Part shown: positions 1 through 64,000 of the stretch, piece by piece
Layout: every line of letters begins with the position of its first letter
How positions within the stretch are numbered: position 1 is the stretch's first letter
DNA from: Dendrolimus kikuchii
Taxonomy: Eukaryota; Arthropoda; Insecta; Lepidoptera; Lasiocampidae
Direction of reading: 5' to 3'
Assembly: GCA_019925095.2 (NCBI GenBank)
Contig: CM034412.1
Location: 2,604,001 to 2,668,000, forward strand
Length of the DNA: 64,000 nucleotides
Position numbers and translations under genes: made by a program
The notes under the pieces: generated by a model
What the model was told of the DNA's origin: nothing
Databases searched by the model: none
Seen by the model: the letters and a program-made list of their open reading frames with translations, nothing else

Positions 1-300
1 TGTGTATTACACATGATTTAGATTTGTTTATTACTAATCCACAAAATGTTAACACGGTCCTGGTAAACATTGGTCTGAATATTAACGAGTTGCATTCAAT
101 AGGTCAGTTTTACAATAATTCATTTTCTTTTTAATTTAATTAATAGAATGTAAAGTATTTACTAACAAGCATTATAGATATCTATATGTGGAAACAATTA
201 AATAGTTATACAATTTTAGTAGTATGTACTTAGTTACAAACCGTTTATTTTTCGGATAAAATTAAAGTAAATGTACGAGTCGTTTTATTCTTATTTATTG

Positions 301-910
301 ACGGCTTATGTGGTTGAGCGGGCTAAGCCTTTACCGGCCTATCTCACTGCAACGCAGAGGCTCCGGGTTCGATTCCTGGTATAGTAAATTTCGGAAACGT
401 ATTTTCTCCGTTATTTTCTATGGTCTGGGTGTCTGGGATCGGTCCCAGAGTGGTCCGTTGTATATTACCCATAAACACAAGCGTACATACATACATACAT
501 ACATAACTTCACGCCAGTTGCCTTGCGGGGTAGGCACGAACAACAGAGCGCCATTTAGGCTTATTCTTACACACCTCACTTGCTTCTTTCACATTCATAA
601 CTCTTGTCATGCACGCTCGTCTGTTCTTAAGGCTCCTGACATCACCTTTTGCTAGTACACGATCAATTTGATCATGGAAGGTGTGTCGTGGTCTTCCACG
701 ACTTCTGCATCCATCCACTTTTGCATTCTATATCTGTTTAGTCATTCTTTCATCATGCATTCTTTCCACATGCCCGAACCACCGGAGCATTCCTTTCCTT
801 ACCTTCACCCCGACACTCTCTTTCAGACCAACACAAGCGTAACATGCTTAATTTGGTGATATACAATATGTGTCTTTGTCTGCCGATTATTTATTTATTA
901 TTTATTTATT
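301..910 (+). mobile_element. tRNA-derived SINE (family S1, copy A), split by an RTE fragment
   Basis: The start reads like a tRNA: a pol III A-box-like tggttgagcgg is followed by a B-box ggttcgattcc. The rest matches the copies at 6416-6660 and 44787-45015, ending in 'ctgccgatta' and an ATT/ATTT-rich tail. An RTE fragment occupies 486-829, so the SINE resumes at about 842. Family membership rests on three copies in this window; the name is provisional. Confidence 0.8.
486..829 (-). mobile_element. 5'-truncated RTE-type LINE 3' end, with 12-bp TSD
   Basis: On the minus strand this encodes the last part of an RTE-type reverse transcriptase protein (GCRSRGRPRHTFHDQIDRVL is recognisable) and then a tail of ATGT repeats. 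The same segment closes the large RTE copy at 14563-17040. The SINE sequence aacacaagcgta is duplicated on both sides (474-485 and 830-841), which gives the exact insertion limits. It is a dead, 5'-truncated copy. Confidence 0.88.
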
Positions 911-1261
911 CCATCAGTCACCAGTCAAATATAGATTGTAGAAATTAAATGGGCATCTCAATTGACAGCGTTATGTAATGGAAATCCAAACTACCCTCAC
1001 ATACAACAGCACAATGAATTTACCCTTTCACCCTGCAGGAACTGTCACAAGCAATCGCCCCTAAACCAACTATCTACAATACATAGGACCCACCCGCCGG
1101 ATATTGGTAGAAAATTTCCATAACCTTTTCTAAGTGCCAGGCTTTTTGTCATATGTACCTTTTTGGATTCAATTTACATTATTGGAGTGGGACCCAAGTC
1201 CTAATGTCCTACTTTATGAAAACGTACATGTTTTGCAATTATATTAAAAAGTAGACTTACA
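911..1261. other. No gene seen; intergenic
   Basis: This stretch shows no convincing coding frame, RNA gene or copy of the other repeat families in the window. Confidence 0.5.
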
Positions 1262-1735
1262 AGCCCGCTTTTTACTCTAATTAGATTGGTACATGTTCCT
1301 ATATCTACAAGTCTACATTTTAGTCTAGGTAGATTGGTAGATATACCTTTATCTCCAAGTCTACTTTTTAGTCTAGTTAGATTGGTACATATACCTTTTA
1401 CTCCAAGTCTACTTTTTAGTCTAGTTAGATTGGTACATATACCTATATCTCCAAGTCTACTTTTTAGTCTAGTTAGATTAGTAGATATACCTTTATCTAC
1501 AAATCTACTTTTTAGTCTAGTTAGATTGGTGCATATACCTATATCTCCAAGTCTACATTTTAGTCTAGTTAGATTGGTACATATACCTATATCTACAAGT
1601 CTACTTTTTAGTCTAGTTAGATTGGTAGATATACCTTTACCTACAAATCTACTTTTTAGTCTAGTTAGATTGGTAGATATACCTATATCGACAAGTCTAC
1701 TTTTTAATCTAGTTAGATGTAGATTAAAAAGTAGA
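1262..1735 (+). repeat. 48-bp minisatellite, about nine units
   Basis: Units of the type 'ctactttttagtctagttag' plus 'attggtacatatacctata' recur every 48 bp. Because 48 is divisible by three, one frame stays open for 163 codons, but this is a by-product of the repeat. Two unit variants exist, with 'gtagatatacc' or 'gtacatatacc' at the centre. They run roughly in the order H-D-H-H-D-H-H-D-D (by the residue His or Asp in the open frame), which hints at a three-unit higher-order repeat. Confidence 0.9.
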
Positions 1736-1737
1736 CT
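1694..1737. repeat. Perfect 17-bp inverted repeat with 10-nt loop
   Basis: The last minisatellite unit, agtctactttttaatct (1694-1710), is followed after the loop agttagatgt by its exact reverse complement (1721-1737). It ends the array. Confidence 0.9.
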
Positions 1738-1774
1738 AGTAGATGCATCAACCTATAATTCGCGGCAATTTATT

Positions 1775-2010
1775 TGATATATATATTTCGACGTTTCGGC
1801 TACTTTTCAGTGGCCGTGATTACGGAAGAGACAGATGTTAAGTGTCAATGAGTAATGTTAAAGTTATCGTTTAGCCTAACCTTGTTCAACTTGTTCATTG
1901 TCATAATCAAAATCAAATTGCTTATTGACACAACTTTGTCTTGGGTAATCACGGCTACTGAAAGTATGCCGAAACATCGGCATAAAACTCAATTAAACTA
2001 AAACTTAAAA
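1775..2010 (+). mobile_element. MITE-like repeat (family M1), diverged copy
   Basis: It contains 'tttcggctacttttcagtgg' followed by 'ccgtgattacggaag', matching the better preserved copy at 29385-29700. A second, inverted 'atcacggctactgaaagtatg' lies at about 1948, so the copy may be two half-elements head to head. Confidence 0.6.
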
Positions 2011-2289
2011 ACGGAGTTTTACCTTAACAGCTCATATCGTTTTATTATTTTTATTTTGTTGTGTCTAATTTCTATATTAGACAAGTGCACCGCGTTGAAA
2101 AACGGTGCTCGCGCGCTGTAGAGTGTCAGTCGGCGGCGGCGCGGCGCCGGCGGCGTGACGTTTCCAGCCTTTTTTAAGTTACTGTATTTAAATCTACTCC
2201 ATTTATGTTTGCTTCGAAAAATAGTCACAAACAAAACTCGGGCACCTAAAAGGATGAACTGCAAACCGGGAATAAACAGGCAGAATTCA

Positions 2290-2995
2290 AAGATGCGAAC
2301 ACTGCCTCTGTTCTATATCATGCTAACAATTTAATGAACGGCTTTAGAAAGCTCAGCTATACTTAAATATGTAGGAATCGTATTTGTTATTATAAAATAA
2401 CCATATGACGGAAGTAATCAATAACCGGATAGTGTTCTTTAATGTAGTATTCGGAAGTTGTTTAACCGGATGTCAATGTAGCAGCATTTATTATTAAGCT
2501 AACGGATATCGGAAATGAAGTAACCGGATGTTGGAAGTTAATACGTATGGCGGAAGTTAGTTTTATGAAGGAAGTGAAACTGAAGTGGCGAGACAGCATT
2601 ACCGGATGGTGTCACTGCGGCGCGCTACGAGGACCTGTTAAATACGCGGTGTTGGGGCAGAGGAGGGGCAGTCTTAAACCGACAGTCTCCGAGTCTACAA
2701 CCAAGTCTACGACCGACAGTCTGCATTGACAGTCTTGGATGAGGAGCATATAATATAATGTGATCGATAATCACTGCTTTATAATCGTGGTATTCTTGAA
2801 GGGCAAATTGCTGCTCGACACCTGATAAGCGTGGATGCAACTCTTGGAGTTGTCCTAGTATTTCTGTTATTGTGCAATATTTAATATCGTAATTGTAATA
2901 ATTCTAGTGTAATAAACTTTGATTATAATATTTCAGATTATTATTGTGTTATTCTCGGAGCGTCATTCGTTCGCTCCCGGCGTGAACCCGACAAA
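2290..2995 (+). repeat. LTR-like repeat, plus-oriented copy
   Basis: This sequence recurs in reverse orientation at 4084-4660. It holds a polyadenylation-like 'gtaataaactttg' about 90 bp before its end and closes with 'cggcgtgaacccgaca', as an LTR 3' end might. No flanking coding region of a retroelement was found and the outer start is not resolved. Confidence 0.5.
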
Positions 2996-3569
2996 TACAT
3001 AAATTTCCTATAAGTATAAAAATATCCTTACTACTGTACACGCCGCGCGCAAGTGGTGGCGGCGGTTGCGGCGCTCCGGACGAAAACGGCGCCGCCACGC
3101 CGGCGCGGCGCACACGTCTATTCTATACACATTAAAAGACAGAAATGAACACGTCTAATTTGGACTTAATTATAGCATTAATTACAACACACATATCATT
3201 TACCCAATTAAGCCTTAACGAAGCTATTGTTCTAAACACTTCCCCCAAGACCCACTGGCATATAAAACATTAGATCTCATCTAAGTCAGCCTTATCGGGC
3301 CATCTAAAACAAATTAGCGTTCCTGAAGAGACCGGAGTTAATTCGAAAAAGCAATTAAAAACCCCTCGTACGTATCTTTGCTCTCTTAAATATACGACAT
3401 GGTGGGAACGTGTGGGGAATACCCGATGCTTTAATAAGAACGCCTTGCGAACGACGCTGCGTGAATAACTTAGTGCCTTTTCTGGCACACATTAAAACCA
3501 AATATAAATTTTCTTTCTCTGTTTTTGTTTTTTTTTTAGCAAATTTAGTTTTAATTTTTATATAGTTTA
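2996..3569. other. Intergenic with a GC-rich patch
   Basis: Positions 3040-3118 are strikingly rich in CpG and GCC/GGC runs within an AT-rich setting; a similar patch lies at about 2100-2160. No gene is apparent. The remainder is unrecognised. Confidence 0.4.
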
Positions 3570-3778
3570 CTAGCTGTCCCAGCAGACATTGTTCTGTCCT
3601 GAAGAAATAAAATTTAGAATCCGATTCCAGCGCCACCTACAGGGTCCAAATCTAAGCTATCCTATCTTTTAAGTCGGATCAAAGTGCACACGGTGTGCAA
3701 ATTTGATTAAAATCGGTCAAGTAGTTTAGGAGTCCATCGCGGACAAACAACGTGACACGTAATTTATATATATTAAGA
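3570..3778 (-). mobile_element. 209-bp mini-Helitron (family H2)
   Basis: Read on the minus strand it starts TCTTAATATATATAAATTAC after an A and ends GGGACAGCTAG before a T, the classic Helitron boundary pattern. The copy at 10189-10397 has the same ends and exactly the same length. It has no coding capacity. Confidence 0.8.
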
Positions 3779-4083
3779 TAGTATAGTTTCTATTAGTTGT
3801 ATTTTTAATTATTGATAGGTTTTCACCACCTTTATATAATTCGGATTTAAAAAGCCTTTGGGAATATGGAGTATTATTGGAGCATAAATGCAAAAATAAT
3901 AAATATAAAACCGGCAACCTGGGACCACTAACGAATGTTTAATCTCAAAATTGCTTCTCGCCCCGACGCAGACCTAAAGTTTATGGATTGGATATTAAAT
4001 ACTTTGACATTTTTAATAGAAAGAAATTGCGAGTCACACATTCAAAACTGATAAGAAATTAACAATAAATATATATAAGTCGC

Positions 4084-4660
4084 GTTCACGCCGCCGGGAG
4101 CGAACGAATGACGCTTCGAGAATAACAGAATAATAATCTGAAATATTATAATCAAAGTTTATTAAACTAGAATGATCACAATTACGATATTAAATATTGC
4201 ACAATAATACACAGATATATTAGGACAACTCCAAGAGTTGCATCCACGCTTGTCAGGTGTCGAGAAGCAATTAGCCCTTCAAGAATAGTGCGATTATCAA
4301 GCAGTAATTATCGACCACATTGTATTATGTGCTCCTCGTCCAAGACTACCAATGTAAACTGTCAGTCGTAGACTTGGTTGTAGACTCGTAGACTGTAGGT
4401 TTAAGACTGCCCCTCCTCTGCCCAAACACCGCGTATTTTATAGGTCCTCGTAGCGCGCCGCAGTGACACCATCCGGTAATGCTGTGGCGCCACTTCAGTT
4501 ACACTTCCTTCATAAAACCATCTTCCGCCATACGTATTAACTTCCTACATACGGTTACTCCATTTCCGATATCCGTTAGCTATATATTTATAAGATTCTG
4601 TTTCGGTAGTGAGAATAATGCAACATACCTCTGTTCTTATCAAATTTTTTGTCCATCCAA
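4084..4660 (-). repeat. LTR-like repeat, minus-oriented copy
   Basis: This is the reverse-complement counterpart of 2290-2995. Shared landmarks are 'gctaacggatatcgg', 'ggcgcgctacgaggacctgt' and the terminal 'ctcccggcg...gtgaac'. The two copies diverge by many substitutions, so they are old and probably separate insertions. Confidence 0.55.
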
Positions 4661-4760
4661 AGGTTGTCTGGAAGAAGTCGCTAATAGCGACAAGACCGCC
4701 TATTGTATTGTAAAATTTTATTTCTGTTAACTGTATTTTTTAAAAACACAATAAATCATA
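4651..4760 (+). mobile_element. LINE 3'-end repeat (family T1)
   Basis: It holds the family hallmark, a short hairpin 'tcgctaatagcga' followed by 'caagaccgcc', then an AT-rich tail with 'aataaatc'. The copy at 28110-28641 shows that this tail lies downstream of a LINE reverse-transcriptase C-terminus. Confidence 0.65.
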
Positions 4761-5300
4761 TTCATCCGAAGCATCTGTTTTAAACGATATTCAGTTTCTT
4801 TACATCCTCTTTGACGATATTTACAGCATGCATTCTGTCAATTCTATGTCAAACGTCATAAGGTTACATTAAAAAAGTTTATATCGTCCAAAGCGCTAAG
4901 GTTAGATTAGAAATAATTTTATATGGCGGTTAAATATTCTTAAATTTTCTAATTTTCCCGCGCAATTTTCTAAATTTTTTCTTTCATAAAAACCTTCTCC
5001 CAACAATAACAAACACAACAAAAAAATAATTAGCGAAATCGGTCCAGCCGTTCACGCGCGATGGCGTGACCAAGGGAAATAGGGAATCATTTATATATAT
5101 ATATAGATTATACAATGATATACCCTAACAAAACAACAAAATAATAAAAAATTTACTATAACTAAATATAAATAAATTTATTCTGGAAACTGTAAACAAC
5201 TATAAGTATAATATCTTAAGTATTAATCGATTTCCAAAAGTAAGCGGTTCTCAATTAGACTGTATATTGTTTTTTTTGTATCTATGTTACTCGATTACTC
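4761..5300. other. Intergenic; Helitron-like remnant at its centre
   Basis: At 5035-5106 'gaaatcggtccagccgttca' leads into a TATATA run ending 'tatagatt', which reads as the 5' end of a minus-strand Helitron-like repeat. No other end was found. The rest is unrecognised. Confidence 0.4.
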
Positions 5301-5307
5301 TGGCTAC

Positions 5308-5535
5308 GTTCCATTAGAAGCTCACAACGACCACGTTCATTACCGCGATTTTTCCCGTCCCACTTGCTCGCCGGCGTTACAATCGTAAACCCAAGTGGAA
5401 CGGTTATTCGACTCACCTCTTGACATGGACCGTTATGTGATCGAAAATGATGACGTCATTAGTGACGTTTTCGCCACGACCAGAATGACCGCGGTCGCCT
5501 TGTGAAACGGCTAACAGAGCATTTTGGGCGTTAAT
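5308..5535 (+). mobile_element. MITE (family M2), 3'-truncated copy
   Basis: It begins 'ctacgttccattag' like the complete copy at 61170-61434 and includes the palindrome 'gatgacgtcatt' (TGACGTCA, a CRE-type site). It stops at 'ttgggcgtt', before the terminal repeat. Confidence 0.7.
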
Positions 5536-5599
5536 TAATGAAACGCGCTGTCTGTCAATTTTTGATCAATCGTCATTTTTTTTCTTTATTCGAAAATTG

Positions 5600-5980
5600 C
5601 TACGTTCCATTAGAGACTCACAACGACCACGTTCACGACCGCGGTTTTTCTCGTTCCACTTGCTTGCGGACATTATAATCATAAACGCTAGTGGAACGAG
5701 TTATGGAGCGTTGATGTCATTAATGTCATACGCATTACGCAATTGTCATTGGTTGATATGAAAATCGCGCCTTTTTCAATGTGTTGACAAGAGAGAATTA
5801 ATGCTCTGTGGTCAACGCCCACTTCGACCCACCTTTTCACATAGGTCGTTGTGGGCGTCGTGTGATCGAAAATGATGACGTCATTAGTGACGTTTTCGCC
5901 GCGACCACAACGATCGCGGTCGCCTTATGGAACGGCTAACTGAGCATTTTGGGCGTTGTGAGTTACTAGTGGAACGCCCT
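5600..5980 (+). mobile_element. MITE (family M2), copy with internal insertion
   Basis: Both ends are present ('ctacgttccattag' and 'ctagtggaacgccc'). About 130 bp of extra sequence (roughly 5690-5815) separates the halves relative to 61170-61434. The CRE-like 'gatgacgtcatt' is conserved. Confidence 0.7.
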
Positions 5981-6289
5981 AAATGTATACTCCTGAAGTA
6001 GTCCCATTGTCATCAAGTCAGTATTTGATGAGTGCATCAAATTCTTGAAGAGCGTCAAGTGTCTATATTTTTCGATAAAAAAAATTGTACACGCGTGCCC
6101 GTAGTACAATTTTTACAGGCGCTTATAATATTATTTCTAGAGCTATTCAAGCAATTAAAAATTAGATTTTTTTAACAAAAACTAAGCCGACTTCCAACTC
6201 TCAAAAGCAAAAAATAAATATTTTTACAACATCTTAATCAATTAAATAAAAATCAATACCAAATTCACCCACAGGCTAAGTAAAAACTT
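5981..6289. other. No gene seen; intergenic
   Basis: AT-rich sequence with no recognisable feature. Confidence 0.4.
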
Positions 6290-6415
6290 TAACAATACAC
6301 ATTGACACTTGCAATCTTTGACTTTCGTAATCACGGCCACTGAAAAGTAGCTGAAACGTCGGAATAATAAGAATCAAATCAAATAACGCTCTTAAATTTA
6401 AAACGTAGTTTTATT
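6290..6415 (-). mobile_element. MITE M1 fragment
   Basis: It shares 'tcacggccactgaaaagtag' and the terminal 'aaaacgtagttttatt' with 29385-29700, in reverse order. SINE copy B abuts its end. Confidence 0.65.
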
Positions 6416-6660
6416 CGGCCTCTGTGGTTGAGCGGGCTAAGCCTTTGCGTACCTCACTGCAACGCAGAGGTTCCGGGTTCGATTCCTGGTATAGTAAATT
6501 TCGGAAACGTATTTTCTCCGTTATTTACTATGGTCTGGGTGTCTGGGATCGGCCCCAGAGGAGTCCGTTGTATATTACCCATAACACAAGCGTAACTTGC
6601 TTAATTTGGGGATATACAATGTGTGTGTTTGTCTGCCGATTATTATTATTATTATTATTC
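6416..6660 (+). mobile_element. tRNA-derived SINE (family S1, copy B)
   Basis: The A box (6424-6434) and B box (ggttcgattcc, 6476-6486) are intact, spaced as in tRNA genes. The body matches copy A and ends in a run of ATT. It is the best-preserved S1 copy. It is not a tRNA gene: no cloverleaf can be completed and a long unrelated body follows. Confidence 0.85.
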
Positions 6661-6904
6661 TTTAATAATATTATGTATGTGTTCAGTTTTGGCGAACGCA
6701 AAAAAAAGCTTAACCTAGTTAATTTTGATCTCACCCCCTCTCGCCGCTTGTAAGCCTCAAACTGTGGCTAATACTTCCTCACGGACTGTAAACTAAGATG
6801 GGGCAAGAGAGGAGGATAGATGAAGTGTCACATTTCAAAATCTAATATATTTAAATTTAAAAACGAAATTTGAACTATTAACGAAAAATTTCAAAATATT
6901 TCCA

Positions 6905-9035
6905 CCTTTTTTTTTATTGCAGGAGTTCAGCGGACAGGCAGACGGCCCACTTGATAGAAAGCGGTTACCATCGCCTATGGACATTTGCAACACCAAAGGC
7001 GCTACAAATGCGCTGCTGCTCTCTTAAAGGAGACTGGAACCTGGTCACTAATGCCGGAACACAACTCAAGGTTGTTATGGCGACATGCTTTAGATCAGGG
7101 GTGGTAGCCATCCAGTCGGGCGAATGCCCTACCACCTGGCAAAAACCAGCTCCATCTATATAAGTAGTGTTTAAATTATTTAAAAAATACTTAAATGTAG
7201 ATAAAACTAATTACGGAACTGCTGTTTTAATTTAACAATTTCTTGATGTAAAACTGCAATATGTGATGTCGCCAGTGAGCAGCTGTCAAAAAATAATGAC
7301 ATTCGTGTGACACTTGCAAGCCACATCCAGCAGATATATAAAAACGGCCTACCCTCCGGTGTATTAAAATTATTTTAGTTCGTTCTCAGCCATTGAATTT
7401 ATAACAATATGTATTCATCCCTTTTGTTATGATGGATAATGCTGGCTTAGCTTAACCTGCCGCCGTCGAAGCATTGTGTATCTTTCACTCAATTACATTG
7501 TGGCTTGTTGTGTTTTATCTTCATTACTGACGGAGTAGGTCCTTTCGGTTATCTATATATTGCGTACTCTCTATTACATCTAATCGCCCTTCCATTTACT
7601 CTATAATAATATTTTAGGGTGATATCATACAGAAAGCGCTCGAACGTTCGCGTTCTGCGTTCGAGCGTACAAACATTTTTTTTTTATTGCAGGCGTTCAC
7701 TTGATGTAAAGCGGTTACCATCGCCTATGGACATTTGTAACACCAAAGGTGCTACAAATGCGCTGCTGCTCACTTAAGGGAGACTGGAACCTGGTCACTA
7801 ATGCCGGAACACAACTCAAGGTTGTTATGGCGGCATACTCTAGAGCAGGGGTGGTAGCCATCCAGTCGGGCGAATGCCCTACCACCTGGCAAAAACCACC
7901 TCTATCTATATAAATATAGTGTTTAAATTATTTAAAAAATACTTAAATGTAAATAAAACTAATTACGGAACTGCTGTTTTAATTTAATGATTTCTTGATG
8001 TAAAACTGCAATATGTGATGTCGCCAGTGAGCAGCTGTCACAAGGCTGGAGCAGGCGTCAAAAAATCATGAAACTCGTGTGACACTTGCAAGCCACATCC
8101 AGCAGATATATAAAAACGGCCTACCCTCCGGTGTATTAAAATTATTTTAGTTCGTTCTCAGCCATTGAATTTATAACAATATGTATTCATCCCTTTTGTT
8201 ATGATGGATAATGTTGCCTTAGCTTAACCTGCCGCCGTCGAAGCATTGTGTATCTTTCACTCAATTACATTGTGGCTTGTTGTGTTTTATCTTCATTACT
8301 GACGGAGTAGGTCCTTTCGGTTATCTATATATTGCGTACTCTCTATTACATCTAATCGCCCTTCCATTTACTCTATAATAATATTTTAGGGTGATATCAT
8401 ACAGAAAGCGCCTACACGCTCGAACGTTCCACATTCGCGTTCTGCGTTCGAGCTGTTATCCGGGGTCTTTAAAACAACTTTTTTAAAAAAGATTTTTATT
8501 TACACACGAAGAAAATACAAAATTGAAATTAATTAGAACTTAGAACTGAACTTAGAAAATAAGAAACAGCGATCCGGCAATTATGCGCGGCGGAGGAATG
8601 GAGACACGAGACTGACTGGGTGCAGGAACGGTAGGAGTATTAATAGACTATTGGATGCTGATACAGCAGAGCGGAAGGCAAAGGTAAGCAGGTCTGGAGG
8701 AAAGGGGCCTAGGTATAACAGAGCGTACAAACATTTTTTTTTTATTGCAGGCGTTCACTTGATGTAAAGCGGTTACCATCGCCTATGGACATTTGCAACA
8801 CCGAAGGTGCTACTAATGCGCTGTTGCTCTCTTAACTGACTGGAAGCTAGTCACTAATGCCGGAACACAACTCAAGGTTGTTATGGCGACATACTTTAGA
8901 CGAGAGGTGGTAGCCATCGAGTCGGGCAAATGCCCTACCACCTAACTGTGGGTTGTTTTGTCGCCTCTTACGACAGGCCGCCCGGCCGCAGGAAATTGTA
9001 TTCTTTCTCCGTTCCTTAATAATAACTAATGTTTT
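6905..9035 (+). repeat. Tandem array of about 770-bp units built on dispersed repeat R2
   Basis: Unit 1 (about 6905-7672) and unit 2 (about 7673-8453 plus its continuation at 8721) each begin with the R2 repeat ('attgcagg.gttca...ctaccacctgg') and continue through the same roughly 500-bp stretch to 'gcgttcgagcgtacaaac'. A third R2 copy (8735-9035) follows and runs on into the usual full-length R2 ending. The shared stretch contains 'agatatataaaaacggccta', a TATA-like core in front of a possible start region. Unit 2 is split by the solo LTR at 8454-8720. Confidence 0.8.
8454..8720. mobile_element. Solo LTR, 267 bp, with GAGC target duplication
   Basis: The insert begins TGTTATCC and ends GGTATAACA, an inverted TGTTAT/ATAACA terminus. 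It is flanked by gagc at 8450-8453 and 8721-8724. Tandem unit 1 has a single uninterrupted 'gttcgagcgtac', so it serves as the empty site. No internal retroelement region is present. Orientation is not established. Confidence 0.85.
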
Positions 9036-9826
9036 AAGCAAAATTTTACGTTTATGTGAAAAGTGAAATATGACCTTCGGAGTTACCACAAGAACTGCGT
9101 TCTTCATCGATAAGAAAAGATCGAAAAGTCTTGCTACGGTGTGGGTGTTACTTGAACTATTTTCTTACCTGCCCTTTCTTCGAAAATTATTCTAATTGAA
9201 TATTCGTGAATGGCACTGGCTTGATCCACATACCGTGCGAAGTCATATTTAAAAAAAATACTTACACGACGCAATGAATATCGTAATTATACGACATGCA
9301 ATGCGTCGAATACTCTTAGTTAATATATATTTAAATTACCTACTTATTAGTCTGTTTAGATTATATGGTAATATTAAAGAGGTATTTCTTCTAATACTTC
9401 ATTTATAAAAAAACGCATTGAACACCTCCCTTTTTTTGAAGTCGGTTAAAACAGGAAAAAGTGCTATGCATTTTTAGTGGAAGGTATTAAAGCTTTTATT
9501 ACGCTGTAAGTAAAGTAAGTAAATTTATATTTACATAGGCCAAAAAAGGTCACTAATTTGCATGTTTGCAAAATGTTCAAAAGATAACACAAATCTCCTT
9601 AGAGACCGGCAGCTCTTTAGTAAACATTCAAATAGTGATCGTAACCACTTTCCACCAGACGGGTCGTTAGACTATATGCTGCTCAGATAAATTAAAGTAT
9701 AGACGGAGTCAACGCTAGACATATTGCAGCATAACATTTTAGTACGTCATGTCATTATTATAACTATAACATTATTTTTCTTTCCTTTTATTGTCTTGGT
9801 CTTATTGAGTATGCATTGTTTGCTAC
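9036..9826. other. No gene seen; intergenic
   Basis: A short stretch at about 9045-9100 resembles part of SINE S3 ('gaccttcggagttaccacaa'). The rest is unrecognised. Confidence 0.4.
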
Positions 9827-9838
9827 AACTCCATTAAT

Positions 9839-10108
9839 GATGAAAGAATGACTAAACAGATATACAATGCAAAAGTGGATGGATGCAGAAGTCGTGGAAG
9901 GCCACGACACACCTTCCATGATCAAATTGATCGTGTACTAACAGAAGGTGATGTCAGGAGCCTTAAGAACAGACGAGCGTGCATGACAAGAGTTATGAAT
10001 GTCAAAGAGGCAAGTGAGGTGTGTAAGAATAAGCCTAAATAGCACTCTGTTGTTCGTGCCTACCCCGCAAGGGAACTGGCGTGAAGTTATGTATGTATGT
10101 ATGTATGT
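9839..10108 (+). mobile_element. 5'-truncated RTE-type LINE 3' end, with 12-bp TSD
   Basis: It encodes the end of the RTE protein (NAKVDGCRSRGRPRHTFHD and on) and terminates in four ATGT units. The target aactccattaat is repeated at 9827-9838 and 10109-10120. The protein frame carries an early stop (AAATAG) where the copy at 14594 reads on. Confidence 0.9.
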
Positions 10109-10188
10109 AACTCCATTAATTCTTCAAAAAGTGATTCTGTAACATACTTCTGTACAAAACTTATAAAAAATAGGATTTCAGATATAAA

Positions 10189-10397
10189 TCTTAATATATA
10201 TAAATTACGTGTCATGTTGTTTGTCCGCGATGGACTCCTAAACTACTTGACCGTTTTTAATCAAATTTGCACACCGTGTGCAGTTTGACCCGACTTGAAA
10301 GATAGGATAGCTGACATTTGGACCCGGTAGCTGACGCTGGAATCGGGTTCTGAATTTTATTTCTTCAGGGCAGAACAACGTCTGCCGGGACAGCTAG
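10189..10397 (+). mobile_element. 209-bp mini-Helitron (family H2)
   Basis: It begins TCTTAATATATATAAATTAC after an A and ends GGGACAGCTAG before a T, with the same 209-bp length as the copy at 3570-3778. Confidence 0.82.
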
Positions 10398-10429
10398 TAG
10401 AATATGAAATATAAAGAAAAACAATATTT

Positions 10430-10605
10430 AGCTAGACGTGTTGCTGGGGAGTTACTCGCCGCTTCTTCTCCTTTACAGCATCAACACGTTGCGAAGCGGT
10501 GTACATAGAATAGGAAGTAAAAATTAAATTTTAACTTAAATGTATGACCTTCAAAGTGTTCTCCAGTGGAACTTATATTGAATAAAAACTTTTGAATTTG
10601 AACGT
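10430..10605 (+). mobile_element. LINE 3'-end fragment with GAATTT-type tail
   Basis: It contains 'ccgcttcttctc' and 'ttgcgaagcggtg', then 'ttgaataaaaacttttgaat', a polyadenylation-like signal followed by a simple tail. No coding part remains. Confidence 0.5.
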
Positions 10606-10644
10606 GAACAAAATCTTCAGAGTAAGTGAACCATTTTTGTTAAA

Positions 10645-10779
10645 TTTTTGGGTTGTCTGGAAGAGATCGCTTTTTAGCGATAAGACCGCCCTTTGTACAT
10701 AACTAGATATCATTTTAGTCTTTAAGTTCATGTTTGTATTGGTGTACAATAAAGAGTTATCTATCTATCTATCTATGCG
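10645..10779 (+). mobile_element. LINE 3'-end repeat (family T1), TCTA tail
   Basis: It carries 'ggttgtctggaagagatcgc', a short hairpin tcgc/gcga, 'ataagaccgcc' and 'caataaagagtta', and closes with (TCTA)n. This is the same arrangement as at 33937-34068. Confidence 0.75.
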
Positions 10780-11265
10780 TAAACTTATGTAGTATACGCG
10801 GTTTGCATCTGTGTGGGTAATAGCAACGTTCCAGTAGGTACCGGAAACGTTCGACCTTTAATCGTACTAATGCGATTATTTAATCGTAACGCATTGCGAC
10901 GCGATCGGCTTCCTACTCCAAAATCGGCTTCCTTCAGCCGGCTTCACTCTTCGAGTTCGGGGCTCGGTGCACATATTTTGTCCTATTTTGTTCGTCTGAG
11001 ATGACATCACACAAATTACTTTTGTCAAAATATTGACAGACATACAACGTATTGTAGGAATTAATTTGAGCGGTTTCTCGTGTTGTGTTCGTTCAAAACA
11101 TATTGTGTATCAAAGCTGTTAATCTCTTATTAATCCAGAAACGCGAAGAACGACATGAACGTATGAATGAATACCGAATGGATGCGGTAAATGGAGCAGA
11201 GTTATTACGCTCAGATATTCTTTAAGTTTTTTAAAATTTATAATGACAATTTATTATATATATAA
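10780..11265. other. No gene seen; left flank of the gypsy element
   Basis: Unique-looking sequence with no credible gene. The last bases before the LTR copy are TATA-rich and do not contain a target duplication of the right flank at 21704. Confidence 0.4.
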
Positions 11266-11563
11266 AATTTTGGCTTACAGGAACCTTTTATTTTATTATT
11301 ATGAATAATAATTGACTTGGAGTCTCAATATACGGGACCTCAAAGGTCTACCGGACCGATATGGTATTAGTTTTGAGCAATCCAGCCGGCAGGCATAAAC
11401 CAGGTCCGTTGCTGTAGAGCTGTGGCTAATAACCAAGAGAACTCTATGAATTTGTAAAAAGATTTGGTATTTATAGGCAATTACTGCTGATCGACATTTT
11501 GGAAATCTATGTCAATGAGATGTTTGACTCAGCAATAAGTGCCTATTGCATAGGGTTGTAACA
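11266..11563 (-). repeat. 3' LTR (3'-truncated)
   Basis: Read on the minus strand it starts TGTTACAACCC directly after the polypurine tract and matches the 5' LTR without gaps for 291 bp (11266-11556). The terminal 38 bp present in the 5' LTR (21372-21409) are missing and TATA-rich DNA takes their place. Confidence 0.88.
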
Positions 11564-11576
11564 CCTCCCCCCTTAA
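11564..11576 (-). promoter_or_regulatory. Polypurine tract
   Basis: The minus strand reads TTAAGGGGGGAGG immediately before the TGTTAC start of the 3' LTR, the expected plus-strand primer site. Confidence 0.85.
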
Positions 11577-11799
11577 AACGGAGCATCAAATAAGGAAAAG
11601 ATGCGAGTAGATTGAGACACCAAGAAGTTACAAACATTTACACAGTACATTTAACAAAATATACAGTTTTATTTTACAGCTAGAATTTTAAAATTACTAT
11701 GTATCAATTATTAGAAAAGTTGAACAAATTACATATTTTAGTGCTTAAGCTATTAAGTAACACGAGAATTGAAATATTACAATTAGTCAAGAAATAGCA

Positions 11800-12055
11800 A
11801 TGATTTAAGAATTTGTAACGAAATAGTAAAATATCCTATGAACTAGTAAAGATGTAGAAAACAATTTTGATCATAAGATCTAGTATGAACTTGTAAAGAA
11901 CTAGTATAATTATTTTCATTATAAGAATTGGTAAAGATATGGTAAATATTTTATTCTTTGAGAACTGGTAAAGAAATAGTAAAACTTTAGTAAAGGAATA
12001 GTAGTTTTTATTCATTATTTCTATGAGACATTAACATGAACTAGTAAAATTATTT
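11800..12055 (-). repeat. Cluster of degenerate 'gaactagtaaag' motifs in the 3' untranslated part
   Basis: On the window's plus strand variants of gaactRgtaaaga(a)atagtaaa recur irregularly, at about 11840, 11888, 11930, 11962, 11990 and 12035, between env and the polypurine tract. They are not exact tandem repeats. Arrays of degenerate protein-binding sites are known in gypsy (the Su(Hw) insulator), but no such role is shown here. Confidence 0.6.
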
Positions 12056-12106
12056 ATTACTAAAAAATTAACAAAATTATTATTTATGGATTACTATAAG
12101 TTTTTT

Positions 12107-13979
12107 CTAATATATATGTAAATTTCTCCTCAAACTCGAGGGAGATTCTTCCGAGTTTTCAGATACTTCAAATGCTCTATTCTGAATCTGAAGATTTGTT
12201 TGGGTATTAGGCTTAGCATAACAATTATTGAATATTTTTATACAACAACCAGGCTCATTTTGGGTTGTATCTCGTCTTGGTTTCTTACAACATTTCTTAT
12301 AAATAGTAAAAGACATATAAGCTAAAACACATACAGACAAGATTGTTGTAATTCCGCTAAAATAGTTTCCATATTTAATGTGGTAAGGTTGATTTTCTAT
12401 TTTCTCTATTTCGTCACTGAACTGATTTAATCTATGTGTGACATAATGCAAGGAATCTAAATCGATGTGAGATAATTTAATAGGAGTTAAATATGGAATC
12501 GTATTATTTATCCTTTTCTTGGAACAGCAATCATCTTCTATAATATTAAAATTTGGAGAAGGTAAATACAGTTTAGACTCATACTCTGTAGATGCAACAA
12601 ATTGTAGAAGATTATGAAAAGCCTTACAGCCTTTAGGAACCTTGAGGATTCCTGTTCCAACAATATCGTAGTCACTAAGAGTATTGTTACATTTAACAGA
12701 TAGTTTAGTTAGATCAGACTGTACATATAACCACTTATTATTATTAAGTTTTTGCCAAACGTCAATATCACTAATTATTACTTTATAATCACAAGGTTTT
12801 GGTAATTTGTTTATATGTTTAGTTAGGATTATCACTTCACAAATTGGATTTGTTGCGGTAGGATGCACATCACTTAGTTTGCACAGATAATATTCTTTTG
12901 TTACACTTTTGCACTCACTCGTAGAGTCCATTGTTGAGTACATTAATTTATCATCGGTTATAGCAAGAAATCTAGTAGTTGGATTGATCATAGCAAAGGA
13001 ATGAGGATTATTTATATCATGCGGAGTAGGGAGAGCAAAAATATGATAGAGATTGTATTCTTGTAAGTTTATTAACGGAATTCTTATGACGAATACTAGT
13101 TTAGATCCATTAACAAAGCTAGAAACTGATGAGATATCTAGGAGAGTGTGCATATTTTCTATGCTTAATGAGACTGGGAAGTTTTGAGCTATAATATTTT
13201 GGTTGGAACTTAGTTCATTATATAATTGAACTGGGGATAAAATAGAAGGATGAATTATGTTTTGTTTTCCGAACAGAATTGCATCTATAATGTCTTCAAG
13301 GTTAAAATTTAAAGTTATTAAAGAACTTTCTATTGCGCTAAAGGTTAAAGATAGATAAGAAGAAGTTTCTAATTTGGAAGTTGTTTGCAAAACGGTTTCT
13401 AAAATTGTATCTAATTTACCCATGTTTTGATTTAATATTTGTTCATTATCATTTAGTCTTCTAATTGTATTATTAAAAGTATCGATAGCGGAAGAGATTA
13501 CGTGAATGTTATCTTTCATTAAAGACGATAGATGTCTCTGATCGTCTTGGACGGCATTGATAGCGTCAGAGAAGGTTTTTGCATCATCTTCATCTAAGGA
13601 TCCGAATAACTGTTTAAGAATAGGTCCGCCAAAACCGAACCACGAAGATCTTTTAATACGATTTTTATTTGTGAGATGTGATACAGCTATAAAATTATTT
13701 TCTACGTTAACTAGGAGAGTTTCTAACGGATTTAATGTGTTAGAGCAGTCTGTTTGAATTTTACTTGATTTATAACTATTACAGGTTGTTTTAACGGTAT
13801 TTATTATATTTTTAATATTTTCTATATGAGGTTGTATGTAGGAGAAATCTGTAAAAGTGACCATGTTCCAAAAACTATTATAAAACCTTAAAGTACCTAG
13901 ATTTTCATAGTATAGGCCTGGACTGTTTGGGATTGGCGATATTAGTCCTGAGTCGGAGATGGCACCTGGCGTGATGGCC
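12107..13979 (-). CDS. env: Envelope glycoprotein (Baculo_F / errantivirus env type)
   Basis: Membrane fusion glycoprotein of an insect errantivirus-like element. The open frame from the first ATG (13864) has 585 codons. Residues 69-72 form a furin-type RIKR site, followed by a hydrophobic glycine-rich stretch (SSWFGFGGPILKQLFG, 73-88) typical of a fusion peptide. A transmembrane segment lies near residues 502-522, followed by a cytoplasmic tail of about 60 residues with several Cys. There is no signal peptide at the ATG. The frame is open upstream to a CAG|GG acceptor-like site at 13980/13979, so env is probably translated from a spliced subgenomic RNA whose leader exon supplies the N-terminus. 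The env exon overlaps the last codons of the pol frame. No break is seen within the frame. Confidence 0.88.
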
Positions 13980-14046
13980 CTGGAATGGAATTATCGTGGG
14001 CTAGTTTTATTTCGTTAAAATGGTAACGGATTTTTCGCCTATTTAC

Positions 14047-14562
14047 TTACACTGTTACATTGCTATTACCATGAACTGCCGTGACTTGGTAAGGACCTTT
14101 CCATATAGGAGACAAGGCTTTACGCAGTCTATGGTGGTATTTTATATACACCATATCTCCAACATTATAAGATATTTCTCTAGTGTGCTGATCATAGTAG
14201 TGTTTTGATCTTTCTTTACTTCTAAGAATATTTTCGCGAGCTATGTTTCTTGTATTAATTAATCTGTGTTTTAAATTTTTAATATAATCGGGATAAGTGA
14301 CAGTAGGGTTTATGTCATAGATAGAACTTGGTAGGTAAGGTTTACATCCGAATAAAAGTTCATGAGGACTAAAATTTGTGGTAGAGTGAGTTGTTGAATT
14401 GTAGGATATCAGTGCAGTAGGGAGATATTTATACCAGTTGTCTTGATTATCATTTACATAGGATTTAAGATATTCCTTGAGAGTGCTATGGCTTCTCTCA
14501 AGTGCACCATTGGTTTGGGGGTGATATGGAGATGAGAATAAGTGTTTAATTTTAAAAAGAGA
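14047..14562 (-). pseudogene. Gypsy integrase, C-terminal part only
   Basis: The frame reads from the late catalytic core (SSPYHPQTNGALERSHSTL, containing the catalytic Glu) through the C-terminal domain with the GPYQVT motif. The zinc-binding domain and both catalytic Asp residues are missing, removed where the RTE block joins. An in-frame TAA at 14047-14049 ends the frame inside the C-terminal domain; 34 more open codons follow to the next stop at 13942-13944. The upstream end is fused to the ATGT tail of the RTE, which reads as repeating Met-Tyr-Val-Cys codons. This cannot be an active integrase. Confidence 0.9.
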
Positions 14563-17040
14563 CATACATACATACATACATACATACATAACTTCACGCC
14601 AGTTCCCTTGCGGGGTAGGCACAAACAACAGAGCGCCATTTAGGCCCATTCTTACACACCTCACTTGCTTCTTTGACATTCATAACTCTTGTCATGCACA
14701 CTCGTCTGTTCTTAAGGCTCCTGACATCACCCTCCGCTAGTACACGATCAATTTGATCATGGAAGGTGTGTCGTGGCCTTCCACGACTTCTGCATCCATC
14801 CACTTTTGCATTGTATATCTGTTTAGTCATTCTTTCATCATGCATTCTTTCCACATGCCCGAACCACCGGAGCATTCCTTTCCTTACCTTCACCCCGACA
14901 CTCTCTTTCAGACCAACTCTCTTTCTTACTTCGGTATTACGAACGCGGTCCGCGAGCGTCACTCCGCAGATTTTGCGCAGTGCTCGCATCTCGACCGCGT
15001 TTACTCTACTTTCATGCTCTTTCTTCCATACCCAACTCTCGCTTCCATACGTGAGCGTAGGTACCAGCACCGCGTTGTGTACGGCGAGCTGGGCCTTCTG
15101 GCTGAGGTTCTTAGCGCCTAGAAGTTTACCTAACGCTCCATTTAAACTATTCCCCAAATTCACTCTTCTTTCTATATCAGCGGTGTACCTTCCATCCCTG
15201 CTAAAAGCACATCCAAGATATACAAACTCATTCACTTGCTCCAGCATAACATCATCGACCATTATCCTTGCATTCGTTCTGGTTTCTTCTCTTTCAAACA
15301 CCATAACCTTTGTTTTCTTCGCATTCAAATGTAAGCCTCTCGCCTGACAGTCATCTTTCATCATTGTGACTAGTGTTTGCAGTTCTGATGGCGATTCGGC
15401 TAAAAGCACGGCATCATCCGCATAAAGCAAGGTGCTTACAACTCGATCTCTTCCAACGTGATCTCGGATGCTGACTCCTCGGAGTCAGTCACAGACTCAG
15501 TCGTGGTGCCAGCATCCGGGATATCATCATACATTTCTCTAAAATATTCACTCCATCGCGCTAACACCTCTTGTGGGTTAGCAAGAACGTCCCCTGCTTT
15601 AGATTTTATTCTTTCCATTCTGGAAGCTGACGAACAACCCCGAGACTTCTTAACCTCTCTCCAAAAGAGTTTGGTATTCGCCTTGAAGTTCTCCGTCAGC
15701 TTCTCTTCTTCTTTCAATTTTATACTTTCGCGCTTCTCTTTCACTAAAGCTTTGGTTTCGTTCTTGCAGAGGCGATAAATTTCTTTCTTCATCTCTTTCA
15801 TACTGTCATTCTGTTGCAAAGAAGCAACATAATCCAGCCAGGCTTTTCTCTTTCTCTCTACGCTGGATTTAACATCCGCGTCCCACCATTCATCACCTTT
15901 CGTTGTTATGTGCCTCTTTGCGCATCCACATGCTTCTTTTGCGCTTTCCACTATACTTTCTTTCATACTATCCCAGTCATTATCCACATCTAAGTCGGAG
16001 AAGTCCGCTTTTGCAAGCCTTTCTTCGACTAGGCGCGCATACATACTCCTTACACTAACATCTTCCAATTTTTCACACTTTATTCTTTCAAGCTCCCCGA
16101 AATTGGTACGCACTCGCCAGTGTCTCCACTTCCTGAAAAGGCCCACAAACCGGCTTATCACCAGGTAGTGGTCCGTTTCAAGAGTGGGGCCTCTGTAGGC
16201 TCTTGTATCCATTATTGTGTTTCGGAGGCGACTATCTATTAAAATCAGATCAATCATACTTTTCTGATCATTCATTCCCCATGTATACGTGTGAATATCC
16301 TTATGATGGAATAAGGTGTTCGACACAAGCAAGTTTCTTTCCATGCATACGTCTATGATTGGCCTACCAGCATCGTTCACTCTCTTGTCACCATAGGGTC
16401 CAAGGACAGCCTCAAGGCCGTCTCGTTTGGTGCCCACCCAGCCATTAAGATCACCACACATAATTATTCTTTCATTCCCTTCAGCCAGATCCAGAATTTC
16501 TCTCACAGACTCCCAAAACTTCTCGAGTTCTTGGGGATCCGCTGAGCTTACGGGAGCATAAGCTGCGACCAGAAAAACTCGCGTAATCCCCAGTTTTAGA
16601 CGGACCCAGAGAAGTCTCGGGTTCACCAGACAATAGTCTTTTACTCCAGACACAAAGCGGGTTGAGAGTACGACGCCTACCCCCCCACTTGCACGCTCGT
16701 CCAGGTCCACGCCGGACCACAGAGCAAGCATGCCACCGGGGAGGTCATCGATGTCGCACCCCTTCCGCTTTGTCTCTGTCAGACATAAGGCATCCAGGCT
16801 TCTCTCATTCATTATATCAATCATTTCGTCCATCTTATCTTTCATTCCACCTCTCACATTCCACGTGCCTATACGGCACTCTGCTCCTCTCGACCCGCCA
16901 GGTTTGGCGCTGCGTGAAGGGTGGCGGCCCCCTTCGCCGCATGCGCGAGAGTTCACACCGACGGGGGCGCATCGGTGAGCGTCGCCTGCGGGGGACGCCC
17001 TATCGTGCACTGCACGTGTGTGAACTCGGGTCAGAAAGTT
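14563..17040 (-). mobile_element. Internally deleted RTE-type LINE inserted in gypsy pol
   Basis: The minus strand carries a short leader, a complete apurinic-type endonuclease, then an abrupt jump to the YADD region of a reverse transcriptase, its C-terminal part, and an ATGT tail. The fingers and most of the palm are missing between 15436 and 15430. No target duplication flanks it, and about 200 codons of gypsy integrase are gone, so insertion was accompanied by a deletion. The upstream limit (about 17030-17045) is estimated from where gypsy-like protein gives way to RTE leader sequence. Confidence 0.88.
14594..15432 (-). pseudogene. RTE-type reverse transcriptase, C-terminal part
   Basis: About 278 codons beginning at the catalytic LYADDAVLLAES motif. 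They continue through the thumb-like region ending RSRGRPRHTF and stop just before the ATGT tail. Within this part the frame is intact and YADD is conserved. The N-terminal RT motifs are absent because of the internal deletion, so no functional polymerase can be made. It follows the endonuclease frame by a few bases, in a different frame. Confidence 0.88.
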
Positions 17041-19937
17041 ATTTCTTACTTCTTTTAATACTGCAAAGATATCTCTATAAGTGACAGAGTCATAGTGATG
17101 GACTTTAGTAAAAAGATGAAGATAAGTTTTATTATTTATTTCGGAAATTTTAATATTATGCAATTCTCTTTCAGAGTTTTCAAAGTCATTTCTGTTTTCT
17201 AAAAGGTTTAGTATATCTCGACAGTAGGGATTGGAGTCATCTAAGTCAATGGATGTTGGGTAGGCTATGTATGGACACGAGGATTCAAGTAAATTTTGGT
17301 TAAATTCTGTTATTCGAGTATTAAAAACTGTAGGGGATGAACGTGTTCTAATATAGGATTCATAGGTTAAGTTATCATTAAGATCTATATCTTCGATATT
17401 ATGTATAGGCGGTCTGGATAAGGCGTCGGCGTTACTATTTAATTTTCCTGGTTTATACACAATTTCATAATCAAAATCTTCTATTTTTAATCTCCAGCGT
17501 AATAACTTACTACTAGGATCTTTGCAATTCATAAGATACACAAGGGGTTTGTGGTCTGTAACGATTTTGAATTTTCTCCCATAAAGATACGGTCTGAATG
17601 TTTTTGTACCGTATATAACTCCTAAAAGTTCTTTTTCAGACACGCTATAATTTCCTTCTGCTTTGTTTAAAGTACGGGAAGCATAGGCTATGGGTAGGTC
17701 ATTGCCTATTTCACCTTGCGATAGAACTGCACCAATTGCATATTCGGAAGCATCAGTGGTTAAGATGAAAGGTTTCGAGAAGTCAGGATATTGGAGGATA
17801 GGGGCGTTAGTAAGCATTGATTTAAGAGAGTTGAATGCTTCTTCCTGTTGATGTGACCAGGTGAAATCTACATCCTTTCTTAACAGGGAAGTTAGTGGCT
17901 TAGTGATTTTAGAAAAGTCTTTAACAAATTTCCTATAATATCCTATGAGTCCCAAGAAACTTTTAATATGTTTGGGTGTTCTGGGTGTAGGATAGGATAC
18001 TACGGCTTCAACTTTATCGGGATTGGGAGATACTCCTTTGTCTGAAATTATATGACCTAGATAGGCGACTTCGCGACGAAGAAACTCGCATTTGTCTGGC
18101 TGTAACTTTAGATTATGTTTTCTTAAGGCATCGAATATTAATTCAAGTTTAGAGATGTGAGACTGGAGATCATGAGAATAGATAATAACGTCATCTAGAT
18201 AGATAAAGCAATGTAAACCCTGTAGACCGGTAAGGACTGTATTCATGAGACGTTGAAAGGTTGCAGGAGCATTTTTTAGTCCAAAGGGCATTCTAGTGTA
18301 TTCAAAGTGGCCATTTGGAACTGAGAAGGCGGTTTTGGGAGAGTCTTCTTCAGCCATTTGAATTTGATGAAAACCGGAGGCGAGATCCAATGTAGAAAAA
18401 TATTTACTGTGACCTAGTTGGTCTAAGATTTCGGTTATGTTAGGAATAGGATAAGCATCTCCAATGGTAATATCATTAAGTTTTCGATAGTCTACTACGA
18501 TTCTCCATTTCTTTTGACCGGAAGCGTCTTGTTTTTTTGGAACTACCCAAATTGGGGATGACCATGGGGAACTAGAAGGTTTAATAATGTTTTGATTCAA
18601 CATTTTCTGTATCTGCTTATTTACTTCTTCTTTATGGCATTCTGGATAGCGGTAACTTTTTACATGGATTGGTTGTGAACTAGTAGTTTTAATTTCATGT
18701 TTAACAGTGTTAGTACAAGAGAGATGATCACCATCAAGGTAAAATAAATCGGAATATTCGTGGCAAAGAGATAGGAGGACTTTAGATTCTTCTGAGTTAA
18801 GATGAGATGTTCTTATTTGGTTCCGTACTTCCAAAGCTCGGTTATGATCGGAAGTTATATTATGTATACTATTAGACCTTAGAATATCACATGGTAGGAG
18901 TTCAACGCAAAAGGTTTGTATATTTATTTCATTATTTGTAGTATTAAGAATGGACACATTAACGTGTTTATTGGATTTAAGGGATGTGAGGCAACTGGAT
19001 AGGTATACACCCTTTTGAATCTCAGACTTTTCAACAAACCCGGATGTAATTTCTGGATTAGTTACTTTGCATTCTATCATCATTTCGGAACGAGCTGGTA
19101 TTGTATATTGGGGTTTAGTAAAATGAATTTGTAATGTGCCTTTATCAAGATGCAGAGTATTATTTCCGTATAGGATATTGCAGTTATTGTTTCTTAGAAA
19201 ATCATTACCTATAATTCCGTCAAAATTGAAACTTAGAGATTCTGAAACTAGATGAATTTTACTGAATATTGTTTCAGAGTTATCGAGCTTGAAATCTAAT
19301 TGAAAGTGCCCAAAACTCTCAGAACATGGGGCATTTTCATCTATACCTTTGAACTTAACCTTTTCTGTTATAAGTTTAGGATGTGTGACTAAAGAAGATT
19401 TTTTTATTAAAGAAATACTAGAGCCTGAGTCAATCAAGAAAACCAGCGGCTTATTTGAATATTGAGATTTTATATAGACATGCGGTAAGTGAATTTTATC
19501 GTTATAATGAATTTTATAAATTGTCTCGTTATTCTTATAAGAATTTGTGGACTTTGTATTATAAGAATTCGCAGATTTAGTATTACGGGTATAGGAATTA
19601 GTAGAATTTTTATTATTGGTATAAGATTTAGTAGACTTAGAATTATTGGTATAAGATTTATTAGACATAGAATTATTGGTATAAGATTTAGTAGAGTTTT
19701 TAGAACCAGTGTTTTTAATAGACGAGTTTCCTATCTGGGGCTGGTTACCCTGTCGTATAACTCGGGATTCAGTGAGCCGTGAAGGGAAGAAGGAGTCGTG
19801 ACTATTTGTTCTGTCTGTCGGTAACTTATTGGTATGGCAATAAAGGGAATCAGAATCGTTAGGAGGTATTTTACTTGGTAGCGCGTCGGTTTGTGTAGCA
19901 GATTCCACATGACGCGGTTGCGGAACCCTATTTAGTA
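15436..19937 (-). CDS. pol: Chimeric pol: gypsy protease-RT-RNase H fused in frame to an RTE endonuclease
   Basis: One open frame of 1490 codons counted from the GTG at 19908, and open back to the frameshift site in gag. Protease: FLIDSGSS, catalytic Asp 160. Reverse transcriptase: LDLASGFHQ (Asp 508) and YLDD (570-573). RNase H: Asp 719, Glu 760, Asp 784. Gypsy sequence ends near residue 960. From about 1010 to 1255 the frame encodes an RTE apurinic-type endonuclease with WNVRGG, LTETK, GDLNGWVG and TDHYLV motifs. It stops where the RTE internal deletion begins. Residues about 70-127 are low-complexity SYTNN-type repeats. Pol is reached by a -1 frameshift. Expected function is polyprotein processing and reverse transcription; any role for the endonuclease is untested. 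Confidence 0.9.
19560..19695 (-). repeat. Tandem repeats coding SYTNN-like units in pol
   Basis: A 30-bp unit recurs ('ggtataagatttagta' on the plus strand), giving decapeptides with the core K-S-Y-T-N-N upstream of the protease. Later units degenerate. It probably forms a flexible linker between gag and protease. Confidence 0.8.
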
Positions 19938-20909
19938 TAAAAAATTATCATTTTGGGGGTCTGTTGGACACTCTTGGGTCTGATCATGGTTTTCGTCTAA
20001 ATTGTGTACTTTATTTAAAGGTGGGTTAGAATTTATTTGATGATTTGTAGGGTTTGAAAATCTTTGACGATTTGTGTTATTATATTCCCTTTTACGACAT
20101 TGATTTATGTGATGACCGACTGCCTTACAATATGCACAGATAGTCGGGTTTGGTGGTGAAGTATTGGGAATGGATTGAGAAGGTCTTGGTTGGAAAGCTA
20201 CATTATGGATGGGACGGTGACGATTTGAATAGCACGATCTATCCGTGTGCCCAGGTTTGCCACAAAGACGGCATTTTGGTTTGGATTCTACGGAATTTCT
20301 TGACTGCGAGGATTGAGCATAGTTGTAGAATTTTTCTTCTTGAATAGCTAAATTAATTGCTTCGGCAAGGTTTTCCGGATTGCGGCATCTCAATATGTTG
20401 GAAATATGGCTGGGTAGCCCCAGCAAAAAGGTGTGTAAAGCCAGGTCTTCCGTATTAGCTAGTCGTCCTAGCAGTTCACCCTGATTGATGGTTGAATGAG
20501 ATATGTCCGTCTGTAGTCGTGTAAGATGAGTTTCTAGACGTGTACTATATTGCAGAGCACTTTCGTTAGGTTTCATTCTACAGTTTTGGAGGTCTAATAA
20601 TAGATGGTTACGGTGTTTACACTCGCCAAAGTTACTTTTTAAAAATTGTTTCAGGTCCGACCAATTACTGAAAACTTTAAGGGAACATATTGCTTCTGCT
20701 TTACCTTCTAATTGGGATAGTATAAATTTAAATAATATTTCGTATTGATTGGGGTTAATTAAGTTAAGGGCATTCTCGCAGTTACGTAGAAACGGGGATA
20801 ATTTATTTCTATCTCCATCGAAGGTTTTTATGAAGCGGGTGAGGTCGGTAAAATTCATTTTTACGGTATGGGAGGATATAGGGGAGTGATCGATTTTTGG
20901 GTTTGCCAT
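19932..20909 (-). CDS. gag: Gag polyprotein
   Basis: Structural protein that packages element RNA. From the ATG at 20909 it has 325 codons (a TTG six bases upstream is also open, but the ATG is preferred). The first 210 residues form a capsid-like helical region with the retrotransposon-gag pattern around 'FKFILSQLEGKAEAI'. Two CCHC zinc knuckles follow: CRLCGKPGHTDRSC and CAYCKAVGHHINQC. The C-terminus is polar and Asn-rich. The stop lies 4 bases beyond a T-TTT-TTA heptamer that connects to pol in the -1 frame. The frame is intact. Confidence 0.92.
   Translation of the reverse strand: MANPKIDHSPISSHTVKMNFTDLTRFIKTFDGDRNKLSPFLRNCENALNLINPNQYEILFKFILSQLEGKAEAICSLKVFSNWSDLKQFLKSNFGECKHRNHLLLDLQNCRMKPNESALQYSTRLETHLTRLQTDISHSTINQGELLGRLANTEDLALHTFLLGLPSHISNILRCRNPENLAEAINLAIQEEKFYNYAQSSQSRNSVESKPKCRLCGKPGHTDRSCYSNRHRPIHNVAFQPRPSQSIPNTSPPNPTICAYCKAVGHHINQCRKREYNNTNRQRFSNPTNHQINSNPPLNKVHNLDENHDQTQECPTDPQNDNFLY
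19938..19944 (-). promoter_or_regulatory. -1 ribosomal frameshift heptamer T TTT TTA
   Basis: The minus strand reads TTTTTTA aligned with gag codons AAT TTT TTA TAC TAA. Slipping back one base leads into the pol frame, which is open through to the GTG at 19908 and beyond. The heptamer type is the one used by HIV-1. A downstream stimulatory structure was not assessed. Confidence 0.75.
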
Positions 20910-20979
20910 GATCAATTATAAATAAAGAAATGGAACTATAACAGATAATAAACTTAAAATGCACTCACAGTATAAACAT

Positions 20980-21357
20980 CAGCGGCAGCATGTGTTGGTT
21001 ATTATGCTGACTTGGCGGCGGCGGCGGCGGCGACGGCGGCGGAGGCGGCGACGGCTGCGGCGGCGGCGGGCGGCGACGCTCAATCGGCGGCTCGTGTCAG
21101 CGCGTGGCAGCAACACGTTGGGTTGTTGACGCTTTATATCTAGGTCAACGCGTTGTCGTTGGGCCGCGCAACAGGACCTCGCGGCTGGGCAATGGACCCT
21201 CGGGCACGATGAGGTACGGCGTGGCGGCTTCCTCGACACGTAGAGCTGGAGTCTGGCTATGCACAGTCAGAGAGACTGGTACAGCACCGTCACAGCTTGG
21301 CTTTTTGTTGGACGTCGTCAGGAACGGGGCGTCCGGCGGGCAATAATATCCCGCTTT
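20980..21357 (-). other. GC-rich 5' leader between PBS and gag
   Basis: Positions 21012-21080 consist of near-uninterrupted CCG/GCC-type triplets (CGG on the plus strand), and the whole leader is far more GC-rich than the rest of the element. Such RNA would be highly structured. Arginine-rich or alanine-rich frames through it are composition artefacts. Confidence 0.7.
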
Positions 21358-21369
21358 CTTCTGACACCA
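21358..21369 (-). promoter_or_regulatory. Primer binding site, probably tRNA-Leu
   Basis: TGGTGTCAGAAG lies two bases after the LTR end ACTAACA. It is complementary to a tRNA 3' end CTTCTGACACCA, which fits tRNA-Leu. Confidence 0.75.
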
Positions 21370-21371
21370 AA

Positions 21372-21703
21372 TGTTAGTCCCGAGCACTTATATGTTTTAA
21401 AAAAAAAACAATTTTGGCTTACAGGAACCTTTTATTTTATTATTATGAATAATAATTGACTTGGAGTCTCAATATACGGGACCTCAAAGGTCTACCGGAC
21501 CGATATGGTATTAGTTTTGAGCAATCCAGCCGGCAGGCATAAACCAGGTCCGTTGCTGTAGAGCTGTGGCTAATAACCAAGAGAACTCTATGAATTTGTA
21601 AAAAGATTTGGTATTTATAGGCAATTACTGCTGATCGACATTTTGGAAATCTATGTCAATGAGATGTTTGACTCAGCAATAAGTGCCTATTGCATAGGGT
21701 ACA
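21372..21703 (-). repeat. 5' LTR
   Basis: 332 bp on the minus strand, from TGTACCC to GGGACTAACA. The outer start lacks four bases relative to the 3' LTR (TGTTACAACCC). Over the 291-bp region shared with 11266-11556 no difference is visible by eye. A TATA box and a polyadenylation signal are present. Confidence 0.9.
21612..21619 (-). promoter_or_regulatory. LTR TATA box
   Basis: The minus strand reads CTATAAATACC. About 175 bases downstream is AATAAAATAAAAGG (near 21431-21442), a polyadenylation signal, consistent with U3-R-U5 order. Confidence 0.65.
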
Positions 21704-21977
21704 TTAATACTCAAACTAATTTAAGAAATAAATATACAAATATATACATAGCCATATATATACAGTAATACATAAGTTATTATAATAAATGTATTAGCAT
21801 GATTATATTCTGTTAATTATATACATAGCTATTTAATGTGCGCTTTGAAATTCTATGAGTAAACTGTCAAGCAGTGAACGATAGGCTTGTGTTTAAAAAA
21901 AAATATTACCTCGGGTTCTAAAGTCAATCATAACATCTTTATCTCTCCCATATTTACGTAATACTATACAATATTAC

Positions 21978-22021
<44 letters not shown>

Positions 22022-22084
22022 CTATGTCCGTTATACTTCTTTATTCTAGTTATATTGCAAACTCACATGTTACACAATTTTTCT
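21704..22084. other. Right flank of gypsy element with a TA microsatellite
   Basis: Contains an uninterrupted (TA)n run at about 21979-22019. No gene is seen. Confidence 0.6.
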
Positions 22085-22215
22085 CTAATCCATCCTAAGG
22101 TTGTGTGGAAGAAATTGTTTTTAGTGATAAGACCGCCTATTATCTTCTGTACTTAAACTTCTTGAGTTGTATCTTAATGTTATGCAATAAAGTATATTCT
22201 ATTCTACTCTATTCT
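22085..22215 (+). mobile_element. LINE 3'-end repeat (family T1), TATTC tail
   Basis: 'ggttgtgtggaagaaattg', 'gataagaccgcc' and 'gcaataaagtatatt' are followed by a TATTC/TACTC simple tail, in the same order as the other T1 copies. Confidence 0.7.
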
Positions 22216-22654
22216 ACATGAATACTTTCACAAGTTTATTTTAATGTACTAATTTCTGCTATGGAAAATTTTAAATCTATTACATGCATATTTACTTTAG
22301 AGATCGGAATTGAAGGTATTTTTTTATACAAAAAAATGCAAAACCTACAGAATAACCAAAGTTAATACAGAAAAAACTACTTGATGGATATTATTAAATT
22401 TGATTCGTGAAAAAATAGCATATGACGTTGTAAGCGTGTGACGTTGTTGAAAAACAGTGCCGTATCAACTCCTACATCATACATCCGAGACCATTTTGGG
22501 CATTATGTAGATTCAGCTTGATTATGTTTACATTGTGTATACTTTACGCCGGCGCTTCATTTTAATTCTGAACACAAGTTGATTTCTCTTAAAAATTTCA
22601 ATATCTTTTAGACCGAAACGAAATTGTTCATTGTAAACCTAAATCTCGACAAAT

Positions 22655-22956
22655 AGTAATACTAATAACGGCTCATAAACGTCCCACTGCTGGGCTCGGA
22701 CTTCCCACTATAGGGGAATGGACAGTATACCCGCCACGCTTGTCCAAGGCGGCTTGGCAGGTTTGACACATCGGTTATCTCGATGTGCAGGTTTCATCAC
22801 GATGTTTTCCGTCACCGTATTTAGCATATGGTAATTGTAATAATACGCACCTTAGGTCTGAAAACTGCCAAGTGGTGCATGCGTTCCGGACAGGATTCAA
22901 ACCCGCGTCCTTTGAATTTGGGAGGCGTGCGCTAGCCATTACGTTGCCACGACTTA
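22655..22956 (-). mobile_element. tRNA-derived SINE (family S2)
   Basis: The minus strand starts AAGTCGTGGCAACGTAATGG (A-box region), followed by a degenerate B box in 'gggtttgaatcctgt'. It ends with the family terminus around 'gagcccagcagtgggacgtt'. It abuts the foldback element starting at 22957. Copies also lie at 40346-40640 and 48867-49174. Confidence 0.78.
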
Positions 22957-23530
22957 TAGACCGAGATCCGGCTGTAAAATTACTACGTTCATGTGTTATT
23001 TAATTTTATAGATAATTCTATAAGGGGAATACATAATTGCTAGGTTACCTAAAAAAATGTGGCCGATAGTATTTTTAATTAAAATAATATAATTTGGTAT
23101 TTTAGGAAAAATTTAAAATAAATTATATATCAAATTAAAACTATTTTTTTCTGTGTACGATGGAGTAGGTTTGCTTATGTGAAGGTAACCGCGAGTAGGG
23201 GTTGCCAGGTGTTAAAGATCAATTAGAACGAAAGAGAGTTAACGCGCTACGTCCCTCGTAGTGCGCTATTTTTAACAGCTGGCAACCCGTATTGGCGGCC
23301 ACTTTTACATAGGCAATCCTATTCCATCATACACAGAAAAAAAATCTTTAAGTTGATATATAATTTATTTTAAATACAAGTGAACCAAAATATCAAACTA
23401 ATATTATTTTAATTAAAAATACTAGCGGCCACATTTTTATAGGCAACCTACCAAAAATGTATTATATGTAAAAAATTGATTTTAATCAAATAACACATGA
23501 ACGTTAATCTTGCAGCGGGATCTCGGTCTA
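22957..23530. mobile_element. Foldback element with arms of about 280 bp
   Basis: The left end tagaccgagatcc and the right end gggatctcggtcta are inverted copies. Complementarity continues inward through 'acgttcatgtgttattt', 'tgtggccg.tagtattttt' and 'gggttgccag.tgttaaa' to a centre near 23245-23255 that itself forms a hairpin (gcgctacg/cgtagtgcgc). No frame of any length is present. The arms differ by scattered substitutions and small indels. It is probably a non-autonomous DNA transposon. Confidence 0.85.
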
Positions 23531-23805
23531 TTATTATATGATTTAATTAAATTTAAGTTTTATTTCTTGTATTAGAGAAACATTGGAAAATATTTTGATC
23601 CACAGCTATTTAGTCAGCGTTCGAAGGTCTTTCCACGTTACAGATGCGATGAATTTAAAGTCTGCACCATCAACTCAATTACGGCATTAACGCGCTAAAG
23701 TGCCTATTGCATGGGGCCCTTCGTTTACAATAAGCTTCCGAAATCTCTTAGAGAACTGCCATGTACACTATTTAAGAAAAAAATAAATTTACTATTGACC
23801 ACTAA
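23531..23805. other. No gene seen
   Basis: AT-rich sequence with no recognised repeat. Confidence 0.4.
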
Positions 23806-24128
23806 ATTTTTTTTTTATTTTTTTTTTATTGCAGGAGTTCAGCAGACAGGCAGACGGCCCACTGGATAGAAAGCGGTAACCATCGCCTATGGACATTTGC
23901 AACACCAAAGGTGCTACAAATGCGCTGCTGCTCTCTTAAGTGAGTCTGGAACCTGGTTACTAATGCCGGAACACAACTCAAAGTTGTTATGGCGGCATGC
24001 TCTAGACCAGGGGTGGTAGCCATCCAGTCGGGCAAATGCCCTACCACCTGGCTCTGGGTTATTTAGTCGCCTCTTACGACAGGCCGCACGGCCGCAGGAA
24101 ATTGTATTCTTTCTCCGTTCCTGCACGG
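23806..24128 (+). repeat. Dispersed repeat R2, near full length
   Basis: It runs from a T-rich lead and 'attgcaggagttcagcagac' to 'tctccgttcctgcacggata'. The ends TGCAGGA/TCCTGCA are inverted, which suggests a roughly 310-bp MITE, though no target duplication was confirmed. Short frames through it recur in every copy and are not genes. Confidence 0.8.
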
Positions 24129-25100
24129 ATAAAAAATGCTATTAATATATAAATGCTAAATGCTATTATAATATAAACATGTTTATGAACGATGAAACAC
24201 TATGAACTGACATAAATATATTTGACATGCTTTAATAGTAGACATTTTATTATTTCGATTGTTTATAAATTATTATTATATTGTATGTATTTGATTATTA
24301 TTATTAATGTTTAATTTTAATTGTATTGATTAGTAATATTAATTTTGCACGCCTAATTATGGGCCGAATGCATTGATACTGTAAAAAGCGTAACATCTTT
24401 GTACATGCATTACGCAATAAATATATATTCTATTCTATTATATTCTTACATTTTAATTCATATTTTATTATTATATTTGATTTATTTATATTTAAATAAA
24501 GTAATAAAACAAAACAACAGGAAAAGAAACGTAATTATAGTGAAATAAAAATAACAATAGCGAATAAGAGCCGAGTTCTTTTTATTTGAAGAAAAATATG
24601 AATTGTCCGTCCACAGCCTTTTTGTTGCAAATAGTACGGTCAGCGAAAAAAGCCTTTATTAGATACAATCGTACTAATGTAACATAAACGGAGCGGACGG
24701 CTCTTTCTTCAACAAAAATAAAGGCTATTGTTTGGATTGGCTTGTACGGACAGCAAAAAAGTGTTTAGTATCTTTTATAAATTAAAATATAAGTTAATCA
24801 CGTTAATACCTAGTTTTTAATTGGGTGTTTCTGCATAGGATGATTTCGAATATCAGACGTCCTCTTTACACGAGCATTTATCTCGTTTACTAGTCAATGT
24901 CGAAATGACCTCATTGTTCAGAAAATTAAACACTTCCCCTTCTGTTTCCTTTTTCAATGGCTTCGTTTTATTTATAAATTATTTACACCATTTCGCTATA
25001 TAAAGTAACAAAAGAACCAAGAAATTAAGACCAGCAATAGATATAATTTTTCTGTTAACGGTTTTCTCAGGTTTTTGCGACTATTACACATAGTCTAAAT
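24129..25100. other. Intergenic; possible LINE tail at 24335-24445
   Basis: 'gcaataaatatatattctat' with a TATTC tail at about 24412-24445 resembles a LINE 3' end. No coding remnant accompanies it. The rest is unrecognised. Confidence 0.4.
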
Positions 25101-25235
25101 AATTTTGTTGATTTATAACACTTTATTGTACACCAATACAACAAAAAATAACTTATAGACTAAAAATATACGTAATTATGCACAAAAGGCGGACTTATCG
25201 CTCAAAAGCGATCTTTTTCAGACAACCCCCTGAAA
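25101..25235 (-). mobile_element. LINE 3'-end repeat (family T1)
   Basis: The minus strand reads 'gggttgtctgaaaaagatcg', the hairpin, 'ataagtccgcc', and ends 'gtacaataaagtgttataaa'. Confidence 0.7.
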
Positions 25236-25714
25236 TGAATTAAGATGATAATGGTGATGGTAGTATACGCAGTAACTATAGTACGACTACTTACATTTTA
25301 GTAATAAATATATGTATTATTATTTTTAATTAAACATTTTCATATTAATTAGTTTTTGCAAAAAAACTAAGATATTATTTTGCTGTCTGTACAAAGAAAT
25401 AGTCGCGTATAACTCATACAGTCAATGGCTGGGAACAATTCAGAGTAATGCAGATCTCGTGTACACGTCATTTGGACAATGATACTTTGACACTGAAGAC
25501 CTCCAACATAAAGACCTGATGATCTTTAAGCACGTAACGTGGCCTCTTTAAGTTCTATCAATTATCAGTCGGCAGTAGCAATGACTTCACATATCACTGA
25601 ATGGGTGACATATATCACAATTAATTCTGAAACAATGTTCATACAAAAGAGCGGACTTTAATACCATGTCATCATGACTTTGAAATATTATAAAAATAAT
25701 CTATATATTAAATA
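25236..25714. other. No gene seen
   Basis: No recognisable feature. Confidence 0.4.
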
Positions 25715-26800
25715 CGTGAAGCAAAAACTTTATACCCCTTTTTACGAAAATTACGCGAACGGAGGAATATGAAATTTCGCTCACTTATCTATACTAATAT
25801 TATAAAGCTGTCGAGTTTGTTTGTTTGTTTAAACGCGCTAATCTCAGTAACAGCTGGTACGATTTAAACAATTCTTTCAGTGTTGAATAGTACATTTATC
25901 GAGGAAGGCTATAGGCTATATTATATTTTCAAAAAAATTAGGGATCCTTACTAAAAGTTCAATAATGTAACCCAAGGTGTAATAAAATGACCCGAAAAAA
26001 TCCTTAGACGGCGTGCGCTGCAAAAACTATTGATTATAGAACAAAACAATGTACTACCACTTTGCAGAACATATAATTGTCTGCAAAAAATATCTCGTAA
26101 CCATACGTCTAACTATTGTAGTTATCTCACAATAAGTATTTTCTTTTATTTTTTTAAATAATTAAAATGCCGTCGCTTCAAAAACTCTTTATTTTGTATC
26201 TTGGTATTAATCCTTATCAAAATAAATTAGTCCATATTCAAGACGAATTCAATACCTTTCTATAACTTTTTGAATTATTCAATTTGGACGTTTTATTCAA
26301 AAGATATCGAGATATTTAAAATGTAAGTATTAGTGGTGTAGCCAAATATATTAATATATTGTTTGATTGAACGCGCTAATCTCAGGAACTACTGGTCTGA
26401 TTTGAAAAATTCTTTCAGTGTTGGATAGCCCATTTATCGAGGAAGGCTATAGGCTATATATCATCACGTTAAGACCAATAGGAGCGGTGCTCCAATGAAG
26501 AATGTTTCAAAATCGGAGGATTTTGAAAGCAAATTCCACGCGAACGACGTCGCGGGCACAGCTAGTAGTTTATATAGAGAAGAAGCGACGAATGCTAATT
26601 TTTTTAAGTTATGTATAAAAAATACAGTAAATCAATAAAAAAACATTACAAGCACTACCATGTATTTGACACACACGCATATATACTCTATTGTTTATTG
26701 TTCAAGTCAAATTAACAGTGTATGTAGCCTTGGCGATATCTGTGATTATAGAAGTATATAGTTTTTGACATTAATTATTATGGTCGAATTTTGAGCACGG
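25715..26800 (+). repeat. Dispersed repeat R3, interrupted by a Helitron
   Basis: The two pieces (25715-25787 and 26566-26800) join into the same sequence seen at 48735-49400, from 'acgtgaagcaaaaacttt' to 'gccttggcgatatctgtgat'. Here the interruption is a Helitron; at 48.8 kb it is a SINE at a different point. Confidence 0.8.
25788..26565 (+). mobile_element. Non-autonomous Helitron (family H1), 778 bp
   Basis: It begins TCTATACTAATATTATAAAG after an A. It ends CGCGAACGACGTCGCGGGCA then CAGCTAG before a T, with a GC hairpin just before the end. The paralogous site at about 48808 reads 'cacttatagtttatat' without it, confirming the limits to the base. Inside, a segment of about 95 bp ('cgctaatctcag...ctataggctata') occurs twice (25835-25925, 26371-26459). 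There is no Rep/helicase coding sequence. Confidence 0.9.
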
Positions 26801-28109
26801 ACGGCCACTATTATACATTAAATTATAAACTACTACAATGAAGAAAACCTAATTTATATTGTATTCTACCTAGATAATCGTTTAAAACTTCAAGTAGAAT
26901 GCTGAGTCTAGGTCATCGAAGTTCTAGACACTATGGCCAATTTATACTTGATACTGGCTAGACACACAAAAGTTACAGTTCAACATTTAATTTTCGAACG
27001 GATTTTACCGCCTTTAAAAGTTCAATTTTCGAACGGCATTATTGACAATTGCTCGAAAAAGATCTGCATTCGCTTCCATTCGATTTAGGCCGAACGTTCG
27101 AGAAGGCTGGCCGCTCCCCACTCGTCCTTCCGAATCGTTTATTAAAATCGTCCGACAATACGTGACGGTTTTCATTTGATAATTGAATTCGGCGTGTTTT
27201 GAATAGATTCTGTATTCGATATTCGAATCGAGTGGAAGAATATTTCCTTTCCACTATTCCATTTTCAATTTAAATTTTTGGAATGTTTCTCTTTTATTGT
27301 ATATAATAAGAGTCGAGAATTAAAGCTGGAATAGGTTTTGGGGGTAATTGGGTACAACCTGACTATAATATTTAGAAAGGAACGTATTTTTTATCTTCTG
27401 GCATTATTCTATCTTACACCCGAGAATTATAAGCAAAGTTCAATTGATACAATTTTAACACTGATCCGAGTCTAAAATCCGCTAACTACGGACATACAAT
27501 TTCAAATGAGTAGTGATTTTTAAAGTTTACCGAGGACGTCTAGCGGATTATAAAGCAAAATACATTTCGTAATAATTCGGAGATTTTTACCAAAGAAATT
27601 TAGCTTCTTGTAATCAAATAATTGTTCTGTTAATTATTACAAGGTGTTAAAGCTGTTGCTTACAAAATTATTGTTATTATTATTAAACAACGTAGTGTAA
27701 TATTTGCAATGACTCAGAAGAGTTTATGGTAATAAAAGAATAGCAACTGGCCACTATACTTTATATCAGAGAACTTTATGCCTAAACTAAATTTAATACA
27801 GTGACTACACAAACATTTTTAGAACACCTCGCCATCCTCCAATGATTTTCCAGTACAAGAAACTTAGCAAATTGGCACAACCGATAGCGTATTGAAGTCA
27901 TTGATAAACTATTTTAATTAAAAGGGTTATAAATGTCAAGAATTTAATACATTATTGTTTGGAAATTTTAGATAATATTTTATATAAGATATTATATTTA
28001 AAGTTTATTAATAAAATAAATAGAACACAGTAAAAATCTATCGCGTCTGCCAACATGAAAATAAAATGTAGTAAATACCATCTGTATACTATTGTTTTCC
28101 AAATCATGA
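26801..28109. other. No gene seen; intergenic
   Basis: Positions 26990-27240 are notable for repeated TTCGAA/CGAACG motifs, but no element ends or coding frame could be supported. Confidence 0.4.
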
Positions 28110-28641
28110 ATGAATGAATGAATGAAAACTCTTTATTGTTCACCATAATCTTAAATCTAGAAAATTGATATGGATACATTTGCATTAGAACAATGGGCGG
28201 CCTTATCGCTTATAGCGATCTCTTTTCAGGCAACCCGGTGTCTAAGGAGATTTTAAACGAAATTTCAATATAAGATTTTTGGTGGTGTATTACAAAAAAA
28301 TTAAATAAGATATAAATAAAGTACTATCTACTCATATATACATACAGATATACATATATAATTAGATATACGATGATATTATAAATATATATACGAACAA
28401 TAGATACATTCATTTAATGCAACAATTTTTATTTAATAGACCAATAATGGTCAGTGACCATACGTTTAAATGTAGTCATTGATTTAGCTTGTCTGATTGG
28501 AAAGGGGAGGGAGTTCCACAGTCGAACAGCCTGTACGGCAAAAGAATTTCCTACGAAGGATGAAGTGTGTGCAGGTGTTGTTAACAAAAGATTTTCATTT
28601 GAGCGCAAATTGCAGGAATGAGATTGATAGAGAAAACTCAT
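28110..28641 (-). mobile_element. 5'-truncated LINE (jockey/CR1-like) with T1 3' end
   Basis: The minus strand encodes about 70 residues of a LINE ORF2 C-terminus with the typical AVRLWNSLPFPIRQAKSMTT motif. It then runs through an untranslated part into the T1 hairpin tail and (ATTC)n at 28107-28126. This copy ties all the short T1 tails in the window to a LINE of this type. The clade is a guess from the C-terminal motif. Confidence 0.78.
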
Positions 28642-28726
28642 GGTACATTATAAAGAGCTACTCTATACAAAATAGGCGCTAATCACAGAATAAATAGAAA
28701 TATTACATTATTATTCAATTAATTTT

Positions 28727-29053
28727 TTTTTTTTTTTTTCTTTTTTTATTGCAGGAGATCACCAGACAGGCAGACGGCCCGCTTGATGGAAAGCGGTTAC
28801 CATCGCCTATAGACATTTGCAACACCAAAGGTGCTACAAATGCGCTGCTGGTCTCTTAAGGGAGACTGGAACCTGGTCACTAATGCCGGAACACAACTCA
28901 AGGTTGTTATGGCGACATACTTTAGACCAGGGGTGGTAGCCATCCAGTCGGGCACATGCCCTACCACCTGGCTGTGGGTTGTTAAGTCGCCTCTTACGAC
29001 AGGCCGCCCGGCCGCAGGAAATCGTATTCTTTCTCCGTTCCTGCACGGATAAA
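28727..29053 (+). repeat. Dispersed repeat R2, near full length
   Basis: It has a T-rich lead, 'attgcaggagatcaccagac', and the complete body to 'ccgttcctgcacggataaa'. Confidence 0.82.
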
Positions 29054-29120
29054 GGAGGTTAAGGAAATGGCCGATTGTATTGTTTAGAAATAAGAGGGTA
29101 CGTAACAAAACTAGTTATTA

Positions 29121-29350
29121 ATCTTAAAAAGAAACATGATAAGAACAGTTATCATACGCACCGCAAAGGAGTGGAACTCATTGCCGGAGTCTGTCTTTCC
29201 CGATACTTATAACCTAAGTGTCTTGAAGTCCCGTGTGAATAGGTACTTACCTTCTAGGTAAGCGTGCTCCATCCTAGACCAGATCTCCCCTCCACAAAGG
29301 GCGAGATTGTGGTCAAACACAAACCTATACTACAATAAAAAATAAATAAT
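29121..29350 (+). mobile_element. LINE ORF2 C-terminal remnant (R1/CR1-like)
   Basis: An open stretch to the stop at 29259-29261 encodes IRTAKEWNSLPESVFP and then KSRVNRYL, a recognisable non-LTR retrotransposon C-terminus. The 3' untranslated part follows to an A-rich end near 29350. It belongs to a different family from 28110-28641. Confidence 0.7.
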
Positions 29351-29384
29351 AGTATTTTCTTAAGTTTTCGCGACTTGTATACAT

Positions 29385-29700
29385 AATAAAACTACGTTTT
29401 AACGGTTTTAAGCGCGGTAATTTTATTTGATTTTGGTTTTTCCGACGTTTCGGCCACTTTTCAGTGGCCGTGATCACGGAAGACATAGATGTCAAGTGTC
29501 AACGAGTATTGTTAAAGTTTTATTTAGCCTACCGCCAACTTATTAATTTTAATTATTTAATTTTTAATTTTGTTTATGGTTATTATTTAATCTATGGGAG
29601 CCTAATCTAATTTACTACCGCTTCGCAACATGTTATGGCTTGAAGAGAAGAAGCGGCGCAAGAAACTCTTCAGCAAACATGCCTAAAACGTAGTTTTATT
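29385..29700 (+). mobile_element. MITE (family M1), complete copy
   Basis: Terminal inverted repeats aataaaactacgtttta and its reverse complement bound 316 bp. A second internal palindrome, cggccact-tttc-agtggccg, lies near 29450-29470. No coding frame is present. Other copies: 1775-2010, 6290-6415, 35045-35337, 55195-55450. Confidence 0.8.
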
Positions 29701-30211
29701 AAAATATTTATAACTATTGATACCATGCACCCCACGCTTTTTTAAATAATAAAATCATTTTTTCTTACACTATTTTTAATTCAATTTTATTTACTATTTT
29801 TTAGTTGGATTTTCTATAAAAGCGTATTTTTTTAGTTTTTTTAGTACAGAAGTTCCTATGGCCACCTTCCGACTCCATCATCAGATCAGCTCCATGGTAC
29901 CATATTATTGCATTGTCACGCGATATACACATACGTGCAAAATTTCAGCTCAATCGGAAACCGGGAAGTCAATCAAATTTAACTTGAAAGATTCCGTTAC
30001 ATACTAACATACGTATGAAGCTAATAAAAGCGTATTAAAAAAGCTTGTTATGGCGATATACTCTAGAAGTCTAGACCTACCTCCTGGATGTGGGTTGTTT
30101 TGCCGCCTTTTACGACAGGTCGCCCGGCTGCAGTATTCCTACTCCGTTCCTGCAAGGATAGAAAATAAAAATCTGCTCTTAAAACGGCTAAAGCGTAGTT
30201 TTAATTAAATA
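29701..30211. other. Repeat fragments without a gene
   Basis: Positions 30040-30168 carry a degraded R2 fragment ('gttatggcgatatactctag' and the GCCGCC...TTCCTGCA end). Positions 29860-30020 look like another dispersed repeat ('aaaatttcagctcaatcgga'). Confidence 0.5.
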
Positions 30212-31509
30212 TCAGCTGATACCCGCCCGCTTCGCGTGCCGTAAAATCCGTTCTTTGCTGACCTCTACTTGGCGAAAGGAAGGTCCATGCCAAATTTCAA
30301 ATCTATAGGTATTATAGTGCCTGAGATATCGTGATGAGTCACTATATACGTGGATTTCAATTATAGGCAGACGTTGTCCTGCTCTGAAAAAATAAAAATC
30401 TAAGACCCGATCCCAGCGCCAGCTACCGGCTCCAATTGTGGATTTAAACCATCCGGGAACCCACTCAAACATACAAAAACAAAATCACCAAAATCGGTCC
30501 AGGTGATTAGGAGGATACTAGAACCCGATCTCAGCGCCACCTACCGGTTCTAATTGCGAATCTAAACCATCCGGGAACCCACTCAAACACACAAAAACAA
30601 AATCACCAAAATCGTTCCAGGTGATTAGAAGGATTCTAGAACCCCATCCCAGCGCCACCTACCGGCTCCAATTGTTGATTTAAATCATCCGGGAACCCAC
30701 TCAAAGACACAAAAACAAAATCACCAAAATCGGTCCAGATGATTAGGAGGATACTAGAACCCGATCTCAGCGCCACCTACCGGTTCTAATTGCGAATCTA
30801 AACCATCCGGGAACCCACTCAAACACACAAAAACAAAATCACCAAAATCGTTCCAGGTGATTAGAAGGATTCTAGAACCCAATCCCAGCGCCACCTACCG
30901 GCACCAATTGTTGATTTAAACCATCCGGGAACCCACTCAAAGACACAAAAACAAAATCACCAAAATCGGTCCAGGTGATTAGGAGGATTCTAGAACCTGA
31001 TCTCAACGCCACCTACCGGTTCTAATTGCGAATCTAAACCATCCGGGAACCCACTCAAACACACAAAAACAAAATCACCAAAATCGTTCCAGGTGATTAG
31101 GGGGATTCTAGAACCCGATCCCAGCGCCACCTACCTGCTCCAATTGTGGATTTAAACCATCCGGGAACCCACTCAAACACACAAAAACAAAATCACCAAA
31201 ATCGTTCCAGGTGATTAGGGGGATTCTAGAACCCGATCTCAGAGCCACCTACCGGTTCTAATTGCGAATCTAAACCATCCGGGATCCCACTCAAACACAC
31301 AAAAACAAAATCACCAAAATCGTTCCAGGTGATTAGGGGGATTCTAGAACCCGATCTCAGCGCCACCTACCGGTCCAACGGGATAAAAAGTATCCTATGT
31401 CCGTCTCCTGGTTCTAAGCTACGTCCCCACCAATTTTCAGCCAAATCGGTACAGTCGTTCTTGAGTTATAAATAGTGTAACTAACACGACTTTCTTTTAT
31501 ATATATAGA
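30212..31509 (-). mobile_element. Helitron-like element carrying a satellite array
   Basis: On the minus strand it begins TCTATATATATAAAAG after an A and ends GGGTATCAGCTGA before a T. The last four bases differ from the canonical CTAG by one or two changes. Most of its length is the 118-bp array. No coding sequence for a transposase is present. Confidence 0.65.
30395..31375. repeat. 118-bp satellite alternating as 236-bp dimers
   Basis: 'catccgggaacccactcaaa' recurs at exact 118-bp steps (about 30447, 30565, 30683, 30801, 30919, 31037, 31155, 31273). Monomers alternate strictly between type A ('ccaattgtKgattta') and type B ('tctaattgcgaatcta'), so the true unit is 236 bp. It is not a CRISPR array: repeats are contiguous and there are no unique spacers. 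Confidence 0.93.
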
Positions 31510-31879
31510 TAGATAGATAGGTATATAGATTATTACGAATTTTTACCCCCAAAAATTTGTCCGTTCCGCAGACGTTTATATCTCAAACCACGCAAATTTT
31601 CCTAAGAGTTCATCTTTCATCAGGTTTTAATATTTGGATCCATTGTGCCTGTTCAAATATTTGTGTCATACATGAATGGACGTGACCCTTCTTCACTTAT
31701 GCAAGCATTCATTTTTGAAATTAAATGTCTTAATTACTCATCTCCGGCTTAGGATTTTGATGGAAGTAGAAAATTGGTTACAGGCCGATTTTCTTGCACA
31801 ATTTCCCACGATTTTCGCACAATACTGGCTAAAATAAAACGAAAATGACTTCAAGAGTAACTAAAAAGCAAAAAAACAC
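31510..31879. other. No gene seen
   Basis: Begins with a short (ATAG)n run; otherwise unrecognised. Confidence 0.4.
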
Positions 31880-32275
31880 ATTTTATTACCTTCGGCATTT
31901 GGACTTCTTCTGTTTACTTTGTGTTTAAAATTTGTGATTAGAAAACAGCCCATTGTGTATTGTAATTTTTTATGGCAGTCATTAGCCAGGTGTGTCGGAC
32001 TGATTCTAGGAAATTCGGTCCACGCGGCCAATCAGACATATTGCATCTGTGCAGTATAAAGCGATGCCCCAGTTGAGAGATGAGTCAGTCGATCGAGAAC
32101 CACAAGCGAAGTAAGACTTGTGTACATTCGATAATCTATTTAGTAACGGACTTTGCGCGTGTATTTGAATTACGATCTGCATTACGTTTAGACTTATTGC
32201 GTTCGGTTATATTTGTACCTATGTTATACGTGTTTGTATAGTTCTAATAAACTCTATAATAATTCTTGGCGTGAT
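31880..32275 (+). repeat. LTR fragment (family L1)
   Basis: This is the same sequence as the minus-strand copies at 45939-46483 and 59146-59637. In this orientation the expected signals are visible: 'cagtataaagcgatg' (TATA) and 'taataaactctataataa' (polyadenylation). The outer ends are not preserved. Confidence 0.72.
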
Positions 32276-32279
32276 GATA

Positions 32280-32655
32280 CATAGCGTATAGCCTTCCTCG
32301 ATAAATGCGCTATCTAACACTGAAAGATTTTTTCAAATCAGATCAGTAGTTCCTGAGATTAGCGCGTTCAAACAAACAAACCAGGTGGTAGGGCATTTGC
32401 CCGACTGGATGGCTACCACCCCTGGTCTAAAGTATGTCGCCATAACAACCTTGAGTTGTGTTCCGGCATTAGTGACCAGGTTCCAGTCTCCCTTAAGAGA
32501 GCAGCAGCGCATTTGTAGCAACTTTGCTGTTGCAAATGTCCATAGGTGATGGTAACCGCTTTCCATCAAGTGGGCCATCTGCCTGTCTGCTGATCTCCTG
32601 CAATAAAAAAAAACAAACAATCAAATTCTTCAGCTTTATACATTAGTATAATATT
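32280..32655 (-). mobile_element. Helitron H1 fragment with an R2 repeat inside
   Basis: 32280-32383 is the reverse complement of H1 internal sequence ('ttatcgaggaaggctatacg'), and 32613-32655 matches the H1 5' end ('cagctttatacattagtata'). Between them lies a minus-strand R2 copy (32384-32610), so R2 inserted into the AAAC-rich part of an H1 element. Confidence 0.75.
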
Positions 32656-32770
32656 GTAATTTTTCTATGCCTAACTGGCCAAACATGATGCACCTTGACT
32701 TTTATACCATCATGCATCACTGTTATGTAAGTACTCATGTTTAAGAAACAAATAAAGGTTGACTTTGACT
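32656..32770 (+). mobile_element. LINE 3'-end fragment, CTTTGA tail
   Basis: 'aaacaaataaaggttgactt' followed by a TTGACT-type simple tail resembles a non-LTR 3' end. No coding part is present. Confidence 0.5.
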
Positions 32771-32929
32771 TTGAAAAATGACACGACGTATTGCGCGTAG
32801 CACACAGCTGTGTGCTACGAAGCTACAAGTAAAAGTCATCATAGTGACGTCACAAGCGCTCGAGTTTCTTCGGGAACTGTCGGCGTATTTTAATTTTAAT
32901 TTGCTATTACGTTATATTTACTTTTATTA

Positions 32930-33245
32930 TTATTATTATTATTTATTACAGAAGTTCAGCAGACAGGCAGACGGGCCAGTTGATGGAAAGCGGTTACCAT
33001 CGCCTGTGGACATTTGCAACACCAAAGGTGCTAGAAATGCGCTGCTGCTCTCTTAAGGGACACTGGAACCTGGTCACTAATGCCGGAACACAACTTGAGG
33101 TTGTTATGGCGACATACTTTAGACCACGGGTGGTAGCCGTCCAGTCGGGCAGATGCCCTACCACCTGGGGTTGTTCTGTCGCCTCTTACGACAGGCCGCC
33201 CGGCCGCAGGAAATTGTATTCTTTCTCCGTTCCTGCACGGATAAA
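32930..33245 (+). repeat. Dispersed repeat R2, near full length
   Basis: Complete R2 body from 'cagaagttcagcagacagg' to 'ccgttcctgcacggataaa', with an internal lesion near 33170 ('ctggggttgttctg'). Confidence 0.8.
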
Positions 33246-33704
33246 TTTTATTCATTACAGGGAAAAATTATTTATTTGGGAAACATACAATAATTATCAT
33301 TCTTACAATATACCATACATAATTAATACACTTATTAGTTAAGTTTCCACTAAAAAATAATTCATATTACACATTTGGATCATACCAATATTAGAAAATT
33401 ATAATATATTCGATACAATATTGGAAATTTAGATTTTTTTTCAAATCACATACAACATACAAAATACAAAATACAAAATATCTTTATTAAGCCTTTAAGA
33501 AAAAACAAAGTACAAAAATTGAAAGAATGAACAAGGAAACACATTTTAGAGGCTAAAAACACTACACAAAATGTTAAGTTGACTCTGACTCTCAAACTAG
33601 GCATAATTTACCTGTTATATGAGTCAATCAGAGGTTCCTCACGCCAATTGCCATACAAGACCACAGGAAAAAAATACGTATAATACTTTGTTATAAAACT
33701 TATA
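33246..33704. other. No gene; probable minus-strand LINE tail
   Basis: A (TACAAAA)n run with 'atctttattaag' at 33465-33495 reads on the minus strand as a polyadenylation signal plus simple tail. Confidence 0.4.
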
Positions 33705-34501
33705 CAGTAGAACCTCTTTATGTCGAACCTGTAGATGTCGAAAGACTCCCAAACTCAAAATAAATTGAGTTCCCTTCCCTTCAAAACCTCCGTTGCTCGA
33801 AATCTGAACCCTCTATAAGTCGAAATAATTAGTGAGTCCCTATAAGCAAATTCAGTACTTATTTCCATTTAAATTGTACAGTCCTATCTTTTTTCTGCTT
33901 CACCTACATCGCCAGATTAGTTAAGAATTTCTTTTAAGCTAGGTTGCCTGGAAGAGATCGCTTTTAGCGATAAGGCCGCCTGTTGTTTTGCCAAGAAGTA
34001 TTGTAATTATAAATTTTGTTTTTGTATTTGTTTATTTTGGTGAGCAGTAAAGTGTTATCTATCTATCTTATTTCCGTCTATAACTTGAAAATATAAATTG
34101 GACCTATGTATCTCGATGATAGCAATCGATACTCTATTATTTGAAAACCGACTTTAACCTTTTAACTCACTATTAGCACACATGTGTCCGCGATGAGAGT
34201 GCAGATCGCGTTTGTGCACGTGATCGTTAATTGTGTTGTTGTCTCACTCTGTTTATATAGGAGTTGTATGATTTGTATGAAATGGGTATATTTTCTTGGT
34301 ATATTACGAGATAGTGATAGTGTTAGTCTTGCGGCTTTTTGGTATATCGATAATTGTCTTAAGGGTTAAGAATGTGCCGATAATGACCTCGACAAGTCGA
34401 GTATTTCTTTACAAAATTCGCTTTAGTTGAAATGCTCCATAAGTCCAAATCTCGAATTTTTTGGCGTCTCCCTTCAAGTTCGACTCACAGAGGTTATACT
34501 G
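33705..34501. mobile_element. Pogo/Tigger-like non-autonomous element with TA target
   Basis: The left end CAGTAGAACCTCTTTATGTC and the right end (minus strand) CAGTATAACCTCTGTGAGTC are inverted repeats flanked by TA (33703-33704, 34502-34503). CAGT-starting ends with TA targets are typical of pogo-type elements. No transposase is encoded. A T1 LINE tail sits inside at 33937-34068. Confidence 0.78.
33937..34068 (+). mobile_element. LINE 3'-end repeat (family T1) nested in pogo element
   Basis: 'ggttgcctggaagagatcgc', a tcgc/gcga hairpin, 'ataaggccgcc', 'gagcagtaaagtgtta' and (TCTA)n. Confidence 0.78.
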
Positions 34502-34605
34502 TATAGGATCCTTCTATTTGCTACAAAAAACAAATCGACTTAAAAACCATATCGAGAACATCCCCTTTTAAGAAATTGGTTAAAATATATTTTTTTGTCT
34601 CACAG

Positions 34606-34755
34606 GTGTCTGATGATATCGGCTACGTAATATACTCAGCGCTGGGTAGTTTCTACATACCGTCCTGCATAATGGTGTTTGTGTACATCAGGATATACTT
34701 CGCAGCGAAGGCGAGGGCCAGGAGAGGCATCAGGAAAAATCCTAGGCCGAGACCT
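34606..34755 (+). CDS. Biogenic-amine GPCR, exon with TM5
   Basis: Fifty codons between acceptor ctcacag| and donor |gtgagt, starting and ending in phase 0. They encode the end of extracellular loop 2 (VSDDIGY), TM5 (VIYSALGSFYIPSCIMVFVY) and the start of intracellular loop 3 (RIYFAAKARARRGIRK). The serines in SALGS sit where amine receptors contact the ligand ring hydroxyl, and the TM5 proline (YIP) is present. With the later exons the protein most resembles the alpha2-adrenergic-like octopamine or tyramine receptors of insects. The substrate amine cannot be fixed from this part. Exons for TM1-4 are not visible in the window and are expected at lower coordinates. Confidence 0.9.
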
Positions 34756-35044
34756 GTGAGTACCATATCTTGTACATCTATACAAATAAAATTGAATTTT
34801 GTGAATGTAGGTTTGCACCAGGGATCCGCCCTCAGTCCTTTGCTGTTTCTGCAGGTCATACATGCTCTGACCGCAGAGGTATAGAATGAGTTCCACAGAT
34901 GGTATTTTTCAGGTAGACATAGGCAAGGTGGCACTTCAATACAAACTAGATCAAAATCAATCGAGTCAGTTTATGTTACGGAGCATAATTGACAATTTAT
35001 TTTTATTTTACCTCCCACCCGTTTTAATATTATATAAAATTATT

Positions 35045-35337
35045 AGAGCTAGGCATGTTTGCTGAAGAATTTCTTACGCCGCTTCTTCTCTTCAAGTCAC
35101 AACATGTTGCGAAACGGTGGTTAATTAGATTAAGCTCCCATAGAGTAAGTAATAACCATAAACAAAATTAAAAGTAAATAATTAAAATAAACAAGTTGGC
35201 GGTAGGCTAAATAAAACTTTAACAATATTCATTAACACTTGACATCTTTGTGATCAAAGCTACTGAAAAGTGGCCGAAATATTGAAATAATAAAAATCAA
35301 ATAAATTACCGCGCTTTAAACCGTATTAGTTTTATTA
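35045..35337 (-). mobile_element. MITE M1 copy in receptor intron
   Basis: The reverse orientation of 29385-29700, including 'gaagaatttcttacgccgct' and 'ctactgaaaagtggccgaaa', ending 'ttagttttatta'. The left terminal repeat is lost. Confidence 0.72.
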
Positions 35338-35730
35338 AAACAGATAGACACTTGCGTAAAGAAGGCGCCTGACATTCGGGTACTACCCAAAGCACTCATT
35401 TTATCTGTGAATAGTTCGAACACAATTCTCGTGAATTTTTATTTAGACATTACCCAGATCAAATATTTGGGGAAATATCATGGGGATTTGAAATTAGTTC
35501 TTAGCCGAGGTTTTCCCACAGCGCTACGATATGGGGGTTTTTTTAAGAGGGTGTCTTAAAACTTCTTAGAAGCCGATAGCGCGTTGGTTATATATCTGGA
35601 GTTGCAAACGTTCACGGGTGACGGAAACCTTTCAGCTGTCAGCCTGAATGTATACTGAATTCTAGCTATATAAAAAAATTACGTTTTTATCTATCCGTCA
35701 GTTATTAAAGGGAAAATATTTTTGTTTCAG

Positions 35731-35834
35731 AACGAGCAACAAACCAGTTTCTCAAATCAACCCAAGGGCACAAAACCGATGCCTTTGACTCATCCAATGC
35801 CACAGGGGCATCTTAGTAGTACTAATAATAATGG
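35731..35834 (+). CDS. Biogenic-amine GPCR, intracellular loop 3 exon 1
   Basis: 104 bp between tttgtttcag| and |gtaagt. It enters in phase 0 and leaves with two bases (GG), which the next exon completes. The coded sequence is polar and Gln/Pro/Asn-rich (begins NEQQTSFSNQPKG, ends SSTNNNG), as expected of a long, poorly conserved third intracellular loop. The exon is supported by splice signals and phase agreement with its neighbours; it has no recognisable domain of its own. Confidence 0.75.
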
Positions 35835-36204
35835 GTAAGTAACATAAGACACTTACTAAATTATTACGGTTTCGAGGTCGAAAGACAAAAATTGAAGATC
35901 TAGGTGTCGAAAGCATAAACTCGGAAGTAGCCCAGGGCAACTGCAACACATCTCTACTCACCCATCCATAATGTCCGTCACTGTTCTTATAAGACATTTT
36001 TGAGGCCTACGCAGTAAGTGGCATGTTTCTGTCTTCCCATTTTATTCGTGTTCTTCGTATATTGGGTTGGGTAGATATCGTAGTCTCTTTGATACTCCCA
36101 ACTCTATTAGTAGTACTTAATAGTACACCTAAATAACTCACACTATTTATTCTCAATGCCTACTACTGTTTTATCTGTGCAAGAATGGAGAAAGAATAGG
36201 TACT

Positions 36205-36480
36205 AATTTTTGTGGTTAGGCGACCTGTCGTAATTGACGACAAAACAACCCACAGCCCGATGCTAGGGCATTTACCCGTCTAGATGACTAGCACCCCTGA
36301 TCTAATGTATACTGCCATAAAAACATTGAGTTTTATTCGAGCATTAGTGGTCAGGTTCTAGTAACCACTTTGAGACCGATAGCATATTGGTAGCAACTTG
36401 GTGTTACAAATGTGCTTAGATGACAGTAACCACTTTCCATCAAGTGAATCGTCAGCCTGTCTAATGTACTTCAGCAACAT
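36205..36480 (-). repeat. R2 repeat, strongly diverged, in receptor intron
   Basis: The minus strand retains 'gtaaccactttccatcaag'-type and 'tcgtaattgacgac' landmarks of R2 with many changes. Confidence 0.55.
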
Positions 36481-36551
36481 AAAAGTTCTACACTGACTCG
36501 CTAGATTCAGCTTACTTCTACGGCCCTACACTATCTGTCCTTGGGGTTGTT

Positions 36552-36830
36552 TATTTTTTTATTGCATGAGTTCAGCAGACAGGTGAACGGACCACCCAAT
36601 AGAAAGCGGTTAGCATCGCCTATGGACATTTGCAACCCCAAAAGTGCTACAAATGCACTGCTGCTCTCTCTCAAGGAGACTGGAACTTGGCCACTACTGA
36701 AGAGTGGACGTCCAGACGGGTAAATACCCTACTACCCGAATGGGGGTTGTTTGTTGTCTCTTACGACAGGCCACCCAACCGCATGAAATTGTATTTTTTC
36801 TCCGTTCCTGCACAGAAAAACGTTTCTACG
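36552..36830 (+). repeat. R2 repeat in receptor intron
   Basis: Readable R2 body ('catcgcctatggacatttgc') with an internal deletion of about 50 bp near 36690 and the standard 'ctccgttcctgcac' end. Confidence 0.7.
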
Positions 36831-36960
36831 TTGTGCTTATAGTAATACTCGTTAGTCAGTATCACACTATATTAGAAAAATCCGAGCTATACTTATGGCA
36901 CGTGATTAAACGATATACTTTATAAGAAATAATAATTCGGATCCTATTTTTGAATTCCAG

Positions 36961-37099
36961 CGAGAGCCAAATATCAACAATAGAAACGCCACAAGTGCAG
37001 ATACCGACGGTGACGTGCGACCTCGCCAGCGATATTTCCACAAGTGAAGCAGGCGACATGACACCTATGCCGCCGGACGAAAAAAAGGATACACTTAAG
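36961..37099 (+). CDS. Biogenic-amine GPCR, intracellular loop 3 exon 2
   Basis: 139 bp between tgaattccag| and |gtactt. The first base completes the codon begun in the previous exon; the exon ends in phase 0 as the next one requires. It encodes 46 residues rich in Ser, Thr, Glu and Asp (SESQISTIETPQVQIPTVTC onward), continuing the third intracellular loop. The many acidic-flanked Ser/Thr are plausible kinase targets, which is inference. Confidence 0.78.
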
Positions 37100-37125
37100 G
37101 TACTTTTGAATTTTCTTAATAAACT

Positions 37126-37916
37126 AATTTATTAACATCATTACACTTTTTTTTTTAAACTGTGTATTACAATAGTAACTACTATTATATACATATTTAC
37201 AAGTAAAAGATGTAGTCCAGATCGCTCTCGGTGGGGAGCGTTCCCAAAATGCTGGCCGCATTCCCGCGTTGTATGGCAACGCTAATACGTTGCCCTAAAT
37301 ATAGGCCAGCCCTTTGGTCACGCGAGACTTCTTTCAATCGCTTTGAAAGGTCTCGATAAAGTTGATGAGCATCACGTCCCCATGGCCCCAAAGTCACAAC
37401 CCCAAAAGCCACAAATATGTATCCGTCACCGATAGATGCATATTTGCGGCGTTTCAGGGTTTCTTGAAGTGTGGCAGCTCCTCCGGCAGTGACGGCTGTA
37501 TTTGGAAGATGGGAAGCCGCTAACGTATCGACACAAGTTGCGTCCCATACTAAGGGGCGTCCCATCTTCCAAGGTACCAACGACATTCCGTCTGGTCGCT
37601 TGCCATCGTCGCGGCACAGTCCGTTCGGTTCAAGAACAGCAGGTACCCCGACGGTGACAAGAGACCGGCGGATGATATCGTTGATTGCCGCATGTCGTGT
37701 AGTTCTACCAGCACTCCTCAAACACGACAAGCCATGATGACCAAGTCTATCAACTTTATCTCCGCACCGACAACGATGTGGGACTACGATGTCTGCCTCC
37801 AGGCGAATGCAGGCAGCAATCCTGAATATAGTATCATCCAGGAGTGTACCTAGACTCGCCGAGGGCAGACTCTGAAGCCACAGAGTTTAAAAAAAAAGTG
37901 TAATGATGATAATAAT
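37126..37916. mobile_element. Inverted-repeat-bounded insert in receptor intron
   Basis: Left arm 37126-37164 and right arm 37881-37916 are inverted copies ('catcattacactttttttt' and 'aaaaaaaagtgtaatgatg', extending outward into TTATTA/TAATAA). Between them lies the minus-strand open frame described next. Whether these are terminal repeats of a DNA element or a secondary rearrangement is unresolved. Confidence 0.65.
37197..37880 (-). pseudogene. Retroelement protein C-terminus with zinc finger and PD-(D/E)XK-like motif
   Basis: An open minus-strand frame of more than 220 codons without a credible start, so the 5' part is missing. The N-terminal part holds a Cys/His cluster (CRCGDKVDRLGHHGLSC). 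A conserved-looking block follows: GVPAVLEPNGLCRDDGKRPD, then 'GRPLVWDATCVDT'. The spacing D(x)n-WDATC resembles a restriction-like nuclease core. The C-terminus has VAIQRGNAASILGTL. Similar proteins are widespread in invertebrate genomes as parts of mobile elements, but I cannot name the family with certainty. A short 3' copy lies at 55605-55735, so this is a repeated element and not a receptor-intron gene. Confidence 0.6.
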
Positions 37917-38879
37917 TAACTTAAATCTAACAATGTTTAGTAGTTTAAATTTCATATTTATTAACGATATTTGAATTTAAAAGTTTATTCAACTGAAACT
38001 ACGCGTTCGGGAAAAACCATGGGTACATATTCCGTGGATGACTTGATGGTGCCACGGGTAAATTTTTGAGGCCTTCCTACCTCCCCTAAGCACACCATAT
38101 AGCGGAGGTTGTAAATTAAATTTCCCGGCCTCCTGGACTCGAAAAATATAACTCAAGACCAGTAAACGACAGAACAATCAGATCTTTGCATGCAATTGAT
38201 TATGTGGAATGGAAAATCAAGTCGTTAACCTTAATGTCTCTTCCCTTAACTTATCCCTATTCAACAAGCCTGAAGTCGTTTCAGCAGTAGTCGTCGAAGA
38301 TAAATAATTGCACACAGCGGTATAAGCGAGTCTTTGTCGCATGTGCGGTTTACATAAATTAAAAAACTGCATTCACGGTGGCGGCGCAAGCGCGTGTTAG
38401 ATGACCGCATGCGATTAGATAGCCGATTCTCCACATAATGTCTGTGGTAATGCGGCGACAGTGTCCTTCCAATGTCGTTGCGTGACGATACAACGTCGTT
38501 AGCCAATCAACTTCCTTGAGAGGACACAGATCAGAAGATCTCGGTGTGACCGATTTCATTCCAATCATATAATCAAAAGTACGAACCACCGAAATAATTG
38601 GCCTAATAACTTATATTTTCGAAACTTTCCATCCCATAGCATAGGGAATAGCTGATAATTTTGACTGCCCACTGATTTGGTCCTTCATTAAGAGGATTAA
38701 ATCAGTGCTAGTCATTATGTACTGACATAGACATAAGGGAAAAAAATATTACTAATTACTAATAACGTTATTGTGTATATTTTGTAAAAATGTAATGGCC
38801 TGTGTTGTCTTTAAATCAATAAATTATTATTATTATAGCTCTCACTCTTACAAAAGTCATAAATGCTTTGTCTCCCCAG
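37917..38879. other. Receptor intron, remainder
   Basis: No repeat family or coding frame was recognised before the polypyrimidine stretch and acceptor of the last exon (ctttgtctccccag|). Confidence 0.5.
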
Positions 38880-39458
38880 GTAATAACATCAGCACAAGTA
38901 ACAAAAAACCCATTAGCATCGTGTCCATTAAGAAGTTCGACACTCTCCGTAAACGGCGAGCTTCAACTACAACAAGCGAGATGTCGAGCACAGAGTGTCG
39001 CCATCGACGCTGACATGGTCTCCGAGATGGAACCATCCTCATCAGATTCAGGGGTCGTTAGCCGCTGCGGCGGTGTCAAACCGCTAAAACTGCGAATCTT
39101 CAAAAAGACCGATAGAAGACAAGAGAAATCGCAACCAAGTAAATCAGAATTAGAACCAGCGTTACCAAAACCTCACAAACCGAGAGATCCTGAGAGAGAA
39201 AAGAAGAGGTTAGCAAGAAAGAAAGAGAAGCGAGCGACGTTGATCCTCGGTTTGATAATGGGGAGTTTCATAGCCTGTTGGCTGCCATTTTTCTTCTTGT
39301 ACATATTGAAGGCAGCTTGCAGAGAATGCGTGATACCATCAAGTGCGTTCGCGATAGCATTCTGGTTAGGTTATATGAACTCTGTGTTAAATCCTGTAAT
39401 TTATACGATTTTCAATAAGGATTTTAGAAGGGCGTTCAGGAGGATACTGTTCAAGTGA
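38880..39458 (+). CDS. Biogenic-amine GPCR, last exon (TM6, TM7, tail)
   Basis: 192 codons plus TGA, entered in phase 0 after tctccccag|. The first 117 codons finish the third intracellular loop and end in a basic run ([12 protein letters not shown]). TM6 has the CWLPFF switch motif. Extracellular loop 3 has a CREC pair. TM7 has NPVIY, and helix 8 reads [15 protein letters not shown] before the stop, a very short tail. The NPVIYTIFN...DFRRAF..IL end matches the alpha2-adrenergic branch better than serotonin or dopamine receptors. All key motifs are intact. The four exons give 323 residues, with a loop 3 of about 210. Confidence 0.92.
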
Positions 39459-40345
39459 TGTTTGGCCTACCTGTGCTGCTACAGATGTGTCGCGAACAGA
39501 ATTATGCTCGCACAGCGGAGGGCAGCACCGGGTCTTTACAATATTCGTTGAATCTTCGAAATTTGAAATGAACTCTTACTATTTCTAGTGGTATCTTCAA
39601 GCTTGAGTTATCTCGTATGAAATAGTGTCGATACAAATGTATTTGCATAGATATTTTATTTGTTATTGACTGTGCCTTAAAGTTTGACCCATTCTACATT
39701 AGCACTCAATTCTTCTGGGTTATAATGTGATGTTATACAGCCTCTCTTACAGAATCGACCTAAGTATGTATAAGTTCACGTACAGTAAAATATCTTAACG
39801 TCCATTGTTTTTGTTATTTAACTACGAAATCGTGAAACAGTTTTGATCGAAAATACTCCATATTTTAAAAATTATTGAAAATTTTGTTGACTGCATTATT
39901 TACATTCCAAAACCCCATAGTTCAAAGGTTAGGAAGCGAGACATATTTATAACTTTGGAAGCGAATATCTCCTCACCTGTTGATTTGCATTAAAACTGAT
40001 TAAGGAATACCATTTTCATTGGTCTAACTCAAAGCCTATTTAACGATACACGCCTGTTTACATTGCTAAAGGAGCCGGGAACTTTTGGGCCAAAGTAATG
40101 TTGATGGGTAAAGTCGAAATATTACTTAAAAAATCGTTATATTTTTCTAAAACGAAATGGATAGCTTCAGCCCCGAATTCTATCTGGAAGACGAGAAATC
40201 TTAAAAATAAGGCCACAAATAAAATAAGTATTCGATTACCATAGTCGATTTATCTGAATGAATTTTAAAAATTAATAATATAAAAACCATACCAAACCAA
40301 AACACCACACGATTAATTCATTCTAAATAACTAAAGAACTAAAGT
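39459..40345 (+). other. Receptor 3' untranslated region and flank
   Basis: No coding frame is seen. A candidate polyadenylation signal AATAAA is at 40218-40223, but the transcript end cannot be determined. Confidence 0.4.
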
Positions 40346-40640
40346 CGTGGTAGCGTAATGTTTAGCGCACGCGTCCCAAACTCAAAGGGCGCGGGATCCT
40401 GGCCGGAACGCATGCACCACTTAATCAATTTTCTGATCTAATGTGCATATTGTTACAATTACCACGTGCTAACAACGATGAAGGAAAACATCGTAATGCA
40501 ACCTGCACATCGAGATAAACGATGTGTCAAACCTGCCAAGCCGCCTTAGACAAGCGTGGCCGTACTGTCCGTTCCCCTATAATAGGAGGCCCGAGCCCAG
40601 CAGTGGGACATCTATGGGCTGATATCATATAAAAAAAATA
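40346..40640 (+). mobile_element. tRNA-derived SINE (family S2)
   Basis: It starts GTGGTAGCGTAATG (A box). The B-box region reads 'cgcgggatcctgg' and has lost four bases compared with the copy at 49.1 kb. The body ends 'gagcccagcagtgggacatc' and an A-rich tail. Confidence 0.8.
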
Positions 40641-41254
40641 TCAACATGTTAAAGAAAAATCTTAAAATCACTCGCGTCTTTTTAATCTGGCCCACAGAAA
40701 GTATACAAGCGTAGTTTTCATTGCACCGCTGAGTAACATCATAATTATAAAATGCATCCTTTTTGCCAAACATCCCTACAGACCCAGGAACTTATAATAA
40801 AAATAGCTGTGAAATTATTTCATAAGGACTCCATAGAATGGTTATTATCATAGGAATTAAACATATGTACGTTTGACTCTTTAAAAAAGATTGTAACATT
40901 ATTTGGTTTGAGCAATTATTTATGGAAAAATATTTTGTATCGACACTCAAATGCATACTGTCATATCCTTTGTAATGTCTTAAGTGAGCTTGTTATTAAT
41001 TTTAAGCTTCTTTCTAGGAATTTTACGGTCACTTCATGTGTGAGACATATTTTTATATCAATTAATAAGAGAAAGTCAAATAATCTTTTCAAAATATTAA
41101 AGTCTGATCGAACACATCTCCAAATTGCCAACAGACTATTAGACGCACAAGTTTCTCTGTCTACGTTTTTAATGGAAAAATTGTAGTGCGTGTATTGTTC
41201 TGCTTTGACAGATGTCACATCTCAGATGATTAATTATCTGTTCTTTATCTGTTC
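40641..41254. other. No gene seen
   Basis: Contains a 92-codon open stretch (40908-41186) of lysine- and asparagine-rich composition with no recognisable domain; not accepted as a gene. Confidence 0.4.
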
Positions 41255-41268
41255 ATTCATTTTATACT

Positions 41269-41597
41269 GAGAGTTTTTGGCGGGAACTGAAAGGAGATGT
41301 TGTGCTGTGCAGTTTTATTTTCTAAAAATGTGTAAAATTACTCTAAAATGAACAATAGTTGTAGGATATTGATAGTTTTTGAGTAGTAAATTATGTGTTT
41401 TTGTGAGAAATGTGAACTGTATAGTCAAATGTGGACTTTCGAGTTGCCACAAGAACTCCGTTGAATGGCTTCAGTTGATAACCTACAGTTCAGCTGAGCT
41501 ATACATAGGTATAAGAAAATGAAGAAACTATATTATTGTAATCTAAGATCTGGCTTAAAGGCCTAGCTGCCAAGCCATAAACCTAAATAAATAAATA
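41269..41597 (+). mobile_element. SINE-like retroposon (family S3) with 14-bp TSD
   Basis: Begins GAGTTTTTGGCGGGAACTG and ends in (AAAT)n after 'ggcctagctgccaagccata'. The target attcattttatact occurs at 41255-41268 and 41598-41611. The copy at 54460-54779 has the same two ends, so 329 bp is probably full length. No tRNA-type boxes were found. Confidence 0.85.
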
Positions 41598-41611
41598 ATT
41601 CATTTTATACT

Positions 41612-43024
41612 TTTGTTATTTTATATCTCATTTTCAATTTATCTATATATTCTCCAAAAGAAATACAAAAGCTATAGAAACTGTCTTAAAATAAAAGCTA
41701 ATTAACAGCTCTTTTATTCATATAAAATATGGAGGGTACAGGTAAGGAGAATCATCTCTGTATATGAAGAAGTGTCCATCGAAATGCATTAAATTAGGGT
41801 GGCGCCACTTTAGCATCGGGGTGAATTTTAAAGAAAGCGCCAAAAGTTATTAGAGTAGTATTATAGTGTTTTAGTTTTACAAAATTAAGTATTACAAAAC
41901 CACTAAGCGTATTATTCAAAATTCACGAAATAAAATCACTATTCATGTTTTCACATAACAATTCTTTGAGGTTATATTTAGTAAATTACTTTGTACTACG
42001 TAAATAGTTGACGTTTGATAACAGTGTACTTTCACCAACTACTCTAGTCGCCAAAGATATTATTTTTTTGATCTCAGCATACTTCGATTCGTGTACAACA
42101 GCTACATTCATACCATACCCTTTGTCTACATCAGCGCCATTGTGGACGGTTTTTGACCTGTTATTTACAGCTTACAACTGGACATTTTTCAACTGTTTTC
42201 CTATATAAGATGATTCTCCTTACCTCTACCCTCCATAATATAAAATAATAAACTATACTATAGTGTAAGTGAAAGAGGAAACGTCTAAGTTTGTTTAATT
42301 TCGGACAAGTTACAAGTCAAAATCGGCAAGTAATTTTACTCTAATTACACAATGACACCAACTTAATATGGTTGATACTTAATTAAAGCAGTGATGTGTC
42401 TAATAACCTTGTAAATAACTAATGTACTGCTGTATACCCATCCCTTACCAACACGCCTTCAACGCCATAAGTGAAAAGAGTTCGGATATATTTTATAAGT
42501 AGCTATTTCAATACAGCTTCTATAGTTTGAGTAATTGTTCAGAGAAACGCACTTTTAGCGAGAAGACAATAAAATCAGATCTCTCATGTATACCAGATTT
42601 TATTGGACAATTCCAAAACGTGAAGTGACCAGCTTGTTACATAATATTATATAAGTTATAATAAAAGGAATTGTATTATATATTCACATGTAGACATTTT
42701 GTATTATTTTTTCAATCTTTGAATATAACTACGTAGCTACGTATACATAGAAAGGTTACAATAAATTGTAGAAATAATAATTTATTGATAATAATTACTG
42801 CAGAGTTCACTAAAGGATTTGAAAAATTAATATAGCAATGTGAAATAATTGATTTATTCTTGCTGTACAATATTATGAAGGAATTTAGTAGGTTTAATAC
42901 TGTTGCTTATATAATTTTCAATATTTAATCTAAAGTGTTTTTCATATATTTTTCACATAACTTCATAGGGATTGACTTCAGTGACCATACCTTTTGAAAT
43001 AAAATTCTATAAGTTTTATTTATG
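41612..43024. other. No gene seen; intergenic
   Basis: AT-rich. A degraded T1-like fragment may lie near 42540-42610. Nothing else is recognised. Confidence 0.4.
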
Positions 43025-43335
43025 TATAAATATCCCATAAAGGTCCCGCTGCTGGGCTAGCACCTACTCGTTTCAGGGGAACGGCTGGTGTATCCGTTCG
43101 TTCAAGGTTGATTGACGGGTTTCACACATGGATAATGGATAGATTTCTCGTTCAACAATCCTCTTTCTTCTGTGTGTTTTTGTGTACTGTATGTTAGTGA
43201 AGGCAAACCTTTATACACCAAGATTACAGGTGTGTAAAACTCGCTAATCTGTCTGAACAATCGTAGTAAATAACCCACCTATACACCTAAAATACAGAGT
43301 CTCAAGCCCAGCAGTGAGACGTTTCTAAGCTAGTA
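43025..43335. repeat. Two SINE S2 3' ends facing each other
   Basis: 'cataaaggtcccgctgctgg' at the left and 'gcccagcagtgagacgtttc' at the right are inverted copies of the S2 terminus, with unrelated or very degraded sequence between. Confidence 0.5.
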
Positions 43336-44786
43336 TTATTCTTTATAATTAATATTAAATATGGCTCCTCAAATGTTGCCAGAATAATTATTCAGAAAAT
43401 ATATGAAAAACATTTTTAATTACTAACACACTTGTTTGGTTCTATTCTATGCTTGCTTAGAATTTTAAAGCGATATTTTCTATATTTAACCCCTTGCATT
43501 TAATATACGCTGAAGAATGTATTAAACAAAATAATTGTTTCATAATCTATGCTAATATATGTATAATTTGCCTAAGAGCGATTTCAATCTGTAGTAAAAT
43601 ACAATTTCTATGAGTGTCTAATTTTCACAAAAATTGTCTATCTGTGGATTTTTAATTTGTTTTTTAAACTCTGACCATAATACAAGAACATTTAACTAAT
43701 ACAGAAGTAAGTATAGTTCCATAGAGGGAGTATTATATATAGTTGGCATACATAGGTAAAAAAAGTGATTGCGAAAATAGAATGAAGTTATGTGCGTTGT
43801 CATTGGTTCGAAAGAGACGGCAGCATATGTGCCTTTCTCAAAGAATAGGATTTTGTTTCACACTCTTGGTAAAGGCGAGAATTTAAAGCGGATGTTAGAT
43901 GTCTACCTTTGTTACTTGGTCTGGTATAAGGTTCTTGTAGTAATTAGTGGACTTTTATAATTACATAAGCTTTATTTCGACCATACTACACATATTATAT
44001 GCGACACAGCTAAACGATATATGGTTTGACGTATATCCAAGCGTTGCGGAAGGTCTAAAGCGCCGTGTTTGTTTTTCATTGGCAAAACTCCTAGTCCCAG
44101 GCATTAAAGATTTAAAAATACTCGGCATTAAAGATTTGTCTTGAAAACAGAGGTGTGAGCATCTAAGTGTACTTATGGCTCGACAATATTTTTCGTTTGT
44201 GTAGGTAAGTTCACCGACTCTCAGTGTCACACTGCCAAAAAAAGATCGCCGAGTCATGATTACGCGTACTTGCTTGAACGTTTATCACTGCTTTAAATCT
44301 TCAATATATGCACTCGATCCGATTTTAGTACTATATACAAGTTTTGAACAGTTTTTTTGAATTCAAAGTATAAATGTCGTTGAAGTGTAGTATTAAATAA
44401 ATTTTTAATTTTTTTTCTTCATAATAATAATTCTTTATTTCATCAAGAGACTGGTGTCTGAAGCCAATATATTTGGCTGATTGAGAAAAACTAATATTAT
44501 TATTATTAGTAAATTGAGTTAATTGATTGAGCTTTACACGAGTTTAGGTGTGGTGGCGTTTGTTACTGGATCAGTAAGCACGCATAGGTGACATATTTGC
44601 TTGTAGACAAATTGGCAAACCATTTGATGGTAAGTGGCTACTCTCGTCCTTTGAGATCTCCAATAAGAGTTGATACGTAGCTTACCTCGGTTAAAAGTTA
44701 ATTACGCACTTTTTGAAAACCCCATATATGGTCGTGCTCTGAGAAAACCGCGTTATTGGTTAATAAATGTATTACATATCGTAAAA
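43336..44786. other. No gene seen; intergenic
   Basis: No credible coding frame or repeat ends. Position 44590-44660 vaguely resembles a widespread SINE body ('ccatttgatggtaagtggct'). Confidence 0.4.
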
Positions 44787-45015
44787 TCTGTGGTTGAGTG
44801 GACTAACCCTTTTCCTATCTATCACACTGCAACCCAGAGATTCCTGTTTCAATTCCTATCATGACAAATTTCGTAAAAGAACGTTCCGTAATTTACTATG
44901 ATCTGAGAATCTGGGGTAGGTCCCAGAGTGGTCCGTTTTATATTACCCATAACATTAGCGAAACATGCTCAGATTGGAGATATGCAATGTGTATGTTTTT
45001 CTGCCTGCTATTATT
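44787..45015 (+). mobile_element. tRNA-derived SINE (family S1, copy C), old
   Basis: 'tctgtggttgagtggactaa' and 'gtcccagagtggtccgtttt' match copies A and B, with many substitutions, and the B box is decayed. Confidence 0.75.
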
Positions 45016-45866
45016 GTTACCCACCATTTTTATTTAATAGACGCAACTGGATTCTCTGTATAATTCTCTCTCTGTGATGGACAATATAATATTTGAACTT
45101 TTGTTTTTTTCTAAATGGCGTTTATGAAAAACATTTTTTGTGAAGATTATTCATGTAAACAATTCTAAATCTGTAAATTGTGATATCAATAAAGAATTAT
45201 TGTAAAGAAACGGTGTTGTTAAGTAAAAATGAATGTTATGAACGTATTTTTTATAATTAATCATTTTTAAATATAAATTGTAACAAATTGCAGATAATAT
45301 GAAAGATAAGTGTGATAAAATAATTTTGTTTCTATAAACTTGTAGGATTTGAATTTCATCAAGATTCGGTATTGCCAGTTCATGCTAAAATCATTGAAGT
45401 GGGATAAAATGACAAAGAATGAAGGATGAAAGAAATGTAATTCAGACATTGCTAGATGACTAGAGAGCCACAAGTTCGTTCACATTTTGAAGGTTTTTTT
45501 TACTTCTTTTACCTTAAAAAATATTTTTCAGACTAAACTGTCAACATTTGAAAATAAGGCTTTTAATTCATGACTGATTTGCTCATAAATTGTCTGTTTT
45601 AAATATTAAAAGGCAAAATTGAATCGCCTGTGACGCCATCTAGTTATGTAGGGTTTAAAACATTTCAATGTTAAATTTTAACGAATGATTGTCATAATAT
45701 TCGTCATTATTAAAATACAATTGATACATGTTTATATGAACTTTTTTTTCGACGGCACGCAGTGACCTTAAAAGAAATTTCTCAAATGTCAAAAAATTGC
45801 CATAAACTTATGGACTTACAATTTTCAAGAACTAGCGTGCTCCCAAAAAAAGTGACAAAGAAAGGC

Positions 45867-45922
<56 letters not shown>

Positions 45923-45938
45923 ACATGTAATATTATAT
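45016..45938. other. Intergenic with TA microsatellite
   Basis: A (TA)n run spans about 45868-45915, just before an LTR copy. No gene; frames through the run are artefacts. Confidence 0.5.
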
Positions 45939-46483
45939 TGTTACGAGTAAGCGGGACTCGAATTAAAATGCCGTTAGAATTATTATAGAGTTTATTAGAG
46001 CTATACAAACACGTATAACACAGGTACAAATATAACCGAACACAACAAATCCAAACGTAATGCAAAAGGTCGTAATTCAGTAAAACGCGCAACGTCCGTC
46101 ACTATTAGATTCCCGAATGTACACACGGCACGCCCGTATCGTAGTTGTAGATCAACTGACCCCTCTCTCAATGAGGCCGTCATTTTATACTTCACAAATG
46201 CAAATGTATCCGCCCGGCAACGTCGACACAATTTCCTAGAATTAGCTTGTAATTGTAATCCGCAAGACCTGGCTAATGATTCAGCCTGCTAGCGGCCGTA
46301 AACGAGTACAATAGAACAATAGGCTATTCTCCACAATAACTTAGAACCGTATACCAATAAATAAGTGAACAAAAGAAGACGATCATAAAAGGATTACAAT
46401 TAGTTCAAATGCCGACGGTAATAAAATGTGCTTTTACAGATCTGTACGTGGAATTTGTTTTTGTCGGGGTCTAAGTTGTAACA
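45939..46483 (-). repeat. Solo LTR (family L1), 545 bp
   Basis: On the minus strand it runs from TGTTACAACTTAGACC to CTTACTCGTAACA, inverted ends typical of an LTR. A TATA-like AGTATAAAAT and the polyadenylation region AATAAACTCT are present in the right order. No gag-pol flanks it. No exact target duplication is visible. Confidence 0.8.
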
Positions 46484-46609
46484 GTATTTTAATAATAAAC
46501 AATATTATGATAATCATTCGTTAAAATTTAACATGAAAATGTTTTAAATCTTACATAACTAGATGGAGCCACAGGTGATTCAATATATGTATATCGAATC
46601 ACTTGTAAA

Positions 46610-47075
46610 TATTTTTACGAGTGCGGGACTCAAATTAAAAATGCCGTTGGAATTACTATAGAATTTATTAGAACTATACAAACACGTATAATAACACAGG
46701 TGCAAATATAACTGGACAAAATCAGTACAAACTGCGCGATTCAATAACGCGCGCAAAGTCCGTCACTATACAGCTTATCGAATCTACACACGTCTTGCTT
46801 GTATCGTAATCGTCGCTTGACTGCCTCGCCCCTCCATTCGTGCATTGTTTTATACTCAACTATACAAATACAATATGTCTACCTGCCAAGCGTCGACGCA
46901 ATTTCCCAGAAAACGTAATCCGCACACCTGCATAATTATTCCTGCGAACGGCCATAAACTAGTACAATACACAATATACTGTTTTTCTAAGTAAACAAAA
47001 GAAGTCCAAATGCGGGAAGGTAATAAACTGTGCTTTATGGCAGGCAGGTGTGCATTCACTTTTGTTTGCTTATTT
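46610..47075 (-). repeat. LTR (family L1), old copy
   Basis: Same order of landmarks as 45939-46483 ('atgccgttggaattactata', 'acaaacacgtataat') but clearly more diverged and lacking the terminal TGTTAC/GTAACA. Confidence 0.7.
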
Positions 47076-47730
47076 TATAAATATATTATTCGAAATGCGT
47101 TCATGACATGTCTATAATTTTCTGTAAAAAAATAAAGCTTGTCATATATTGTTTATAAGTGATAAGTATTAATTATTTACATAATTGACTGTGCCTCTGT
47201 GCCTATCAAATGAGCACTTACACAATAAATACGCACCTAAAAAAAACTGTAAATAAGCTAAATATTGTATATTTGAAGTTAGTGAAAGTTGTGATGTTTT
47301 ACGTTTTGTTTTTCCTCAGTATTCAAAATCATCAATCAAAATTTATATTCCATACAGAACCTCTGATAGTTTGATATTCAAAAACTAATGCGCAATGTTG
47401 ATTAAAACCGATAATGATTGCGGAATAATGATGTTTTTGAGCAATAATTTTGTATATGTAGAAACATTTTCTAGTGTTTAGTGAAACATGACCTTTGGAA
47501 TTGTCATAATAACTCCGTTGTTTAGACGTCAGTCACACTTGCAATCTATTTGAACTAGTGTTGATTATTGTATTATTACATCAAACAAGGGTGTATGGAT
47601 TTTGATTACTTTTAGAACTACAATCAATAGAGAATATATTTTATTAATTGTCTTAAAGGTCTTGCGTGCAAACCATAAAATCAAGAGAAAAATATTTTTA
47701 TTGTTTTCAGTGTACTATCTTCGAAATTTA
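47076..47730. other. No gene seen
   Basis: A short S3-like piece may lie at 47470-47530 ('tgacctttggaattgtcata'). Confidence 0.4.
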
Positions 47731-47965
47731 AAGTTTTTGACAGGAACTGAAAGGGGACGTCGTGTTGCGCAGTTTTTATTCTAGGAATTTGTAAAATTAC
47801 TTTAAAATGAACAATAGTTGTAGAATATTGATAGTTTTTGAGTAGTGACCATGTATTTTTGTGAGAAATTTGAACTGTATAGTCAAATGTGGCCTTTCGA
47901 GTTTTCACAAGAACTCCATTGAACGGCGTCAGTTGTAGCTTACATTTCAACTGCGCTGCCTATAC
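47731..47965 (+). mobile_element. SINE-like S3 copy, 3'-truncated
   Basis: Begins 'agtttttgacaggaactg' and follows S3 to 'cttacatttcaactgcgct', then diverges before the AAAT tail. Confidence 0.72.
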
Positions 47966-48734
47966 AAATTGGCTGTATGGACTAAGATTACCTTGCCTGC
48001 CTTTGTGGCGAATTCTAAATTTAAATTACAAATAGCTAGATGTCATTCAATAAGTCAATACAAGACGGATTCTTTTATTGTTTTACGTTTTTATGTTAAA
48101 TGTTGCGCTGGTCGCTATTAATGAATCTAATTATAAAAATAATTTATATACTCTGTAAATATTGTTCTAATTATTAAGAATAATGTACATTAGTAGAATA
48201 GCTTACTTTTTGAAACGTCAAATCAATGATAACACCAACTTCCTGTTAAGTAATCTTATGATTGTATAAACAAATTAATATATTGTAGCCAGAATCTAAA
48301 AGTTTAACCAAATATGTATGTATACGTTTAGTTGTAATTGATATAATTATAAAAAGTTCCTTACATTAGAGAATGTGTTAATTTATTTTCTAAGTACAAT
48401 ACAAAAACAGATTCATTGTTATAAAATTTCAAAAATTCTTTAAATGTTTCAACAGCTTTTTTTTAATTTGTAATTTAAAAAAGAATAGTACGCATCAACT
48501 GTATTATGTGTTACATACTAGTTACATACCAGCTACATACATTTTAAACATATATATCAAATATTGCTGCAGTAATATTAGGAGCTCCTACATAATGTTC
48601 AGCAGGGTAATACAAAATGTATTAGTTACTAATGGCTTGTTTACATGTATTATGTTCGTACGTAGATCCAGTAATGAAAAGTACAACTTTACTAAGATCG
48701 TTTAAACTACACTTAAAATTACAATCATTATTTT
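47966..48734. other. No gene seen
   Basis: No recognisable feature. Confidence 0.4.
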
Positions 48735-49400
48735 AACACGTGAAACAAAAACTTTGTCCCCTTTTTAGGAAAATTACGCGGACAGAGCAGTATGAAATTT
48801 CGCACACTTATAGTTTATATAGAGATGGAATGCAAAATGCTAATTTTTTTTTTAAATTATACATAAGTAATAAGTAATAACAGCCCATAAATGTCCCACT
48901 GTAGCTCGGGCCTCCCATTATAGGGGGAACGGACAGAATACCCGCCACGCTTGTCCAAGGCAGCTTGGCAGGTTTGACACATCGGTTATCTCGATGTGCA
49001 GGTTGCATCACGATGTTTTCCTTCACCGTTATTAGCACGTGGTAATTGTAACAATAGGCACATTAGGTCAGAAAACTGCCTAAGTGGTGCATGCGTTCCG
49101 GCCAGGATCGAACCCGCGCTCTTTGAGTTTGGGACGCGTACGCTAGCCATTACGCTACCACGACTTTGCATTGGAAATTATGCATAAATAATACATTAAA
49201 TCAATAAAAAACAACATTACACACACTACCATGTATTTGACATAATCACGCACATATATACACTCTTCTGTTTATTGTTAAAGTCAAATTAACAGTGTAG
49301 CCTTGGCGAAATCTGTGATTACAGAAGTATAGTCTTTAACAACAGAACCTTAATAATGTTCAAACTTATAATTTATATTAATTATGGACGAATTTCGACC
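48735..49400 (+). repeat. Dispersed repeat R3 with a SINE S2 inside
   Basis: Paralogue of 25715-26800. Here the site that holds a Helitron in the other copy is empty (48808), and a SINE occupies 48867-49174 instead. Confidence 0.8.
48867..49174 (-). mobile_element. tRNA-derived SINE (family S2) with 13-bp TSD
   Basis: On the minus strand a good A box (TGGTAGCGTAATGG) and an intact B box (GGGTTCGATCC) are spaced as in tRNA. The target aaattatRcataa flanks it at 48854-48866 and 49175-49187 with one mismatch. This is the best S2 copy. Confidence 0.85.
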
Positions 49401-50584
49401 ACTAGTTTGATTTAATTTGTGTAAACCAGCCAATAGGTAAAATAGAGTAGCTACTATTCTTTTTTCTATATACATGTCTTTTATAACTATATATTAAGTA
49501 TTTCATGAAAATCTAAAACAAAGTTATTATTATTATTTTCGTGCTTTATTACTGTCGCTCCTGTCTTATTGCCCGTTCAAAATACAGTCAAACTGAAAAA
49601 CTCCACACTTATATCATTTTATACACTTATAGATTGTTGATGCAATGTAAAGTTTATGAAATTGTAATTAATGCAATAATGAGACTATGAATGTTAATAT
49701 AATTTATATTTTTAATATGAGAACCCACATTTTGTAAGCATAAAAATATATTTTAACGGTCTTATTCATATTGACTTAGTGTCAGTTTGAAGGCTTATTT
49801 ATAGTTGTTTAAAAAAACCTTCATACTTACTGTAACTCATTGTTTAATGCTTTATGTTATTTAGTATACAATAAAACAACTTGTGTTGGAATCTCTAACA
49901 AAAAGTTCTTATTATGGAGAATAAAAATGGCCGGAGTTTTGGAGGGCTTGCATGCAGCCATGGGAAGGCCAACACGTAGAGGCCCCTTGACAAATTTAAT
50001 TTAAAGGCATGACACTATTATCACTTTCTACACCATATACTAATGCACCCAAAGACAAGCCCCGGCCAGTGTAGGACTATTGTGGGAAATGAGGACAAAA
50101 AGTATTATTATTAGTACTGGCCACAATGTTATAATGTGTAATTTTTGAATTAAGAACTTTACTGTTTTTTTTTTTAATTCTTATGTCATTTTTTTCTCTC
50201 CATATTAAAATCATCATATTATATCCGCACGTTTACTTTCATTATTAAAATAATTACAGTCCATTTAAAAATTAATATTTAAATAAGTGTTTTAGAGCTT
50301 GCATTAGGAAATATTCTTTGGTCGACTATGGTCGTTATTAATTAATATTAGATGTGCAATAGACGGTTTATGATTCAAAATCAATTGCTTTACCGACTTT
50401 AAAAGAGTTCGTTAAAGATAATTTCACGGTTTTTATATTGTATAATTCCTAGTACTGATCTTGAGAATTTGGAAATAATTTTATTTTCTGTTTACCATTC
50501 TTAAATATTACCACTTTGTCACTCGATATTTTCATAATATTAAACCACTGTAGGGTAATAGGTGAGTATATTTATTATATTAGA
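49401..50584. other. No gene seen; intergenic
   Basis: Positions about 49925-50095 have a different, more GC-rich texture ('ggaggccccttgacaaattt') and may be an unrecognised repeat. Confidence 0.35.
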
Positions 50585-51150
<566 letters not shown>

Positions 51151-54100
51151 TTGACTGTATTTTTTAATTATTTAGTTTTTCCAGTTTAAGTCAACTCTAC
51201 CTACGACTGATATTAGTTTATAATATAATACAAATAATGAAGTCTTCTGATCCTGAAATAATATGTAAATATTGTATATCGATATCAATTTGTATACCTA
51301 TTAATATAATTAAAAAACAACAACGACAATTTAATTCTAAATCAGTGTAAAGCTAGCAAATTTGAGAATTGTAGTGAAAATTTTAACACGTATTTTAATA
51401 TAGTTTGGGATGTTAAAAATGATTTTGATTACGTCACGTTGCTTAATCTATTGAAAATTTAAGTTTTTCACGACATTAAGTTCATCCACTAAACTGAAGC
51501 TGTACAGCTTTGATTAGTTCATGCGTGTAGGTTTCTGACGTAGTGCCTTTATAATACGACACGATACCATCCTATTTTTAGCAAAAATAGCCATATAAAA
51601 CTTACCATAGTAAATATATTTTAAATGATACACACATGATACATAATACATGATATTCTACTCAGCCTCCTTAGTTTCGTGAACCCACTCGGGTAACTGT
51701 GATTTACCGGTTCCTTGTTGGACCATTCTAATTGGTCCCAGAACAATCTAGTTCATAAGGCTTTATAGCTAAAACAGTAAAAAAATATCAAGAAAATCCT
51801 TCATCATTCCTTTACATCTTAACAATGATAGTACAAATGTGATTTGGTTACATCGCGAATAAATAATATATAGGTATGTTAATCTTATAATGTATTTATT
51901 AAAAAAAAAACAACAACAATGACATAATCAGAATCATTTTAAAAATAGAATCCCAAAAAAGTATATATTTAAGTAAATAATAAAACTGCAACACCATTGC
52001 CGTAAATTAATAATTCTAGTGATACTAATAAATTATATCTAACAATACTATACGTACTGAATTCATAAGCAATAGAATTTTAAAAACATATTTATGTTTA
52101 CTTTTAATTAAGTTATCGTGTATTCCTTTTTTGAATAAAATCTTCATATAGTCTTCCAATGTATGTGTGATCGATATAAGTAGATATCTTGTTACCTTTT
52201 TTATTTTTAAAATGCAGAGTAACTTTTTTAATATATTCGAAAATAGAACTTCTCAATTAAGCATAGAGCCCTTGCTGATTGCGTCGTATCTATTTTATTA
52301 AGAAAAAAATATTATTCTTGTGAAATTTTGCTTAAATGCAAATATTGTAAGAATGATATGTTTCTACTTATATCTTATTTATATAAATCGCCGAATGACT
52401 TTTACTTTTATAATATATATAAGACTCTTATCTAAAATAATATTTAAGACCTACGCAATAATTCTAGTAATAGTCAGCAATATTAAATTTGACAGTTCTC
52501 TTCGACTTTTTATATATTAAAAGAAGCTTAACTTTTTAAATAAAGACAAATACTCACTGCCATTATTGAAATTATTAGATTTATTTAATTTCAATTTATT
52601 TTACATCATCTAATAATTATAAAAAAGCATTCGGCGTATATAGATTAAAGTAATATTATAATATAATTTATAATGTAGATTTATATTATGCATATGCTAT
52701 AAATTTTAAAATACTTCTCCGATAAACAGGTTTTGTACAGTTTCCAAATATGTAAAAAGTTAATATTGCCATTGAATTATTTTATAAAGTAAAATAATAT
52801 TTATTAGGAAAAATCTTTTTAAATATAAATTAAAATTTACTCGTAGGTAGCTACTCTAAACTATGTAATAAATAAATTAAATAAAAAATAGCGGAAACTT
52901 GTTCAATAAAATTGTTCTAAACCTATACTTATAAATATTTTAATAATGTAATCTATTATCCGTTAATTTAGTTTTTTATTATAATAGTATATAAAACATT
53001 TCAAAACACGTTACGTTTGTATTGTTCTTTATAAAAATATTATATTATTAATAAAATAATAATCGTCTAATAATACGATTTACTATTAAATCTTATCGAC
53101 TCAAATGTAAATGAAAGAATATACGAAGTACCAAATATACAAACTTAAATCTTTAAACATAATGGTTTTATTGTATCCTTACTTGCCTTACTTATCTTAA
53201 TATAGATAAAAGTAAAATTATTTGTAATTTTTTTACGGTATATTAGATATTGCGATTACCACATGACTCTGACTGGATGCACAAACCGTGCCAAACTAAA
53301 ATTAAACACAGATGAACATATGTCGACCTTCGTCAAAATGTCAAAAGTTATATGCTGTTACTGTCACTAGAGGAGCGTAATGTCAACGGTAGCGCGGGCA
53401 GCGTTCCCAACTTAGGGAGTTCCCTAGATTTAGGGATAAATAAGTGTGTAGGGGTTTTTTTAGGGGCAATATATTTTTAGGGATTTATGATTTGCTTGTA
53501 ATAAAGCCCTGGGATAATAAAACTTACTACATTTATATATATTTTTGTTGATCTAGCGACAATTAGTACATACAATTCCTCGCATAGAGTATAATTCCTT
53601 ACTCTAAGGTCCTTAATATACGATTTTAATAAAAATACAGAAATGGAAGAAGAGGATGTTTTCCTCAATGTATTGAATAGCTTTTAAATAAAGAATATTA
53701 CAAAAAGTACGTTGTTCTTTTAGGAGTTTTTCAAGTAAATATGGCAATTTTAGGGGTTTTGAGCTTAGCTTAGGGGTAAATATTTTCAGGAGTTGGTAAC
53801 CCTAAGTGCGGCGACAATTTTAAAAAGAGGACTTCTTTGGGAGCTGTCATCACTTCGTCAGTGCACCAAGTTTTTGACAAATAGTTATCAATCGGCGTAA
53901 TTAATGTTAATTTTAAGTGTGATAATTGTTGTTTGCGTAGTAAAAATATTATTTTGTAGGACTAGAAGAGTACACGTATGCCTGCCATATACTTATAATG
54001 AATTTTGATCAAGGCCTTCTTGAGCCTTCAGATACATAAATAGATAATTGGGTATTTGAATTAATTTTTTCGTAATTAATGGAAATATCGTATATAAATT

Positions 54101-54446
54101 TTATAAGAAATTATTATTATTTCGCTATATTAGGTAAAAAGTTACAGGTTAGTTAGGTTTTGATAGGTATTCATTATCTACCGATCTGTTACTGGACGTA
54201 CCCTGTATACTTATGGCGGTGGTGTCGTCGTTACTGTTTTCTATTTTTTTTAAACCAAAGCCACAACACATGCTGCTCCCCAGAAATCTATTGTGGTAAT
54301 AAAATAAAATTAGGCAAAAACGCCAAAAGCTGTACATGTTATCCCTAAACCGCTGCCATTTAATCACGGTGCGTTCTAAAACTAAGCCTAACGACACACG
54401 AAAAATTTGGCTAAATACGCTCGCAATGTTTTTTAAATAACCTATG
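51151..54446. other. Long AT-rich stretch, nothing recognised
   Basis: No credible coding frame, RNA gene or known repeat in about 3.3 kb. Two clusters of 'ttaggggt'-type words at 53405-53480 and 53720-53775 may be halves of one interrupted repeat. Confidence 0.4.
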
Positions 54447-54459
54447 ACACGTCAGTGGT

Positions 54460-54779
54460 TATTTATTTATTTAAGTGGCTTGGCAGCTAGGCCTTTAAGC
54501 CAGATCTTAGTTTACAATATAGTTTCTTCATTTTCTTAAGCCTATGTGTAGCACAGCTGAACTGTAGGTAATCAGCTAGTGCCATTCAACGAAGTTCTTG
54601 TGACAACTCAAAAGGCCACATTTTACTACACAGTTCACATTTCTCAGAAAAACACATAATTACTACTCAAAAACTATCAATATCCTACAACAATTGTTCA
54701 TTTTAGAGTAATTTTACACATTTTTAGAAAATAAAACTGCACAGCACAACGTCCCCTTCCAGTTCCCGCCAAAAACTCC
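54460..54779 (-). mobile_element. SINE-like retroposon (family S3) with 13-bp TSD
   Basis: On the minus strand it begins GGAGTTTTTGGCGGGAACTG and ends with TTAAATAAATAAATAA. The target acacgtcagtggt is at 54447-54459 and 54780-54792 without mismatch. It has the same ends as 41269-41597. Confidence 0.9.
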
Positions 54780-54792
54780 ACACGTCAGTGGT

Positions 54793-55194
54793 ATTTCCGT
54801 CACGTACAGATTAGCACCGCTCTTTCAGTCACCGAATGATTAACTGAACCCACGGAACCTTTGGGCTTCTGATACCTACACGTAATAATTAGAAATTGTA
54901 TGTACCTTACATACATATAATGCGATTCAAATGAGAATAGGATCGACTTTGCGCCATATTGTGACTTTAAATAACTTTAAATAATTAAATATTATATTAA
55001 GACAATTTACAACTAATTTAACCTTTTTATTTAAATTTGATGTAAGACTATTTATTATTGATATGCAAATAAGTTTTTTGAAAACCATACTTTTCAAGTG
55101 ACATTTGACAGATAGAGGTTATTGACATTCCTATTCTTATTTGGATCTGTGGAGGAATCTAGTTCGTACAATAAATAATAAAACTACATTTTAC
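54793..55194. other. No gene seen
   Basis: No recognisable feature. Confidence 0.4.
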
Positions 55195-55450
55195 CAGTTT
55201 TAAGCTGGGTATTTTGATTGATTTTTATTCCGACAGTATGGTAAATTAGATTAGGCTCCATAAAACCATAAACAAAACTTTTAAAAATAATTAAAATGAA
55301 CAAGTTGGGAGTAGGCTAATCAGAAACATTACTCATTGATACTTGACGTCTTTGTCTTCCGTGATGACGGCTACTGAAACGTGGCCAAAGCGTTCGAATA
55401 AACATCAAATAAAATACCGCGCTTAAAACCGTTAATACGTAGGTTTATTA
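55195..55450. mobile_element. MITE M1 copy, internally deleted
   Basis: Contains 'aaactacattttaccagttt' at one side and 'accgttaatacgtaggttta' at the other, plus 'gacggctactgaaacgtggc' of the M1 core. Confidence 0.65.
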
Positions 55451-55604
55451 TGTGTACTATTTTTCAAAAACTTAATAAAATTCTATTGTAAAATAAACTT
55501 AAAAAATGAGATAAAATAATTTTATAATTTCAGTAAATATACATAATAAATTAAATAAATTTAGTCATTATAAATAAATTACACTACAAACAAAAACTTA
55601 GAAA

Positions 55605-55735
55605 TTAAATACTACTATAAACATATTTACAAGTAATGGATGTAGTCCAGATCGCTGTCGGTGGGGAGCGTTCCCAAAATGCTGGCCGCATTCCCCCGTT
55701 GTATGGCAACGCTTATTCGTTGCCCTAAATAATGT
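55605..55735 (-). mobile_element. 3' end copy of the 37.2-kb retroelement
   Basis: From 'catatttacaagtaa' to 'cgttgccctaaat' it repeats the last 115 bp or so of the frame at 37197-37880 with few differences, then stops abruptly. It shows the family's 3' end is reproducible. Confidence 0.8.
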
Positions 55736-56282
55736 AAGATGATAAAAAGTAGGTATCCAATTTGGTTTGACTGTCCGCTGCCCTATTGCTGTGAAAAGTC
55801 TTTGAGAGATATAAAAGGTATAGACAAGAATTCAGATGAAATAACCTACTTAACCAAGGTGATTATGGGCTATCAAGCTAAATAAGGTTTAACCTGAGAT
55901 CCGATTCAGGCGGATTGGTCAACCCGAAGGGCGTTCAACAACCGCATGCCGGCCAAGGTAAGCTTATAAAGTTGCCAGCTTTCAATCTTTACCAAAATCC
56001 TCCGACTTTCTAATTTTGTACGTTTGTAACGTCAAAACAAATACGCTGATTTATATCAATAAAGTTAAACTACAATGAAAATTAAACTCTGTAAATCATA
56101 ATATTCATTCAAACATTGTAAAAATATGTTAAAAAAATGCCACCTATGACCCAAAGGCTGGTCTATAATTACTTCATATAGCGAATTAGTATTGCCATCG
56201 ATCGTGGAAATGCACCCAGCCTTCTGGGTATGATTCTCTCTGGCAATGATGTGGCACATTTGTAATTAATTTGTAGTCTTTG
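55736..56282. other. No gene seen
   Basis: No recognisable feature. Confidence 0.4.
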
Positions 56283-56492
56283 TCAGGTGGTGGGGTATTT
56301 GCCCGACTGGTCTAGAATATGCCGCCATAACAACCTTGAGTTGAATTCCGGCCTTAATGACTAGGTTCCAGTCTCCCTTAAGAGAGCAGCAGCGTATTTT
56401 TAGCACCTTTGGTGTTGCAAATGTCCATAGGCGATGGTAACCGCTTTTCGTCAAGTGGGCCGTCTGCCTGTCTGCTGAACTCATGCAATAAA
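56283..56492 (-). repeat. Dispersed repeat R2, short form
   Basis: Minus-strand R2 from 'attgcatgagttcagcagac' to 'gcaaataccccaccacctga', ending at the same internal point as the copies at 6905, 7673 and 32384. Confidence 0.8.
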
Positions 56493-56534
56493 AGTTTTAT
56501 TTTTAATATTTAGTTTAATATATACATACACATA

Positions 56535-56730
56535 TATATATACATATATATAATTCTTCTGTACGTGTGTTGACAGTGAACTCCTCCTAAACGTCTGGAC
56601 CGATTTAAATGAATTTTTTTGTGTGTGTTCAAGTGGATTCGAGGATGGTTTAGATTCACAATTGGACCCGGTAAGTGGCGCTGAAATTGGGTTTCAAATT
56701 TTCTTCAGGGCAGGACAACGTCCTTTTACT
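56535..56730 (+). mobile_element. Helitron-like H2-related fragment
   Basis: 'ctcctaaacgtctggaccga' and 'cttcagggcaggacaacgtc' follow the order of the mini-Helitron at 10189-10397; the CAGCTAG end is lost. Confidence 0.55.
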
Positions 56731-57395
56731 GTTTTTGCATATGAATGTAAGAAAACATAAACAATAGAAGATGAAATGGGGGCGTGGTTAGAAAGCTGGT
56801 GTTAGATAAAGGACCATGGTACTATTTATGAGTAAGATGTGTTATTCAAATATGTTGATAAGATTTTTTTAAACAAGATGTTAAAAGAAGATTAAAGATT
56901 TGTTTAACGTAATAAACTAGTTTTACTAAGTACACCTCCATATTTAGGTGCTTCCGTTTTCTACCCTAAAATAATAATAATAAATCCGTTTTCGACCCAT
57001 TACAATATTCAATTCCGGTTTCTACCCAGTAAACTAAGTACAGCCAGCAGAAAAAGTAAATTCGATTAAAAACATTTATTCAAAAAATAATAAAGTCAAA
57101 AAGATTCTTATACATAGTTTACAAATAACTAAATATCACTTTTAGATTATAAAACATTATTACATAGATCACATAATCAACAGATATAATAAGATTTGTT
57201 GAATAAGGCGACCAAGAGAAGATTGAGCCTGCTCCTTTATATTATTACGTATTTTGTATTCTTTTTGTGGCAACTCAGATTAGAATAGAGACACATTTCA
57301 GTCACTATTACTGCGGTCTGGTTAACCGGAATGCCCAGACTAATTGCGTTTGTGGTTGCGACCATGATACCTATTTCATCAGCCAATAAAAAACT
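56731..57395. other. No intact gene
   Basis: Phrases like 'tccgttttctaccc' recur three times at 56955-57030. This may be the degraded upstream part of the gypsy remnant that follows. Confidence 0.35.
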
Positions 57396-57588
57396 AACAG
57401 TATTAATTTATAGTTTACTACGCGATGACGTGGTAATGTTCGAAAATAATAATAAACGAATTTGTAGAAAAGTTATAGATAAATCGTCAACTCCGCGGTC
57501 AAATCTTATAAAAAACAAAAACGGTATTGTCTATTATCGTAATCGCCGGCATTTATTAATAGAGTTTACGCCGCGTGTCAAACCGTAA
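57396..57588 (+). pseudogene. Gypsy integrase C-terminal domain remnant
   Basis: The open frame ends with TPRSNLIKNKNGIVYYRNRR and HLL, the well-known pol terminus pattern (PRSY.V...G..YRRNRRHL) of Ty3/gypsy elements. 'DDVVMFENNNK' upstream fits the preceding strand. No RT, RNase H or integrase core is left nearby. It belongs to a different lineage from the 11-21 kb element. Confidence 0.6.
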
Positions 57589-57819
57589 CCAGTAGCTTTA
57601 TTTTATTTACATAAAAACTTGATTTGGTTTTTTAAACGTAATATAATTACATATAATAATACCAAAGACACTAAGTCCATATAGTCAACACAATTTCCCA
57701 GCAAAACATAGAAGTGAGTCGAAGCCAACCAGGTTTGAAATAATACTACGAATGAAATATTGTTTATGACAACGTAGGTGGTAGTTTGTTAGTGAATGGA
57801 GAAATGCGATTGCAGCGCC
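57589..57819. other. No gene seen
   Basis: No recognisable feature. Confidence 0.4.
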
Positions 57820-58105
57820 ATCTATTTTGCTAATTCCATTCTAAAGAAACGACGTCATTTATCGGGATAAAATGTATCCTAAGTGTTAACTCGGATTATA
57901 AGTCAGCACAATGTCGAGTTTCATTCATATACGTTCAGTAGTTAACAAAAAAAGACGCCATCTTTTTCGCTATTTTCGTCTATCCTACGGAAACGACGTC
58001 ATTTATCGGGATAAAAACTATCCTAAGTTACGCCCCGGGATATAAACTAGTTCTATCTCAAATTTCATTTAAATCTGTTCAGTAGTATTCACGTAACGCT
58101 CTAAC
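57820..58105. repeat. Dispersed repeat with internal duplication
   Basis: 'gaaacgacgtcatttatcgg' followed by 'gataaaa..tatcctaagt' occurs at 57847 and again at 57979. The text between ('cagtagttaac', 'cagtagtattc') also aligns, so it is a roughly 132-bp direct duplication inside a Helitron-like body. Confidence 0.6.
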
Positions 58106-59145
58106 ACACAGACAGACAGGCAAGAATTTCCGGTATCTGCTGGTCCGAATTAGCTTCCCTGAGTTTTTTCACATTTGTTAAAAATGCCTTGTACAAACTC
58201 GAAGTACGTACAGATTTATTATATATAATATAAACAACGCCTATCGAGGAGCAACGAGCAGATATCAATAATAACAGAGTACAGGAATCTGTCTGATGGT
58301 GAGGACGAGTTTTTAATTTCGGGTGATCAGGACGAGGAATATGAGCTCTCTCAGAACGTGCCGTTAGTAAGCCATATTCGCCACACTGCACTAGGCACAG
58401 AGCTAAACAAAAACATTAAAGGGCATAACATATTATTCCAAAGATTTTTTAAATAATGTATAAGGTGCTTTAGACGAACATGTGTAGTTCTTATAAGAAT
58501 TTGAAACATGGATACATTATAGTCTTGTTGGATTTGTATCCAATATAATCATAGATTATCACAGAATATATATTACTTTAAAAATTCAAGTAAATCCGTT
58601 TGAGAGTTTTTGAATAATCGGATTTTTATAAACCTAGACATATATTTGTATTGATTTCAAAAGTAACTAAAACAAGCAAAAAATAAATATGTATACATAT
58701 TTAATTTTTCTTTTTTTACTTGAATATCTTGAAGTCTATTCGAAGGAAAACAAAAAAAATATATTTTGCATATTTGTTGTTGTTATTTTATGTTTAACTT
58801 AGCACCGACTTCAAGATGTTGTAGAAAATATTTATTTTTTGCTTTTTAGTTACTTTTGAAGTCGGTTCTGTATTTTTTTTTTTGTTATTTCTTTTCCTAC
58901 TTTTTAGTTGCGCAAATATTTGAATAGTTTTAGAAACAAAAAATATATGAAACTCGTTGGACGTGCCCTTTGGGTTGCTCTAGATTTTCCTGGGAAGCAC
59001 TCATCGGATCCTGACTTGGTGACAATAGGACCTCAGGAGTTTAAATAATATTCCGAATAAACATATTGAAAATCGGTCCACAATTGACGGAGAAATCGCG
59101 TAGCAGACAAAAAAACATACATTCTAATTATGTAATATAATGTAT
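58106..59145. other. No gene seen; intergenic
   Basis: No credible gene or complete repeat. Confidence 0.4.
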
Positions 59146-59637
59146 TGTTACGAGTTGCAGGACTTGAATTAAAATGCCTTTGGAATTATTATAGACTTTA
59201 TTAGAACTATACAAACACGTATAACGTAGGTACAAATATAACCGATCGGAACAAGTCCAAACATAATGCAAAAGATCGTAATTCAATAACACGCGCAAAG
59301 CCCGTCACTAAATAGATTACCGAATGTACACAAATCTTGCTTCGCTCGTGGTTATCGCTCGACTGCCTCGTCCCTCAATCAAGACATTGCTTTATACTGC
59401 ACAGATGCAGTCTGCCCGGCCGCGTGCCCGAATTTCCTAGAATCAGTTTGTACTTTAAATCCGACACACCTGGCTAATGACTGACATAAAAGATTACAAT
59501 ACACAATGGGCTGTTTTCTAATCACAAATTTTAAACACAAAATAAACAAAAGAAGTCCAAATGCCAAAAGGTAATATAATGTGTTTCTACAGATATGCAA
59601 GCATGAATTTGTCTGTGTCGGCGTCTAGGTCTTAACA
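59146..59637 (-). repeat. Solo LTR (family L1), 492 bp
   Basis: Minus strand from TGTTAAGACCTAGACGCC to TGCAACTCGTAACA. Same internal landmarks as 45939-46483, somewhat shorter. No internal retroelement region. Confidence 0.8.
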
Positions 59638-61169
59638 ATATAATAAAAAAATTGATCAGTACATTATAGGCACACCGCACGTCACATCAAAACTCTCCAG
59701 AAACTCCTGAAACTCAAACAAAACCGCTTATTAATAGAATAATTCAATTCCCAAACTCAATCTTGTAAACAATTTTGTTAAACAAATAAGTAAAATCTTG
59801 GGAATCCCTTAGTTTATTAAACAAATGCCGAGTGAAAAGTTTACAATTCGTTTAAAAGTTAGTTAGGAGACAACGCGGACAAGGCGGATTCAATAACTCG
59901 TGAAAACGCAACGCAAAATGGCGGCTGAATTAATTAATTATTTTAATGTCATTTCGCTTTTAAGACTTTGGGATTATGAAAACTTTACATTATTATATCT
60001 TGCGATCCTTAAGCTACCAAATTAAATAACGCATTATGGAAGTAAATTTTTATTCTTCGGCCATCTTTACTCACGAGACATGAGAGAGATCATATATCAT
60101 AGACTATACAATTCTATAAGTATTTAAGACGTTATCAAACGGTACATTTTTGTCTTTCAATTTAGGTGAATCAATCATATTTTCATTAATATTAGACCAA
60201 AGTAATATCCTGAGACCTATTGGTCCGTGCATTTCTAAGAGCTTACATAGCTGTTTCATCGTAAGTGGAATCAATGGTTAGTAATCTCTATTACTCCATT
60301 GGTATTTATGCAGGATTGGTCATACTCGTCATTTCACTTACCAAACGAAAATAAACTCCACTTTCATACTACAAACTAGAACCAACGATCCCATTGCGAA
60401 ATTACATGGGATATTTTGTAATAAGTACATACCATTACACAATATTCCAAGTTTTATGGGATTAATATTCGATATTCGTATATATTTATTAATGTATACA
60501 TTACGTCATCCCTAGTCTCAGCTGTAAAAATTATCATTCATTTGTTTGTAATTTAAGATTTGGCTTAAAGGCCTAGTTGCCAAGCCATAAACTCCAAAAA
60601 ATATATCATCCTGAATTTGACATTTGACAGTGTATAACACTGTACAACTTTTTAATTTTTATTTAAAAAGAAGAATCATCTCACATCATTTTAAGTCAAA
60701 AATGTCAACCACAAAGTTTATTTAATCAAATTTAAATGAATAATAGTTAATGTGCCTTTGTGTTTGTGCTCCACGGTTATGTTTATTTCCCTCTATCTTG
60801 TTCCCGTGCTTTGCCTGTTTACCTATGTGTGTTAAAGGTAAAACCTATGGGCGCTTTCTGGTTTGTTGATGCAGCAGTGGGCGGAGGGTATAAATGGAAC
60901 CGAAATCTTATCGAGCGCCTATATTTGTTTTCTAGGTTTAAAATGCTGTCAGTGCTTCGTAATAAGCATCGATGAACCTGCCAATGTTGAGATAGATAAA
61001 ACCCAAAAAACGGAAGAAAGAGTTCATGCAATCTAATTAATATTAATTTGTAAATAAATAAAAATACTAAGTAAAATTATGGACAATTGTGTTAGTTTAT
61101 TAATTAATCTATTTATGGTATATATTCATGAGTATGCATCTTACAATATGGTGGAATAGTTAAGTCAAT
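59638..61169. other. Intergenic; S3 tail and a TATA-like patch
   Basis: 60545-60600 is the last 50 bp of SINE S3 ('ggcttaaaggcctagttgcc'). 'gagggtataaatggaacc' near 60885 looks like a core promoter, but no gene follows. Confidence 0.4.
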
Positions 61170-61434
61170 GGCTACGTTCCATTAGGGACTCACAACGACC
61201 ACGTTCACGACCATGAGTTTTCCCGTTCCACTTGCTTCTTGGCGTAACAATCGTAAACCCAAGTGGAACGGCTATTCGACCCACCTATTGACATGGGTCG
61301 TTGTGAGCGTTGTGTGATCGAAAATTATGACGTCATTAGTGACGTTTTCGCCACGACCACAACGATCGCGGTCGCCTTGTGGTACGGCTAACTGAGCGTT
61401 TTGGGCGTTGTGAACTACTAATGGAACGCCCTGA
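61170..61434. mobile_element. MITE (family M2), complete copy
   Basis: The ends cgttccattagggactcaca and (minus) cgttccattagtagttcaca are 23-bp inverted repeats with a few mismatches. The centre holds 'attatgacgtcatta', a CRE-type palindrome, and 'gtgacgttttcgcc'. No coding capacity and no clear target duplication. Confidence 0.8.
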
Positions 61435-61456
61435 ATGTGATACAATTTATTGACAT

Positions 61457-61517
61457 ATCATACATACATACATAACTTCACGCCAGTTCCCTTGCGGAGT
61501 AGGCACGAACGTCACGA
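61457..61517 (-). mobile_element. 61-bp RTE 3' end with 9-bp TSD
   Basis: Only the ATGT tail and about 45 bp before it were copied ('acttcacgccagttcccttg'). The target tattgacat flanks it at 61448-61456 and 61518-61526. Confidence 0.82.
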
Positions 61518-61725
61518 TATTGACATTATCGATTACTCAAAAGGGATAGTACCTTATACTACGAAGAACTCTCGCTTCATCTGCGTCAGTGTCAAATAAT
61601 TCAGGCTGTAGCCGAATGCGTCTTATGTAAAGCGTTAAAAAATAAGGCAATTAACACATAGCCACATTATTGTATATACATAATTTATATGCACGCGAAA
61701 TCCGCAAATAAAAAGAACCCGGATA

Positions 61726-63014
61726 CGAGGGTGACACTGAAAGTTCTTAGAAAATCAAAAACTGAGCAAACTAGCAAGTTATTATTTTTATTATATCTTT
61801 TCAAAATAGTTTCCGTTCACATCAATACATTGCTGCATTAGATAGAACCACCGAGAAAAGCACTTTGCCCACTCATCATTAGGAGTCTCTTCGATGGCCT
61901 TCTGGAACGCAGCCACTGCTTCCTTGGCGTCCATAAAATGTTTTCCTCGAAGTTTTTCTTTTATTTTCGGGAATAAATAAAAATCGCAAGGAGCAAGGTC
62001 GGGGCTATATGGCGGGTGACCCAGCAATTCCACGGCTGACGACGCCAAATAGTCGATCGTTCGCCGGGCGGTGTGCGAGGAGGCGTTGTCGTGGTGAAGG
62101 AGGATCCTACTGCGAGGTCGTTTCTCTCGAACTTTTTCCAAGACAAGTGGCAAACCTTTGTTAATATACCACTCTGCAATAACTGACTTTTGATCTTCTA
62201 AAACAATTGTCGCATAATGACCGGTCCTTCCGAAGAATGAGGCCACCATCTTTTTTCCTACACTTCGACCTCTCTTCAATTTAGTTGGCAACTCGGAAGG
62301 AAACACCCACTGAGCAGATTGTCTTTTGGTTTCCGGATCATAGCAATAAATCCAGCTTTCGTTACCCGTAAGTATGTCGAACACAGCTTTTGAGTCACCT
62401 CCGTTAAATCTTTGTATCATTTCACGGCACCAATCAACACGACGGACTTTTTGGGCCTCAGTCAAATAATGAGGTATCCACCGGGCACAAAGCTTCCTAA
62501 CGGCCAAATGTTTGTGGAGGCTTTTGTGCACTTGAGTCATACCGATGCCTAAACTTGTCCGAATCTGCTGATAGGTTACTCTTGGATCAGTCTCTATCAT
62601 ACACCGCACAACACTGATGTTATATTCAGTCGTCGCCGTAGAAGGCCGTCCCTCACGCAGAGCATCGTTGAAATTGGTGCGACCACGTTTAAACTCATTA
62701 AACCAGTTATAAACAGTGGTCCGAGAAGGGGCTTCATCGTGAAAGGCCAGTCGAAGTCTGTCATGACATTCTTGTTGACTTAAATGACATCGAAAGTCAT
62801 AAAAAATCATAGTACGAAAATTTTCTCGCGTTAAATTCATACTGGCGTGACACAGATAAATTTCAATTTGCCGTCAAATCGTAAAACAAATGACAAATGA
62901 ATGAAATTAGTACTCAATAATATTAGCAAAGAGTTCTATTTTCAAAATTAAAACTTATTTTTTATTATATTCTTTACAAGTGGCCCGTTCTAAAAACTAT
63001 CAGTGTCGCCCTCG
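61726..63014 (-). mobile_element. Mariner transposon, about 1.29 kb
   Basis: The ends cgagggtgacactgaaagtt and (minus) cgagggcgacactgatagtt are inverted repeats flanked by TA at 61724-61725 and 63015-63016. One transposase frame fills the interior. Complete in length but catalytically altered (see the transposase). Confidence 0.93.
61791..62840 (-). CDS. Mariner transposase with D-to-N change at the first catalytic residue
   Basis: 349-residue cut-and-paste transposase from ATG 62840 to the stop at 61791, full family length with no stop or frameshift. The N-terminal part is the paired-type helix-turn-helix DNA-binding region. The linker motif WIPHYL is at 121-126. The DDE core has HHDN (Asp 251) and YSPDLAPCD (Asp 286) with 34 residues between, the mariner D34D spacing. 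The first catalytic Asp expected in TGDE is Asn 160 (TGNES, codon AAC at 62361-62363). A single G-to-A change would do this, and it should abolish cleavage. The protein might still bind the element ends. Confidence 0.94.
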   Translation of the reverse strand: MNLTRENFRTMIFYDFRCHLSQQECHDRLRLAFHDEAPSRTTVYNWFNEFKRGRTNFNDALREGRPSTATTEYNISVVRCMIETDPRVTYQQIRTSLGIGMTQVHKSLHKHLAVRKLCARWIPHYLTEAQKVRRVDWCREMIQRFNGGDSKAVFDILTGNESWIYCYDPETKRQSAQWVFPSELPTKLKRGRSVGKKMVASFFGRTGHYATIVLEDQKSVIAEWYINKGLPLVLEKVREKRPRSRILLHHDNASSHTARRTIDYLASSAVELLGHPPYSPDLAPCDFYLFPKIKEKLRGKHFMDAKEAVAAFQKAIEETPNDEWAKCFSRWFYLMQQCIDVNGNYFEKI

Positions 63015-63016
63015 TA

Positions 63017-64000
63017 TTCCGTACACACGAAGCCGCTAAAGCTAATAGTATAATTTTGTTGCCTTATGTCGTTGTGTAAATGTTTGTATAATAATAAGAA
63101 TAAATACATTAATTAGATAGACTCAGCCAAATCCTCGTCGACTACGACTAAGTCTCTCGAGATACCGCGCTTTTTCGAAAAAGGTAGAAGAAGAAGGTAT
63201 AGAAGTATTCAAACAGTGTATAAACAGATATTTCGGATATTGTAGACCGTAGACAGCGCATCGGCTAGACGGTTAAACTTACCATCACTAGTAGCCGGTT
63301 CCTAGATCTTATTAATCATTCATATGCCTTAGCATCGGTGGAAATTGGACGTTACACATACGGTTAACAAGATATAGGAACCAGCAGTATGACATTTGCC
63401 TGTTTGCTTACAAGCCAACATAGTAAATAGCCCAGAGGAAAAATCTCGCCAGGAAGTTCCGTCCAAATCGTTGTTGTCTTTATGAATGCTGACGAAATAA
63501 AAACAATTTTATAGTTTACATGAATTTTATTTAAATGAAGTTTATTAAAGTAAACGCTCTTATTTCCAATGAGTTTTAAAGTTTAGAATAATCAGATATT
63601 TCCGAGGTAAGTTGATAAATTTCTTTTGAGGTAATTTTCGTCGTCAGACAATCACAGTACACTGCTAGACGTAGGCCTCCCGGCCTCCCTCCGACTTCCT
63701 CGTCCAGCATCTACCAGCGTAGTGTTGAGTAGGACACGTAAGATCCAATGGATTTGTCCCGTACAAAATACCTTTGTACAGATATGACTAAAAATTTGAA
63801 AATGTAACACTTCAAAATTTTTGTCGGGCTACTACTCATTCCTCAATATCAAAGGTGAGAGGAAGGAACGAAGCTTATGCTAAAACAGCACAAGAGCACC
63901 TCTACGGATATTCACATGACAAAGAGGGACAACATGACATGTCACAATACGACTGCTAGCTTCTACAAGTGAAATTAGGTGATTGAGGCTGATCACATCC
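63017..64000. other. No gene seen; right end of window
   Basis: No credible coding frame or repeat copy was recognised to the window end. Confidence 0.4.

Follow-up and report, generated by a model that had tools for sequence, protein, structure and literature searches.

A probably accidental in-frame joint between a gypsy element and a nested RTE-type LINE in Dendrolimus kikuchii

A reading frame of 1490 codons in the genome of the moth Dendrolimus kikuchii is real; two elements, a gypsy element and a LINE, meet in frame within it, very probably by accident. It lies on the minus strand at 15436–19908 of the window (the whole stretch of DNA that was analysed, 64,000 nucleotides), encodes 1490 aa and begins with a GTG codon; it is open from 19944, with 1503 codons from stop to stop. 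Pfam models RVT_1, two gypsy RNase H models and Exo_endo_phos match its product, which also contains the motifs DSG, YLDD, WNVRGG, TETK and GDLNGW. The endonuclease TDH was read in the translation as LETDHYLVIS; the earliest TDH in the frame (residue 784) belongs to RNase H and not to the endonuclease. An earlier note on this DNA had described an unbroken frame running from gypsy protease, reverse transcriptase (RT) and RNase H into an endonuclease with these motifs, joined near 17030–17045. The ORF, Pfam matches and motif check bear out the frame, and the gypsy/LINE boundary falls at 17035/17036. Details absent from that note are the minus strand, the continuation of the LINE past the stop codon of the frame, an RT fragment at 14594–15430, a (TATG)7 tail and an integrase remnant resuming at 14563. 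The features of the locus are as follows.

21410–21700, minus strand: gypsy 5′ LTR, 291 bp, 100% identical to 11266–11556
19932–20915, minus strand: gag-like ORF of 327 aa, with weak matches to Retrotrans_gag, Ty3_capsid and zf-CCHC, all under the Pfam cut-offs
17036–19944, minus strand: gypsy portion of the long frame, with protease motif, RT, RNase H and the beginning of the pre-integrase spacer, from Pfam and motifs
14564–17035, minus strand (same as gypsy): nested RTE-type LINE replacing 626–627 bp of integrase sequence, delimited by empty sites and the recurrent 5′ end of the family
15444–17035, minus strand: LINE 5′ module (element positions 1–1592), AP-type endonuclease and linker, 100% identical to the full-length copy L063; Exo_endo_phos
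14591–15443, minus strand: LINE 3′ module (from about element position 2287), with the end of the RT and the C-terminus; ORF 14594–15430 in another frame
14563–14590, minus strand: LINE 3′ tail (TATG)7, its final G common to tail and target
14047–14562, minus strand: C-terminal integrase remnant with an NGALERSH stretch; rve_3 and MLVIN_C, both under the Pfam cut-off
12107–13864, minus strand: env-like ORF of 585 aa, Baculo_F family (PF12259, E 1.3e-46)
11266–11556, minus strand: gypsy 3′ LTR, from its identity to the 5′ LTR

The outer element is a Ty3/gypsy element with env, and its 291 bp LTRs are 100% identical, which indicates recent integration. The assignment rests on the LTR pair and on the order protease–RT–RNase H–integrase, the integrase being taken from the empty sites and from P0007. 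The integrase remnant is 99.5% identical to residues 909–1114 of P0007, and the match extends to 13945, beyond the end of the remnant ORF. Ty3/gypsy elements whose env belongs to the Baculo_F family are termed errantivirus-like. The window copy likewise carries a gag-like ORF, protease motif, RT, RNase H and env between LTRs but, in contrast to such elements, is without most of its integrase, lost to the LINE insertion. A search with env among viral contigs gave no result. The first and last letters of the LTRs are the same in the LTRs of two other gypsy copies. No 4-base repeat flanking the LTRs was seen by eye at the window copy or at L069/L070, the sole other copy read at both ends. That none was seen had raised the idea that the chimera integrated independently of integrase; this was dropped, as L069/L070 shares these LTR ends and likewise shows no evident duplication.

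All seven other gypsy copies fetched have 626–627 bp of integrase sequence in place of the LINE. The stretch is open in five of the seven. By the earlier note's own measure, integrase in other gypsy copies counts against a hybrid lineage. The gypsy sequence at 17036–17300 has 39 other scored matches in the genome (100%, rounded), every one ending at 17036. A 36-mer across the 5′ junction occurs, with up to three mismatches, at one place in the 705-Mb assembly, which answers the earlier proposal to look for the junction at other loci.

That note had left two readings side by side, a single accidental insertion and the founder of a hybrid lineage in which the DNA-cutting enzyme has been swapped. 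The first is supported by the single 5′ junction and by the integrase stretch in all seven fetched copies. The second, in which the locus would be a founder or member of a lineage with the LINE endonuclease substituting for integrase, draws on the frame being open through the joint, on the endonuclease motifs and on the identical LTRs, hence recent integration. The 5′ junction is, however, unique in the assembly, and two protein searches found no protein bridging the gypsy/LINE joint (0/43 and 0/2, the first scoring the best 7986 candidates). The LINE part, moreover, includes its own 3′ tail and an RT that is broken, both superfluous for a functional swap. Nothing beyond the open frame speaks for a swapped enzyme, and no protein of such architecture was found; a distant DNA search of plasmids with the joint found nothing. 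Among the papers listed, mostly from outside subscription journals, no title or abstract opening named an LTR element with a LINE endonuclease. The hybrid lineage is accordingly rejected, as an extremely improbable reading.

From the reverse transcriptase of the nested LINE, 229 residues are missing. The LINE's 5′ end is recurrent, 10 of 39 copies, including the one in the window, starting no more than 2 nt from there, and its 3′ end is the family tail. The window copy can encode neither a whole integrase nor a whole LINE RT, so any mobility would have to be provided in trans.

Very probably, one LINE of RTE type inserted into a young env-bearing gypsy element with a target-site deletion, and the frame was fused by chance. 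We infer the order of events and the mechanism, target-primed reverse transcription. The LINE would have entered in the same orientation as the gypsy element, and reverse transcription would have started at the boundary between target and (TATG)n tail, the 3′ junction. A target-site deletion would have ended the insertion, accounting for the lost integrase: 627 bp, with the integrase zinc finger and the greater part of its catalytic core, would have gone without a short duplication being made. Such deletion is a described outcome of the target-primed reverse transcription pathway, according to extracts of PMC2881922. The 1490-codon frame would exist by luck: the LINE happened to continue the gypsy frame, as one in three same-strand insertions would. 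The 627 bp could in principle have been lost before the LINE inserted, though none of the seven fetched gypsy copies has this loss.

The LINE family supplies evidence on the missing duplication. Of 39 stretches fetched (L030–L068), L068 was left out, having no exact 60-mer for orientation, and 38 plus the window copy were analysed. For the duplication test, nine of these 39 copies, lacking the 3′ end, were set aside; the 30 kept include two without a (TATG)n tail (L030 and L037) and one whose tail was taken from an adjoining LINE piece (L045). A target-site duplication was found in none of these 30 copies with the 5′ module, so its absence is not peculiar to gypsy. Copy L048 lies inside an inverted LINE copy that is without 191 nt at the insertion point. 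Among truncated copies, 11 of 17 have a duplication, of 8–13 bp in 5′-truncated copies, one TA run aside; that TA run, in L042, is perhaps spurious. The six without a duplication include the part of L042 from position 1633 on, possibly what is left of an interrupted copy.

These observations bear on the other explanations of the locus. Within a gypsy particle, the gypsy RT might have switched to a LINE RNA packaged there and then returned to its first template, the chimeric cDNA being integrated whole; this would fit the absence of a target-site duplication, the missing 627 bp and the single base common at the 3′ junction. However, LINE copies outside gypsy likewise lack duplications, one with a similar target loss, so a gypsy enzyme is not needed and such switching is unlikely. 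Ordinary LINE insertion with a duplication, followed by a separate deletion of 627 bp of gypsy and the LINE 5′ end, would have taken the duplication away too; yet the LINE starts, at 17035, in one of four recurrent 5′-end groups, where a random deletion would land only by luck, and this reading is highly unlikely. Both elements are high-copy and nearly identical, which could favour an assembly artefact, but both junctions show the ends expected of gypsy and LINE, and the published assembly is based on Nanopore and HiFi reads, according to extracts of PMC8589036; the chance of an artefact appears remote.

RTE-clade elements carry an AP-type endonuclease and an RT in one ORF. The full-length copy L063 has a single ORF of 1044 aa with Exo_endo_phos followed by RVT_1, and on this architecture the family, which has (TATG)n simple-repeat 3′ tails, presumably belongs to the RTE clade. 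In 27 of the 39 copies examined, a fixed 5′ half (positions 1–1592) continues, mostly through a blunt joint, at a downstream position that is different in all 27. Splicing was rejected as the source of this breakpoint, L063 having no GT at 1593 and the 3′ breakpoints all being different. Slicing guided by piRNA was also rejected, if on a weak argument: under ping-pong an A would be expected at what is here position 1602, which is T. Genome-wide, a 19-mer at 1592 was found at 195 places, 142 of them continuous. A control at position 1300 gave 1034 places, 218 continuous; this larger loss means that sequence variation alone can explain the loss at 1592, and the counts are uninformative.

It is possible, though rather doubtful, that the family frequently builds a copy out of two pieces of RNA and has two insertion modes. 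The reverse transcriptase would run off a variably trimmed 3′ piece and then take as second template a 5′ piece whose 3′ end always lies at position 1592; such template jumping would explain the joints at 1592. Within a 5′ HDV-like ribozyme, cDNA synthesis would halt at discrete points, and the cDNA would be joined to the target with a deletion, not a duplication. Position 1592 is 11 nt past a strong hairpin predicted in a fold of the last 92 nt of the 5′ piece; in a 192-nt fold with sequence downstream of 1592 the predicted pairing differs, which counts against the hairpin and slightly lowered our confidence in the two-piece model. If the model is true, plain 5′ truncations of one LINE would go with short duplications and copies reaching the 5′ half with deletions.

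Known systems match the family in part. As extracts of PMC2887409 describe them, lepidopteran RTE-clade LINEs have a short 3′ end with a simple-repeat tail and 5′-truncated copies with short duplications (6–12 bp), as here; in contrast, the present family has copies that keep the 5′ half without a duplication, most of the 39 being internally deleted from one fixed point. Short internally deleted elements (SIDEs), in extracts of PMC3414825 and PMC6740152, likewise join 5′ and 3′ parts of a LINE with the middle missing, and template jumping is proposed for them; one of the two papers has the deletions originating on several occasions, with break points that differ from one SIDE to another. SIDEs, however, are amplified and persisting families, each of one internally deleted form, whereas here the 5′ breakpoint is fixed in one genome and the 3′ one differs in 27 of 27 copies. 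Recurrent ends are shared with LINE-1 chimeras with cleaved RNAs, where extracts of PMC13174262 ascribe them to specific RNA cleavage followed by ligation or template switching; in those chimeras LINE-1 is joined to a different RNA and the cases illustrated have duplications, whereas the present LINE is joined to its own 5′ half and duplications were not found.

A hybrid element integrating by a LINE endonuclease would have altered views of how LTR elements spread; on the evidence, this locus does not qualify. What it does illustrate, cleanly, is that one element nested in another can give rise to a long fused frame, which automated annotation might list as a novel protein. Of more interest is the LINE family: a fixed RNA end may be reused as the acceptor of template jumps, and 5′ completeness may be linked to target-site deletion, both of which are testable.

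The fused frame occupies 15436-19908 on the minus strand (1490 codons) and is open from 19944. The motifs named in the earlier note, which had described a gypsy protease, RT and RNase H running into an RTE-type endonuclease, are present in the translation, and the domains are backed by Pfam: a reverse transcriptase, two gypsy RNase H models and an endonuclease/exonuclease domain. A gypsy-type element encloses the frame, with the following parts:

Upstream of the frame: gag-like ORF
Downstream of the frame: Baculo_F envelope ORF (Pfam)
11266-11556 and 21410-21700: 291-bp direct repeats, with 0 differences between the pair

Five overlapping 60-base repeats, 24-30 bases apart, lie at 19536-19709, early in the gypsy pol frame; the peptide they encode is repetitive, with many Asn, Ser, Thr, Lys and Tyr residues. 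Tandem arrays are also present at 30281-31406 (118-base unit) and 1162-1766 (48-base unit).

The endonuclease part belongs to a LINE insert (14564-17035) closed by (TATG)7. A full-length copy of this LINE, at locus L063, codes for a 1044-aa protein bearing both endonuclease and RT. Relative to L063, positions 1593 to about 2286 are absent from the copy in the window. Because of this loss, the frame stops just past the endonuclease part, and the RT is 229 residues short relative to the matched protein P0001. The frame thus couples a gypsy polyprotein that has no integrase to a piece of LINE whose RT is incomplete. Two further 5′-truncated copies of this LINE, with the same tail and clear 12-base target-site duplications, are located at 484-832 and 9837-10109; a third further LINE 3′ end is at 61459-61510, with no duplication seen. 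A 66-residue piece of the D. kikuchii protein P0038 (K1T71_003263), which has ABC-transporter domains, matches the LINE endonuclease at 88% identity and is probably an annotated exon derived from an insertion. The LINE 5′ end carries an HDV-like ribozyme (Rfam CPEB3_ribozyme), with two matches in locus L048, where one LINE copy lies in another, inverted one:

L048:1085-1158, plus strand: CPEB3_ribozyme of the inverted host copy, 35.1 bits, just over the gathering score of 35, E 9.6e-7
L048:4596-4669, minus strand: CPEB3_ribozyme where the L048 copy itself begins, 33.4 bits, just under the gathering score, E 3.5e-6

A genome search with 16800-17300 (best 40 of 957 candidates scored) matched the window and 39 other places, and all 39 cover 17036-17300 alone, listed at a rounded 100%. 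The earlier note had considered a hybrid lineage, to be recognised by the junction at other loci; the 5′ joint (17035/17036) is found at the window locus only, a 36-base pattern over it with up to three mismatches occurring at one place in the 705,495,508-base assembly. Seven gypsy loci, drawn from the 39 places, were fetched for comparison. Six are 99.77-99.94% identical to 17036-18800; L007 has a deletion further on, and its nearest 1187 bases are identical at 99.92%. The same note had looked to an empty gypsy copy to define the boundary, and all seven loci supply one: each keeps 626 or 627 bases that are missing in the window and then rejoins it at 14563, their place being taken by 14564-17035. 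These bases code for the zinc finger of integrase and the greater part of its core, including what we take to be the first two catalytic aspartates. Five of the seven copies keep this stretch open; L002 has a stop in it, and L005 a frameshift. In the D. kikuchii protein P0007, the missing part corresponds to residues 701-908; by Pfam, the zinc finger of P0007 spans residues 753-809 and its core 825-923.

None of the 43 proteins matching residues 820-1490 of the frame, nor either of the 2 matching residues 900-1070, has alignments to the gypsy domains as well as the endonuclease. The alignment of P0041, a gypsy protein, extends 15 residues beyond the joint (39% identity). The case for the absence of relatives with this architecture is strong but not complete, since only the best 7986 candidates were scored in the search with residues 820-1490.

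No duplication of at least 8 bases was found in 30 LINE copies having the 5′ module (L063 positions 1-1592) and a readable 3′ end, two of them without a tail and one, L045, with the tail of the adjoining piece; matches between their flanks are as long as when the flanks are shuffled (3.1 vs 3.15). A wider search of 28 copies, using the neighbouring copy's tail for L061, turned up no long duplication flanking the element. In contrast, 11 of 17 5′-truncated copies (fetched loci and window) have a duplication, one of which is a TA run (Fisher p 7e-7 vs 0/30). Target loss was sized in two of the 30: 627 bp of gypsy in the window and 191 nt of inverted LINE in L048, where the host copy has further gaps. 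This suggests that LINE copies reaching the 5′ half join the target with a deletion; the lost integrase would then follow from this mode of insertion, and a gypsy-specific event is unneeded.

A family search with the first 600 LINE bases, scoring the best 40 of 954 candidates, gave 41 matches; all but one are listed at 100%, the other at 97%. Of 39 LINE stretches fetched, L068 was left out as not oriented, and 38 were analysed together with the window. Departure from the full-length sequence occurs at 1592 ± 2 bases in 27 of the 39 copies; eight of the remaining 12 are continuous at 1592, two depart at 1551, one departs at 1561 and one ends at 867. The 27 broken copies resume at 27 different positions (1759-2910), two of these one base apart, and none resumes upstream of 1592. 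Overlap at the 23 cleanly readable joints is 0 bases in 13, 1 in 4, 2 in 5 and 5 in 1; the other four, with mutations at the joint, were set aside. Between copies, the 5′ module hardly varies (0.46 differences per 980 bases; 325 pairs, 26 copies) compared with the 3′ module (3.96 per 470 bases; 136 pairs, 17 copies), a contrast that is partly selection, because the copies were picked by first-600-base identity. A genome-wide count of the 1592 break failed its own control.

The 5′ ends of the copies cluster at discrete positions: the number of bases before position 1 is at least 56 in 7 of the 39 copies, 45-49 in 8, 10-11 in 12 and 1-2 in 10, the last group including the window copy; two further copies have 7 and 4. 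All these groups fall within the ribozyme match. The fold of the last 92 nt before 1592 has a strong hairpin ending 11 nt before 1592; in a 192-nt fold with the sequence downstream, the pairing differs. A 160-nt fragment over the window's own joint folds better than 200/200 shuffles (z -3.69).

A template jump, end to end, between two LINE RNA pieces would give the fixed end at 1592 and is the preferred explanation. Under this model, joints should be blunt, the acceptor end fixed and the donor ends variable and downstream only, with 5′ ends falling at structural stops. Such jumps have been described for R2 and LINE-1 (passages of PMC3414825 and PMC13174262). The 5′ piece may instead come from a single source locus, and loop-out within one RNA may lie behind the 1592 joints. 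With end-to-end jumping, trimming of the RNA down to the hairpin could, as a guess, have fixed its end.

The earlier note's observation of the fused frame is correct. In our view the joint in the window arose when a LINE inserted once, as an isolated event, and deleted sequence at its target site; the founding of a hybrid lineage is not supported. The accident in the window is ordinary in kind; the stitched copies of the LINE family merit separate study.
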